Virus record (IMG/VR): IMGVR_UViG_3300036832_001176 | Location: 1 to 41,995 of that record | DNA: 41,995 nt | Reading direction: 5' to 3' (one strand) | From: a virus | Shown here: positions 1 to 41,995 of the stretch, one piece after another | Position numbering within the stretch: position 1 is the stretch's first letter | Layout: each line of letters starts with the position of its first letter | Position numbers and translations under genes: made by a program | Notes under the pieces: generated by a model | What the model was told of the DNA's origin: nothing | Databases searched by the model: none | Seen by the model: the letters and a program-made list of their open reading frames with translations, nothing else

Positions 1-16
1 CGGGGGTATTTTTAGG
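1..16. repeat. Terminal direct repeat, left copy (candidate cos or circular overlap)
   Basis: The first 16 bases, CGGGGGTATTTTTAGG, recur at 41963-41978, just before adapter sequence at the right end. A short direct repeat at both ends is expected either from a cohesive-end genome whose 5' overhang was filled during library preparation, or from assembly overlap of a circular molecule. The neighbouring small terminase and HNH endonuclease genes are the usual companions of cos packaging. The last one or two Gs of the right copy are shared with the adapter, so the real repeat may be 14-16 bases. Confidence 0.7.
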
Positions 17-29
17 AGCTGGGCGATGC

Positions 30-66
30 ATAGGGGGGGTGCTTTTTTCGACCCCCCCACCCCTAT
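30..66. other. GC-rich hairpin next to the genome end
   Basis: GGGGGGGT (33-40) pairs perfectly with ACCCCCCC (51-58) around a 10-base loop, and the flanking ATAGGG/CCCTAT (30-35 and 61-66) offers a second register. Read on the minus strand the hairpin is not followed by a U-run, so it is a poor intrinsic terminator for the last gene. Its place between the last gene and the terminal repeat makes a cos-recognition or packaging role possible, but that is inference. Confidence 0.5.
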
Positions 67-116
67 CAATTTGGTATCTCTTGTATGAAAACTTCGACCA
101 AGCTGTAAGAAATTTT

Positions 117-386
117 TTACAAATTTTTCATAGAATTCTGTGAAACTTTTCGCCACATACCTGAGACGTTCTCGGTTACAATCTCATCGATAGCATCCTG
201 TATTGCTAGAGCCTGGTCGGGCTCTGACAAATCATTACTAATTTTTGCTATCCTAGCCAGCATGCCCGGGGTATCATAACCAAGTCTAGTGTCATAGGCC
301 AGCCACTCTTCGAACCGAGTGAACGGATCGAATGGATTGTCTACAGTAGTTAGCATGTACTCTGTTGGTTGATTAGTATCAGTCAT
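117..386 (-). CDS. Conserved small phage protein, unknown function
   Basis: An 89-residue protein of the type starting EYMLTTVDNP, which I recognise as widespread in uncultured tailed phages near the packaging genes. It has no membrane segment or signal peptide; the middle (DTPGMLARIAK, LSEPDQALAI) looks helical. It is the last gene of the leftward run. On a circular map it sits directly upstream of the small terminase. The ATG at 386 overlaps the TGA of the preceding gene (TGATG), which implies translational coupling. A GTG one codon earlier (389) is an alternative start. The function is not known to me. Confidence 0.8.
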   Translation of the reverse strand: MTDTNQPTEYMLTTVDNPFDPFTRFEEWLAYDTRLGYDTPGMLARIAKISNDLSEPDQALAIQDAIDEIVTENVSGMWRKVSQNSMKNL

Positions 387-3187
387 CACATCTCACTCAT
401 AGCAGTCTTCAATGTTGATAGTGAGATGCCCAGTTGATTGGCTACCTCAGCCTGAGTGTAGCCGGAGTCAAGCATAAGCTTTGCTCTCACACTCTTGGCA
501 GTAGTCATCTTAGGTTGAACCTTTGGTGTAGCTAGTTTCTTGATTGTCTCTAGATCGCCGTGCTTTAGTATCTTAGTTAACTTATGATTACTTATAGCGC
601 CTGCTTGAATAGCATCCCATTCGCTCTGTGTTGGCTTGATAGCCGTCTTCTTTGCACCCGTTCTAGATCTTGCTTCAGCCAACGCTTGGTTCTTGATCTT
701 CCTTACATCAGCAGACTCCATGTTTGGATGAGCCTGGCGTTTCTGGGAGACCACCGTATTTGCTATGACCTGGGCTTGTCTTTCACGAGGGGCGTTCATT
801 TCAGCGAGGGCTAATTTCGCATTGAGGGAGGATACTTCTTTGGCGTATGTTTTCGCAGCAGAAGGCGATGTTTTAGTAGGCTGGGTATTAATCGACTCCT
901 TTCTTGCCGTATTAGCCAAACCCTTCAACTTGTTAGAATGATCGGCATAGATTAACTCAACACGAGTACCAGAAGGTTGCGAGACAAGAGTACGAGCATC
1001 TTCAGTTACAGCAAGACGTTCATGCTTCTCCATCTTTGGAATCATCTTGCCTGTTTGTACATACTCCTTCTTTCCAGTGGCGGGGTTAACTTTGAGCTTT
1101 CTTTCTGGAATCAATGCTCCTGTCGGAACATAGACTTTCTTTCCAGAAGTCTTATCAATAAAACCACCTTGGCCAGCAGGTCTAGCTTTCCTTTGCGGAA
1201 TCCAATGTTCAGCGCCTGCTTTCGAAATCAGAGTAGATGCTCCTGCTCTTTTACCGCCCTGATACTTCTCTTTTAATTGAGCAATACCATTGTTTCGTTC
1301 TGATGCCTTGAAATCAAGAGAGTGTTTCTCAGCGTCAATAACAACCATCGAATGCCTAACCGCACGAGCAAGTTCGTCAGCCTTAGCACCATGAATGGTC
1401 ATGTCAGTAATCAGATTGGAAACACTGCCCATCTCTTGTTGCTTACGAGAAGCATTTGGTGCTCGACCTTCATAATCAACTTTGCCCTTCTTATAGATTC
1501 CACCATCAATAGTTCGCATTCCATCATATGGCGGATACGAATGTTTAGTATCAAAAGTTTTTAGATCTTCAAGAGCTGGGGTACTTTTAACTGATTTTCT
1601 ATTATTAGGGATCAGTGTGACATAATCACCATCGAAGTCAGCACCAGACAAATGCTGAGCGACACTATGATGAATACCAATAGCATCAGTAGTATGTTTA
1701 CCTAATAATTTTAGAGCTTCCTTATTACGATTGTTCACCGTCAATTGTGGAATCTCAAATGTACCACCATGCGGATAACGGATTAGAGCTACACGAGTTC
1801 CATTTAGCAACGAAGGCGCATGAACTTCAGTCGGCTTCATTGATTTAATTGGCAGAAGTACCTTTGTTGATTGACCTGGCAAAGAAGCTGCTTTGAGATG
1901 AACTGCTGCAGAATCTGTTTCATCAGCAAAAGTATCAAGAAGCTTTTTACGAACAGTTGGGTTTGTCAAATGCTTAATGGCATTGTACTCATTGACACGA
2001 CGTTCATAAGTAAGATCAAGTTGAGATCTGGCCAACTTTGGATCTTGCTTAGACAACATCTGTGAAGGGAGATTTTTAGACCATTTATCCCAATCGCCTT
2101 CTTCATTGACAATATTCATTGCCGATGATACTTTTCCATCTGTCCCATGAACTTGTCGAACAATTGCACCGAAAGGATTATCCGGATCAATGTTACCGGA
2201 TGCATCTCTTTCCATTTCTTTCAGTGCGTCTTTCTTACGCCCAGTACTACTCTTATTGGTATTGAAGACAAGATCTGTGCCAGCAGGAAGACCTTCTTTA
2301 TAAACAGCCATACCTTTCAAATAATGCGTTCCATCAACAGAAATACGAACCTGTGCATAATTGGAGTTACCAATTGAAAGATCTTTTACGCCAGGTCGAA
2401 CATAGATAACACCGTCTGCTATACTTCCACCATCTTCAGCATAATTGATACCAAGACGCCTCGAGTTTACAGAGATGGGGGGTTGAATTCCAAGATAAGT
2501 TCTCCCACCATCTTCAGAATATGTATCGTTGATCTGTTTAATTTTGTTACGATTTTGGAACGCTTCAGAATACGTAGTTCCAGGTTTGGCCAAAACTTTT
2601 ATAGTAGTAAAGTTGCCTGTACCAAGTTGTTGAACTTTCACATAATGAAGTGTGTAGCCTTCTTCTTGAAGCATGGCTACAGCAGTATTGAATTTATCTT
2701 TACTAATACCAAGTGATACGTTTGGATCATTAGATAGAGGCAAAGCTCTTTCTACTTGAGTACCAACATCTATGAAATTCTTTTCATCAACTTGTTTCTT
2801 CAACATATCAGCAGTAGCATGAAGAGTGTCGGCTTTATCTTTTGCGCCAGGAGCAAGAAGAGCACGCACAGAAGATTCGTTAAGACCCATATACTCGCCG
2901 ATCTTAACGTTCGAATAGCCCTTCTCTCTCAACGCTTCAGCTTGATTAACTTGTGATTGCTTTTTCTCAGCAAGAGCAATAGTTCTTCTTGCGCGATACT
3001 GAGTTGTCGTAAGACCCATACCTACAGCAATCTCAGTATCCGACATACCTTGCTTTCGCATCATCTCTGCTGCATCAAGAAAACTTCTATTACGAGTAGT
3101 GCTGGCTCCACCAGATCCCCATGGATAACGACCAGAATGTCGTGGAGTGCCGTAATGTTTGAGATACTCAGATTCTGAAACGATCAC
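386..3187 (-). CDS. Putative two-barrel (DPBB) single-chain RNA polymerase with HTH segments and N-terminal tag
   Basis: A 933-residue protein. GADFDGDYV (about 515-523) carries the DxDxD-type metal motif of two-barrel RNA polymerases (beta-prime NADFDGD, YonO and RDR DxDGD). It is preceded by VALIRYPHGG (about 466-475), comparable to the NRAPTLHR strand of beta-prime. It is followed by LARAVRHSMVVIDAEKHS (about 606-623), resembling the LA-lhS-AVD-K segment of RDR/QDE-1 enzymes. Helix-turn-helix-like segments lie at about 40-60, 85-110 and 900-930. The N terminus carries HYGTPRHSGRYPWGSG (11-26). The GTG start at 3187 has GAGGAGTC upstream and overlaps the TGA of the nuclease gene (GTGA). DNA-dependent RNA synthesis is inferred; another DFDGD-bearing, non-polymerase fold is the alternative. 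Confidence 0.7.
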   Translation of the reverse strand: MIVSESEYLKHYGTPRHSGRYPWGSGGASTTRNRSFLDAAEMMRKQGMSDTEIAVGMGLTTTQYRARRTIALAEKKQSQVNQAEALREKGYSNVKIGEYMGLNESSVRALLAPGAKDKADTLHATADMLKKQVDEKNFIDVGTQVERALPLSNDPNVSLGISKDKFNTAVAMLQEEGYTLHYVKVQQLGTGNFTTIKVLAKPGTTYSEAFQNRNKIKQINDTYSEDGGRTYLGIQPPISVNSRRLGINYAEDGGSIADGVIYVRPGVKDLSIGNSNYAQVRISVDGTHYLKGMAVYKEGLPAGTDLVFNTNKSSTGRKKDALKEMERDASGNIDPDNPFGAIVRQVHGTDGKVSSAMNIVNEEGDWDKWSKNLPSQMLSKQDPKLARSQLDLTYERRVNEYNAIKHLTNPTVRKKLLDTFADETDSAAVHLKAASLPGQSTKVLLPIKSMKPTEVHAPSLLNGTRVALIRYPHGGTFEIPQLTVNNRNKEALKLLGKHTTDAIGIHHSVAQHLSGADFDGDYVTLIPNNRKSVKSTPALEDLKTFDTKHSYPPYDGMRTIDGGIYKKGKVDYEGRAPNASRKQQEMGSVSNLITDMTIHGAKADELARAVRHSMVVIDAEKHSLDFKASERNNGIAQLKEKYQGGKRAGASTLISKAGAEHWIPQRKARPAGQGGFIDKTSGKKVYVPTGALIPERKLKVNPATGKKEYVQTGKMIPKMEKHERLAVTEDARTLVSQPSGTRVELIYADHSNKLKGLANTARKESINTQPTKTSPSAAKTYAKEVSSLNAKLALAEMNAPRERQAQVIANTVVSQKRQAHPNMESADVRKIKNQALAEARSRTGAKKTAIKPTQSEWDAIQAGAISNHKLTKILKHGDLETIKKLATPKVQPKMTTAKSVRAKLMLDSGYTQAEVANQLGISLSTLKTAMSEM

Positions 3188-3741
3188 GACTCCTCCTCTA
3201 ATCTTAGTTGATTGATCTGTTTATCGAAGTCTTGAATCTTTTCCATAATGAATACTATGTCGTCTGGATCAGCATCGAAAATCACAACCTCATTATCTTG
3301 ATAAATGCGCAATTCAATATTGATAGCAAATGGATCTTTGTCATACTCTAGACAGAACAGAGCCGCATAGATTTCAAGTTGATGAACCGAACCAGGTATG
3401 ATGCCAGTTTTCAAATCAAAGATACGCAGCGTGTTGTATCTAAATGAAATCCCATCTGCTGTGCCAAAGCAATTCTCAGAATAGAACAGAATTTGTTCGG
3501 TCGTCATTCTGTGACGAATCGAATCATTGATGTACTGACCTAGAGTACCAATATGATCCGAAAGTCTTCCTGCATTGATTTCAGTTTGAGCATACAGATG
3601 TTGAGCAATACCATAAGCTGCTGCCTGCGAAGTAGTCCAACGTTCAGCTAATCTGTTAGGTGTATAGTTCACCCAATGATACTGACTAGGACTGAGGAAC
3701 GCGTGTTCTCCCTGGAGATTCAAATGCTTGTTGAAGCGCAT
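3184..3741 (-). CDS. PD-(D/E)XK-type nuclease, Cas4/RecB-like
   Basis: A 185-residue protein. The core GTADGISF (about 93-100) followed by LRIFDLKTG and then HQLEIYAALF gives the D...D-x-K and Q-x-x-x-Y pattern of RecB/Cas4-like nucleases. That family cleaves DNA ends or single strands in recombination and replication. GGAGGTTTTAG precedes the ATG at 3741. The gene overlaps the upstream nuclease gene by 56 bases, and its stop overlaps the start of the RNA-polymerase-like gene, so the three are co-expressed. I see no FeS-cluster cysteines like those of Cas4, which favours a DUF2800/RecB-type phage exonuclease. Confidence 0.75.
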   Translation of the reverse strand: MRFNKHLNLQGEHAFLSPSQYHWVNYTPNRLAERWTTSQAAAYGIAQHLYAQTEINAGRLSDHIGTLGQYINDSIRHRMTTEQILFYSENCFGTADGISFRYNTLRIFDLKTGIIPGSVHQLEIYAALFCLEYDKDPFAINIELRIYQDNEVVIFDADPDDIVFIMEKIQDFDKQINQLRLEEES

Positions 3742-4030
3742 CTAAAACCTCCTCTTCAATCTCTGGGTAAATATACGATGCAAACGACATCTCATTTAAT
3801 TTCTTGACAAAATAATCTTGGTTTGGTTGAACTTTTGCATCTGCTGATCGCTTAACCTCAAGCGACGCCCATCTGTCATTATAGAGAATGAGAAGATCAA
3901 CTATACCTTGTATAAGCGAACTGTCATTCTTCAATATCATACAACCAGGAAATCTATCGTTCAATCTTTTAATCAACTTTGCTTGATATTGATTCTCTAA
4001 CGGCGTTGCCCTCGTTCGTTGATATGCCAC
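3686..4030 (-). CDS. VRR-NUC-like PD-(D/E)XK nuclease
   Basis: A 114-residue, single-domain nuclease of the kind found in many phage replication modules. The motifs run in order: a glutamate in LENQYQAKL near the N terminus, LKNDSSLIQGIVDLLIL with the catalytic aspartate, then ASLEVKRS as the E-x-K. A Q-rich VQPNQDYFV helix follows. VRR-NUC proteins often act as Holliday-junction or flap nucleases; which substrate applies here cannot be told. The start is GTG at 4030, sharing one base with the TAG of the upstream gene. The C terminus runs 56 bases into the next nuclease gene. Confidence 0.8.
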   Translation of the reverse strand: MAYQRTRATPLENQYQAKLIKRLNDRFPGCMILKNDSSLIQGIVDLLILYNDRWASLEVKRSADAKVQPNQDYFVKKLNEMSFASYIYPEIEEEVLDALQQAFESPGRTRVPQS

Positions 4031-4905
4031 TATTCAGCCTCAGCCTTCGAATTCTCAACAACCATGTCACCATGCCACACCACTGCCGGAGCGGCAACTG
4101 ATGGCGCGTAGCTATTCTTGGAGAAGTACAGGCACTGATAAGCCGTCAACTCTTCGATCGCACCCCACGCTCTCCGCGGAAATCCATCCAACGAAGGGCA
4201 CTGATGCAAGGTCACATCATTGTAGAACTTCGGTGTTCCATCGGAGAAGATCTGCTGGACACCGTCCAAATATACCTTGCGCCAAGCCACCCACGGATCC
4301 TCACTGAAGCAGATGCCGAAGATCACCTGAGTCATCGTATCGCGACGCAACGGCGCCGACCAGATCCGGTCATAGTGTGGATAACCGCGGGCCATGCACA
4401 CGCATTCGACGCCATCGATCAGATCGAGCACCAGAGATGTCGCTGGTGACCCGAACGGAGAGTCAGGAACTGTCGACTGGTCTGGCAGCCAGATCTCCTC
4501 ATCGTCGACAACTACGCCACCGTGATGTTCGCCGAGCAAGCAGAACGCACCAGGAGGGAGTAATGGCGGGAACTGGGACGGCACGTAGAACCGCCAACGA
4601 GTATAAGCGATCTTCCCACTCGAGAACTGCCGTTGGGGTCCTTGCGCCATCACACCTGGATTGGAGCTGGCGCTGGGCGGAGTACGTCCGGATGGTGTCG
4701 GAGCACCTAGTTCGTAGTCGGAGTTGGTGAACCGCAACGACGGCTCGATCGGCAGCCATGGAGATGGGTCTACGATCATCGAGCACGCCGATCCTTTCAG
4801 CAGAGAATACGGGGGTGGGGGATTTGCAGGCAGAGGACCGTTCTTGAATGACGCAAGATTGCTCGACCACGGTGTGATCTCCGTGGCGGGAGGCGTGGAT
4901 GCCAC
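4030..4905 (-). CDS. Concanavalin-like jelly-roll protein, possible polysaccharide lyase or glycan binder
   Basis: A 291-residue protein. The GTG start at 4905 is set by AAGGAG five bases upstream. The first 100 residues are rich in Pro, Ser and Asn. The rest resembles heparin-lyase-type jelly rolls: YTRWRFYVPSQFPP, CLLGEHHGG, LVLDLIDG, VIFGICFSEDPWVAWRKVYLDG. In that family such proteins bind or cleave acidic polysaccharide, and the His pair in GEHHGG could be active-site residues. It has no signal peptide. Its DNA is visibly richer in G and C than either neighbour, and long open frames appear on both strands. Both suggest recent acquisition. A depolymerase-like gene is out of place among nuclease genes. 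Lectin rather than enzyme remains possible. Confidence 0.5.
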   Translation of the reverse strand: MASTPPATEITPWSSNLASFKNGPLPANPPPPYSLLKGSACSMIVDPSPWLPIEPSLRFTNSDYELGAPTPSGRTPPSASSNPGVMAQGPQRQFSSGKIAYTRWRFYVPSQFPPLLPPGAFCLLGEHHGGVVVDDEEIWLPDQSTVPDSPFGSPATSLVLDLIDGVECVCMARGYPHYDRIWSAPLRRDTMTQVIFGICFSEDPWVAWRKVYLDGVQQIFSDGTPKFYNDVTLHQCPSLDGFPRRAWGAIEELTAYQCLYFSKNSYAPSVAAPAVVWHGDMVVENSKAEAE

Positions 4906-4977
4906 TAATTCTCCTTGTAATCGAAGACTTTTACGACAAAATAGATAAAAAAATAAAACGATATCTTCACTCCATCT

Positions 4978-5007
4978 ATTATACGTCGCGATTAACATAC
5001 TAGGCAA
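4978..5007 (-). promoter_or_regulatory. Sigma70-like promoter upstream of the jelly-roll gene
   Basis: On the minus strand TTGCCT and TATAAT are separated by 18 bases, close to the bacterial housekeeping consensus. It lies just after the NUMOD4 gene and about 70 bases before the jelly-roll GTG start. The foreign-composition gene could thus be transcribed on its own, as expected for a moron. The AT-rich leader between promoter and start shows no strong hairpin. Confidence 0.55.
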
Positions 5008-5010
5008 TGT

Positions 5011-5508
5011 CTAAACTCTCACAACTCGGAATTGTTGATACGTAGGCCAAACGTATGTACGGTTCAATATGGATAAAACAAGATCTCTCTCCAATAGACC
5101 ATACCGTGTTGCACAGTCAAATGAATCTAGACTGACTTCTCCGGTTTTGACATCCTCGATCGGATGAATGATTGGATGGTTGTAAGGGAATTTGAATTGC
5201 TGGTTGTATTTGATGGCAAACCACCTTGGCCGCCACACAATATTGTCCACATGATTGTTGAATCTGTCCCCGTTCAAATTGATAGGAGTATCGTAGGGAT
5301 CAAATTTACGTTCGATAAATGCGTTGGCTACCAGTAATGGAACAGACCGATGATGTTGGACTCCTTCGTGCACCAAACCGACATAGACAACGTTGAATTG
5401 GTTCTGAGATAGTGTAAGGAGCCTTCCGGATTTTTCAGATCGTATGTTGCCCCAATTACTCACACTGTAATTCTCAAAATTTCTTATAGATTTCCACTCT
5501 TCAGGCAT
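5011..5508 (-). CDS. NUMOD4/HNH-type protein (homing-endonuclease-like)
   Basis: A 165-residue protein. It opens with a NUMOD4 signature (EEWKSIRNFENYSVSNWGN, about 3-21), followed by a degenerate HNH core: INLNGDRFNNHVDNI, where the usual first histidine of VxHxDG is a leucine. A C-terminal segment (LDSFDCATRYGLLERDL) resembles NUMOD1 DNA-binding helices. Members with an intact HNH are free-standing homing nucleases. The missing histidine suggests reduced cleavage or a DNA-binding role. TTAAGGATG lies upstream of the ATG at 5508. Confidence 0.7.
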   Translation of the reverse strand: MPEEWKSIRNFENYSVSNWGNIRSEKSGRLLTLSQNQFNVVYVGLVHEGVQHHRSVPLLVANAFIERKFDPYDTPINLNGDRFNNHVDNIVWRPRWFAIKYNQQFKFPYNHPIIHPIEDVKTGEVSLDSFDCATRYGLLERDLVLSILNRTYVWPTYQQFRVVRV

Positions 5509-5591
5509 AAAACATCCTTAAAATCGCCTTGCGCAACGCCAAACCTTGCGATATGGTCAATTTTGTGGCCAATTACCCACAAAAACGGCAT
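5484..5591 (-). CDS. Possible small protein (35 aa), unknown
   Basis: A short frame beginning MPFLWVIGHKIDHIAR. Its ATG at 5591 has AGGAGAG about ten bases upstream, a better ribosome site than chance would give. It ends inside the start of the NUMOD4 gene with a 25-base overlap, so the two could be coupled. No recognisable domain. The stretch from 5592 to 5718 upstream is AT-rich with TATATA runs and holds no gene or clear terminator that I can support. Confidence 0.35.
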   Translation of the reverse strand: MPFLWVIGHKIDHIARFGVAQGDFKDVLCLKSGNL

Positions 5592-5718
5592 GTTTCAAAA
5601 CTCTCCTAGGGGACGTATACCTAATATATACCATATATATCTATTACAGTATCGCGCGTAGGGAAAGTCTTTTAAAGCACATATGACCGGGCTTTTGGCC
5701 ACAGAATTGGGCTTTTTA

Positions 5719-6909
5719 CTACCATTCAAGCTCTTTTTCGTCAAAATTGGACGCATTGAAGCTCCTCTTTGCCTTCAAAGTTCTCCAAATTGCCATGTCA
5801 ACTACGCTTCTAGACTTCAAAATGTAGTACCAAAGGTGGGTATAAGGCGTATTCATGCGGTCAATTCGACCATGAGCCTGCTCCCAATGCTTGTACGAGT
5901 ACGTCAAAGAGTAAAAAAGCATCGCATCAGTCTCTATACAGTCCCATGCTTCGCTCCCAGCAATGTATTGTACAAGGTAAACCCACGAATCCGTCTCAGG
6001 AATAGCCTGGTGTCTATGCCCGTTCCACTCTGCCACAGTATGCCCGAACGATTCTAAGCCCCTTAGAGCTTCTAATTCATAGTTGAAGTTATAGAATACG
6101 ATTAGACGCTGGTGTTGTCTTAGAACGTCTCTCACAGCCTCTAAACGGCTTGTATTCTCATTAGCGACCCTGCGCATTACCATAAAAAGCTCAGATATGT
6201 CTCGAATGGGCTTATTCAGGTATGGATTCCATCTGGTCTTGATCACACTATCCATGAGAATCTCATCGTGCTCCACATAAACGATCTTCTCGTGCCGTAT
6301 CGTCTCCTTCATGTACGGCATGTGAACCAAGATCTCGTCACGTAGCCTGTTCAGCTTCTGTACACCCAGATAGCGATCGACTTTAGGGAACTTTGAAAAG
6401 GGTTTGTAAACGACATGCTCTCGCTTGAACTCTGTACGATTCTTATAAAACCCATTGGCGATGAACACTGGAATGTAATCAAGCCAGGTATCCCCAGGCG
6501 TTGCACTGAGTAGTATCCAGGTATTGTTCTTAACGATCTTGAGAAATGCCTTAACCCATGCGCCATTTCCCACCAGTCTCTGCTCGTCAAATATGAAAAA
6601 ACAATCTTGCATACCTGACCATTTGTCAATGTTGTTCCAGCTGTCGACATTCAGAACACCATAGTAGGTGTCTTCGTCAGTTCCAATCGCCGCCGCAGCA
6701 GCTTCACGCTTCCAGTCAAGGCTATCTCTCTTCTTGGCCGTTGTGATGACGACAATGTTCTTGGGTTGTTCGTGTTCAAGATAATAGGCGATAGCTACTC
6801 TAGTCTTGCCTACGCCCACTCCTCCCCATAGTATCGATCCATTTTTTAGTTTCTCTAATGCTTCTACTTGGTGGGGCTGTAAATCCATAAAGCCACTTTC
6901 TCGGTCCAT
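5719..6909 (-). CDS. SF2 DEAD/DEAH-like helicase
   Basis: A 396-residue superfamily 2 helicase with motifs in order: Walker A GGVGVGKT (29-36), Ia-like VVITTAKK (53-60), Walker B FDEQ (107-110, a DEAD variant), motif III SATP (135-138) and motif VI QAHGRIDRMNT (344-354). Length fits the compact phage helicases used for replication initiation or recombination. The start is uncertain: ATG at 6909 or 6888, both with weak ribosome sites. An upstream ATT with AAGGAA seven bases before it is also in frame. The 5' end overlaps the zinc-ribbon gene in another frame. Confidence 0.85.
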   Translation of the reverse strand: MDRESGFMDLQPHQVEALEKLKNGSILWGGVGVGKTRVAIAYYLEHEQPKNIVVITTAKKRDSLDWKREAAAAAIGTDEDTYYGVLNVDSWNNIDKWSGMQDCFFIFDEQRLVGNGAWVKAFLKIVKNNTWILLSATPGDTWLDYIPVFIANGFYKNRTEFKREHVVYKPFSKFPKVDRYLGVQKLNRLRDEILVHMPYMKETIRHEKIVYVEHDEILMDSVIKTRWNPYLNKPIRDISELFMVMRRVANENTSRLEAVRDVLRQHQRLIVFYNFNYELEALRGLESFGHTVAEWNGHRHQAIPETDSWVYLVQYIAGSEAWDCIETDAMLFYSLTYSYKHWEQAHGRIDRMNTPYTHLWYYILKSRSVVDMAIWRTLKAKRSFNASNFDEKELEW

Positions 6910-7003
6910 GACACTTTCGGCAATATATAATTCCTTCTTTCAAACCACATCTGGGACAATCTTTCAAGGCTCCTCGTGGCTTCAGGTACTTTATTCGTGG
7001 CAT
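6800..7003 (-). CDS. Small zinc-ribbon protein
   Basis: A 67-residue frame with two knuckles, CPRCG (about 16-20) and CRKCH (about 28-32), a pattern of four zinc-binding cysteines in small DNA- or RNA-binding phage proteins. Its ATG at 7003 overlaps the TAA of the upstream gene (TAATG), a strong sign of coupling. The C-terminal part beyond residue 35 lies over the start of the helicase gene in another frame for about 110 bases. The real protein may end as annotated, or the helicase may start further in. Confidence 0.5.
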   Translation of the reverse strand: MPRIKYLKPRGALKDCPRCGLKEGIIYCRKCHGPRKWLYGFTAPPSRSIRETKKWIDTMGRSGRRQD

Positions 7004-7167
7004 TATTTTGCCCACGCCCATTTCACACAGTAGGCAAATCGTCCAATGACCACATAGGCACCGATGATGCGCCGCCATCCGTAGTGGTTCGGGCCAATAC
7101 GAAACCCCGGACGAGAGACTTCATAGCGGTAAAACTCAGGCCGGTGGAATGAAACGTGTTTATTCAT
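7003..7167 (-). CDS. Small basic/aromatic phage protein (54 aa)
   Basis: A 54-residue protein starting MNKHVSFHRPEFYRY and ending in a basic, aromatic tail (GWRRIIGAYVVIGR, CVKWAWAK). The ATG at 7167 follows GGAGGGATT, an excellent ribosome site. The stop is fused to the next start as TAATG. The type (WRRIIGAYVVIGR) is one I recognise from other uncultured phages, with no function known to me. The hydrophobic stretch is too short and too basic to call a membrane anchor firmly. Confidence 0.75.
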   Translation of the reverse strand: MNKHVSFHRPEFYRYEVSRPGFRIGPNHYGWRRIIGAYVVIGRFAYCVKWAWAK

Positions 7168-7195
7168 AATCCCTCCATGAAAAAAAAATAGAACA

Positions 7196-7243
7196 AGTAA
7201 AAATAGGTAGGACGCTCTAGAGAGGCTCAGAACGCCCTACCCA
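7196..7243 (-). terminator. Intrinsic terminator
   Basis: On the minus strand a 13-base-pair stem with two G-U pairs (arms at 7230-7242 and 7207-7219) is followed directly by TATTTTT. It closes the transcript that carries the 85-residue coiled-coil gene and the structured RNA before it. The next gene (start 7167) has no clear promoter below this point, so some readthrough is likely. Confidence 0.75.
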
Positions 7244-7385
7244 TGCCTATCACAGTTCAGCGGCACTAGTAAGCCACGACGTCTACTAGCGTGTGAACCC
7301 AGTGATTCGGACTTGCGGAATTGATAGAGCCGCCCTATCATCCCTGGCTAAACCGACTCAAGGGATAGCCAGGGAATCTTTTAAG
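7244..7385 (-). ncRNA. Candidate structured RNA between coiled-coil gene and terminator
   Basis: These 142 bases hold no supportable gene but contain nested inverted repeats. TCCCTGGCTA/TAGCCAGGGA is a perfect 10-base-pair helix at about 7340-7375. TGATAG/CTATCA is a six-base-pair stem at about 7322-7340. GTTCA/TGAAC encloses CTAGTA/TACTAG between 7256 and 7298. An intrinsic terminator follows. This could be a stable small RNA or a folded 3' end protecting the mRNA. I matched it to no known family. Confidence 0.4.
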
Positions 7386-7643
7386 TTACTCACCACCACC
7401 AAGAACGCCCTCTGCACCGCCACCCAAAGCTGCCTGAGACTGCTCGACAGCTGCCACAAGCTCTGCGGTGACGTCTGCGAGTGCGTTGTGGAGGTTCGTG
7501 ATCTGCTCGTCGGTGATGGTGCCCTCCTGCAAAGCAAGAACCTCATCGGTCAACGCGCCAATCTGATCCGCTGCAGCAGCACTTGCCGCCTGCAAAGCTG
7601 CAACGTCATTTTTGATCTGGTCTACTTGCGCTTGATCGGTCAT
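7386..7643 (-). CDS. Alanine-rich coiled-coil protein, unknown function
   Basis: An 85-residue protein that is almost entirely heptad-like: VDQIKNDVAALQAAS, QIGALTDEVLALQEG, LVAAVEQSQAALGG. It ends in a glycine-rich tail. The ATG at 7643 has AAGGAG five bases upstream, which excludes the ATG further upstream. It sits directly after the Rpf-type enzyme gene with an eight-base gap, so the two are probably expressed together. A structural or lysis-accessory role is possible, but nothing in the sequence decides it. Confidence 0.7.
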   Translation of the reverse strand: MTDQAQVDQIKNDVAALQAASAAAADQIGALTDEVLALQEGTITDEQITNLHNALADVTAELVAAVEQSQAALGGGAEGVLGGGE

Positions 7644-7651
7644 AATGCTCC

Positions 7652-7987
7652 TTATCGATATCCACACACAGGCCAATCAGCCCATGAGCCTCGTCTGTTG
7701 TGTACAAGTACAGCTCTGTATTTCTGTTCAAGGATACTGTTCTGATTCGGGTATCCTCTGCCCCCTACCGACCACCATGTTGACAGGGTGAACTGAAGTC
7801 CACCGTAAAAGCCGTTACCAGTATTTATGTACCATCGATCCGTACTTTCACAATACGCAATACGATCAAGTTTCTGGTTATACGGCCTTACTATAGTCCA
7901 GCGTTTATCCACGGGTTTGTGATGCTTGATGTGATGCTTGTGATGATTATGATACCCACTGGGAATTACAAACGCCAGAAATGTCAA
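7652..7987 (-). CDS. Rpf-type transglycosylase/muralytic enzyme with His-rich linker
   Basis: About 111 residues. A short hydrophobic start (TFLAFVIP) is followed by a histidine-rich linker (YHNHHKHHIKHHK, 12-24) and an Rpf domain. AYCES (44-48) contains the catalytic glutamate 47. GNGFYGGLQFTLSTW (57-71) and WPVCGY (105-110) supply the fold and the second cysteine of the conserved disulfide pair. Rpf domains cleave peptidoglycan glycan strands and are a hallmark of actinobacteria and their phages. The start is uncertain. TTG at 7987 lies far from the AAGGAG; an in-frame ATC eight bases below that site would give a better signal-like N terminus. It may act in lysis or in wall penetration. Confidence 0.8.
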   Translation of the reverse strand: MTFLAFVIPSGYHNHHKHHIKHHKPVDKRWTIVRPYNQKLDRIAYCESTDRWYINTGNGFYGGLQFTLSTWWSVGGRGYPNQNSILEQKYRAVLVHNRRGSWADWPVCGYR

Positions 7988-8023
7988 TACGGTTGAGATA
8001 GGATCTTCTCCTTAGTTGGGGAT

Positions 8024-8218
8024 AAAAAGCTCTGAGCTGCCTCGCCCCCTCAAGGCACTCCCTTAGAGACCAATAGGTCGCAGATCGTCTGTTCCGAAGC
8101 TGAACGATCCCACTCAGAGCCAAACTGCAAGTGGCAGGTAGGTTATGTAATCCTCCGCGCTCAGGTAACAACCGGTGTGTATTCAACCCGATTTTTTGCG
8201 CACCCCTCACCCTTTACC
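8024..8218 (-). ncRNA. Candidate structured leader RNA upstream of the Rpf-type gene
   Basis: On the minus strand GCTCTGAG (8113-8120) pairs perfectly with CTCAGAGC (8029-8036), followed by TTTTT (8024-8028), a terminator-like end. Enclosed are hairpins at 8083-8109 (GATC-GTTC...GAAC-GATC), 8068-8079 (GACC-TATT-GGTC) and 8052-8064 (AAGG/CCTT). CTGC/GCAG closes the last two. Upstream, CAGGTAA/TTACCTG brackets about 8163-8219. The Rpf-type gene follows within 50 bases. Such a multibranched fold ending in a U-run looks like a riboswitch or attenuator. The known c-di-AMP (ydaO) element of rpf genes did not match. Confidence 0.5.
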
Positions 8219-8244
8219 TGGAGGTCACGGCCACTTACACTATT

Positions 8245-8397
8245 CTACTTCTTGTATACTTCCTGTCGGATAGTCTCTTTCTCCTCTTCCGTCAGAGACT
8301 CCCAAAACTCCTTGAACTCTTTCGTCGTTACCGGATTGTCCGGAGTGGAAAGAAACCGCTTGATATCGACGATCGAATTCTTGTTCTGCGAACTCAA
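8245..8397 (-). CDS. Small conserved phage protein (50 aa)
   Basis: The TTG start at 8397 is chosen because AGGAGG lies nine bases upstream; no ATG fits. The product contains VDIKRFLSTPDNPVTTKEF and EFWESLTEEEKE, a pattern I recognise in small proteins of gut and actinobacterial phages. It is acidic, helical and cytoplasmic. The function is unknown to me. It is the last gene of the replication operon before the structured leader region. Confidence 0.75.
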   Translation of the reverse strand: MSSQNKNSIVDIKRFLSTPDNPVTTKEFKEFWESLTEEEKETIRQEVYKK

Positions 8398-8416
8398 AAT
8401 AAGCCACCTCCTAACT

Positions 8417-8740
8417 TTACGCAGCGAGAACCTCCACAAGGTCGAAATTTGCTTGGAAGGCCTTGGTTGTATAGACCTTGTAGCCCCGTTCAGTGTATAG
8501 GATCCAGTCCCCGACAAGCGCCTTGGTCTGCCTTGAGTTCTTTGGGTTGTGAACTCGGACATGGATGTACTGCGTACTCGGCTGAACGGGTAGTGACCGA
8601 TCTACGGGGGTTTCGTCAATATTCCCGATCTCGCCGAAGCACCATCTGGCGATGTCGGAGAAGTTTGACTCGGTCACTTGCACTGCGTCTACATACAGAG
8701 GTTTGCGAACATATTTGTGCGTTATAGAAAAACTGTGCAT
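8417..8740 (-). CDS. Conserved phage protein, unknown function
   Basis: A 107-residue protein beginning HSFSITHKYVRKPLYVDAV and ending VGDWILYTERGYKVYTTKAF. This type (VRKPLYVDAVQVTESN...) is common in actinobacteriophage replication regions and has no assigned role that I know. The ATG at 8740 is preferred to a GTG at 8800, because a 30-residue membrane peptide gene ends at 8751 and would otherwise be buried. The ribosome site (TTGGACTC) is weak, consistent with coupling to the peptide gene. Confidence 0.75.
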   Translation of the reverse strand: MHSFSITHKYVRKPLYVDAVQVTESNFSDIARWCFGEIGNIDETPVDRSLPVQPSTQYIHVRVHNPKNSRQTKALVGDWILYTERGYKVYTTKAFQANFDLVEVLAA

Positions 8741-8750
8741 GAGTCCAATC

Positions 8751-8843
8751 TCAGTCGTTACGATTACGTGTCGCTCCAAGATAGTATCCGAAGCTGACAC
8801 TTATGAGAACTATTACAGCGATGACAATTGCCTCAACGATCAT
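8751..8843 (-). CDS. Single-pass membrane peptide (30 aa)
   Basis: A short frame coding for a peptide that begins MIVEAIVIAVIVLISVSF and ends with a basic tail (GATRNRND). It is essentially one transmembrane helix with its positive end inside. Its ATG overlaps the TGA of the upstream ssDNA-binding-like gene (ATGA), and it ends 11 bases before the next start, a tightly packed operon position. The strong hydrophobic design and exact fit in the gap support it, although no family is recognised. Confidence 0.6.
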   Translation of the reverse strand: MIVEAIVIAVIVLISVSFGYYLGATRNRND

Positions 8844-9304
8844 GCTTGATCTAGTTGGGCGTACTTAATCTCCAGAGCGTCCTCTTCGATTGTCACGTAG
8901 ATGCTCTGAAGATATGCTTTGATCCCACTCTTCTGATTGACAACCCACTCATAGGGGCGAACGATCAGATCCACATTTTTGATGTCGGCCCAGTCCAACA
9001 TCTCAACTTGATCTTCGGTAAGGTTGGTTCGTCCTCTGGACGTTATGAGCACGATGCGCGGCGGGCGCCCCTTAAAATTGACTGATACCTGAAGATACGC
9101 CTGGGATGACTCATCCTCATCTTCCTCTCGGGGCTTGAGCCATTTGATGTTCCAGCCGTCTTCTGCCATTGAGTTGGCAATTGTGTCATCGAGAAGTACA
9201 GCAAAGTTACGATCGCCTTCCCTATTGTACTGCCCTTCCTTTCCCGCAAAGTTTCGGAAGATGATCCGTACACCTTCCATCATTACGATGTTATCTTGAG
9301 GCAT
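8840..9304 (-). CDS. Probable single-stranded-DNA-binding protein of the replication module
   Basis: A 154-residue protein. Its features (VRIIFRNFAGKEGQYN, DRNFAVLLDD, DGWNIKWLKPREEDED, GRPPRIVLITSRGRT, IRPYEW-like VRPYEW) match a conserved family beside phage polymerases. That family looks like an OB-fold with an acidic C-terminal part, similar in layout to SSB and gp32-type proteins. It probably coats ssDNA during replication. AAGGA precedes the ATG at 9304, which overlaps the TAA of the zinc-ribbon gene (TAATG). Function is assigned from context and fold expectation, not a diagnostic motif. Confidence 0.65.
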   Translation of the reverse strand: MPQDNIVMMEGVRIIFRNFAGKEGQYNREGDRNFAVLLDDTIANSMAEDGWNIKWLKPREEDEDESSQAYLQVSVNFKGRPPRIVLITSRGRTNLTEDQVEMLDWADIKNVDLIVRPYEWVVNQKSGIKAYLQSIYVTIEEDALEIKYAQLDQA

Positions 9305-9417
9305 TATCGATCCTTACTGGTTCGCCCACAAGCCATACAGTGATAACGACCATTTCCCAGAGGCACAAGACAACCATAAGCTTTACATTTAGGACACTTG
9401 TTCATTTCCTTCGCCAT
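9304..9417 (-). CDS. Miniature zinc-ribbon protein (37 aa)
   Basis: A 37-residue protein with CPKC (about 8-11) and CMAC (about 28-31) separated by about 16 residues, one zinc ribbon and nothing else. AAGGAGG lies before the ATG at 9417. An alternative ATG at 9405 has AAGGAA. Its stop overlaps the start of the ssDNA-binding-like gene. Sitting directly after the replicative polymerase, it may be a small nucleic-acid-binding or processivity accessory. Confidence 0.7.
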   Translation of the reverse strand: MAKEMNKCPKCKAYGCLVPLGNGRYHCMACGRTSKDR

Positions 9418-9589
9418 TTTTAGCCTCCTTCACAATCGCCTTGATAGCTTTGAGGAAGTCGCCAAGGGTGGAGGCATACGTATTGATCTTGTTCCCTTCC
9501 CCACTAAATTCATCTACCAACCACAAGTTTTTGTTAGCTTGCTGTGTTGCTTCGAGTTTGTACGAACCTTCCTCAATCACGATCTTCAT
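9389..9589 (-). CDS. Small hypothetical protein (66 aa) after the polymerase
   Basis: A 66-residue mixed protein (MKIVIEEGSYKLEATQQ, LWLVDEFSGEGN, LGDFLKAIKAIVKEAK) with a predicted beta start and helical end, and no cysteines or membrane segment. The ATG overlaps the TGA of the polymerase gene (ATGA), with GGAG about nine bases upstream, so it is translated from the same message. It overlaps the zinc-ribbon gene by 29 bases. No function is recognised. Confidence 0.7.
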   Translation of the reverse strand: MKIVIEEGSYKLEATQQANKNLWLVDEFSGEGNKINTYASTLGDFLKAIKAIVKEAKNGEGNEQVS

Positions 9590-12500
9590 TTCACGAACTC
9601 CTCGAAGGATCCAAACTGTTCAATAGTCTTGATGGCGTCAGCTTTCAACTTATCGAAATATGACATGTCGATCTTCACATCTGGGATGGCCTTGGCGATC
9701 TCTGCGTCCATCCACTTGTATCCTTTGGTGCCTGTCACCGCATAGTACTTGTCTTCCTTAACACGATAGAGAACTCCACCTCCTTCCATAACAGGTACAA
9801 AGCGACCAGTACGGCCAAGATGACGCATATTGCTATAAACAAGGGCTTCACTATCTTCATGCTCTTCCTTGTCAAGGTACATAGCCCCTTGAATAACGCT
9901 TCGGCCTTCGCATAGATCGTCAAAAGTGATTTCTTCACCGGAGAACAGCGTCTTGAAGACGTATGGATGTTGGAATTGAGATCCTACAGCTGTCCAATTA
10001 CTACCAGCTCTGGCAATATATACCGCGTCGTTTACGAGACACATCTTGTCGTAGGTGGTCTCGTGTTCAAAGTCATACTTATAGAAGGATCCGAAGGTTA
10101 TTACATCGGTGATAGCTTGCGGAGTGGCGTTCGGGATCTTTACCGAATCGGTCTTGATGTGAACTACCTTATGCCCAAGCTTGATCAATTCATCTTTCAA
10201 GTCGATCATGAAGAGGGCGCCACGCTTGGCAACGATGTTATCTTTGTTCCGTACATCACGAAACGGATTATCGAATTTGGCCGACGTCAGGCCATAGACG
10301 ATATTGATAACGATCTTCAAAGCGTATGCCAGCTTGTCTGCTCCATCTTCATTCTCGAGATATGGCGATAGGCGACCGTCCAGCATCTTCCTGGCGGAAG
10401 CGAAGTCTCGGCGTTTGATCGCCATACGGACGTTCTTCAGTTCAGAGAATTTCTTGGTGTACTTGCCGAAGACGTTCAGTGCTTCGATACTCGCCGGATG
10501 CATAGAAGCCACGTCAAGAACAGCCACATCCTCGTATATCCCTGGTTCTGCGTAGACGTATCCACCTTCGCCGGGGTCTTCGCCACGGTAAGAGCTCTTT
10601 CCTGAGTCGAATTCATAGCCTGGAAACTCCTTACTAAGATCTGTATATACGAACTGACGCTGAGGATTCTTGTCATCGCCGAATATAATCTTTGCCGTAT
10701 GCTTCTGTGTCGGATCATTTATTGCCAGTCCACTCAATTCTGCAAGGATTTGACGTGCAATGAAATCCTCCCAACGGTCTTCGAGCACAGCTTCGGTTGC
10801 TCGAACATCATTGCAACAATATTCAACTACTCTGGGCCAGTCCTTTTCGTCCACAGGGCTATCCCAGTCAATGTCTAATTCCATATGGTGTACCCCGAGG
10901 TCTATCTCGAACTTCTTTAGACCTTGCTTGATAGAGCTGAAATCCCAAATATCAGCATAGGATAGATTGTACGCCTGGCCGAATCTGACATTCTGGTTAT
11001 TATCGACGATCATCTTCTGACTGAGATCGTACAACTGCTCAGTCGTGTACCCCATAGACGCCGCGTAGAGAATATGGTTGTCGTACCTTCTGTTATAAAA
11101 CCCAACCAGTTTCAGTTTGAACAACGCCTCAACCTCTTCAGGCTTTGGGTTGATCATCTTGACGACAAGGTCATCTCCACGAAACTTCCAGCATATTACG
11201 AATAGGTTCTTATACACCTCGACGTCGAATATGACCATCCGATCGTCGTCTACTGTCACACCTTTATCAGAACCAACATCCGGATCCGATTGAAACTTCA
11301 TTGTCTGTACGGTTTTCAGACATAGAGCAGCCTGATGCGTACTGTTATTGGCGAACGCTATGATCCTAGGGCGCAGATCCATAACGTCATATTTCATCTT
11401 AGATTCGTACGCATCGTTGAGTACCTTGGCAATGAAATCAACAGACGGTTTCGTACCAGGGTGAACTTCTTTTCTCAGATTCCTCTCTATAAGCTCTCTA
11501 AGGCCCTTTTCACTTGTGATGGATTTGGCCTTGAGCATCTTCTCCTTTTTCTGCTTCTGAGGGAGTCCGCTACTTATTGTCCTTATCGAGACCGAATTGC
11601 AGCGCGAAAGCTTTCTACGCAACGACGCGCCCCCTGTGAATACTTTGACCTCAATGCCATCTGAGTACTCACGCGAGAGATTAGCGATTTCGCCTTCGTA
11701 TCGGTAATGGAGGTGGACTCCTGATTCTGACTTACTGAGCTCTGCATATGTCGGCGGCCACTCACTTGCCGCTTCGAGATTTCGTTCAAGTGACTTGTGT
11801 CCATTCACATCCTTTAGGTCGAAGTCAATGACGATGTGGTTTTCAGGTACCTGTACGAAATGTAGCTTAGACGTGTCAATGTCTAGAAGCTTGGTACTTA
11901 CCGTTGACCACTTCTCTTCCGGCACATCGGTCTTAGACGCCATTTGCGCAGGTTGATTGGCAAATTCCTTGTCGAATAATGACTCGGTTTCGTCCATGAC
12001 CAGTGAAAATGCTGCTGAGTCTGCTTTATGCGTCTTGAACTTCTCGGCGTTAAACCCGCAGTAGAGGCTTCGAACACGTTCGCCCTCCACTTCTCCCCGA
12101 TCCTTGAACTCGTCGAAGTAGTTGCGGAGCTCCTCACGCATCTTGTACTGTGGATGTGGACGGGTTATGCCATTTTCAGCACAGTACTCCTTGTACAATG
12201 TATATGCTTGGCTAAGAGTTATGGCATCCTTAGCCTTGAACAGATCATAATATGCCTCTATGAAATTGAAGAAGATGTCAGTCTGCAACATCATTTCAAG
12301 GGGCCTATAGCCGTTGTAGTAATTCTTGCCCATCTCCAGATATACTCTCTGGCAATGAGCAGCTATGGCACCGAGCTCAAATTCGATCTGGCTCATCAAC
12401 GTGTTATAGTGTCTCACCGGGATTCTCACCCCAGTAGGATGAATATCGATCAGCCTGCGTATGATCCCAGACTTTGCATCCGCAATCTTCACAGGCTGAT

Positions 12501-13326
12501 TTGATCCGATGAACAGCATGGCATTGGCACGAGACGTGTAACTCGGCTTGTACTTCTCATTCATCGTCATCTGTTCATGAGCAACGATTGAATTTAGCCG
12601 AGTGTTGTCGTCAATATGTGACAAATCGCCATCGTGTTGAATGGCAACTAGAGGATTATGTTTGAAGGCCTCCGTAGCAAATGTACTATCGCCACGTCCC
12701 AAGGCCTTGCCATCGAAGGTTGTCGTGTATCCTTCGAACAACATTTCGATGATATTCAGAATTGTCGATTTCCCGGAACCGGCAGGTCCATACAATACTA
12801 TGAATTTTTGAATCTTCTTCGAATCCCCCGCTACTATGGATCCAATTGCCCACTCGATCTTGGCTCGTTCCTCAACGGAATACAACGTACCAACCAACTC
12901 GTCCCAAGCTGAAATATCACCTTCCGCCAAAGCATACGGCAGTTTACGACTTACGTAATCTGTCTTCCTTGCACTATCATTGGCAAAGGTGATTTGAGAA
13001 TCCAACGAATGACTGTTATCACTGATCTGGGTTATGAACTTCTTGAATTGCGCCCATACGTTGGTGCTAAATGAGCGCATCTTCTTTATCTGATAACTAA
13101 TCCCATTCTCAGAATGCAGTCTATCTGCTTCCTGCTGCAGTTCTTCGTCTACAAGCCGTTGTACGTCATACTCGTCACGAGACCATAAACCTAGTTCTTC
13201 ATCCCATATGGCATAAAAGCTCCTTCCTTGAACCATCAGATCCTGAGAACGACCTACCATGAAGTCCGGATATAACTCCATGGCGTGGTCTTTAGTTTCT
13301 CTGGTTAGGATCTGATAGAAGTCCAC
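9586..13326 (-). CDS. Fused SF3 helicase, AEP primase and family B DNA polymerase
   Basis: A 1246-residue replicase. The N-terminal third is a D5-like SF3 helicase: GPAGSGKST (180-188), Walker B region VAIQHDGD, and sensor LFIGSNQP (about 271-278). The middle is an AEP/PrimPol domain: IDFD (500-503), SGVHLH (535-540) and GIEVKV (557-562), matching DxD, sxH and hD/E. The C-terminal half is PolB: exonuclease FDVE (700-703), N-R-R-Y-D (about 745-749) and YCCND (836-840), then polymerase DVASMHPAS (938-946), KIVINIVYG (1004-1012) and KTDS (1058-1061). The first motif C aspartate is lysine, which I believe is usual in this subfamily. AAGGAG precedes the GTG at 13326. It could unwind, prime and copy in one chain. 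Confidence 0.88.
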   Translation of the reverse strand: MDFYQILTRETKDHAMELYPDFMVGRSQDLMVQGRSFYAIWDEELGLWSRDEYDVQRLVDEELQQEADRLHSENGISYQIKKMRSFSTNVWAQFKKFITQISDNSHSLDSQITFANDSARKTDYVSRKLPYALAEGDISAWDELVGTLYSVEERAKIEWAIGSIVAGDSKKIQKFIVLYGPAGSGKSTILNIIEMLFEGYTTTFDGKALGRGDSTFATEAFKHNPLVAIQHDGDLSHIDDNTRLNSIVAHEQMTMNEKYKPSYTSRANAMLFIGSNQPVKIADAKSGIIRRLIDIHPTGVRIPVRHYNTLMSQIEFELGAIAAHCQRVYLEMGKNYYNGYRPLEMMLQTDIFFNFIEAYYDLFKAKDAITLSQAYTLYKEYCAENGITRPHPQYKMREELRNYFDEFKDRGEVEGERVRSLYCGFNAEKFKTHKADSAAFSLVMDETESLFDKEFANQPAQMASKTDVPEEKWSTVSTKLLDIDTSKLHFVQVPENHIVIDFDLKDVNGHKSLERNLEAASEWPPTYAELSKSESGVHLHYRYEGEIANLSREYSDGIEVKVFTGGASLRRKLSRCNSVSIRTISSGLPQKQKKEKMLKAKSITSEKGLRELIERNLRKEVHPGTKPSVDFIAKVLNDAYESKMKYDVMDLRPRIIAFANNSTHQAALCLKTVQTMKFQSDPDVGSDKGVTVDDDRMVIFDVEVYKNLFVICWKFRGDDLVVKMINPKPEEVEALFKLKLVGFYNRRYDNHILYAASMGYTTEQLYDLSQKMIVDNNQNVRFGQAYNLSYADIWDFSSIKQGLKKFEIDLGVHHMELDIDWDSPVDEKDWPRVVEYCCNDVRATEAVLEDRWEDFIARQILAELSGLAINDPTQKHTAKIIFGDDKNPQRQFVYTDLSKEFPGYEFDSGKSSYRGEDPGEGGYVYAEPGIYEDVAVLDVASMHPASIEALNVFGKYTKKFSELKNVRMAIKRRDFASARKMLDGRLSPYLENEDGADKLAYALKIVINIVYGLTSAKFDNPFRDVRNKDNIVAKRGALFMIDLKDELIKLGHKVVHIKTDSVKIPNATPQAITDVITFGSFYKYDFEHETTYDKMCLVNDAVYIARAGSNWTAVGSQFQHPYVFKTLFSGEEITFDDLCEGRSVIQGAMYLDKEEHEDSEALVYSNMRHLGRTGRFVPVMEGGGVLYRVKEDKYYAVTGTKGYKWMDAEIAKAIPDVKIDMSYFDKLKADAIKTIEQFGSFEEFVK

Positions 13327-13350
13327 TCAGCTCCTTCATCTGTCGAATTC

Positions 13351-13860
13351 CTAAATTGGGATTTTTTCCATGATATACGCATGCATCTGATACCAGAGCT
13401 CGACTTTTGTTTGATCGTGCTCTGTTTCTACAAGGGGAAAAAGTCCGCCTTCCCCGTTTGGAGCATAAGTCCTATAGACAAAGCCATTAAGAATATCTTC
13501 AATATAACCCTCTTTCCTAAGCGTAAGCGGATCAGAGAACCTGCTCAAGTGGAGATTCTTGATGAACGTCCATGCCCATTCCGGAGCTTCCCCACTACTA
13601 ACCCATGCTGCTCTACGAGAGAGAGCCACCAATACCTCAAGAACCGAAACCCCGGTCTGATGTAAAAAGCGATCCTCTCTGGAAAATTCCTTCCGGAGAT
13701 CTATTGCATCTCCGATACGATTGTCATCGTGTGGAACAAACCAGACAAATTCATGACGATGCATACATTTAAATAAACCTTCAAACGATCTAGTGCTTTT
13801 GCCTGTATCGATCTGTTCGGTTAGCCAGTTGAAATATCGGTCATCGAAAATCTTCATCAT
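13351..13860 (-). CDS. Conserved phage protein, unknown function
   Basis: About 169 residues (MMKIFDDRYFNWLTEQ, RHEFVWFVPHDDNR, VSVLEVLVALSRR, GEGGLFPLVE, VELWYQMHAY). This protein type is very common upstream of phage DNA polymerase genes in uncultured siphoviruses. It is soluble and helical, with no catalytic motif I can name. The start is ATG 13860 or 13857, with AGG just upstream. It overlaps the previous gene by about 20 bases. Conservation and position suggest a replication-linked role, but this is inference. Confidence 0.8.
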   Translation of the reverse strand: MMKIFDDRYFNWLTEQIDTGKSTRSFEGLFKCMHRHEFVWFVPHDDNRIGDAIDLRKEFSREDRFLHQTGVSVLEVLVALSRRAAWVSSGEAPEWAWTFIKNLHLSRFSDPLTLRKEGYIEDILNGFVYRTYAPNGEGGLFPLVETEHDQTKVELWYQMHAYIMEKIPI

Positions 13861-14602
13861 CAAACCTGCGCTTAGGTCGTCGCCTTCTATCCGCTGAATG
13901 CCTGATAGTTCCTGGCTGTGTATCAGCGAAACTTCCTGGGTCACGAAGCACTTCCATATCCATGTGTAACCTTTCGTTACGAATATGCACGATATTGGGA
14001 TCGTGTGAACCGTGTCCCCAACGTCTTAGATTCTTAAGCCCGACGATCATGTCTATATTATCGACTGTGGTGTCTCTTGTATCCGACAGGGCACCATCAC
14101 CCTCGTAATAAATATACGACACTTGATCATGCTCGGGTTCGTTCTCTGTGAACTCGTCAAAGTGAATTATGTATGGCGTGTTCTGACTGCGGTGAGAAGT
14201 CTCGTACTTGTAATCCCACCCAGCTATCTCTTCCATCTCCTCCAACGCCCCGACTTCTTCCTCTTCGGCAGGAAACTTCTCGTTCGCTTCTTTGATCGCT
14301 TGGAGTTCAACTTCGGAATACCGCTCCTTAACCGCTTCAACAATAGGCGGCTTCGGTTCAGCAGCTTTTGCTTTTTGGAAGTAATGTTCTCGCATTTTCG
14401 AAATTTCATTTATAGCCAACCCTTGATATTTTGTCTTCATACGACTTTCCGCAACACGGTAAGCTAGTCCAAACCCCAACGCAGCGCCTACACCGGCTCC
14501 AATGAGAAAGAAGCTTATGTCTCGCGGATACAAGCGGCGAGTTGCTTCAGCCACATCTTCGATTTTGTCTGCTACTTCTTCGATTAGTTGTGCATCTGCC
14601 AT
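13841..14602 (-). CDS. Membrane-anchored conserved phage protein
   Basis: A 253-residue protein. One transmembrane helix (FFLIGAGVGAALGFGLAY, about 31-48) is followed by a charged helical region (KAAEPKPPIVEAVKERY; a run of glutamates near 113-124). The globular end contains PYIIHFDEF, VSYIYYEGD and SHDPNIVHIRNERL. I recognise this combination from many uncultured phages, always with the neighbouring membrane proteins. It overlaps the preceding gene by 19 bases. The cytoplasmic domain could tether a phage process to the membrane. Function unknown. Confidence 0.8.
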   Translation of the reverse strand: MADAQLIEEVADKIEDVAEATRRLYPRDISFFLIGAGVGAALGFGLAYRVAESRMKTKYQGLAINEISKMREHYFQKAKAAEPKPPIVEAVKERYSEVELQAIKEANEKFPAEEEEVGALEEMEEIAGWDYKYETSHRSQNTPYIIHFDEFTENEPEHDQVSYIYYEGDGALSDTRDTTVDNIDMIVGLKNLRRWGHGSHDPNIVHIRNERLHMDMEVLRDPGSFADTQPGTIRHSADRRRRPKRRFDDEDFR

Positions 14603-15507
14603 GATGTAGACTCCGTATTTGTATCGATCTTCTCATAGATTACGCCATCAACATTGAAATCGAGAAGAATTGAATTTTCACGACCATTGACAAAATCTCT
14701 TATCGTATGATCGCCCCCTTTGTAAATCCCGAAATCGATGTGATTATCGGTTATTGTGCCAGCCGTGACAATCCAGCCGACAATAGAACCGGCCTTTGAT
14801 CTCGGAATCCCGAGAAGGTCATACACCTCGTTCAAGAAGACATGCCCACGAGCCAGCAACAGATCATTTGCATAACTCTGCTGACACTTCAAGAACAGGA
14901 GATTATACTCCGGCTCCTTTGACCACGAAGTGGATAGCGGATCGAAGAATCTCGCATAGATCGATGGTTCATCATAGCCCACACGAGTAACCGTCTTCTT
15001 CTTCCCGGTCTCCTCATCGATGATCTCGACTTCTCTACTACCGTGGCGAAACTCCAGGTCCTGATCTTCGCCATACTTCTCGACCACACGATGCCGGTAC
15101 TCTTTGAAGCCCTTGTCAAGAGCGGCGTATGCTGCGGTTAGGGCTGCGTTCCGTTCATTAAGGATATTGTGAGAACGTGTCAGAGCGGCGATAGAAGCCC
15201 CACCCACTACAATCGACGGACCATAGAGCCTGACAATCTTTACCGCAGCCTGGACATGAATGATCGCAATATCTCGGCTACGATCCTTTTCACTGTAATC
15301 GTCATGCACAAGTGTCTTTGCGGTATTCAGTTTTTGCTGAGTATTGTCAAGGACGTCCTGCATCTTCAAAGTCGCGCGACAGGCGAGAACGGTACTTCCC
15401 ACAACACCGGCAACACCGGCACCAAACAGCAATGTCGGTGAATTCCTTTCGAGCATAAACCCACGATGGGCAACTCCCTTGGAAATCACCTCTGGCACAA
15501 ATCTCAT
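14584..15507 (-). CDS. DUF6353-like membrane protein, larger paralogue
   Basis: A 307-residue protein from the ATG at 15507 (AGGAG upstream; the longer frame lacks a ribosome site). It has two hydrophobic hairpin-like segments (LLFGAGVAGVVGSTVLA and GPSIVVGGASIAALT). Between and after them it has charged helices (SEKDRSRDIAIIHV, EYRHRVVEKYGED) and a C-terminal soluble domain. It shares its layout (glycine-rich first helix, Y-G/V-P-x-V-V-G second helix, E-Y-x-x-x-V-x-E-K motif) with the protein at 17243-18013. I read both as DUF6353-type phage membrane proteins. Role unknown. Confidence 0.75.
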   Translation of the reverse strand: MRFVPEVISKGVAHRGFMLERNSPTLLFGAGVAGVVGSTVLACRATLKMQDVLDNTQQKLNTAKTLVHDDYSEKDRSRDIAIIHVQAAVKIVRLYGPSIVVGGASIAALTRSHNILNERNAALTAAYAALDKGFKEYRHRVVEKYGEDQDLEFRHGSREVEIIDEETGKKKTVTRVGYDEPSIYARFFDPLSTSWSKEPEYNLLFLKCQQSYANDLLLARGHVFLNEVYDLLGIPRSKAGSIVGWIVTAGTITDNHIDFGIYKGGDHTIRDFVNGRENSILLDFNVDGVIYEKIDTNTESTSWQMHN

Positions 15508-15517
15508 AATGGTTCTC

Positions 15518-15700
15518 CTAAAATAATTGGCCTTGTTCAGGCGGTTTCTCTTTTTCAGGTAACGGACGTACGTCTTCAATATCAACATTGTTCAGATATA
15601 TGGCAACAACTTGATCGTCCGCCATCTTATCTACCTGTGCGCTCCAATTTTGATTCGGATACATTCTCTTTACTTCGTCTCGAATCTGAGCGACGTTCAT
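15518..15700 (-). CDS. Small conserved phage protein (60 aa)
   Basis: Starts MNVAQIRDEVKRMYPNQNW and continues AQVDKMADDQVVAIYLNN, ending in a proline- and glutamate-rich tail. It is helical and soluble. The ATG at 15700 comes directly after the TAG of the upstream gene, so reinitiation is likely because the ribosome site is weak. I recognise the type from similar phage operons, but no function is known to me. Confidence 0.7.
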   Translation of the reverse strand: MNVAQIRDEVKRMYPNQNWSAQVDKMADDQVVAIYLNNVDIEDVRPLPEKEKPPEQGQLF

Positions 15701-15701
15701 C

Positions 15702-16331
15702 TCAATCTAGCGGCTGCGGCTCTGGGAGATCAAGTAGATAACCGCCACGAACTCGTGACACTCCAGCACCCCTAAGATCCGTCCACCCCCACTTATTATC
15801 TGTGTGAGTTCCGGAAATGCCCACCAACTCGTATAAGTCTGAGACTGTCGCTGACCCATATCGGCTAACCACCTCAAATAGACGATCTATGACTTCTTCT
15901 GCTTCTGTACGTTCCGTCAAGACAATCTCATCGAAGTCATGACGAGAGCGTCCCATACGGCTCATCGCTCGTTGAGGACTGGTTTGCCTACTCCCCATGG
16001 AATATCGATTGTAACTGACTATGCCGGTTGGACCTGTCTGAGGTGGCGTCGTCCCACTTCTACGTCGAGAATCACCATAGATCAACTTTTCGATACCCTG
16101 AGACAATACCTCAACGATTGTATCTTTAGCAGCAGGAATCAATACATCAAATATAACGTACCGAGAAGCAGTTTTGGCATCGCCTGCAACGAATGTCTCT
16201 TGAAATTGTTTACGAAGCGGCTTCCTTCTCCGAACTGGATCCTCCGATGTTACTCGTTTGATGTTTTTGGCTTCCTCCTGTAATCTTCTCTTGCTCGCTT
16301 CACTATTAGGTGGATAATCAGGGATTTCCAT
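15702..16331 (-). CDS. Conserved phage protein, unknown function
   Basis: A 209-residue protein. It has a basic N-terminal half (KRRLQEEAKNIKRVTSED), a conserved VIFDVLIPAAKDTIVEVL helix, a low-complexity serine/arginine linker and a compact C-terminal domain (EAEEVIDRLFEVVSRYG, VSDLYELVG, WGWTDLRGAGV). I recognise this type as widespread in uncultured siphoviruses. The C-terminal part resembles a small winged-helix fold. AAGGAAATT precedes the ATG at 16331. It lies just below an intrinsic terminator and has no visible promoter, so expression probably depends on readthrough. Confidence 0.8.
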   Translation of the reverse strand: MEIPDYPPNSEASKRRLQEEAKNIKRVTSEDPVRRRKPLRKQFQETFVAGDAKTASRYVIFDVLIPAAKDTIVEVLSQGIEKLIYGDSRRRSGTTPPQTGPTGIVSYNRYSMGSRQTSPQRAMSRMGRSRHDFDEIVLTERTEAEEVIDRLFEVVSRYGSATVSDLYELVGISGTHTDNKWGWTDLRGAGVSRVRGGYLLDLPEPQPLD

Positions 16332-16350
16332 AATTTCCTTGTTTTGAAAA

Positions 16351-16389
16351 AGGAAAAACTAAGAATCCGTGTTAGGGATCCTTAGTTTG
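16351..16389 (-). terminator. Intrinsic terminator with CTAACAC loop
   Basis: A 13-base-pair stem with one G-U pair (arms 16377-16389 and 16357-16369) closes a seven-base loop, CTAACAC on the minus strand, followed by TTTTCCTTTTT. It begins four bases after the stop of the 94-residue membrane protein. The same loop sequence appears in the terminator at 19474-19502. Confidence 0.85.
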
Positions 16390-16392
16390 ATC

Positions 16393-16677
16393 TTATCGAT
16401 TGGACTTGTACTCGGTCTTTGAATCATTGGACTGCTGGTCTTTCCGACTCTCGTACCAGGCGATGGCACCATCGACTCGGCGATTGACGTGCTCCGAAGC
16501 CTGCTCTGCAACCATTCCTCCGATCACAAAACTTCCGACTGTGACCTTAACTGCATCTGCAGTGGTCTCAACGTTAGTGTTGTTCTGGATAATGTCGCGG
16601 ACGACTTTCGAAACGCCAATCGTCGAAATCAGATTGATGCCGAACTTGGCAAAGGTAATCTTCTCAGACGTAGTCAT
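16393..16677 (-). CDS. Small conserved membrane-associated phage protein
   Basis: A 94-residue protein. Two moderately hydrophobic helices (FAKFGINLISTIGVSKVV and VKVTVGSFVIGGMVA) are joined by NNTNVETTADA; a polar tail follows (DGAIAWYESRKDQQSND). I recognise the family (MTTxEKxxFAKFG) from many phages. TTGGAG lies before the ATG at 16677. It is a single-gene transcript: the repeat promoter at 16702-16730 is 25 bases upstream and a terminator follows the stop. Function unknown, possibly a membrane modifier. Confidence 0.8.
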   Translation of the reverse strand: MTTSEKITFAKFGINLISTIGVSKVVRDIIQNNTNVETTADAVKVTVGSFVIGGMVAEQASEHVNRRVDGAIAWYESRKDQQSNDSKTEYKSNR

Positions 16678-16701
16678 AATAACTCCAAATTAGTAGTTGG
16701 G

Positions 16702-16730
16702 TCTCATTATACGCAGTGTTTTCTACGCGA
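16702..16730 (-). promoter_or_regulatory. Repeat promoter a (TCGCG-N14-TATAATGAGA)
   Basis: On the minus strand TCGCG (16726-16730) and TATAAT (16706-16711) are separated by 14 bases and followed by GAGACC. It overlaps the end of the upstream gene: the TAG stop lies directly after TCGCG. It drives the 94-residue protein gene that starts 25 bases downstream. It is one of seven copies between 16.7 and 20.2 kb. Confidence 0.75.
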
Positions 16731-17232
16731 GCTTTTTGTCCACAATAACTATCTCGCCCGCAAGGATCTTATCTGTGAGGTCCTTCCCGGATATACCTTG
16801 CTCTGCAGCTTCAGCCATGGTCATGGTGTTTGGCTCAGACTTTGGGGTTACGATCTCAGCAGCTTCCTCGGCCATATCAGCTGGGATGACACCATTCATG
16901 AATTCGACAGCGGAATCCGTGTTTGTGACCAGCTCTATGAAAAGCGCGGAATATGCTGCAGTTGACTCAAACCCTTCACGCAGAGTCGCGTTTTTGATGA
17001 AGCGTTTACCGTCTGCTGACTTCTTGCCGTACGACAGCAAGATGATCTTCTTGAACTCAGCGACGATAGCTGCTCTGTCATCTGTTTCGATGATCCTCTC
17101 CATCGCCGAAGAGAGCCCACCCTCATGACTCATCTCGAGCTCCACCAACTCTGCCTTGGACAGATGGAAGAAGAAGTCCTCCTTGACCTCTTCCCCATTG
17201 AAGTCCGTGTACGTGACCGTCTTCTTTAACAC
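16723..17232 (-). CDS. Conserved phage protein, possibly chaperone-like
   Basis: A 169-residue acidic protein. The GTG at 17232 is chosen because AAGGAG lies six bases upstream. It contains TYTDFNGEEVKEDFFF and HLSKAELVELEMS, then KKIILLSYGKKSADGKRF and AYSALFIELVTN. This type (KKTxTYTDFNG...LSKAELxELE) is very common in phages. It resembles small tail assembly chaperone-like proteins in length and charge, but lies outside the tail operon here, so I leave its role open. Its TAG stop falls inside the promoter of the next gene. Confidence 0.75.
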   Translation of the reverse strand: MLKKTVTYTDFNGEEVKEDFFFHLSKAELVELEMSHEGGLSSAMERIIETDDRAAIVAEFKKIILLSYGKKSADGKRFIKNATLREGFESTAAYSALFIELVTNTDSAVEFMNGVIPADMAEEAAEIVTPKSEPNTMTMAEAAEQGISGKDLTDKILAGEIVIVDKKLA

Positions 17233-17242
17233 GCTTCTCCTT

Positions 17243-18013
17243 TCACCACATCCTCGTGTATTCAGCAAAGGGCGCATCAGCGAAGTCGATCGCAATGCAT
17301 GGGCGTTGATCCGTGGACATAACTGTTGAGAACGTCACCTCAAGACGACGATCGTGATTCCAGCCTACCGTATCGGAATATGGCGTCGGAGGCAGACCGA
17401 TCTCGTCGTAGAACGCACTCAGACTCGCGTATTCATGCGCAATGATCTCGTAGTTGATCTTGTTCTCAGCTTGCCTGATCTTCTCCATCGAACTCTGGAA
17501 ATATCGCCCTGTCGTCATGTCAAAGCAGAGAACCTCACCCGTACCGGCAAGAATGATCTCTCGAGTGGGCAGAGGTGCGTTACTGACACGGTCTTGAGCG
17601 ATCTCGTCACGGACAGCTGTTTCCTTGGTCTCACCGATCTTCTCGATGACCTTCGTCTTGTATTCCTGAAATGCTCTCTCAGATATGCCAGAAGCTACCG
17701 TCAAAGCAGCGATCCTCTTCGATGCCGCGTGATTCGACATGATGATAGCCGCAATCGTGCTGCAACCGACAGTGACCGGCGGAACATAGAGCGGCCAGAC
17801 TGCCTTGACTACTTCCTTATTGGTCAGAGGCCGATCTTCGTCCATACCTACAATCTTCTGCTTCTCGTCAAGGATTCGAATTGCCTTGACCGATGCACGT
17901 CCTGTCAAATATGCGGTTGTGACTACACCGGTGACACCCATACCGGTGAGGATTGTAGTGGGGTCAACACTGGCCAATTTGTCCCTGCCAAGGTTAAAGA
18001 GTTCGGGAAACAT
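17243..18013 (-). CDS. DUF6353-like membrane protein, smaller paralogue
   Basis: A 256-residue protein from the ATG at 18013 (AAAGG ten bases upstream). Its first hydrophobic segment is TILTGMGVTGVVTTAYLTG and its second YVPPVTVGCSTIAAIIM. These are followed by the FQEYKTKVIEKIGE helix and a soluble domain with EIILAGTGEVLCFDM and YASLSAFYDEIGLPP. The order and spacing match the protein at 14584-15507, including the LLG/LPP-type motif after a long helix, so the pair look like diverged duplicates. Function unknown; expected at the inner membrane face. Confidence 0.75.
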   Translation of the reverse strand: MFPELFNLGRDKLASVDPTTILTGMGVTGVVTTAYLTGRASVKAIRILDEKQKIVGMDEDRPLTNKEVVKAVWPLYVPPVTVGCSTIAAIIMSNHAASKRIAALTVASGISERAFQEYKTKVIEKIGETKETAVRDEIAQDRVSNAPLPTREIILAGTGEVLCFDMTTGRYFQSSMEKIRQAENKINYEIIAHEYASLSAFYDEIGLPPTPYSDTVGWNHDRRLEVTFSTVMSTDQRPCIAIDFADAPFAEYTRMW

Positions 18014-18230
18014 TGCGCAGTCGCCTTTCAATATTTGCTAGAGCTTGTTTGTCACTACTAGAGGCAGATATAATTTCTACTACTTTGGCATCTGAAAGAG
18101 TAACACGAACATAACGGAGGAAGGTCTTCGTCCTACGCCAATGAATATAGCGGGATAGGAGCGCCTTCGTCGATTCGTATACAACGACCCAAACCAGTCC
18201 GCCAAGAAGACCGTATAGTACATATTTCAT
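17994..18230 (-). CDS. Single-pass membrane protein (78 aa)
   Basis: Begins MKYVLYGLLGGLVWVVVYES, one N-terminal transmembrane helix, then a basic segment (SRYIHWRRTKTFLRYVRV) and a helical tail. The ATG at 18230 lies one base after the TGA of the upstream gene, pointing to reinitiation; an ATG at 18251 is an unlikely alternative. It overlaps the next gene by 20 bases. No family is recognised. Confidence 0.7.
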   Translation of the reverse strand: MKYVLYGLLGGLVWVVVYESTKALLSRYIHWRRTKTFLRYVRVTLSDAKVVEIISASSSDKQALANIERRLRNVSRTL

Positions 18231-18231
18231 T

Positions 18232-18360
18232 TCATCGCTTTCGCATTTCACGCACGAAGATCCAGATGAGCCAGAAGCCCCCTGTCAGTCCGACCATGAG
18301 GCAATCGCCCACGAAGTTCCAAAACCCATAGCGCTTGCGCTGAATATAGACGTTCATCAT
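18232..18360 (-). CDS. Small membrane protein (42 aa)
   Basis: A 42-residue protein with a basic start (YIQRKRYGFWNFV) and one long hydrophobic helix (CLMVGLTGGFWLIWIFV), ending REMRKR. The pattern RRYGFWNF...LTGGxWLIWIFVREMR is one I have seen in many actinobacteriophages. The start is ATG 18360 or 18357, with AAAGG four to seven bases upstream. It is the first gene after the repeat promoter at 18463-18491, with a leader of about 95 bases. Confidence 0.75.
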   Translation of the reverse strand: MMNVYIQRKRYGFWNFVGDCLMVGLTGGFWLIWIFVREMRKR

Positions 18361-18462
18361 TAGCCTTTCAATTAGATGAAAAAAAAGAAGAGAACGCATG
18401 GTAGCCAAAGTATCTGCAGTTTTCGGCCCATAGGCTCCGCTCAGCAGTGCCTCATAACGTCC

Positions 18463-18491
18463 TCTCATTATAAGGCATGTTTTCTACGCGA
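18463..18491 (-). promoter_or_regulatory. Repeat promoter b (TCGCG-N14-TATAATGAGA)
   Basis: On the minus strand TCGCG (18487-18491), 14 bases, TATAAT (18467-18472), then GAGAGG. It overlaps the last codons of the gene at 18484-19020, whose TAG stop directly follows TCGCG. It should drive the operon of four genes from 18360 down to 16723. The leader contains a poly-U stretch just before the first gene, but no convincing terminator stem. Confidence 0.75.
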
Positions 18492-19020
18492 CAGATATTC
18501 CGTGACGTTTGACGTTAATTCCAGGAAGACCTATGATTGGACTTCCATTTCGAATATTCCTTGAAACGTCACTCTCAGAACACCCAAGAAAACGAGCCAT
18601 ATCGGCTTGGCTTTCAAACCAATGCTCAATCCCATCTTTAAGAACAGAGCAAATATAACTTAAACGACCACCACTAACAACGTTATTTGTGACATTGGCA
18701 ACGTTTGTCAGTGTGTTCTCATTTCCGGTCAAAGAAAAAAGAGAAGCAACGCTCGCTTGTGGAAGGGTCGGTAATCCGTCCAATCCACTACCAGGGTCGG
18801 TAATCCGTCCAAGGAAGCGAGGATTGCCTCTCATCATAAGACATGTTATTCCTGCGAGAGTGACGACAGAGCCTCCCGCAATGTAGAACGGCTTGTACGT
18901 GTCAAAGTGAGTCTTGACCATCTGAGCTGGTGATACCTCTTCCTCACCACCTGGGCCATCTTTGACAACCTTCACATGGAAACTACGATCTTTGAAGAAC
19001 CAGTCTCTAAACGCCATAAC
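18484..19020 (-). CDS. Membrane protein fused to a NUMOD1-like DNA-binding tail
   Basis: A 178-residue protein from the ATG at 19020 (GAGGAG upstream). The first 65 residues resemble a small membrane protein (DWFFKDRSFHVKVV, then helix PFYIAGGSVVTLAGITCLMM). The C-terminal 55 residues carry WFESQADMARFLGCSESDVS and RNIRNGSPIIGLPG, a helix-turn-helix like NUMOD1 segments of homing endonucleases. The junction contains a copy of the repeat promoter (18829-18857) in which the usual TAG is GGA. It looks like two former units joined by loss of the stop. A DNA-binding tail on a membrane protein is unusual. Confidence 0.6.
   Translation of the reverse strand, partial: VMAFRDWFFKDRSFHVKVVKDGPGGEEEVSPAQMVKTHFDTYKPFYIAGGSVVTLAGITCLMMRGNPRFLGRITDPGSGLDGLPTLPQASVASLFSLTGNENTLTNVANVTNNVVSGGRLSYICSVLKDGIEHWFESQADMARFLGCSESDVSRNIRNGSPIIGLPGINVKRHGISVA
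18765..18811. repeat. 18-bp direct repeat
   Basis: GGGTCGGTAATCCGTCCA occurs at 18765-18782 and again at 18794-18811, 29 bases apart. The distance is not a multiple of three, so the copies are read in different frames within the fused gene. It is probably a small tandem duplication at the junction of the two gene halves, or a paired binding site near the embedded promoter copy. Confidence 0.7.
18829..18857 (-). promoter_or_regulatory. Repeat promoter c, embedded in a gene and possibly decayed
   Basis: TCGCA (18853-18857), 14 bases, TATGAT (18833-18838), then GAGAGG on the minus strand. It has the same spacing as the other copies but TATGAT instead of TATAAT. It lies inside the fused gene at 18484-19020 and would start a transcript for its C-terminal half. 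Activity is uncertain. Confidence 0.5.
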
Positions 19021-19035
19021 GCTCCTCAGGATAAA

Positions 19036-19177
19036 TAGAAAAATAAAAAAAGAAAAAGAAGAGGTAACAGTCCAACGAAAACTGTTCATTAAGCTACCTA
19101 ATATTCTCAAGCGGTAGCCACTCCGGGCAGGGTTTGAACCTGCGCATTCGTGTCTCGGAATCACAAACGTGATCTCT
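19036..19177 (-). ncRNA. Leader or small RNA containing a tRNA-like 3' half
   Basis: Starting just below promoter d, the minus strand contains a perfect T-arm (19127-19143, GCAGG-TTCAAAC-CCTGC). A five-base variable region and an anticodon-arm-like stem with loop TTCCGAG (19149-19165) precede it, and seven acceptor-like bases (19120-19126) follow. No matching 5' acceptor or D-arm exists and no CCA follows, so it is not a working tRNA gene. Hairpins at 19160-19173, 19093-19118 and 19066-19086 lie around it, the last followed by a long U-rich tract (19036-19060), attenuator-like. The membrane/HTH gene begins at 19020. Confidence 0.5.
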
Positions 19178-19206
19178 TCTCATTATATGACATGTTTTTC
19201 TTGCGA
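19178..19206 (-). promoter_or_regulatory. Repeat promoter d (TCGCA-N14-TATAATGAGA)
   Basis: On the minus strand TCGCA (19202-19206), 14 bases, TATAAT (19182-19187), then GAGAAG. It starts the transcript with the tRNA-like leader and the gene at 18484-19020. It lies directly after the terminator of the previous unit. Confidence 0.75.
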
Positions 19207-19207
19207 G

Positions 19208-19243
19208 CGAAAAAGGAAAGCACCAGTGTATGGTACTCTCCTT
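19208..19243 (-). terminator. Intrinsic terminator
   Basis: On the minus strand a 12-base-pair stem with two G-U pairs (arms 19231-19242 and 19214-19225), loop TACAC, then TTTTTCG. It begins seven bases after the stop of the 57-residue gene at 19250 and immediately precedes promoter d. Confidence 0.8.
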
Positions 19244-19249
19244 TAAACT

Positions 19250-19423
19250 CTAGTTCTCGAGGGTGGTCTTGATGAACTCCTCACGCTCGGCCAGGAATGC
19301 GTTCATCTCCTCTTGGTGCCAGTTGTACAACAGGTAGCCAACGGCAAAGCCGGTGGTGGTCGCTGCGTACATGGCACGATGATAGTAAACGTGATTCCTG
19401 ATCCGTCGAATCGGGTTCTTCAT
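19250..19423 (-). CDS. Small membrane protein (57 aa)
   Basis: From the ATG at 19423 (AAGGAG six bases upstream; an upstream ATG falls inside the promoter). Basic start MKNPIRRIRNHVYYHRAM, one helix AATTTGFAVGYLLYNW, then a charged helical tail (EEMNAFLAEREEF). It is a complete transcription unit: promoter e 22 bases upstream, terminator 7 bases downstream. No family recognised; it fits the set of small membrane proteins in this region. Confidence 0.75.
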   Translation of the reverse strand: MKNPIRRIRNHVYYHRAMYAATTTGFAVGYLLYNWHQEEMNAFLAEREEFIKTTLEN

Positions 19424-19444
19424 AATAACTCCTTCATAGTAGGG

Positions 19445-19473
19445 TCTCATTATAGGGTATGTAAATTGTGCGA
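19445..19473 (-). promoter_or_regulatory. Repeat promoter e (TCGCA-N14-TATAATGAGA)
   Basis: On the minus strand TCGCA (19469-19473), 14 bases, TATAAT (19449-19454), then GAGACC. It lies directly below the terminator of the upstream unit and drives the 57-residue membrane protein gene. Confidence 0.8.
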
Positions 19474-19502
19474 AAAAATAAGAGCCCGTGTTAGGGGCCC
19501 TT
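19474..19502 (-). terminator. Intrinsic terminator with CTAACAC loop
   Basis: On the minus strand an eight-base-pair stem with one G-U pair (arms 19495-19502 and 19480-19487), loop CTAACAC, followed by ATTTTTTCG. It starts ten bases after the stop of the gene at 19513. Loop identity with the terminator at 16351-16389 suggests copying of a whole cassette. Confidence 0.8.
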
Positions 19503-19512
19503 ACTTGATCAT

Positions 19513-19686
19513 CTACTCAAAGACAATTCTGTCTCGGATGTTCTGAACTGATTCGGCACAAGCATTGAGGTCGTCGCGGACATCTGTAAGTTCCTGGTAT
19601 GTCACCTTGTATTCAGGCTTCACCATTTCCTTGAGGATGCCAGTGACGAACTCAAGCTTCTCCCAAACTTCGGGCAGACTTTCCAT
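19513..19686 (-). CDS. Small helical protein (57 aa), unknown
   Basis: A 57-residue acidic protein beginning MESLPEVWEKLEFVTGIL and ending VQNIRDRIVFE, with no membrane segment. It is predicted to form two long amphipathic helices (ELTDVRDDLNACAESV). AAGGAG lies six bases before the ATG at 19686. The unit has promoter f 22 bases upstream and its own terminator downstream. It is the only clearly soluble member of the cassette set. No function recognised. Confidence 0.75.
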   Translation of the reverse strand: MESLPEVWEKLEFVTGILKEMVKPEYKVTYQELTDVRDDLNACAESVQNIRDRIVFE

Positions 19687-19708
19687 CTGAACTCCTTATG
19701 TAGTAGGG

Positions 19709-19737
19709 TCTCATTATAGGCGAAGTAATATCTGCGA
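19709..19737 (-). promoter_or_regulatory. Repeat promoter f (TCGCA-N14-TATAATGAGA)
   Basis: On the minus strand TCGCA (19733-19737), 14 bases, TATAAT (19713-19718), then GAGACC. It drives the gene at 19513-19686. The spacer differs most from the family here (ACTTCGCC before TATAAT), showing that only the two boxes and GAGA are strictly kept. Confidence 0.75.
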
Positions 19738-19750
19738 CCTTACAGCAAAT

Positions 19751-19774
19751 TCTCCCCCCGGGGATTTTTGGGGG
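19751..19774. other. Internal sequence resembling the genome end
   Basis: CCGGGGATTTTTGGG here closely resembles CCGGGGGTATTTTTAGG at the right end (41962-41978), both preceded by a pyrimidine/C-rich stretch. It lies in an otherwise geneless gap (19738-19800) between terminator and promoter f. It may be a second terminase-related site, a recombination remnant, or a coincidental G/C-run hairpin. Confidence 0.35.
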
Positions 19775-19799
19775 TTGCGAAAAAAATTAAAGCACGGAG

Positions 19800-19830
19800 A
19801 GAAAAACGAAAGGCCGCGTATGCGGCCCTC
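19800..19830 (-). terminator. Intrinsic terminator
   Basis: GGCCGC-ATAC-GCGGCC on the minus strand (arms 19822-19827 and 19812-19817) followed by TTTCGTTTTTC. It follows the stop of the 93-residue gene at 19854 by about 25 bases and ends that single-gene transcript. Confidence 0.85.
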
Positions 19831-19853
19831 CGCCTGATCCTCTAAAGTCTGTG

Positions 19854-20135
19854 TTACCGTGGCTTTATCAGCGCATTCATAGCTCTCGACGTGATGACAT
19901 TCACGTGTTCGTGCCTGATGATCAGCAGGATGCCTACGAGGTTCGCTCCGACTAGAAGCAACGTATCCGGATTCACAGATGAAGGCTTTTCAGCTTCCTT
20001 CATCTTGTGCAGCTCCGTAACGACTGCCAAAGTCTTCACGTACTCATCAGTAGCAACTCCCTTCTGATCCAGGTTCTCCAACGCTCGGTCAAGCGCCGTC
20101 TGAAGCCTAGTTGGCTCTTTAGCTCTGGTGAACAT
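19854..20135 (-). CDS. Membrane protein with C-terminal anchor (93 aa)
   Basis: The N-terminal half is a charged helix pair (LQTALDRALENLDQKGV, LAVVTELHKMKEAE), followed by one membrane helix (TLLLVGANLVGILLII) and a short basic tail containing SRAMNALIKPR. I recognise the ending (GANLxGIxxIxxHExxxVxTSRA) from many phage proteins of unknown role. AAAGGAG precedes the ATG at 20135. Promoter g lies 18 bases upstream and a terminator follows, so it is a single-gene unit. Confidence 0.8.
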   Translation of the reverse strand: MFTRAKEPTRLQTALDRALENLDQKGVATDEYVKTLAVVTELHKMKEAEKPSSVNPDTLLLVGANLVGILLIIRHEHVNVITSRAMNALIKPR

Positions 20136-20153
20136 ATAGCTCCTTTAGGTTGG

Positions 20154-20182
20154 TCTCATTATAGGCTATGTTTTTTCACCGA
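20154..20182 (-). promoter_or_regulatory. Repeat promoter g (TCGGT-N14-TATAATGAGA)
   Basis: On the minus strand TCGGT (20178-20182), 14 bases, TATAAT (20158-20163), then GAGACC. The upstream box deviates (TCGGT for TCGCA). It overlaps the end of the upstream gene, whose TAG stop lies in the spacer. It is the rightmost copy and the first after the tail operon. Confidence 0.7.
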
Positions 20183-20399
20183 AGGATACTTTTTTCACCT
20201 TGAATATAACTTCGTCTTGATCTGCAAGTTCTTCTGGGTCTCCATCGAGCTCGAGGGTAAATATCGTCTTTTCGTCGTCTTCGGTTATGAGGATTATTCC
20301 GGTATATCCTGCTGTTCGAATTATGAATGCTCGACGACAAATATAACCAAAGCCAGCGCCTATAGTGAATGAGACAATCAACAATAAGATTTCAAGCAT
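20166..20399 (-). CDS. Membrane-anchored small protein (77 aa) at the end of the tail operon
   Basis: N-terminal transmembrane helix MLEILLLIVSFTIGAGFGY, a short basic loop (CRRAFIIR), then a small acidic domain (GIILITEDDEKTIFTLELDG, DEVIFKVKKV). This combination is common in actinobacteriophages. The ATG at 20399 follows TTAGGAATAT. It sits seven bases after the tail hub gene and probably belongs to the tail transcript. Its stop lies within promoter g. Role unknown. Confidence 0.75.
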   Translation of the reverse strand: MLEILLLIVSFTIGAGFGYICRRAFIIRTAGYTGIILITEDDEKTIFTLELDGDPEELADQDEVIFKVKKVSFGEKT

Positions 20400-20405
20400 A
20401 TATTC

Positions 20406-21533
20406 CTAACTTAGCATTGCCACGGTTGGGTAAGTCTTCTCTCCACTGTTATCCTGTGAACGAATATACTCGGTAACTCTGGAACTCGAGACAACTTGGC
20501 TATTACCTTGCACCTCGATAATATCGCCCATATTGTAATCAACCCCATACCGAAGCTGATGCAAGGGAACAATCTGGCCGTCCACAGCTTTGGCAAAGCG
20601 CGCGTTCTGCAAAGCCTTCTGAGCTCGACTATTCAGAAGATTTTGCAGCGTTGCAGGATCTCCGCCCACCATATCCGTCGTGATATCCTCCTCAAAAGTC
20701 ATCTCCGCACGTAAATCGAACCCTGTAGGCTCGGGGCCGGATATTTGACTTGACCCAGGAGCGACAGTATCAGCCAAACCATCTGGGTTAGGCGGACAGA
20801 ACGAATATACAATCGTTTTGTAATTGGAGATGGATTGAAGCTCTTTGATATCAGTCAAGGTATCCAGCTGAGGAGAAAATCGAACAGGAGGATTAAGTGC
20901 TTGGGCTACAGTACGATCAAGCCCCTTGTATGTCCGAAACAGAAGAGAATATGATGTATCTATGGCCCATTCCAACGTAATTTGCATACCTATCCCGTAT
21001 GTCGTGCCAATATCTCTAAGAGCATCATAGACTGGCCCATACGGGACGGCAATGGTAACAGGATCACCAGACATATCAAAGCCACCTAAATCAAGGCCCG
21101 GAACTATGAATCTCTCTGGGTTGGGAATACCCATATTGTTTGATCCCCATGCCAAAAAGATATTATTCGTGCACCACCACTGTACAATAATAGCCATTAC
21201 CTGTCCGGCTGGATATCCTGTGAAAGTGTAATATCGATCTTCGTGTAACGCGCTTCCCCGAATGAATCGATTGTTTAGCCAGGGTAAGAGACCGGAGCCA
21301 GTTACCTTCAATTGGCCTTTTTCACTATCAGCTGTATCGATCATCATTACTTCTTTACTTCCGACAAGACCTACGAAAGTACCAACCGGTAATTTTTGAA
21401 CCATCTCTAGTGTCGCCGGGACAACTAGTTCAATTTCTCCGTCACCATAATATCGTTCGGTCCAGATAGCGGATATGAATCTATCGATTTCGAATTGCTT
21501 GCGAAACCCTCGATCCAAAGTAAAGAGCTCCAC
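20406..21533 (-). CDS. Tail hub protein, ReqiPepy6 Gp37-like
   Basis: A 375-residue protein of the actinobacteriophage Gp37-like family, which forms the tail hub/tip below the distal tail protein. Features seen: a start ELFTLDRGFRKQFEIDRF with IWTERYYGDGEIELVV, a PWLNNRFI turn, YGIGMQITLEW, and the C-terminal YGVDYNMGDIIEV segment typical of these proteins. The start is GTG at 21533, which directly abuts the stop of the distal tail gene. No peptidase domain is present, so host-wall digestion must come from another protein. Confidence 0.8.
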   Translation of the reverse strand: MELFTLDRGFRKQFEIDRFISAIWTERYYGDGEIELVVPATLEMVQKLPVGTFVGLVGSKEVMMIDTADSEKGQLKVTGSGLLPWLNNRFIRGSALHEDRYYTFTGYPAGQVMAIIVQWWCTNNIFLAWGSNNMGIPNPERFIVPGLDLGGFDMSGDPVTIAVPYGPVYDALRDIGTTYGIGMQITLEWAIDTSYSLLFRTYKGLDRTVAQALNPPVRFSPQLDTLTDIKELQSISNYKTIVYSFCPPNPDGLADTVAPGSSQISGPEPTGFDLRAEMTFEEDITTDMVGGDPATLQNLLNSRAQKALQNARFAKAVDGQIVPLHQLRYGVDYNMGDIIEVQGNSQVVSSSRVTEYIRSQDNSGEKTYPTVAMLS

Positions 21534-22376
21534 TTAGAGACCCCCATAACGCTCATAATATGTGAGTTGCCAATCTTGCACGCCTCCGTCGGTAATGATA
21601 GCGAAGTCGTTTACACCAGGTTGTAGAACTGGCCAAGAGGAACCGGATTGCAGCCACATAAGAAGGTTTGTAATCACACCGGTAGTCAACGAAACGTTTT
21701 GGGCGAACTTGTTTCCGGCCAAAGAGTTCATCATAAAGTATTTTGATGCATCGACAGAAGCTGTCACATTAAAATATGATTCCGATGGGTCGCCAATTTG
21801 AATACCAATGAAAGTAGGGACAGGTTCGGAAACTCTGGTAATCTCAACGTTGATCCCAGCCACAACCGAGCCGTTATATTGAACTTCTGTTGGGGAACTG
21901 AAATCACGATCAGATTGCCCGGTAACAACCTTAGGATTGAGTGCTGTGAAATATGGATCGGGACAGATGATCGAGACTTGAATTTCAGGATCTTTACTGA
22001 ACTGGGTTACACTAACATCCTCAACAACACCCGCAATTGCCACCGGGAGCATATCGTTACTATAAAAGACCAATCGCGTGAGCAATTTGGGCATGAAATA
22101 TGAATAGATAAGTCTACGAAGCTTTTCAACTGACCAATCAACCCAATCGGGATTAGGATGAAGGGTAAGTACGATATTTCTACTTGGTACACTGCTCCCT
22201 AAATATGCTGCTCCATCAACAGATCCGAATGGCGATGTGTTGACAGCAGCCTTGACCGGATCCAGACCAGCAATATTCCGAATCTGAATCAAGTCGGTTT
22301 CTTCCCTGCCACCCTCACTCAAAGCTAGCGTCGGGGCATCTAGCCATGAGCTATACGCTTCAAGTTTAGTCAACAC
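21534..22376 (-). CDS. Distal tail protein (Dit-like)
   Basis: A 280-residue protein in the usual place between tape measure and tail hub. The N-terminal part (LIQIRNIAGLDPVKAAVNTS, PSRNIVLTLHPNPDW, FYSNDMLPVAIAGVVEDV) matches Dit/Sipho_tail proteins that form the ring joining tube and tip. The C-terminal half is a galectin-like beta domain. GTG at 22376 (AAGGAGG 11 bases upstream) or TTG one codon later is the start. A UUCG hairpin lies just upstream of the ribosome site. Confidence 0.8.
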   Translation of the reverse strand: MLTKLEAYSSWLDAPTLALSEGGREETDLIQIRNIAGLDPVKAAVNTSPFGSVDGAAYLGSSVPSRNIVLTLHPNPDWVDWSVEKLRRLIYSYFMPKLLTRLVFYSNDMLPVAIAGVVEDVSVTQFSKDPEIQVSIICPDPYFTALNPKVVTGQSDRDFSSPTEVQYNGSVVAGINVEITRVSEPVPTFIGIQIGDPSESYFNVTASVDASKYFMMNSLAGNKFAQNVSLTTGVITNLLMWLQSGSSWPVLQPGVNDFAIITDGGVQDWQLTYYERYGGL

Positions 22377-22394
22377 AGATATTCAGACCTCCTT

Positions 22395-22412
22395 GGGCTC
22401 CCGAAGGAGCCC
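22395..22412 (-). promoter_or_regulatory. UUCG hairpin between tape measure and distal tail genes
   Basis: GGGCTCC-TTCG-GGAGCCC forms a perfect seven-base-pair hairpin with the very stable UUCG loop on the minus strand, starting four bases after the tape measure stop. No U-run follows; AAGGAGG of the next gene comes immediately. It may block exonuclease decay or ribosome readthrough, or tune initiation of the distal tail gene. It is not a normal terminator. Confidence 0.7.
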
Positions 22413-22416
22413 GAGT

Positions 22417-25400
22417 TTATGGTAGTGCAAGAGCAGTTCTCAGTTGTGAGAGCTGATTCTTGGTTTGCCTGTAGATTTCAATCTCGGTCAAAGCTTCTGG
22501 CGAGTAATTGTTCTGTTGATACGTAATGGACGTAGCAGGTTGTCCAGTTGCATCACCAGCAATACTTTGTGGCATTTGCGACGAGGATATAGCTGAAGCT
22601 TGCCCAAACGAAGTTGAGCCAACTACCGGCGCTGTATTGATCATGGTATTCATCTGATCGGCGCCTTCTTGCATCTGAGTCAAGTCTAGTACAGGCGTGA
22701 TCACCGGATTCATATCGGACATGTTACTAAGCGCATCTGGGATTGCGCTCATGGAGTCGATCATAGCCTTGGTCACATCTTCTGTTGAAGAAACGACATT
22801 ATCTTGTTGATCGGCAATACCATTGATCATACCTTGCATGGTATCTATACCCATGTCATAGAAGACTTTGGATGGTGAGCCAATCCCCAGAATTTTCTTC
22901 AAGGCGTGAGGAATAGCACCGATAATACTTTCGGCTTTGTGTACAACAGCACCAGCCAAAGAGCCCATGCCGTTGATCATACCTTGAATCATGGACCAAC
23001 CGATATTAAATCCAGCTTTCACCATATCAGGCTCATGGGTTCTAATTGATCCAGCTACACCATTTAGGAAGTTCACAACAGCCGCAGCGCCCTTGTCAAA
23101 CAACGTAGAACCAGCACTGCCAAGCGCAGTAATCAATTTCCCAATAGCATTTGCCCCCGCATTTATAATCCTACTTCCCTCATTGCCAATGCCGTTGACA
23201 AATTTGACAACTGCCTCGCCACCAGCATTTAATACCTTTCCAAAGCCGTTACCAATTGCAGTGACAAAGTGAGCAATAGCATTGGCACCAGCGTTAATCA
23301 CTTTGGCGATATTATTACCAATTCCAGTTACAAAGTGGGCAATTACATCACCGGCAATATTGACTACCTTCGCAAGATTATTGGCGATACCTTGAACCAC
23401 GCTGAGCAACACGCTGGCGCCAGCCGATACAATCTTCCCAAGATGACCGGCCAACGATGTCAGGAACGTAGTGATAAGCGAAGCAATCATGGCTACTAGT
23501 TGGCCCATATTGTCCCTGATACCCTTGATAAGTGCCAGTAGCATAGAAAGACCCGCAGCTACTATATTCGGGAAGTTATCTTTGATAACCTTCAAACCAG
23601 CTTTAACAAGAGCGTCAAATGCTTTGGCAAGCTGAGGCGCTGCTGCAATAACGGCGTTGGCCAAGGCTACAAGGATCTTGCCCAGAGCCTCCACAAATTG
23701 TGGCGCCGCGGCTGCAATAGAAGTAACAATAGATAGCAAACCCTTGATTATGCCTTGTACCCATTGGGGGATCATTGCTATGAAGTCGGTAAACGCTTTG
23801 AGCAATATGGCAATAGCCGCTGGGCCGGATACGGCAATAGCACTGAGACCAATACCAACCAAAGCTATGCCAGCACCAGCCAGAGCCAAGCCACCGCCAA
23901 TGAGGAACAAAGCTGCGCCAAAGGCCAATAGAGCTGGCGCAACCGGTGCAAGCAGCAACCCGGCGACACCTAGAATGGCAAAGGCTGCGGCAAGCGCAAC
24001 CATACCTTTGACAATATCGCCCCAAGATTGCTTCCCAAGCGATACCAAAGCTGGAATAAGCAACGCCAAGCTGGCAGAAGCGATCGCTATGGCTGCAGCA
24101 CCACCGATACTACCTTGCATAGCCATCATGCCAACGGCCAGAACACCCAAAGCCAGAGCAAGACTGATTATGCCTTTGGCCAACGTACCAATCGATTGCC
24201 CACCAAGATTCGCAATAGAACTGGCAATGCCCTTCAAAGCAACGGCAATCAGCAAGAGACCTGCCGCTGTGACCACCATATTTGAGGGCATGAGTTTCAT
24301 AGCACCGGCAATAATGACAAGCGCAGCAGCAATTGAGGCCATACCCTTGGCAATCACTACCCAAGGCATCTTACCGAAACTGCCCACAGCGCTTGCGAGT
24401 ATTTTAAGTCCTGTAGCGACGACAACCAGACCAACACCAATCTGCACCATTCCGGATGGAAACAGCTTCGAAGCCAGGCCGATACCGCCGAGGGCAACAG
24501 CAACAGACGCCATACCCTTGCCCAACTGCTCCCAACTCATACCACCAAATTGCTTGATAGCCAGAGCCAGAATATTCAGAGCAATAGCAATGGCCGTGAT
24601 ACCAACGCCAGCGCTGATAAGACCTGAAGAACTCTTGGACAGTGGTCCAGCAGCCACAGATATACCGGCAAGGAGAAGACCAACAGCTGTAAGCCCCTTG
24701 GCAAGCTCTCCCCAACTCATACCACTGAGCTTCTTTACCGCTATGGCAAGAATATCGACCGCTGCAGCCAGCAGGATCATAGACCCGGCAATAATCGGGA
24801 TCTTGGCGAAGCCTGCTGTTGGGATCTTGTTTATGAGAGCCATAGCACCGACAAGCTCACCCATAGCCATGGCGACTCCAGCAATTGCCTTATCCAACTT
24901 CTGAGGTTGAATCATAGACATTGCAATGATTGAACCAGTAAGAATCCCAACGGCTGCGGCAATCTCAAGCAACGTAGCAGCCTTGATCGACTGCTGCATA
25001 TTCTTGAGAGCTCCGGTCAAACCTTCAAACATTCCAGTGACGCTAGACAATACCCCGCCGCCAAGAGCGTCTCCCAACCCGCCACTGAAGAACTTCTTGA
25101 ACACCAGATACATACCGCCGAGAAGACCGGTTCTGATAACATCAAGAAGCGTTTGCCAATTGATTTTCTGGAGACCGGAAGCGATCTGACTACCAAGATT
25201 CCCTATCTCATCGGTAATAGCTTTGAACCCTGGCTTCAACTTATCTGCTACATTGCCAACGCCCTGCCAGAAATTGTCCCAAGCGAGTTTGGCGCCAGCG
25301 AGAACCTTCTGCAAAGGCGATAGAGCTCCGGCCATTCCGCCTACTATTGCGGAAAATCCCCCGGAGGTTTTTGACCCAAACCCACTGAAGAGATCTCCAA

Positions 25401-27006
25401 TAGCGGAAGCCATTCTCTCCAAGAATTTGATCGGCTTAGCTATAACAGTCCCAAGCGTGACAAAGAAATCATGAAGTCTATTACCCGACTTGAGCGCTTT
25501 GTCAACTGAGACCAGGAAATCGCCGATGTTACCGGTAAGGTTCAGGAAACCACTGCCACCCTTGCCCACCGCGGCAAAGAGCGTAGAGAAGACGGTGAAT
25601 ACGCCACTCAGAAGTTGCTTACCAATATCGAGAATCGCAAATAGTCCGGCAAACGTACGCTTCAAATTATCTACAGTTGCTGCACTAGGCATGAGTGCCT
25701 TCATAAAGTTATCGAATGCCTTAGTCATACTGACAAGCTGAGCGGCAGTCTCAGCCGGGAAGATCTCTCGGAAAGCAGCCTTTATGGGTGCCATTACTGC
25801 TCCGAGATCTTTCCAAGCCTGCTTCAACCCATCGATGAGAAGGGTTCGACCGCCAAGTTTGGCCCAGCCCTCGAGGAGTCTGTTCAAATCATAAATGGGC
25901 TTTGTCAGAGCGTTCTCGGCAACGTTGTGAATAGCGCTGAATAGAGTGGTCGCCCCGTTGATATCACCAAATATAGTTTTGAAGATGGCGCCCCAGGCTG
26001 TCGCTACTTCCTCCTTCAAAGCCTGAGTCAACTGCGTCATTGTCTTGATATTTACTGCCGCAGCCAAACCAGCTTTTGCTATCTTCTGGATATTCTTGAT
26101 CTGAGCATCTGAATATCCCTCAGATTTCAGCTGAGCAGCTGTCATATCGCCAGTGAAACCCTTGAGCGTCGTCGTCAAGACCTTACTGGTGAGCCACCCA
26201 TCCTTCAAAGAGTTTCTGAATGAATGACCAGACTTTGTCCACTGATCAAAGGTCTCGCCCAGCTTGGCACTCTTGATGGTGTGCATGGCAACGCCCGTGT
26301 TATACAAGGCGCTCTGGAATACTTTGCCACCCATACCAGCATTGACTACCGAGTTCCAGTCCTGAAGCTTAGTCGTACCGGAGGCAATAGCCTGTGAAAG
26401 CTGATACATAGCTGTCGAAGCCTGTTCAGAAGTTGAACCAGACAACGCAGCCAGGTTGGCAATACCCTTGATCGAAGCAGTTGACGTTTTCAGATCTACA
26501 CCGGCAGCCGTGAAGGTACCGATGTTCCTCGCCATCTCAGAGAAGTTGTATACCGTCTTGTTCGCGTAAGTATTCAGCTCGCTCAGAGCACTATTGACCT
26601 GATCCAAGCCCTTCTTACCCGTAAGACCGGTATTTGCCAGAATCGTTTGAACAGCGTTGATCTGAGTCTCATAGTTATGAAACCCAGCCACGATTGGATC
26701 GATAGTAAGTGATTTGGCAAACTTCAGCCCAGCGTCCACCACTTTGTTAGTGATGTTATTGAGCACCGAAATCCCGATGACGCCAAGCGTGGAAAACTTA
26801 CCCTTGATGAAGTCAAGAGCTCTGGCTATAGGATTGAGGTCGACCTTTTTTGCAGAGGCGCTAATTTGATCTAAACTATCGCCTGCTTTGGGAAAGCTTA
26901 ATGCCGACTTCAACTTATTCAAAGCATTGATAGTCGCGTTTACACCAGATTCGAACTTGCTAGATTCGAAACTCATAGCTACAACTTTGTCATCAATTGT
27001 CGCCAT
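22417..27006 (-). CDS. Tape measure protein
   Basis: A 1529-residue protein. By the usual 0.15 nm per residue it would set a tail of roughly 230 nm. The ATG at 27006 forms TAATG with the previous stop; the frame extends eight codons further without a ribosome site. Order: N-terminal helical domain (MSFESSKFESGVNATI), phage_tail/TP901-type region (NTGLTGKKGLDQV, SGSTSEQASTAMYQLS), a long hydrophobic centre with about five repeats of about 60 residues (SWGELAKG-like, 24.0-24.8 kb), then six 22-residue repeats (VINAGANAIAHFV-like, 23.04-23.44 kb). An amphipathic GIGSPSKVFYDMG signature common to tape measures is near the C terminus. Confidence 0.92.
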   Translation of the reverse strand: MATIDDKVVAMSFESSKFESGVNATINALNKLKSALSFPKAGDSLDQISASAKKVDLNPIARALDFIKGKFSTLGVIGISVLNNITNKVVDAGLKFAKSLTIDPIVAGFHNYETQINAVQTILANTGLTGKKGLDQVNSALSELNTYANKTVYNFSEMARNIGTFTAAGVDLKTSTASIKGIANLAALSGSTSEQASTAMYQLSQAIASGTTKLQDWNSVVNAGMGGKVFQSALYNTGVAMHTIKSAKLGETFDQWTKSGHSFRNSLKDGWLTSKVLTTTLKGFTGDMTAAQLKSEGYSDAQIKNIQKIAKAGLAAAVNIKTMTQLTQALKEEVATAWGAIFKTIFGDINGATTLFSAIHNVAENALTKPIYDLNRLLEGWAKLGGRTLLIDGLKQAWKDLGAVMAPIKAAFREIFPAETAAQLVSMTKAFDNFMKALMPSAATVDNLKRTFAGLFAILDIGKQLLSGVFTVFSTLFAAVGKGGSGFLNLTGNIGDFLVSVDKALKSGNRLHDFFVTLGTVIAKPIKFLERMASAIGDLFSGFGSKTSGGFSAIVGGMAGALSPLQKVLAGAKLAWDNFWQGVGNVADKLKPGFKAITDEIGNLGSQIASGLQKINWQTLLDVIRTGLLGGMYLVFKKFFSGGLGDALGGGVLSSVTGMFEGLTGALKNMQQSIKAATLLEIAAAVGILTGSIIAMSMIQPQKLDKAIAGVAMAMGELVGAMALINKIPTAGFAKIPIIAGSMILLAAAVDILAIAVKKLSGMSWGELAKGLTAVGLLLAGISVAAGPLSKSSSGLISAGVGITAIAIALNILALAIKQFGGMSWEQLGKGMASVAVALGGIGLASKLFPSGMVQIGVGLVVVATGLKILASAVGSFGKMPWVVIAKGMASIAAALVIIAGAMKLMPSNMVVTAAGLLLIAVALKGIASSIANLGGQSIGTLAKGIISLALALGVLAVGMMAMQGSIGGAAAIAIASASLALLIPALVSLGKQSWGDIVKGMVALAAAFAILGVAGLLLAPVAPALLAFGAALFLIGGGLALAGAGIALVGIGLSAIAVSGPAAIAILLKAFTDFIAMIPQWVQGIIKGLLSIVTSIAAAAPQFVEALGKILVALANAVIAAAPQLAKAFDALVKAGLKVIKDNFPNIVAAGLSMLLALIKGIRDNMGQLVAMIASLITTFLTSLAGHLGKIVSAGASVLLSVVQGIANNLAKVVNIAGDVIAHFVTGIGNNIAKVINAGANAIAHFVTAIGNGFGKVLNAGGEAVVKFVNGIGNEGSRIINAGANAIGKLITALGSAGSTLFDKGAAAVVNFLNGVAGSIRTHEPDMVKAGFNIGWSMIQGMINGMGSLAGAVVHKAESIIGAIPHALKKILGIGSPSKVFYDMGIDTMQGMINGIADQQDNVVSSTEDVTKAMIDSMSAIPDALSNMSDMNPVITPVLDLTQMQEGADQMNTMINTAPVVGSTSFGQASAISSSQMPQSIAGDATGQPATSITYQQNNYSPEALTEIEIYRQTKNQLSQLRTALALP
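23041..23439 (-). repeat. Six tandem 22-residue repeats in the tape measure protein
   Basis: Six consecutive 66-base units encode variants of K-V-I-N-A-G-A-N-A-I-A-H-F-V-x-x-I-G-N. Conserved small residues every few positions suggest stacked helices or a helical rod. At the DNA level the units are diverged, so this is an old expansion rather than recent slippage. Neighbouring phages could differ in copy number and thus in tail length. Confidence 0.7.
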
Positions 27007-27386
27007 TAGACTTTGGTCACCTCCTTCCACGCCTCGGCTGCTATTCTGTCAAATATAGGTCTTATCGCAGGCATGATATAGTCTCGCCCTTGAACGTATC
27101 CACCGGTGCCAGTCCCATGCCCATACTGGATGAGAATTGCGATCGGCTTACCTTCATTAACATTACGATTATGCCAACGAATAGAGTAATAACCTCTTCG
27201 CTGAACAATTTCATAATACCAGGACTCAGCTGTCAGACCCGTTCTTGTAGGTGTCGCGTTGGATAATGCCGATACACCCAGCGATCCGTATTTACTCAAA
27301 ACAGCGTACAAATTATCTTTACTGAGATGCGACAAATATCGCTCTGTATTCTTGAACGAGCCTTTCTGTGTAATTTCAATAGGCAT
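27006..27386 (-). CDS. HK97 gp10-like tail/neck component
   Basis: A 126-residue protein: ITQKGSFKNTERYLSHLS, YGSLGVSALSNATPTRTG, ESWYYEIVQRRG, IAILIQYGHGTGTGGYVQG and a final RPIFDRIAAEAWKEV. These are the standard features of gp10-like head-tail or tail completion proteins. It normally sits among the connector genes before the major tail protein; here it lies right before the tape measure. It overlaps the tape measure start by one base (TAATG). A role in tail completion is likely. Confidence 0.85.
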   Translation of the reverse strand: MPIEITQKGSFKNTERYLSHLSKDNLYAVLSKYGSLGVSALSNATPTRTGLTAESWYYEIVQRRGYYSIRWHNRNVNEGKPIAILIQYGHGTGTGGYVQGRDYIMPAIRPIFDRIAAEAWKEVTKV

Positions 27387-27388
27387 AT

Positions 27389-28267
27389 TTACAGAGCAGT
27401 AAGCCGAACGATTACAACGCCAGGATCACCGGCATTTCTTGATCCTTTAGATGAGCCATAAATAGTAGGTAACCCAGTCAATGGAGCGGCTTTTGCCCCA
27501 CTTGCCCCGCCTGGAACGACACTCTTTGCACCACTTTCAGGATCAGTGTCCGGAGCATCAGCTGGACCGTATACTGATGTGTCTCCAGGATTATACGACC
27601 CCCGCCCGCCTGATGTAGCTGCGTTACACGTAATTCCCCCGGAGCCATATTTACCCACGCCGCCAGCTCCTCCTCCGCCTCCGGAGCCGATTATGCCATT
27701 CCACGTACCATCTACACCATTAGTACCCGCTGTGCCTGGACCAGAAGCCGTTGGTACTCCAGCAACGCCGCCAAGTGCTCCTCCACCAGCGAGTGGACGA
27801 CCTCCCACCCCACCGTCGCCCCCATTAGCCGATGTGGCAATTGTCAGAGAATTTGATTGAACCTTCTTACCGCCTTTACCACCTGAGGCTTGGCATGTCG
27901 TGCCATTAAATGATGAAAGTCCGCCATCACCACCATCAGTGACAAGACCAACGTTTGAACTATGTTCGGTTCCCAAACTACCGCCAAGCCCAACGACAAC
28001 CGGACAAACCGCCGGAAGAGCAGATAACAGACCTTGTACTCGCTGAAGTCCACCACCGCCGCCTGCTCCGCCATAACTTCTGATCAAGGTACCAGTATTT
28101 GCTGTATCAATGCCGCCGCCCATACCTCCTCCACCGCCAATACAAATCACATCAAAATTTGTATAGCCCAGCTTTGTGTATTTTGTGATGTCTAAACTTT
28201 GATTGAAAACGAATGTCACAACCAATGGTGCGGGAAGGCTTAATGTTCCAGAGAGTTCGAATCTCAT
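27389..28267 (-). CDS. Glycine-rich tail fibre/adhesin protein
   Basis: A 292-residue protein with a short N-terminal beta region (FELSGTLSLPAPLVVTFVF). Glycine-rich loops follow throughout (GGGGGMGGGI, GGAGGGGGL, GGDGGVGGRPLAGG) and the end is GDPGVVIVRLTAL, the typical ending of the glycine-rich minor tail domain. Such domains form polyglycine-II-like bundles at fibre tips and read the host receptor. ATG at 28267. It lies in a fibre block inserted between the tail tube genes and the tape measure. Confidence 0.8.
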   Translation of the reverse strand: MRFELSGTLSLPAPLVVTFVFNQSLDITKYTKLGYTNFDVICIGGGGGMGGGIDTANTGTLIRSYGGAGGGGGLQRVQGLLSALPAVCPVVVGLGGSLGTEHSSNVGLVTDGGDGGLSSFNGTTCQASGGKGGKKVQSNSLTIATSANGGDGGVGGRPLAGGGALGGVAGVPTASGPGTAGTNGVDGTWNGIIGSGGGGGAGGVGKYGSGGITCNAATSGGRGSYNPGDTSVYGPADAPDTDPESGAKSVVPGGASGAKAAPLTGLPTIYGSSKGSRNAGDPGVVIVRLTAL

Positions 28268-28275
28268 TTAAATTC

Positions 28276-28671
28276 CTATCCGGCATCTTTACGCATAATC
28301 GCCCACCACCATTTACTATCTGCAACTCTTATGAATCCCGCGTTAGCCCCAATATGCATAAGAGTCCAATCGAGAAAATGTTTACCTGGAGAATGTATTC
28401 CCCAAGTATCTGTCACTATTAGATCGCCGACAGCTGCAAATGTACTTGAAGTCTGACTTGTACCATCCACCCGTAGATGCACCATTGTAAACGATCCAGC
28501 GCCAGGCACCAATCTAAATGCACAGCAAACCAAACACCAATATCCTGTTGGAATTTCAATACGGGCACTACCAACGCCAGGAAGAAGAGATTCATTTGCG
28601 GTTGTGTTTTGATCTGCTGCAGCTGGATCTCCATGTCGGAAACCACTTAATACCGATAAATCTCGCATCAT
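28276..28671 (-). CDS. Small tail-fibre-associated protein
   Basis: A 131-residue beta-rich protein (RIEIPTGYWCLVCCAFRLV, FTMVHLRVDGTSQ, LMHIGANAGFIRVAD, KWWWAIMRKD). It reads like a compact receptor-binding or C1q/TNF-like head domain: alternating hydrophobic strands, no membrane helix. Its ATG overlaps the TGA of the LamG protein gene (ATGA). Two fibre-type genes flank it, so a role at the fibre tip or as a fibre chaperone is inferred. Confidence 0.65.
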   Translation of the reverse strand: MMRDLSVLSGFRHGDPAAADQNTTANESLLPGVGSARIEIPTGYWCLVCCAFRLVPGAGSFTMVHLRVDGTSQTSSTFAAVGDLIVTDTWGIHSPGKHFLDWTLMHIGANAGFIRVADSKWWWAIMRKDAG

Positions 28672-30431
28672 GCTACCGCCAAATCAATCTGATGCTGTGA
28701 CTCAAGTGTGTCAAATATTGCATACAAATTTGCCGCATCCATACCTTCAACATGACTACCAGCATTCTTTGGTGATGGTGAAAGCGCTTGCGAACCTTTG
28801 GCATAAAGTGCTTGAATCTGATCAGGGGTAAGTACATAATCACAGACAAACACACTGTCGATTTGCCCAGAAAACCAGTTAATACCACCTATATTTGTGC
28901 CAATTCTAAAATAGGCATAGCCGCCAAGTGCAATTGCATTCATAACATTCGATGTGCCAACCAATTTTCCATCAACATACATTTTGCGCTTAATAGTATC
29001 AATCGCGCCATTATCTTCTGTAACTGTTATAAAATGCCAGTTTCCATCTGCAACAAATTTGCCGAAAACTGAATCTGCCCCGCTTGCAAATTTAGCAACA
29101 CCAGAATTTATAGCCAATGACGTAGCAGCAGCGTCACTAGAACCCCAAAGTATTACAGGATAAGGACCGCCGCCTAAACTTGTGGTTTTAAGCCAGCCAC
29201 CATAAGATAGAGAAGCAAGACCACTAGGTAATCCTGCATCTGTTGAAAGTAGCGCTTGTGTAGTACCATTAAAATTAAAGGCATTACCAGGACTACCATC
29301 TGCTCCGGACACATTTACAGGAGTAGCAACTAGGGACAAAGGAACATTGTTTGATCCTTGATCCGCGAGTGAACCCCCTGAGAAGTTATGCAATCTCAAT
29401 GGCTGTGTTGGAAAATCAGAAACAGCAAACGCCGCACCCTTTTTACGACGGCGAATGTTTAACGAAATTCGTGCTGGAACGGTAGCAAGTGTGTGTGGGA
29501 TCTTTGCACAATATAGATTACGAATTTGATCTTCTGAGAGAACATCCGCTGTAACAAACGCTTCATCAACGCGGCCAAAATTAGCCATCCCACCCACTAT
29601 ATTATTAGCAGCATCCGCCCCAAACCCAGAACCGACATTCAATGGTCCACTAGATTGGAATATCGAACCAATAATATTACCAATACCTTCAAGCCCCCCA
29701 TCAAGATATACTCTAAGCAGCATTGAATCAAACGTTGCTACGACAAAATGCCAACGATTATCACATACATTTGAAACTCCAGCAACACCAGGCGTACTTA
29801 TGCCATCAACACTCACTTGCCCAAAACATACATTAGAAGAACTAACCGAAAGAAAATATCCAAAATTATTACCTGCTGCTGCTGTTCCAGATCTTGAAAG
29901 TATGTGCTGAGAATTACCACTCACAGCAGTTTTAAACCAGCATCCCCACGACCCAGTCTTAATTCGAAACGGATCTGCTGCTCCAGTATCAGAAATATAA
30001 AGCGCCTGTGTTACATCGCCTTTAAATTGTGCCGCAGTATTAGCCACACCATTGATCCCTGGCGCAGTCGGCACAGCCCCCTTATTAGACAGGGCACGAC
30101 CATTGCCGCTTGCATCAGACAGATCAGAAAGATTCCACAACCCAAGCGGCGCATTCAAACCAATGTTGGCAAAATCCGCCGGAGACAATTGTCGACCAGC
30201 ACGAATCTGATTAGAAAGACCAACATCAAGAATTCCCGCAGCACTGAGAACCGGAAGCATGTTCCCAATAGGCCCTTGCGGTCCGGCTGGGCCTATTACA
30301 CTACCGGCATTGATCTGTGATCCATCATGTTTAGTGAGAATAAGATTACCGCCAACAACATCACCATCAACAACTGAGGCGGCTTCAATTGCCAGCATAC
30401 GATCAGCAGTAAGACCTGTAACTGTAGTCAT
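28668..30431 (-). CDS. Tail fibre protein with two LamG-like domains
   Basis: A 587-residue protein. Attachment start TTVTGLTADRMLAIEAAS, a short collagen-like turn (GPAGPQGPIG, about 48-57), then two concanavalin/LamG-type domains (about 95-315 and 345-555). Each contains a version of WGCWFKT...RWHFVVATFD and VYLDG...IGSG; the second has YGGWLKT, NWHFITVTED and MYVDGKLVG. The domains probably arose by duplication and bind surface glycans. GAGGAGGTGAC precedes the ATG at 30431. The position between the second major tail protein and the tape measure is unusual for a receptor-binding protein. Confidence 0.82.
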   Translation of the reverse strand: MTTVTGLTADRMLAIEAASVVDGDVVGGNLILTKHDGSQINAGSVIGPAGPQGPIGNMLPVLSAAGILDVGLSNQIRAGRQLSPADFANIGLNAPLGLWNLSDLSDASGNGRALSNKGAVPTAPGINGVANTAAQFKGDVTQALYISDTGAADPFRIKTGSWGCWFKTAVSGNSQHILSRSGTAAAGNNFGYFLSVSSSNVCFGQVSVDGISTPGVAGVSNVCDNRWHFVVATFDSMLLRVYLDGGLEGIGNIIGSIFQSSGPLNVGSGFGADAANNIVGGMANFGRVDEAFVTADVLSEDQIRNLYCAKIPHTLATVPARISLNIRRRKKGAAFAVSDFPTQPLRLHNFSGGSLADQGSNNVPLSLVATPVNVSGADGSPGNAFNFNGTTQALLSTDAGLPSGLASLSYGGWLKTTSLGGGPYPVILWGSSDAAATSLAINSGVAKFASGADSVFGKFVADGNWHFITVTEDNGAIDTIKRKMYVDGKLVGTSNVMNAIALGGYAYFRIGTNIGGINWFSGQIDSVFVCDYVLTPDQIQALYAKGSQALSPSPKNAGSHVEGMDAANLYAIFDTLESQHQIDLAVA

Positions 30432-30440
30432 GTCACCTCC

Positions 30441-31247
30441 TCAGTCATCTGGCTTTGTATCAGAGATTTGATACGTAGTAGCATCAAGATATGTAGCATT
30501 CGCATTATCAATCTGGAATGTTGTTGCATCAAGCATAGTAATATAGGTATTAGACTGATCAATAGCCGACCAAGTGCCATCGCCATGATCCACAATGATA
30601 AGAGAACCAAGATAACCAAAGATTGCTGCAATCTCATCAATTGACGGAATAGATGGCGAGGTTGTATCTGTGCCATAAAGAATATCTTCTAACGATTTAA
30701 GAAGATCTGATGGCGTATCCTTCGAATCAATAGAAATATGAACTGTCGGTCTGAAATTATCGATAAATGGTGGAGTTCCAGTCAAAATCCAAGAAAACTC
30801 AATGGGCGATGATGCGCCAGCGGAAAGAGAATTAAACGCATACGTGTCAGGATTAGCAATCAGATTGTAGAGGAGATGAATTTTATAACCATACTCTAGA
30901 CCTTCTATATCGTTGCCCACCAGTGTTCTGTATGAAAGATTAAAACTTTTTGATGGCTGATCATAATAAATCAAACCTGGAGTAACAGTAACAGTCCCAT
31001 TGACCGAATCAAACTCATCCGGATAGGTGAACGCTTTTAGTTTACCTGTAAAGTCCCCCGGGATCAAAGTGTCCAAATACTTTACCCCATCTAGATAATA
31101 AGCTGTTAATGCAGAAACGCCTGTATCTTCCACAGAACTCAGACCATTCCAAACTACAGCAGTACCATCATGGAGATAAAGAACCCCACGATCAACACCC
31201 GTTTGATAAAATCGCTCACCACTCTTGTCCCAAGCAAGGGTTGTCAT
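30441..31247 (-). CDS. Second major tail (tube) protein paralogue
   Basis: A 268-residue protein related along most of its length to the one at 31819-32538. Shared features are [58 protein letters not shown]...YGYKIHLLY and SLEDILYGTD. The last 60 residues differ and contain a repeated YITMLDATTFQI-type strand pair, probably an added surface domain. GAAAGGGGG lies before the ATG at 31247. It follows the tail chaperone gene. It could be a decorated tube subunit or a tube-tip ring. Confidence 0.82.
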   Translation of the reverse strand: MTTLAWDKSGERFYQTGVDRGVLYLHDGTAVVWNGLSSVEDTGVSALTAYYLDGVKYLDTLIPGDFTGKLKAFTYPDEFDSVNGTVTVTPGLIYYDQPSKSFNLSYRTLVGNDIEGLEYGYKIHLLYNLIANPDTYAFNSLSAGASSPIEFSWILTGTPPFIDNFRPTVHISIDSKDTPSDLLKSLEDILYGTDTTSPSIPSIDEIAAIFGYLGSLIIVDHGDGTWSAIDQSNTYITMLDATTFQIDNANATYLDATTYQISDTKPDD

Positions 31248-31259
31248 GTCACCCCCTTT

Positions 31260-31802
31260 CTATCCAGTTGTGTTGAACTGGGCTCTACGTTGAGCATTGA
31301 GTTCTCTATTCTGAGCAGCAACTTGCGATCGACTCATCTTCTCAGGCTTTGCTTGCTTGATACTACAAACACGAATCAAGGTAAACAAACGATTGAGATG
31401 CCAGCGTTCACATTCAAAGGGAATGTTGAAAGCGACCATCCAATAGTAGATGACTTCCGAAGTAATAACCTCTCTACTCTTCGGAGCACCTGGAACTTCA
31501 TGAAACCAGGTGGCAGTCATCTTTGCCTCGATGTAATCGTTGATCGCTTTGACATTTGCTTCAGAGAGTTTCTGGAAAATCTCCTCTGGAACTTCAGGAG
31601 TCAATGTCATGAGCTTAATGTAGCCAAGAACTTCAGTAACCGTCTTCTCGGAATTACCCAAGAACGGCTTTTCATAAATTGACTCCCATTTTGACAGCGA
31701 AACCAAAGAATGCTCTAGCTCCAGAATTACATCATCACGAGTAGTGAACTCTTGAGTCTGTTCATCGAACATTTCGACGCCAGGAACTACAATAGTGAGC
31801 AT
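31260..31802 (-). CDS. Tail assembly chaperone
   Basis: A 180-residue acidic, helical protein: [88 protein letters not shown]. This is the conserved family taking the place of lambda gpG downstream of the major tail protein. The ATG at 31802 is chosen since the longer frame lies inside the tail protein gene. I saw no slippery site or downstream -1 frame, so a gpGT-type frameshift product is not supported. Confidence 0.8.
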
Positions 31803-31818
31803 TCTCTGGCCTTCCCGT

Positions 31819-32538
31819 CTATTCCTTTGACTCGTTCGCAGGAAGTTGCTGCTCCTTGGCCTCATCCGCAAACGGAAGCGGTGGGAACAACGCAATGACC
31901 TCATCTGGGAGAGGAAGCGCAGCTGCAACTGTATCCGTTCCGTACAACAGATCTTCAAGACTCGTCAAGGCAGCCGAATCCACCTTGGTCGAGTCAATCG
32001 TAATAAGAGAAGTTGGCTTGTAGCCAGTAGTAGGAACCGGACTGGTTGTAATAGTCCAACTGAAAGCGATTGCCGCTGGCTGATCGTTGATCGTGGCATA
32101 AGCTCTATCCGAAGGTGCCGCCTGAGCGCCATAAATCAGATGAAGCTTGTAACCATAATCAGTGCCTTCGCTGTCATTACCGATAACAGTCCGGAAACTC
32201 AGCCCAAACAGCTTACGAGACTGCTGCCCAACAGTAACGCCCTCCGAAGGAAGCGCAGTACCGTCACACTGAGCAAACTCATCCGGATAAGTGAACGCAT
32301 CGATCGTTCCGCCAAACTCCTCAGCAGCGATCAGATTCAGATATTTGATATTGTCTGCATACTGCGGATTCGCAGCGGCACCAGAAGGAGATTCTGTAAC
32401 AGTTGTTAGTCCATTCCAAGCTACACCAAGATCATAAACACCACTAGCATTTGGAATGTATAGAACTCCATGATCTACGCCCGTCTCATAAAAACGCTCG
32501 CCAACCTGGTCCCATACCAGAGGAGCTGATACCGACAT
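31819..32538 (-). CDS. Major tail (tube) protein
   Basis: A 239-residue protein, first of two paralogues. [71 protein letters not shown] and [10 protein letters not shown] mark the phage tail tube family with a beta-barrel core. It lies in the normal place between tail terminator and chaperone, ending in a short acidic tail ([17 protein letters not shown]). TTG/ATG context: ATG at 32538 with AAGG upstream. It is likely the main tube subunit. Confidence 0.87.
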
Positions 32539-32552
32539 TTGTTTCCTTTCAC

Positions 32553-32852
32553 TTAGAAGTACACTCTAAAAACGTCATGGTTCAAGTTATCAGCTGTAAA
32601 AAACCGATTGAACAAACACATCGGCATTGAAGCTATCTTACTTGGGATATCGCTATCAGGATCTCGATCAATTACTGTAACTACATACCTCAGAGTATGA
32701 TTATATGGAATATCATCAGCAAACATGGTTTCTGCATAATCGCGCTGATAGATAATACAAGGATATTCTAATGCTATGTTCTCTGGCGGCTGAAAATATA
32801 CGTTATCAGTAAACATTTTAAGAATATCATGGAGCTGCAGGCGTGGGGCCAT
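32553..32852 (-). CDS. Tail terminator/completion protein
   Basis: A 99-residue protein: LHDILKMFTDNVYFQPPENI, LEYPCIIYQRDYAE, RYVVTVIDRDPDSDIPSKI, FNRFFTADNLNHDVFRVYF. This is a well-known small family directly upstream of the major tail protein that caps the tail tube. It overlaps the connector gene before it by 26 bases. No oddities. Confidence 0.85.
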   Translation of the reverse strand: MAPRLQLHDILKMFTDNVYFQPPENIALEYPCIIYQRDYAETMFADDIPYNHTLRYVVTVIDRDPDSDIPSKIASMPMCLFNRFFTADNLNHDVFRVYF

Positions 32853-33159
32853 TATACACCCTCCCTAGTCGCAGCAGCAGGCGGGGAATCAGGACATCGA
32901 CACTAGTAACTGTCCATAAAGTCCCCGCCCATTCCACATAACGAATGGCAAAGAAATGTTCATTGGCATACGCATCAGCCACAATACTGATCGAATTCTG
33001 AACACTGAGATCATCATTGAGATATTGCCCTTGACGCAGGTCCCTCGAATTACGAACAACGTCACCATAATAGGAATACTCAACAATTTGATCCACCCAT
33101 ACCCCAGGTGTAACTTCTACTGATTCACCATACCCAACGTTACCAAAGAACCTTGCCAT
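32827..33159 (-). CDS. Head-tail connector/stopper protein
   Basis: A 110-residue beta protein (MARFFGNVGYGESVEVTPGV, VEYSYYGDVVRNSRDL, NDDLSVQNSISIVADAYA, FFAIRYVEWAGTLWTVTSVDV). This pattern is a common head-closure protein of gut and actinobacterial siphophages. It follows the capsid gene by 18 bases. AAAGGTAGG precedes the ATG at 33159. It probably plugs the capsid after packaging. Confidence 0.85.
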   Translation of the reverse strand: MARFFGNVGYGESVEVTPGVWVDQIVEYSYYGDVVRNSRDLRQGQYLNDDLSVQNSISIVADAYANEHFFAIRYVEWAGTLWTVTSVDVLIPRLLLRLGRVYNGPTPAAP

Positions 33160-33177
33160 CGAGAACCTACCTTTGTG

Positions 33178-35172
33178 CTAGTTCTCGTTAGTGAAAGTCC
33201 ACTCGTCGTCAACATTGTTGGCGAAGTAAGAACCCGCCGATGTTGGGATAGCATAAATCGTAAGCGATTCGCCAGACGCCAACGTAATCGGAGACCCAGT
33301 AGTAACTGTGTTGTTATTATCCTGGCGCTTGTATGTCACGCCAGCAACAGTGGGAACTGTGATAGTGGCCCCATCGAAATCAGGGGCTGTCGGAACCACA
33401 AGCGTAGCTGTGCCAGCAACAGACTTGAGAACCAGAGCAGAGCGAATCTTCGTAAGTGCGCCAGAGCAACGCGTCTCCAGCAGATACTTGTACTGGTTGT
33501 AATCGATATCGAAGAAGTCAAAGAAATTGACTTCTCCACCAGCATCCGTACCAATCGTGTAATCGGTCAGATTCACGACGATACCAAGAAGATCTGGCTC
33601 ATCTTCCAGTGCCTGACAGGCAACGACACTTGAAACGCCCATCTCAGCTGCAACATCAGACACCGTAGTATAAATACGACGACCCAGCGTATCACGAACC
33701 AGCAACATGGACGTAATAGTAGGCAGCGTTGTGTAGAATGTGGGTGAACCAGATCCCTTGTAGTACCGCATAGCACTGACAATCGCATCCGAAAGCTCGG
33801 TTGGACTTGAATTGGCGTCACCAAGATTGACATTGATCGTAGCCGCATAGAGATCATCGTCATTCATGATGGAGCGAATACCGGCACCCTGCGGAGCACC
33901 AACCGGATCCAGGATCTTGTCGTCATCGTCAGGCGCCCGACCATCACCGATGAGAACAGCGCGCGCGAGCTCCTCATCCAGCATGAGACGCATCTCACCT
34001 TGGAGCCAAGTCACAACATTGAAATCCGTGATGTCGAGAATATCATCACGATCCAACCGCTGCTTCTTGTAAACCGTGGTCGGCGTAGTGACACGCTTGG
34101 ACGCACTGATCCACTCTTCCTTCTTCAGAGTGCCCGTGATGTAACCCTTTGCACGAGCTTCCTCGAAGGTAATATCAGCAACCAGAGACTTGATACGAGT
34201 GAACGGAGACTTCCTTGTACCACTGAGGACGCCCTTGACCCACTCAACACGTCGACTATCGAACTCAGGCGTGTCGGTGATGGTACGAACTTCCGGAAAG
34301 AGAACGTCAATGTTCTCAATGCCATGCTTGAGCGCGTATTCCTCTACAGCACTTTTCAACGATCCGATACGCTGAGCATCTTCAAAGATACCCTTCATAG
34401 CGTCATGAGTGAGGGTATGCTTCTCCTCCTTCTTCTCACCCATCTGCTCAAAGACGTTACGGCTCATTCGGCGTCCTTCCTCTTTATTGTCGTCGTTGGA
34501 CTCATCATTAGAATGAGTTGCCTGATCACCAGTTTCGCCTTCGAGCGCAGCACCGACCATAAAATGGACGACACCCTGTTGCTCTGGTGTCATTGAATCA
34601 TAAACTTCTTGAACAGTAGCACTATTTTCGACAGCGTCCTCTACATCTCCTGAATCGTTTGAATCTGCCGCCGCTGTTGTATCTTCTGTATTACCATCTG
34701 CGTGGCTAAGTTCCAAACCGGTGTAAATAACGGCTTCGTCTTCCAACGTGACCATATCACCATCAGAGTGAGTCAATGTGACATTGTCAATAAGTGCTCC
34801 AGGATTAGCACCAGCCAAGACCAAACTCACTTCACGAATAAATCCATGAATAACCTGCTTGGCCTTCTCAGTCAACTGATTAGCATAGATAGAAAGTGAT
34901 TTGATGTCGCCATGCTGAACCAATGTTCTGGCATTCTTCGCCGAGTCACTATCATTGAAGAACCCATAAGCATAGACACCATCGTCACGATGCTCAAGAT
35001 CTACATGGCCGAGAATATTCGCTGGTTCGTCGTGGGCATGTACCCAAACCAACGGAACTGTAGCACTATCTTGATGCTTAAAAGCATCTGGCATAATTGT
35101 TCGGCCGTCGGAACACTTGAGACCAGCCTTTGTGGCATAGCCACTAAAGTCGGGCGTGGCCTTTTCTCCCAT
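33178..35172 (-). CDS. Fused prohead protease and major capsid protein
   Basis: A 664-residue fusion. Residues 1-140 match the HK97-type S78 prohead protease: VPLVWVHAHDEPANILGHV with catalytic histidine and KSLSIYA (91-97) with the serine. About 150-235 is an acidic, helical scaffold-like stretch. From about 240 it is an HK97-fold capsid protein (SRNVFEQMGEKKEE, RRVEWVKGVLSG, TELSDAIVSAMRYYKG). The last 70 residues form an extra beta/Ig-like domain (ATITVPTVAGVTYKRQ, GESLTIYAIPTS), likely surface-exposed. The protease is expected to cut itself free during maturation. AAGGAG lies before the ATG at 35172. Confidence 0.9.
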   Translation of the reverse strand: MGEKATPDFSGYATKAGLKCSDGRTIMPDAFKHQDSATVPLVWVHAHDEPANILGHVDLEHRDDGVYAYGFFNDSDSAKNARTLVQHGDIKSLSIYANQLTEKAKQVIHGFIREVSLVLAGANPGALIDNVTLTHSDGDMVTLEDEAVIYTGLELSHADGNTEDTTAAADSNDSGDVEDAVENSATVQEVYDSMTPEQQGVVHFMVGAALEGETGDQATHSNDESNDDNKEEGRRMSRNVFEQMGEKKEEKHTLTHDAMKGIFEDAQRIGSLKSAVEEYALKHGIENIDVLFPEVRTITDTPEFDSRRVEWVKGVLSGTRKSPFTRIKSLVADITFEEARAKGYITGTLKKEEWISASKRVTTPTTVYKKQRLDRDDILDITDFNVVTWLQGEMRLMLDEELARAVLIGDGRAPDDDDKILDPVGAPQGAGIRSIMNDDDLYAATINVNLGDANSSPTELSDAIVSAMRYYKGSGSPTFYTTLPTITSMLLVRDTLGRRIYTTVSDVAAEMGVSSVVACQALEDEPDLLGIVVNLTDYTIGTDAGGEVNFFDFFDIDYNQYKYLLETRCSGALTKIRSALVLKSVAGTATLVVPTAPDFDGATITVPTVAGVTYKRQDNNNTVTTGSPITLASGESLTIYAIPTSAGSYFANNVDDEWTFTNEN

Positions 35173-35208
35173 TTTGAATGCACTCCTTAAGTTTGGATCA
35201 TCGGCCGT

Positions 35209-36543
35209 TTAGCCGTTCTGAGCGCTGCCACTTCCATTGCTAGAACCATTGCCGTTACTCGCCCCAACACCGGCAGCATCACCACTACCGTTAGAACTCG
35301 GTGGAACCATTGGCTTTATTGCAGTAGAAGGCTGTGAGAAGCCAGAAATTGTTTGACCTCGAATGTTGCTGTTGATAAGTTTGTCTGCCTTCGGATCCTT
35401 GGCTGGTTTGATTCCAATAATCTGTCGAATCTCATTAGCCGACAGAATCTCATTGCGGCTGAAGACGTCCGCAATTTTAGCAATGTTCTCGATCGGAATC
35501 AGTCTGAACGGATCGTGGAAATACGCAACTGTCTGTTTCTGCGTCCGCGCAGTTTTGGTCAGGAACGAACGAGACATAGCTTCGGTAACAGCCGTGAGCG
35601 TTGGCTCAATCGTCCTGTTCCAATAGTTCAGCATCGTCTTTTCGTCAGCTGTCCCATTCATTACTTCATCGGTCAAACCGAGTTGACTATAAAGCATAGT
35701 AGTCAAGAATTCGATTTGCGTCATGAGATTATTCTCTGCCGGGCGATTGAGCTGAGTGATTCGTTCGGTGCCATCCGTATAGGCAATACCATACTGACTG
35801 CCTTTGAGCTGAAACTCAATATCTTTTCGACGTTGTTCTGCTTGCTGACGACGAGCCTCTGATTTGATTACATAGGGCAGCTGAATGATGAGATCAAGTT
35901 TTCCAGACGCCGATTGTTCATCAACAGCATCCAACAGATTCAACTTGTAGAGCAAACGTTGAAGAGTTGAATTCGGCTCATTCATAACAGAGTACAAAGG
36001 GTTCTCGACAATTGCCACTGAAGTTTTTGGAAGCGTAATCTGTTGCCTAATGCCAAGCTTTTCGTTATACAGCCAAACTTGTACATGACGAGGATACCAT
36101 TGTGTAATCTCGCCAACACGAAGCGTCAGAATATCGTATCCACCAGGATCCATTCCCGGATTAATCGACGTATCAACAGGAACAATTGCGGCAACACCCT
36201 TATCAAATATAGTCAATGCAACATCCAAGCGAAAGGCTTGCGCTGCCTGATCTATATTGGCTTGAACTGTCAAACAATTGTTTAAGCCGCTAGCTATATC
36301 ATCAAGATATCGATCTTCGTCATCCATTCGAATATGACGCATACGAATCGAAGCACAATCAATACCAAGACGCGTATAAATTGACGAGACAATCGAGCGC
36401 TCATTTGGGATTCGAAGTCTTGTTCGATCTGGCCTATAAGCATAGCCAGCGCCAATATCCCCGCCATAAGCCTTGAGTGCGCCATCGAATTCTCGATTTG
36501 TGAATACATTCCAAGCGTGTTTCAACGTTGCGCCAAATCCCAA
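35209..36543 (-). CDS. Portal protein
   Basis: A 444-residue HK97-type portal. Seen: RSIVSSIYTRLGIDCASI, VALTIFDKGVAAIVPV, PLYSVMNEPNSTLQRLL, YIVKSEARR-like VIKSEARRQQAEQRR, MLYSQLGLTDEVMNGTADE and a C-terminal clip/crown region ending in a Ser/Gly/Asn-rich tail (NGSGDAAGVGASNGNG). It forms the DNA channel at the unique vertex. The start is TTG at 36543, supported by a full AAGGAGGTGA eight bases upstream; no ATG fits. Confidence 0.9.
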   Translation of the reverse strand: MGFGATLKHAWNVFTNREFDGALKAYGGDIGAGYAYRPDRTRLRIPNERSIVSSIYTRLGIDCASIRMRHIRMDDEDRYLDDIASGLNNCLTVQANIDQAAQAFRLDVALTIFDKGVAAIVPVDTSINPGMDPGGYDILTLRVGEITQWYPRHVQVWLYNEKLGIRQQITLPKTSVAIVENPLYSVMNEPNSTLQRLLYKLNLLDAVDEQSASGKLDLIIQLPYVIKSEARRQQAEQRRKDIEFQLKGSQYGIAYTDGTERITQLNRPAENNLMTQIEFLTTMLYSQLGLTDEVMNGTADEKTMLNYWNRTIEPTLTAVTEAMSRSFLTKTARTQKQTVAYFHDPFRLIPIENIAKIADVFSRNEILSANEIRQIIGIKPAKDPKADKLINSNIRGQTISGFSQPSTAIKPMVPPSSNGSGDAAGVGASNGNGSSNGSGSAQNG

Positions 36544-36567
36544 CGAATTTCACCTCCTTTCTATACT

Positions 36568-36912
36568 CTACTTCTCAATAGATCGGCGTGCGTGAACACG
36601 ACTACCAACATAAGCAGCAGTCGCTACAGGAACCACAATAGTTGGAGCTAAGGTATAAAGAGCAGCAGCAACCCATTTTTCTCCTCGCGTCATTCGAAGT
36701 GCTGTTGCTTGATCTGGGTGTTTTAAACTAATATCTCCAGTTTTCACATTTGCTCGTGCCCGTTTAATTTCTTTTTCACGAGCCTGTGGTGTTGGGTATT
36801 TAGAATAAAAGGTTTTTGAACCTTCTGTTCTATGAACACCCCATTTCATACCTAAAACGCCATGATGAACCAATTCTGCAGGCGTGCCCGGCTTTTCAAT
36901 AGGGCACTTCAC
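36568..36912 (-). CDS. Tagged membrane-type protein with HHGVLGMKWGVHR
   Basis: A 114-residue protein. Residues 16-28 are HHGVLGMKWGVHR, the same peptide as in the protein at 38675-39163. Charged middle (FYSKYPTPQAREKEIKRA) and one C-terminal membrane-like helix (APTIVVPVATAAYVGS). The start is GTG at 36912, overlapping the terminase TGA. It lies between terminase and portal, so a virion or assembly role is plausible. The hydrophobic segment could anchor the procapsid or be an internal virion helix. Confidence 0.7.
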   Translation of the reverse strand: MKCPIEKPGTPAELVHHGVLGMKWGVHRTEGSKTFYSKYPTPQAREKEIKRARANVKTGDISLKHPDQATALRMTRGEKWVAAALYTLAPTIVVPVATAAYVGSRVHARRSIEK

Positions 36913-38654
36913 TCGAACCCGTCCTTATTAGCTTTGTATGCAATGTACGCATCCATAAGAGCAGCTACATTATCGATCTTCTCGTCTTGTCTTCTCTTGA
37001 GAAGCTTTCGATTGCCATTGGTATCTTCCAACGTAATCGCGTTTCCCATTGCGAAAGACATTAGTGCTTGATCGAAGATCAGTAGCCGCTCTTCACTAAG
37101 AATCTTAAGCTCACCCAGAGGAACCGATTCCGTCTTGGCACCTTGAATCACTTTCTCAATACCATACGGCCCGTTCTCTGCTTCCCAGCGAGTAACAAAT
37201 TCTTTTGCGTTGTATGGGTCGAAACCTAGGCAACGAACATCATATGAAGAAGTCTCAATAAAGTGATCAAGATCCTCGTAGACTTCCATCATGTCAAGAA
37301 CCGTACCTTCCAAGACATGAAGACTGGCTTCGTTGATAAACTCCTCATACTTCGCGCGCATGGCTCCAGGAAGTTTCATCAACGTCAACGAGGTTATGTA
37401 GCTACGAGTCTTGACTCCGAATTTCTCGTGGCCTAAAGGAAACAGGAAGGTGAATGCGCAGAAGTCATCGCCCTGCGATAGGTCAGCCCCAAGAGCACAC
37501 GGCAAACTCCAGAATTCGCGATGACGATGCGGAAGAGTCTCTTCGTACGTGAAGAAGTATGTGTAGCCTTCCATTGGAATACCAAATCGTTTCGCGAGGA
37601 TGTCATTACGCGAAGCGGGAGCTTTTTCTGCTCGTTCAACATCTAACTGATATGTCTCGTAAGAGATGGTAGCTCCAAGATTTGGATTTGCTTTCAACCA
37701 AGTCGCTGGATCGTTGACTTCTTCAAGTTCATCAAGTTTGTAATGCCAGATAGAAACATGCGGAGCTAGATACTCACCCCTAAGAATGTCAGCTAGTTCC
37801 ATTTTGATTGTGTCACCTGAACCTGCTCGAACGGTTCCTTCTGAAGTGATGGCAACAATCAAATAGTCTTCAAGTTTTGATGCACCTTGCTCAACAGCAC
37901 CCACCACATCTTCTCTAAGGTCACCTGAAAGCCATTCATCAATTGTAGAGATCTTTGGCCGCAGTCCTTGGAGCTTGTTAATAGCCATGGGTCGAACTTC
38001 TAGTAACGAGCCAGTAAGAAAGTTTTCAACGCCCTTTTTGGTCGCAGCCAATTTGACTCGATTAGCTCTCGAACCCGTTGTATTCTGAAGTGACCCCTCT
38101 GTTAGGAATCTGAACAAAGGTCCGCGCGCGCGTGTGATAGCTGTCCGACACGGAGACATAACCTCATCAGCTTGCTTCATTGTTGGCGCTGTGGTAATCT
38201 GATGCGTAGTCGATGTGTCTACATTCAAAAAGTAACTTTGAATGGCAGATGCATACATTGACTTGGCTGCTCCACGAGCTACGATCAGATACTGTTTTAG
38301 AATCAATCGTTTCTTGACTTGGCGATGCTCATAGTGTCCACCATGATTATCTTTAGTTGGCACATAGACACTTCGCTCAACAAAGTAGTACCAGCCAAAG
38401 ATTTGTTCTGACCAAAGTTTGAAGGTATCTAGAAGATGCAGATCAGAGCCATCTGTCAATGTCAATTCACTCTCACAGAAACGAATGAATCCATCTACTG
38501 CAGTATCGTCATAGTAAATGTTAGGATTAGCGATGAGCGCGTCAATCCGATTCATCTCCATAGAGATTTCACGATTTACCGGAATTTCGCCTCGGAGAAC
38601 TGCCTCACGAAATTGCCTATAGTAGATCGGTGTCGCACTATTAGACAGACCCAA
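36909..38654 (-). CDS. terL: Terminase large subunit
   Basis: A 581-residue DNA-packaging motor. ATPase: ARGAAKS (126-132) as a deviant Walker A, STIDE (236-240) as Walker B with catalytic glutamate, and AITSEGT coupling motif nearby. Nuclease: GADLSQGDD (389-397), GFDPYNA (477-483) and DEKIDNVAALMDA (557-569) provide the metal-binding acids. Fits the Terminase_1 family in length. TTG start at 38654 with AAAGGGGG upstream. It lies well after the small terminase and HNH genes, with lysis and connector genes between. Confidence 0.93.
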   Translation of the reverse strand: MGLSNSATPIYYRQFREAVLRGEIPVNREISMEMNRIDALIANPNIYYDDTAVDGFIRFCESELTLTDGSDLHLLDTFKLWSEQIFGWYYFVERSVYVPTKDNHGGHYEHRQVKKRLILKQYLIVARGAAKSMYASAIQSYFLNVDTSTTHQITTAPTMKQADEVMSPCRTAITRARGPLFRFLTEGSLQNTTGSRANRVKLAATKKGVENFLTGSLLEVRPMAINKLQGLRPKISTIDEWLSGDLREDVVGAVEQGASKLEDYLIVAITSEGTVRAGSGDTIKMELADILRGEYLAPHVSIWHYKLDELEEVNDPATWLKANPNLGATISYETYQLDVERAEKAPASRNDILAKRFGIPMEGYTYFFTYEETLPHRHREFWSLPCALGADLSQGDDFCAFTFLFPLGHEKFGVKTRSYITSLTLMKLPGAMRAKYEEFINEASLHVLEGTVLDMMEVYEDLDHFIETSSYDVRCLGFDPYNAKEFVTRWEAENGPYGIEKVIQGAKTESVPLGELKILSEERLLIFDQALMSFAMGNAITLEDTNGNRKLLKRRQDEKIDNVAALMDAYIAYKANKDGFE

Positions 38655-38674
38655 CGCTAACCCCCTTTTCTAAA

Positions 38675-39163
38675 CTAGAGAGCTGCAGCAACACCTAATT
38701 TAGCAGCCTTTGACACAACCTTTTTCTTAGAAATCTTTGATACTGCTTCCATGGTTGCTTTCTGTCCTTCAGGAGATTTCAAATATGAAGTAACAAATTT
38801 GGATCCCTTTTCGAAATGACTTTCAGGACCCAATCTTTTAGCTTGCTGCTCCAAATTCTTACGCATATTGTATTTTTGCAACTCATCATTTGAAAGAGCG
38901 TGTGTACCACTCTTTTTGAGTTTCTGTTCTACTATTCTTGCCGAGACAGCATCTGGATGCGCTGGTAAACCTCGCCCACCTTTAGTTGTTACTATAGTTT
39001 TAATCTGTGGATTCGATTTCGTCTTGACTGATACTTCACTTTTTGATTTCTTCTTCGAAGAACTACCTGAACTCTCAGACCCACCACTTCTATGAACGCC
39101 CCACTTCATCCCCAGAACCCCATGATGAGCAAGTACCTTTTGGATCACTTCCTCATTATCCAT
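38675..39163 (-). CDS. Tagged basic protein with HHGVLGMKWGVHR
   Basis: A 162-residue basic protein from the ATG at 39163 (CAGGAG upstream; TAATG overlap with the previous stop). After EVIQKVLA comes HHGVLGMKWGVHR (13-25), then a serine/lysine-rich linker (GGSESSGSSSKKKSKSE). A helical C-terminal region follows (ARIVEQKLKKSG, KYNMRKNLEQQAKRL) with a weakly hydrophobic end. No enzyme motif. Tagged proteins of this kind occur near capsid genes in many uncultured phages. An internal virion or scaffold-like protein is my best guess. Confidence 0.65.
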   Translation of the reverse strand: MDNEEVIQKVLAHHGVLGMKWGVHRSGGSESSGSSSKKKSKSEVSVKTKSNPQIKTIVTTKGGRGLPAHPDAVSARIVEQKLKKSGTHALSNDELQKYNMRKNLEQQAKRLGPESHFEKGSKFVTSYLKSPEGQKATMEAVSKISKKKVVSKAAKLGVAAAL

Positions 39164-39582
39164 TAGGCTACTCTCCTGCCCGGCCACGGATACCAAGGAT
39201 AATCCGGAGGAGGCGTTGGGTCCGGATTGGGATCTACCCATCCTGTTTCCTCTCGATGAACATTCAAACGCCACTCGAGTTCTTTGATCTGCTCATTTAG
39301 TGCAGTGATGACAAACGATGTTGAGGGAGGATCAAACAGCATACGAACCCGCAAATATACATAAGTCTTGACTGTATTATATTGAAGATCGGTATCTGTT
39401 ATGAAATCGGTCCAAACGGCAGTTTCATCTTCAATCATGAAACCTTCGGCAGGACCAACGCCCAATTGGGTGAGAGTAGAAAATGCAGTGTTGATATGAG
39501 TTGTGACATCATGATCAAACGCAGTATAGTCTTCTGCAAGTCCCAATATCTTCTTAGTGCCTATAAGAATACTAGTTTCCAA
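39163..39582 (-). CDS. gp6-like head-tail connector (adaptor)
   Basis: A 139-residue protein beginning at TTG 39582, chosen because AAGGAGGG lies seven bases upstream. ETSILIGTKKILGLAEDYTA, FDHDVTTHINTAFSTLTQLG, GFMIEDETAVWTDF, VKTYVYLRVRMLFDPP, NEQIKELEWRLN: the standard features of gp6-like adaptors that bind below the portal. The proline-rich end (PTPPPDYPWYPWPG) is an addition. It sits upstream of terminase rather than after the capsid gene, an order found in some gut phages. Confidence 0.82.
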   Translation of the reverse strand: METSILIGTKKILGLAEDYTAFDHDVTTHINTAFSTLTQLGVGPAEGFMIEDETAVWTDFITDTDLQYNTVKTYVYLRVRMLFDPPSTSFVITALNEQIKELEWRLNVHREETGWVDPNPDPTPPPDYPWYPWPGRRVA

Positions 39583-39598
39583 CTGCTCACCCTCCTTT

Positions 39599-39694
39599 CT
39601 ATCGAATAACTGCGCCTGCAAGATACAGGATAAGAAACACAACCACGAATATTACTAAAATATAAAGTAATAGATAAAGCGGGTCGTATCTCAT
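39599..39694 (-). CDS. Membrane peptide (31 aa), possible holin-like
   Basis: A tiny frame starting MRYDPLYLLLYILVIFVVVF, nearly all hydrophobic, ending LAGAVIR. The ATG overlaps the TGA of the amidase gene (ATGA). A one-helix peptide coupled directly to an endolysin could be a pinholin-like or regulatory lysis peptide. No ribosome site better than coupling is seen, and no family is recognised. Confidence 0.55.
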   Translation of the reverse strand: MRYDPLYLLLYILVIFVVVFLILYLAGAVIR

Positions 39695-40554
39695 TTCGGC
39701 AGGTTACTAAACCCAGCCTTCTGTTTACCTGCTTCACCACCAGACCAAGATGTTGAATTTGGCTTCTGCCAAAGATGAACAGGATTGCCATCAGCTTCCA
39801 GAGCAAATACTTCAAGCGTGCCTGAAGCCGATTTTGATGCTGACAAACCAATAAGCTTCTCGTTTGACTTTGCCAGAACTCCGCCGTCGTTCCAATCAGT
39901 TTCAGCACCGCGTTGAAAGCGATACCAAACGGTTTTTTTATCTGAGCCAACCCAAAATACGTGAAGCGAACCGCCATCTGATACTGCTGAAGCCATCATA
40001 TCTGTTTCCTCCTCAGAAGGTGCAGGTGTAGGACTCGATCCGCTGCCACCACGAGCCATATCCAAAACATGGTCCATGGGGAAGCCAGAACCACAATCAT
40101 GATGCCCGCCACCACCTGAGCCAAGATCTACGTGTTGACAAACCCCAACGCCAGACCCTTGCGCCTGAGATGAATTGAGCCTTGTGATAGGGATTCCGTA
40201 ATACGCCGCTTCTTCCGCAATCCATTTTGCACAATTGTCAAGCATGTTGGCGTGATTGTTCAGCCATTCATTTTGTGACCACGAAGCAAACCCGCACAGT
40301 TCGATTGAGACAGCTGCAGGGTTGTAATTTGCTTGTGTCCATGCTTTATTACCACGTTTTACATACTCGCCAACGGTGTTGCTTTTGTCGTCGGCACCGA
40401 CATGACTACTTGCGCCTACATTCCCTTGGAAGAAACTTCCTAGAGATTCGATGGTTCGAGAACCTTCTGCTGTATGCAGAACAATGAGTCGGACGCCGCT
40501 GCCACCACGGCTGGAATAATTTGGAGATGGGATCCATACTCGTTTCAGAGACAT
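39691..40554 (-). CDS. N-acetylmuramoyl-L-alanine amidase endolysin with beta-propeller-like binding domain
   Basis: A 287-residue endolysin. The Amidase_2/PGRP domain (about 1-170) shows zinc-site residues in VLHTAEG (H27), CQHVDLG (H141) and HHDCGSGFPMD (H151/H152, C154). It should cut the bond between muramic acid and L-alanine. After a linker (GGSGSSPTPAPSEEE) the last 100 residues carry repeated VFWVGSDKKTVWYRFQ and VFALEADGNPVHLW blocks, as in tectonin/PLL-type propellers that bind sugars. GGGAGGA precedes the ATG at 40554. No signal peptide is present, so release needs a holin. Confidence 0.87.
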   Translation of the reverse strand: MSLKRVWIPSPNYSSRGGSGVRLIVLHTAEGSRTIESLGSFFQGNVGASSHVGADDKSNTVGEYVKRGNKAWTQANYNPAAVSIELCGFASWSQNEWLNNHANMLDNCAKWIAEEAAYYGIPITRLNSSQAQGSGVGVCQHVDLGSGGGGHHDCGSGFPMDHVLDMARGGSGSSPTPAPSEEETDMMASAVSDGGSLHVFWVGSDKKTVWYRFQRGAETDWNDGGVLAKSNEKLIGLSASKSASGTLEVFALEADGNPVHLWQKPNSTSWSGGEAGKQKAGFSNLPK

Positions 40555-40742
40555 TAGTCCTCCCTTTTTACGAACGGACGGCAAACAATGCGAACTTGAG
40601 CAACGCTTTTATCAGCAACATAGACAGGTCCTGCTTCGCCCTCTTTAATAGCAATTGCAGTCCAGCCAATCAAATTACATAAATCTTCTTTGGAACCACC
40701 TATGTAAACACCACCATCAGGTTTCACATCGAATGCCAGCAT
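40554..40742 (-). CDS. Small conserved phage protein (62 aa)
   Basis: From the ATG at 40742 (GAGGA upstream). MLAFDVKPDGGVYIGGSKED, then a weakly hydrophobic GWTAIAIKEG and VAQVRIVCRPF. A small beta protein with no catalytic motif. Its TAA overlaps the amidase ATG (TAATG), so it belongs to the same lysis/packaging transcript. Function unknown. Confidence 0.65.
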   Translation of the reverse strand: MLAFDVKPDGGVYIGGSKEDLCNLIGWTAIAIKEGEAGPVYVADKSVAQVRIVCRPFVKRED

Positions 40743-40752
40743 TGTCCTCGAA

Positions 40753-41007
40753 TCAGGAAGCTTCCTGTTCCTCTGGCTCCGACTCTTCTTGCTCTTGCTT
40801 CGACTTCTCATGCGCCGTCGGAATTTGAGGATTCAGTCTACGATAGTTATGCTCTTCACGCTGCTTGTCTACAGCTAGCCGTCGATCATCATGTTCGTCC
40901 AGAAATCGAGCATCTTCCGGATCGTCTAGCGGACCACGATGCGGATCACTGGGCTCTTCGTTTGGCTCTGGGTTCGGCTCAACATCTTTGAATCCTTCTA
41001 CACCCAT
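40753..41007 (-). CDS. Acidic, charged protein (84 aa), unknown
   Basis: Starts GVEGFKDVEPNPEPNEEPSD and is almost wholly made of Glu, Asp, Arg, Pro and Gln, ending EQEESEPEEQEAS. It is predicted to be disordered. It has AAGGAA before the ATG at 41007. It lies between a small membrane protein and the lysis genes. Acidic disordered proteins can act as scaffold or antirestriction mimics, but nothing proves either. Confidence 0.6.
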   Translation of the reverse strand: MGVEGFKDVEPNPEPNEEPSDPHRGPLDDPEDARFLDEHDDRRLAVDKQREEHNYRRLNPQIPTAHEKSKQEQEESEPEEQEAS

Positions 41008-41172
41008 TTATTCGTTCCTTTCCTTTGACGAACGATCTAATCCTTCTTTAAAAGCTGCCATCCTAGCTTCGCAAGCTTTTTCTTCGTGTTTTACTATCGC
41101 TTTAATTGCCCAGACAGAACCAGCAACTGTACCAAGAGCAGTTACAATCCCAGCTATGAACTCCCATAGCAT
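41008..41172 (-). CDS. Small membrane protein, possible holin
   Basis: A 54-residue protein: N-terminal helix LWEFIAGIVTALGTVAGSVW, then a charged helix (KHEEKACEARMAAFKEGL). The N-out, single-helix, charged-tail design fits small phage holins and XhlA-like membrane proteins. It ends one base before the acidic gene. The endolysin lies two genes downstream, which favours a holin call, but I have no family match. Confidence 0.6.
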   Translation of the reverse strand: MLWEFIAGIVTALGTVAGSVWAIKAIVKHEEKACEARMAAFKEGLDRSSKERNE

Positions 41173-41176
41173 TTGT

Positions 41177-41590
41177 TTACCATAACTTCGTATCCCCGGG
41201 TTGTCTTACAATCGGTCCTCTAGGTAAAGAGTTTTCATTTCCGAAATGAATTGCGTTATGCGTTTGAAGCGACGTTGTGATAAGGTACCTAGGATCAGTA
41301 ATCCAATCAGAAGCGTGTTTTATATCATCTGATGACATAGGATTCATGTGATGAACTACTAGATCTGTATATATGTCATATCCTTCAATACCAAGATCAC
41401 ATCCGTTATCTCGAACGATTACTGCATTACGAGCTTGTTTCCACATCTGTGATCTATAAAAATGCTGATTCAGCCATCGATCAAACCCAAATGTGCTGTA
41501 TCCAACTTCCCCAGTCAATCTAAGGTATTCAAAGCGTTCTTCAAACGTTTTCAACCGGCGAAGCTCAGAGTATGTCCGTATCCTCGACAT
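41177..41590 (-). CDS. HNH endonuclease (packaging-associated)
   Basis: A 137-residue HNH nuclease from the ATG at 41590 (GGAGGAAA upstream). VRDNGCDLGIEGYDI (about 59-73) precedes VVHHMNPMSSDDI (78-90) with the paired histidines; LITTSLQTHNAIHFG (103-117) supplies the asparagine and last histidine. This family sits next to the small terminase in many cos phages and is needed with terminase for cleavage of the concatemer. Its start lies inside the small terminase gene. Confidence 0.85.
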   Translation of the reverse strand: MSRIRTYSELRRLKTFEERFEYLRLTGEVGYSTFGFDRWLNQHFYRSQMWKQARNAVIVRDNGCDLGIEGYDIYTDLVVHHMNPMSSDDIKHASDWITDPRYLITTSLQTHNAIHFGNENSLPRGPIVRQPGDTKLW

Positions 41591-41939
41591 TTTCCTCCGA
41601 AAGCGGCATATCTCCAGCATATGAACGCATTGCCTTGATAGCATCGACATATAGCTCTTCGATACGTTGCTGAGACTCTATCTGCTCTTTCTTGACCGCA
41701 AGAAGTTCGTTTTCATGCTCAAGCCTCTGTTGTTCCAGGCGTTCACGAGTCGAACCGAGCTTTAAGAAATGTGTAAGTACCTGAGACGATGCCGTTCCCG
41801 CTCGAATCTGCTCTTCGGCAAGATCATTGGCCAACGAAACCATCTCGTTTTCCCGAGCCTCTGGAGTTGTCGCGGGTTTGCGGCGAGTTTCTTTGGCTTC
41901 ATCCCTCCTTCGCCTTGCTGCCACGCGACATCCTTTCAC
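41565..41939 (-). CDS. Terminase small subunit-like protein
   Basis: About 124 residues. RRKPATTPEARENEMVSLAN, DLAEEQIRAGTASSQVLTHF, LKLGSTRERLEQQRLEHEN, then a coiled-coil. I recognise ATTPEARENxxxxLAxDLAExQ as a phage family taken to be the small terminase, recognising the DNA end. The start is ATG 41939 or, perhaps better, GTG 41924, which has AAAGGA seven bases upstream. It is the first gene of the packaging operon, about 25-40 bases from the terminal repeat. Confidence 0.75.
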   Translation of the reverse strand: MKGCRVAARRRRDEAKETRRKPATTPEARENEMVSLANDLAEEQIRAGTASSQVLTHFLKLGSTRERLEQQRLEHENELLAVKKEQIESQQRIEELYVDAIKAMRSYAGDMPLSEENVEDTDIL

Positions 41940-41962
41940 TTTTGTTTGTGCGAAAGTCCCTC

Positions 41963-41978
41963 CGGGGGTATTTTTAGG
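41963..41978. repeat. Terminal direct repeat, right copy
   Basis: CGGGGGTATTTTTAGG, identical to bases 1-16. The final GG is also the first two bases of the adapter match, so the genomic part could end at 41976. See the left copy for the packaging interpretation. Confidence 0.7.
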
Positions 41979-41995
41979 CGACCACCGAGATCTAC
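41977..41995. other. Illumina P5 adapter sequence (assembly artefact)
   Basis: The last 19 bases, GGCGACCACCGAGATCTAC, match positions 9-27 of the standard Illumina P5 oligonucleotide exactly. They are not phage sequence. The joint to the terminal repeat suggests many reads ended here, compatible with a fixed physical end. The adapter orientation is not that of ordinary read-through, so a chimeric read is also possible. Confidence 0.95.

Follow-up and report, generated by a model that had tools for sequence, protein, structure and literature searches.

A predicted single-chain, two-barrel RNA polymerase encoded by a lineage of siphophages

The window examined here is a stretch of viral DNA of 41,995 nucleotides (IMG/VR record IMGVR_UViG_3300036832_001176, positions 1 to 41,995), and one of its genes, at one end of the phage genome, probably encodes a catalytically competent RNA polymerase made of a single chain with two double-psi beta-barrels, which is the best explanation we have for the model of its fold and for the residues that its homologues share. 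The active-site fold of such an enzyme is common to the polymerases of all cells and to those of RNA silencing in fungi and plants. Computation shows both the fold and the conservation of the two halves of the active site. RNA synthesis, the use of a DNA template and a role in transcription we infer by analogy with the few relatives of established activity.

No relatives of cellular RNA polymerase are simpler than the single-chain two-barrel polymerases, from which the silencing polymerases of eukaryotes are believed to derive, and few of them have been assayed. The family described here is found in about 250 sequenced phages, mostly isolated on Arthrobacter, Gordonia, Streptomyces and other convenient laboratory hosts, and is accompanied by a possible promoter element and by a conserved peptide at its N-terminus. 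It is not a previously unnoticed protein but adds to a known kind, the single-subunit two-barrel polymerases of phages, which are well established (PMC5467207, PMC7281927 and PMC10770324, where 23 families are compared). The PHROGs family to which it belongs, phrog_4291 (a match to residues 3-932 of 933, E 0), is labelled "RNA-dependent RNA polymerase", as it is in RefSeq; the polymerase of phage Scarif had already been given that name (PMC11536984), that of phage Oengus is a "putative RNA polymerase", and most of the 250 phage records have "helix-turn-helix DNA-binding protein". The original prediction that such genes are usually labelled hypothetical was therefore only partly right, since an HTH or RNA-dependent RNA polymerase label is commoner among the relatives. 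No experimental study of any family member was found in the open-access literature. Should the reading proposed here be true, the HTH and RNA-dependent RNA polymerase labels on about 250 records would be corrected.

Table 1. Features of the window discussed in the text
Feature	Positions	Strand	Basis or remark
Small conserved gene directly downstream of the polymerase gene, unknown function	117..389	(-)	PHROGs, phrog_4303
Predicted two-barrel single-chain RNA polymerase gene	386..3187	(-)	933 aa, GTG start; ORF open throughout
HTH of the C-terminus (residues 896-932), similar to sigma-70 region 4	392..502	(-)	Pfam
Candidate bridge-helix-like region and next helix	1322..1453	(-)	Invariant positions; helices in both models
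Second double-psi barrel region, residues ~463-528	1604..1801	(-)	Invariant in 123/123; fold matches
DFDGD, predicted Mg2+-binding catalytic aspartates	1625..1639	(-)	ORF translation and 123-sequence alignment
First double-psi barrel region, residues ~244-323	2219..2458	(-)	Lysine conservation, core model, fold matches
HTH-like repeats in a helical region near the N-terminus, residues 36-110	2858..3082	(-)	phrog_3855, Pfam
N-terminal tag HYGTPRHSGRYPWGSG, residues 11-26	3110..3157	(-)	Conservation; predicted disorder
Cas4/RecB-like exonuclease directly upstream	3184..3741	(-)	phrog_3953, E 1.3e-63
VRR-NUC-type nuclease	3686..4030	(-)	phrog_93; named VRR-Nuc in HotFries
DNA helicase	5719..6909	(-)	phrog_62
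Helicase - primase-like - family B DNA polymerase fusion, 1246 aa	9586..13326	(-)	
Promoter-like element	16700..16730	(-)	0 mismatches
Promoter-like element	18461..18491	(-)	2 mismatches
Promoter-like element	19176..19206	(-)	2 mismatches
Promoter-like element	19443..19473	(-)	0 mismatches; just past a terminator-like hairpin
Promoter-like element	19707..19737	(-)	1 mismatch
Promoter-like element	20152..20182	(-)	1 mismatch

Conservation of the active-site motifs

The original prediction had been drawn from three motifs, all of which lie where it placed them: DFDGD at residues 517-521, R-Y-P at 470-472, which is 47 residues upstream, and LARAVRHSMVVIDAEKHS at 606-623, about 85 residues downstream. 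In an alignment of 123 homologues from viral contigs and bacterial genomes, some of them only about 45% identical to the window polymerase, R470, P472, H473, D517, F518, D519, G520, D521, M586, G587 and N591 are invariant (123/123), as are S613, I617, D618 and H622, while K621 is present in 121. Such invariance indicates that the motifs are not due to chance, and not one of the 123 homologues lacks the aspartates of DFDGD. The family is a large one, our search having recovered 80 relatives on viral contigs, 250 phage records and at least 138 contigs of bacterial genomes; many of the last are long contigs of Clostridia and thus apparently prophages.

The second barrel region holds RYPH (470-473) together with DFDGD. 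The first contains AQVR (278-281), K291-G, K312 and K323, and here Q279, R281, K291, G292 and K323 are found in all 123 homologues and K312 in 116. In QDE-1 the first barrel contributes Q736, K743 and K767 and the second D1007, D1009 and D1011 (PMC1750930); judging by order and context, the counterparts in the window protein would be Q279, K291, K312 (or K323) and D517/D519/D521. The original prediction had called for a search for another barrel with catalytic lysines, and the candidate for it is the stretch AQVR...K291G with K312/K323, where the spacing of the lysines and the QVR context fit K743 and K767 of QDE-1 in a comparison made on the sequences. Following DFDGD, the helices predicted at residues 579-598 and 603-622 are both conserved, the former with MGxVSNLITDMT and the latter with HSMVVIDAEKH (612-622), and the former is a candidate bridge helix as far as prediction and conservation can tell.

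The invariant residues of the putative active site point to a working enzyme. In such an enzyme the three aspartates of the second barrel would hold the catalytic Mg2+, K291 (with K312 or K323) of the first barrel would contact the incoming NTP or the 3' end of the RNA, as has been proposed for QDE-1, and the helices of residues 579-622 would be the bridge helix and the element that comes after it.

Predicted fold and comparison with known polymerases

AlphaFold2 models were obtained for the full-length protein (56 aligned sequences; pLDDT 81.7, pTM 0.70) and for its core, residues 160-770 (111 sequences; pLDDT 92.3, pTM 0.84), and both were compared with the PDB by Foldseek, with a significance cut-off of E<=1e-3. 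All 16 significant matches of the full-length model were QDE-1, RDR2 or gp62 of phage P74-26. As expected if DFDGD is surrounded by double-psi barrels, the core model matched solely single-chain two-barrel polymerases (22/22), the best E-values being 7.7e-10 for QDE-1, 1.7e-8 for P74-26 gp62, 7.8e-8 for P23-45 gp64 (8f72) and 1.5e-7 for RDR2; multisubunit polymerases ranked below these and were not significant. TM-scores over the core are modest (0.35-0.44), and it therefore seems that the catalytic centre is common to these proteins while the overall arrangement of domains differs. In a library of viral structures just three matches fell below 1e-3, and of these two were either partial or bore the name RNA-dependent RNA polymerase. 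With the protein or its profile as query, Pfam, NCBIfam and PDB sequences gave HTH matches alone and no polymerase domain, and the polymerase had no match in a library of defence systems.

Of the characterized phage enzymes, YonO of Bacillus phage SPbeta is a DNA-dependent RNA polymerase (PMC5467207), and gp64 of phage P23-45 is described as one in PMC10770324. YonO resembles the window protein in being a single chain of similar length (839 aa) from a phage of a Gram-positive host, and in having VR..KG, RxPH, DxDGD, G..SN.IT and ID..K in the same order, including GeySNnIT...IDfAK, which is similar to the bridge-helix-like region and the helix after it. However, there is no significant sequence similarity between the two (hhalign probability 2-3%, E 0.013-0.023), and YonO falls in phrog_8308, so that the window protein does not belong to the YonO family proper. 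The non-virion polymerases of the Thermus phages, P23-45 gp64 and P74-26 gp62 (PDB 8f72, 8f5m), are significant structural matches, as given above, and gp64 has AQVR...KG, RRP, DYDGD and AVD..K (AVDrqK in its own form), but they are 616 aa long as against 933, belong to a different PHROG family and lack the HTH ends and the tag of the window protein, and the sequence similarity of gp64 is at noise level. The order [Q]VR...KG / RxP / DxDGD / D..K is thus common to the window protein, gp64 and, without the Q, YonO, three proteins from three different PHROGs families, and profile comparisons with YonO and gp64, although of a probability of only 2-6%, give weak alignments in the right register at RxP(H), DxDGD, G..SN.IT and D..K. 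QDE-1 and RDR2, the former the best structural match of all, are eukaryotic proteins with a role in silencing, and are only about 12% identical to the window protein in the structural alignment. The virion RNA polymerase of the crAss-like phage phi14:2, gp66 (PDB 6vr4), is a member of the same two-barrel superfamily, but has 2166 residues, is packaged in the virion and does not match significantly (E 0.038). The low profile probabilities with YonO and gp64 and the modest TM-scores count against a polymerase of this kind, as does the location of the gene at the end of a recombination/replication block.

In some SPbeta-type relatives (YonO-family loci L226 and L180) the match to YonO extends over 3.7-3.8 kb as against 2.5 kb, which suggests an insertion within yonO.

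The N-terminal tag and the HTH ends

The original prediction had also given the protein DNA-binding HTH ends. That of the C-terminus is real, a Pfam HTH_24 match lying just above the cut-off at residues 905-933 (Sigma70_r4_2, E 3.1e-5, is below it), and that of the N-terminus is supported by the PHROGs family phrog_3855 (HTH DNA binding; E 1.2e-9, residues 71-109), with Pfam HTH matches below the cut-off.

Ahead of the N-terminal HTH-like repeats lies the peptide HYGTPRHSGRYPWGSG, which ranks third in conservation among the 16-mers of the polymerase and is about as conserved as the active site, within a segment (residues 1-33) that has a pLDDT below 50 in the full-length model and is predicted to be disordered. 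The 20-mers around it are 80-85% identical to those of Lactococcus and Faecalibacterium relatives, whereas the whole proteins are only 41-44% identical. In searches that included the phage records, this peptide was found in the polymerase family alone, at the N-terminus, and its role may lie in docking or packaging. In HotFries (L162, 40562-40664) gene 56 seems to have been annotated from a start that is 34 codons too late, the conserved tag being in frame just upstream. Two window ORFs of the structural region, 36568-36912 (-) and 38675-39274 (-), both carry another peptide, HHGVLGMKWGVHR; the idea that the tag is in a like manner common to other virion proteins was rejected, the searches having given the tag in the polymerase family only and so shown no such link.

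A promoter-like element of the lineage

An element of the form TCGCN7ACAN5TATAATGAGACC occurs six times in the window with no more than two mismatches, each time on the coding strand, where shuffled sequences give an expectation of 0.00. Aligned as TCGCA-N6-ACA-N5-TATAATGAGACCC, 32 intergenic instances were collected from HotFries, Scarif, Avazak and the window, and in the annotated phages most copies are located 28-35 nt ahead of a start codon, usually that of a small gene. The distance from ACA to TATAATGA is strict in the viral relatives: it is 5 nt in 22 copies, every one of them on the plus strand, 4 nt in one copy and 6 nt in none. Lactococcus phage P078 has 8-10 copies of TTTTACATACCCTATAATGA and Arthrobacter phage Tribby a variant of the element; a motif search of the partial genome of Faecalibacterium phage Oengus found no copy. 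When viral contigs were scanned for the element and 50 of those bearing it were followed up, 35 proved to encode at least part of the polymerase and a further 14 a DNA polymerase or capsid protease that belongs to the lineage (weakly so in one case), whereas the last contig had a single copy, probably by chance; the same scan with the reversed pattern gave none. Judged by these scans, the element is specific to the lineage.

TATAAT is the bacterial -10 consensus, and for that reason the host RNA polymerase may be what reads the element. On the other hand, since no -35 hexamer stands at the customary spacing from TATAAT and since the flanks are kept from Lactococcus to Streptomyces, the reader may be a phage-encoded factor, which could be either the polymerase described here or a protein that activates the host polymerase. 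That the phage polymerase reads this element (core TTTACA-N5-TATAATGA, conserved in phages of Lactococcus, Streptomyces, Gordonia and Arthrobacter), the two forming a matched pair, is a tentative proposal that we regard as rather doubtful; if true, about 250 cultured or sequenced phages would use a private, QDE-1-like transcription system.

One may also consider that virions carry the polymerase and inject it to transcribe the first genes, with the N-terminal peptide as its packaging or docking tag. This could account for a tag that is conserved like the active site though predicted to be disordered and for promoter-like elements that precede small, early-looking genes, and related enzymes are injected by a crAss-like phage and by P23-45 (PMC10770324; title of PDB entry 6vr4). 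Nevertheless, the gene is found outside the structural cluster, and gp64 of P23-45, which is structurally close, cannot be detected in virions (PMC10770324), so that we consider packaging unlikely.

Genome neighbourhood and phage lineage

HotFries, Scarif and Avazak have the same order of genes as the window (helicase, HNH, VRR-NUC nuclease, Cas4/RecB-like exonuclease, polymerase and small ORF), Tribby, P078 and Oengus have it in a looser form, and a small gene occupies the same position in all six phages. Among the phage records, 250 have the polymerase, 253 the helicase-DNA polymerase fusion and 246 the capsid-protease gene, with the same breakdown by host. Since the three are distributed alike, they represent one lineage with a common core, and the polymerase is a core gene of this siphophage lineage, which infects Streptomyces, Gordonia, Arthrobacter, Lactococcus and Faecalibacterium. 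A DUF6353 protein is present in two copies in the window, 14584-15588 (-) and 17243-18031 (-), and HotFries also has two.

The near one-to-one occurrence with the fusion and the place of the gene at the end of the replication/recombination genes might suggest that the two-barrel enzyme is the primase of the replisome and supplies RNA primers to the helicase-DNA polymerase encoded nearby. Co-occurrence was discarded as specific evidence for this, because the capsid-protease gene, which served as control, co-occurs equally and thus reflects a single phage lineage and no link to the replisome. Moreover, the fusion seems to combine an SF3-type helicase and a region similar to family B polymerases with a primase-like stretch of its own, IDFD...SGVHLH (residues 494-561), whose Pfam match to Prim-Pol (E 0.023) lies below the cut-off, and since another primase-like region is available there, transcription fits the two-barrel enzyme better than priming, which we find quite improbable.

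Template and role

The name of phrog_4291 implies a true RNA-dependent RNA polymerase, which would copy RNA of the phage or of its host, and the best structural matches, QDE-1 and RDR2, might suggest the same. The name was probably transferred from QDE-1, which has itself been solved on DNA templates (PDB entry titles), and YonO and gp64, both phage single-chain two-barrel enzymes, are DNA-dependent (PMC5467207 and, for gp64, PMC10770324), while the window protein bears DNA-binding HTH regions. The template in the phrog_4291 name is therefore doubtful, and an RNA-copying enzyme very improbable. We also know of no RNA-silencing partner in phages of the lineage, which counts further against it. 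That polymerase activity has been lost and the protein is a DNA-binding regulator, as the HTH label of most records would have it, is scarcely credible, since a regulator would not need all the catalytic aspartates and two candidate lysines that are invariant in 123 sequences.

For the single-chain RNA polymerase that we favour, the relatives suggest that the template would be DNA and that phage genes would be transcribed once infection is under way, with the HTH regions at both ends, possibly together with a partner protein, guiding the enzyme to its promoters.
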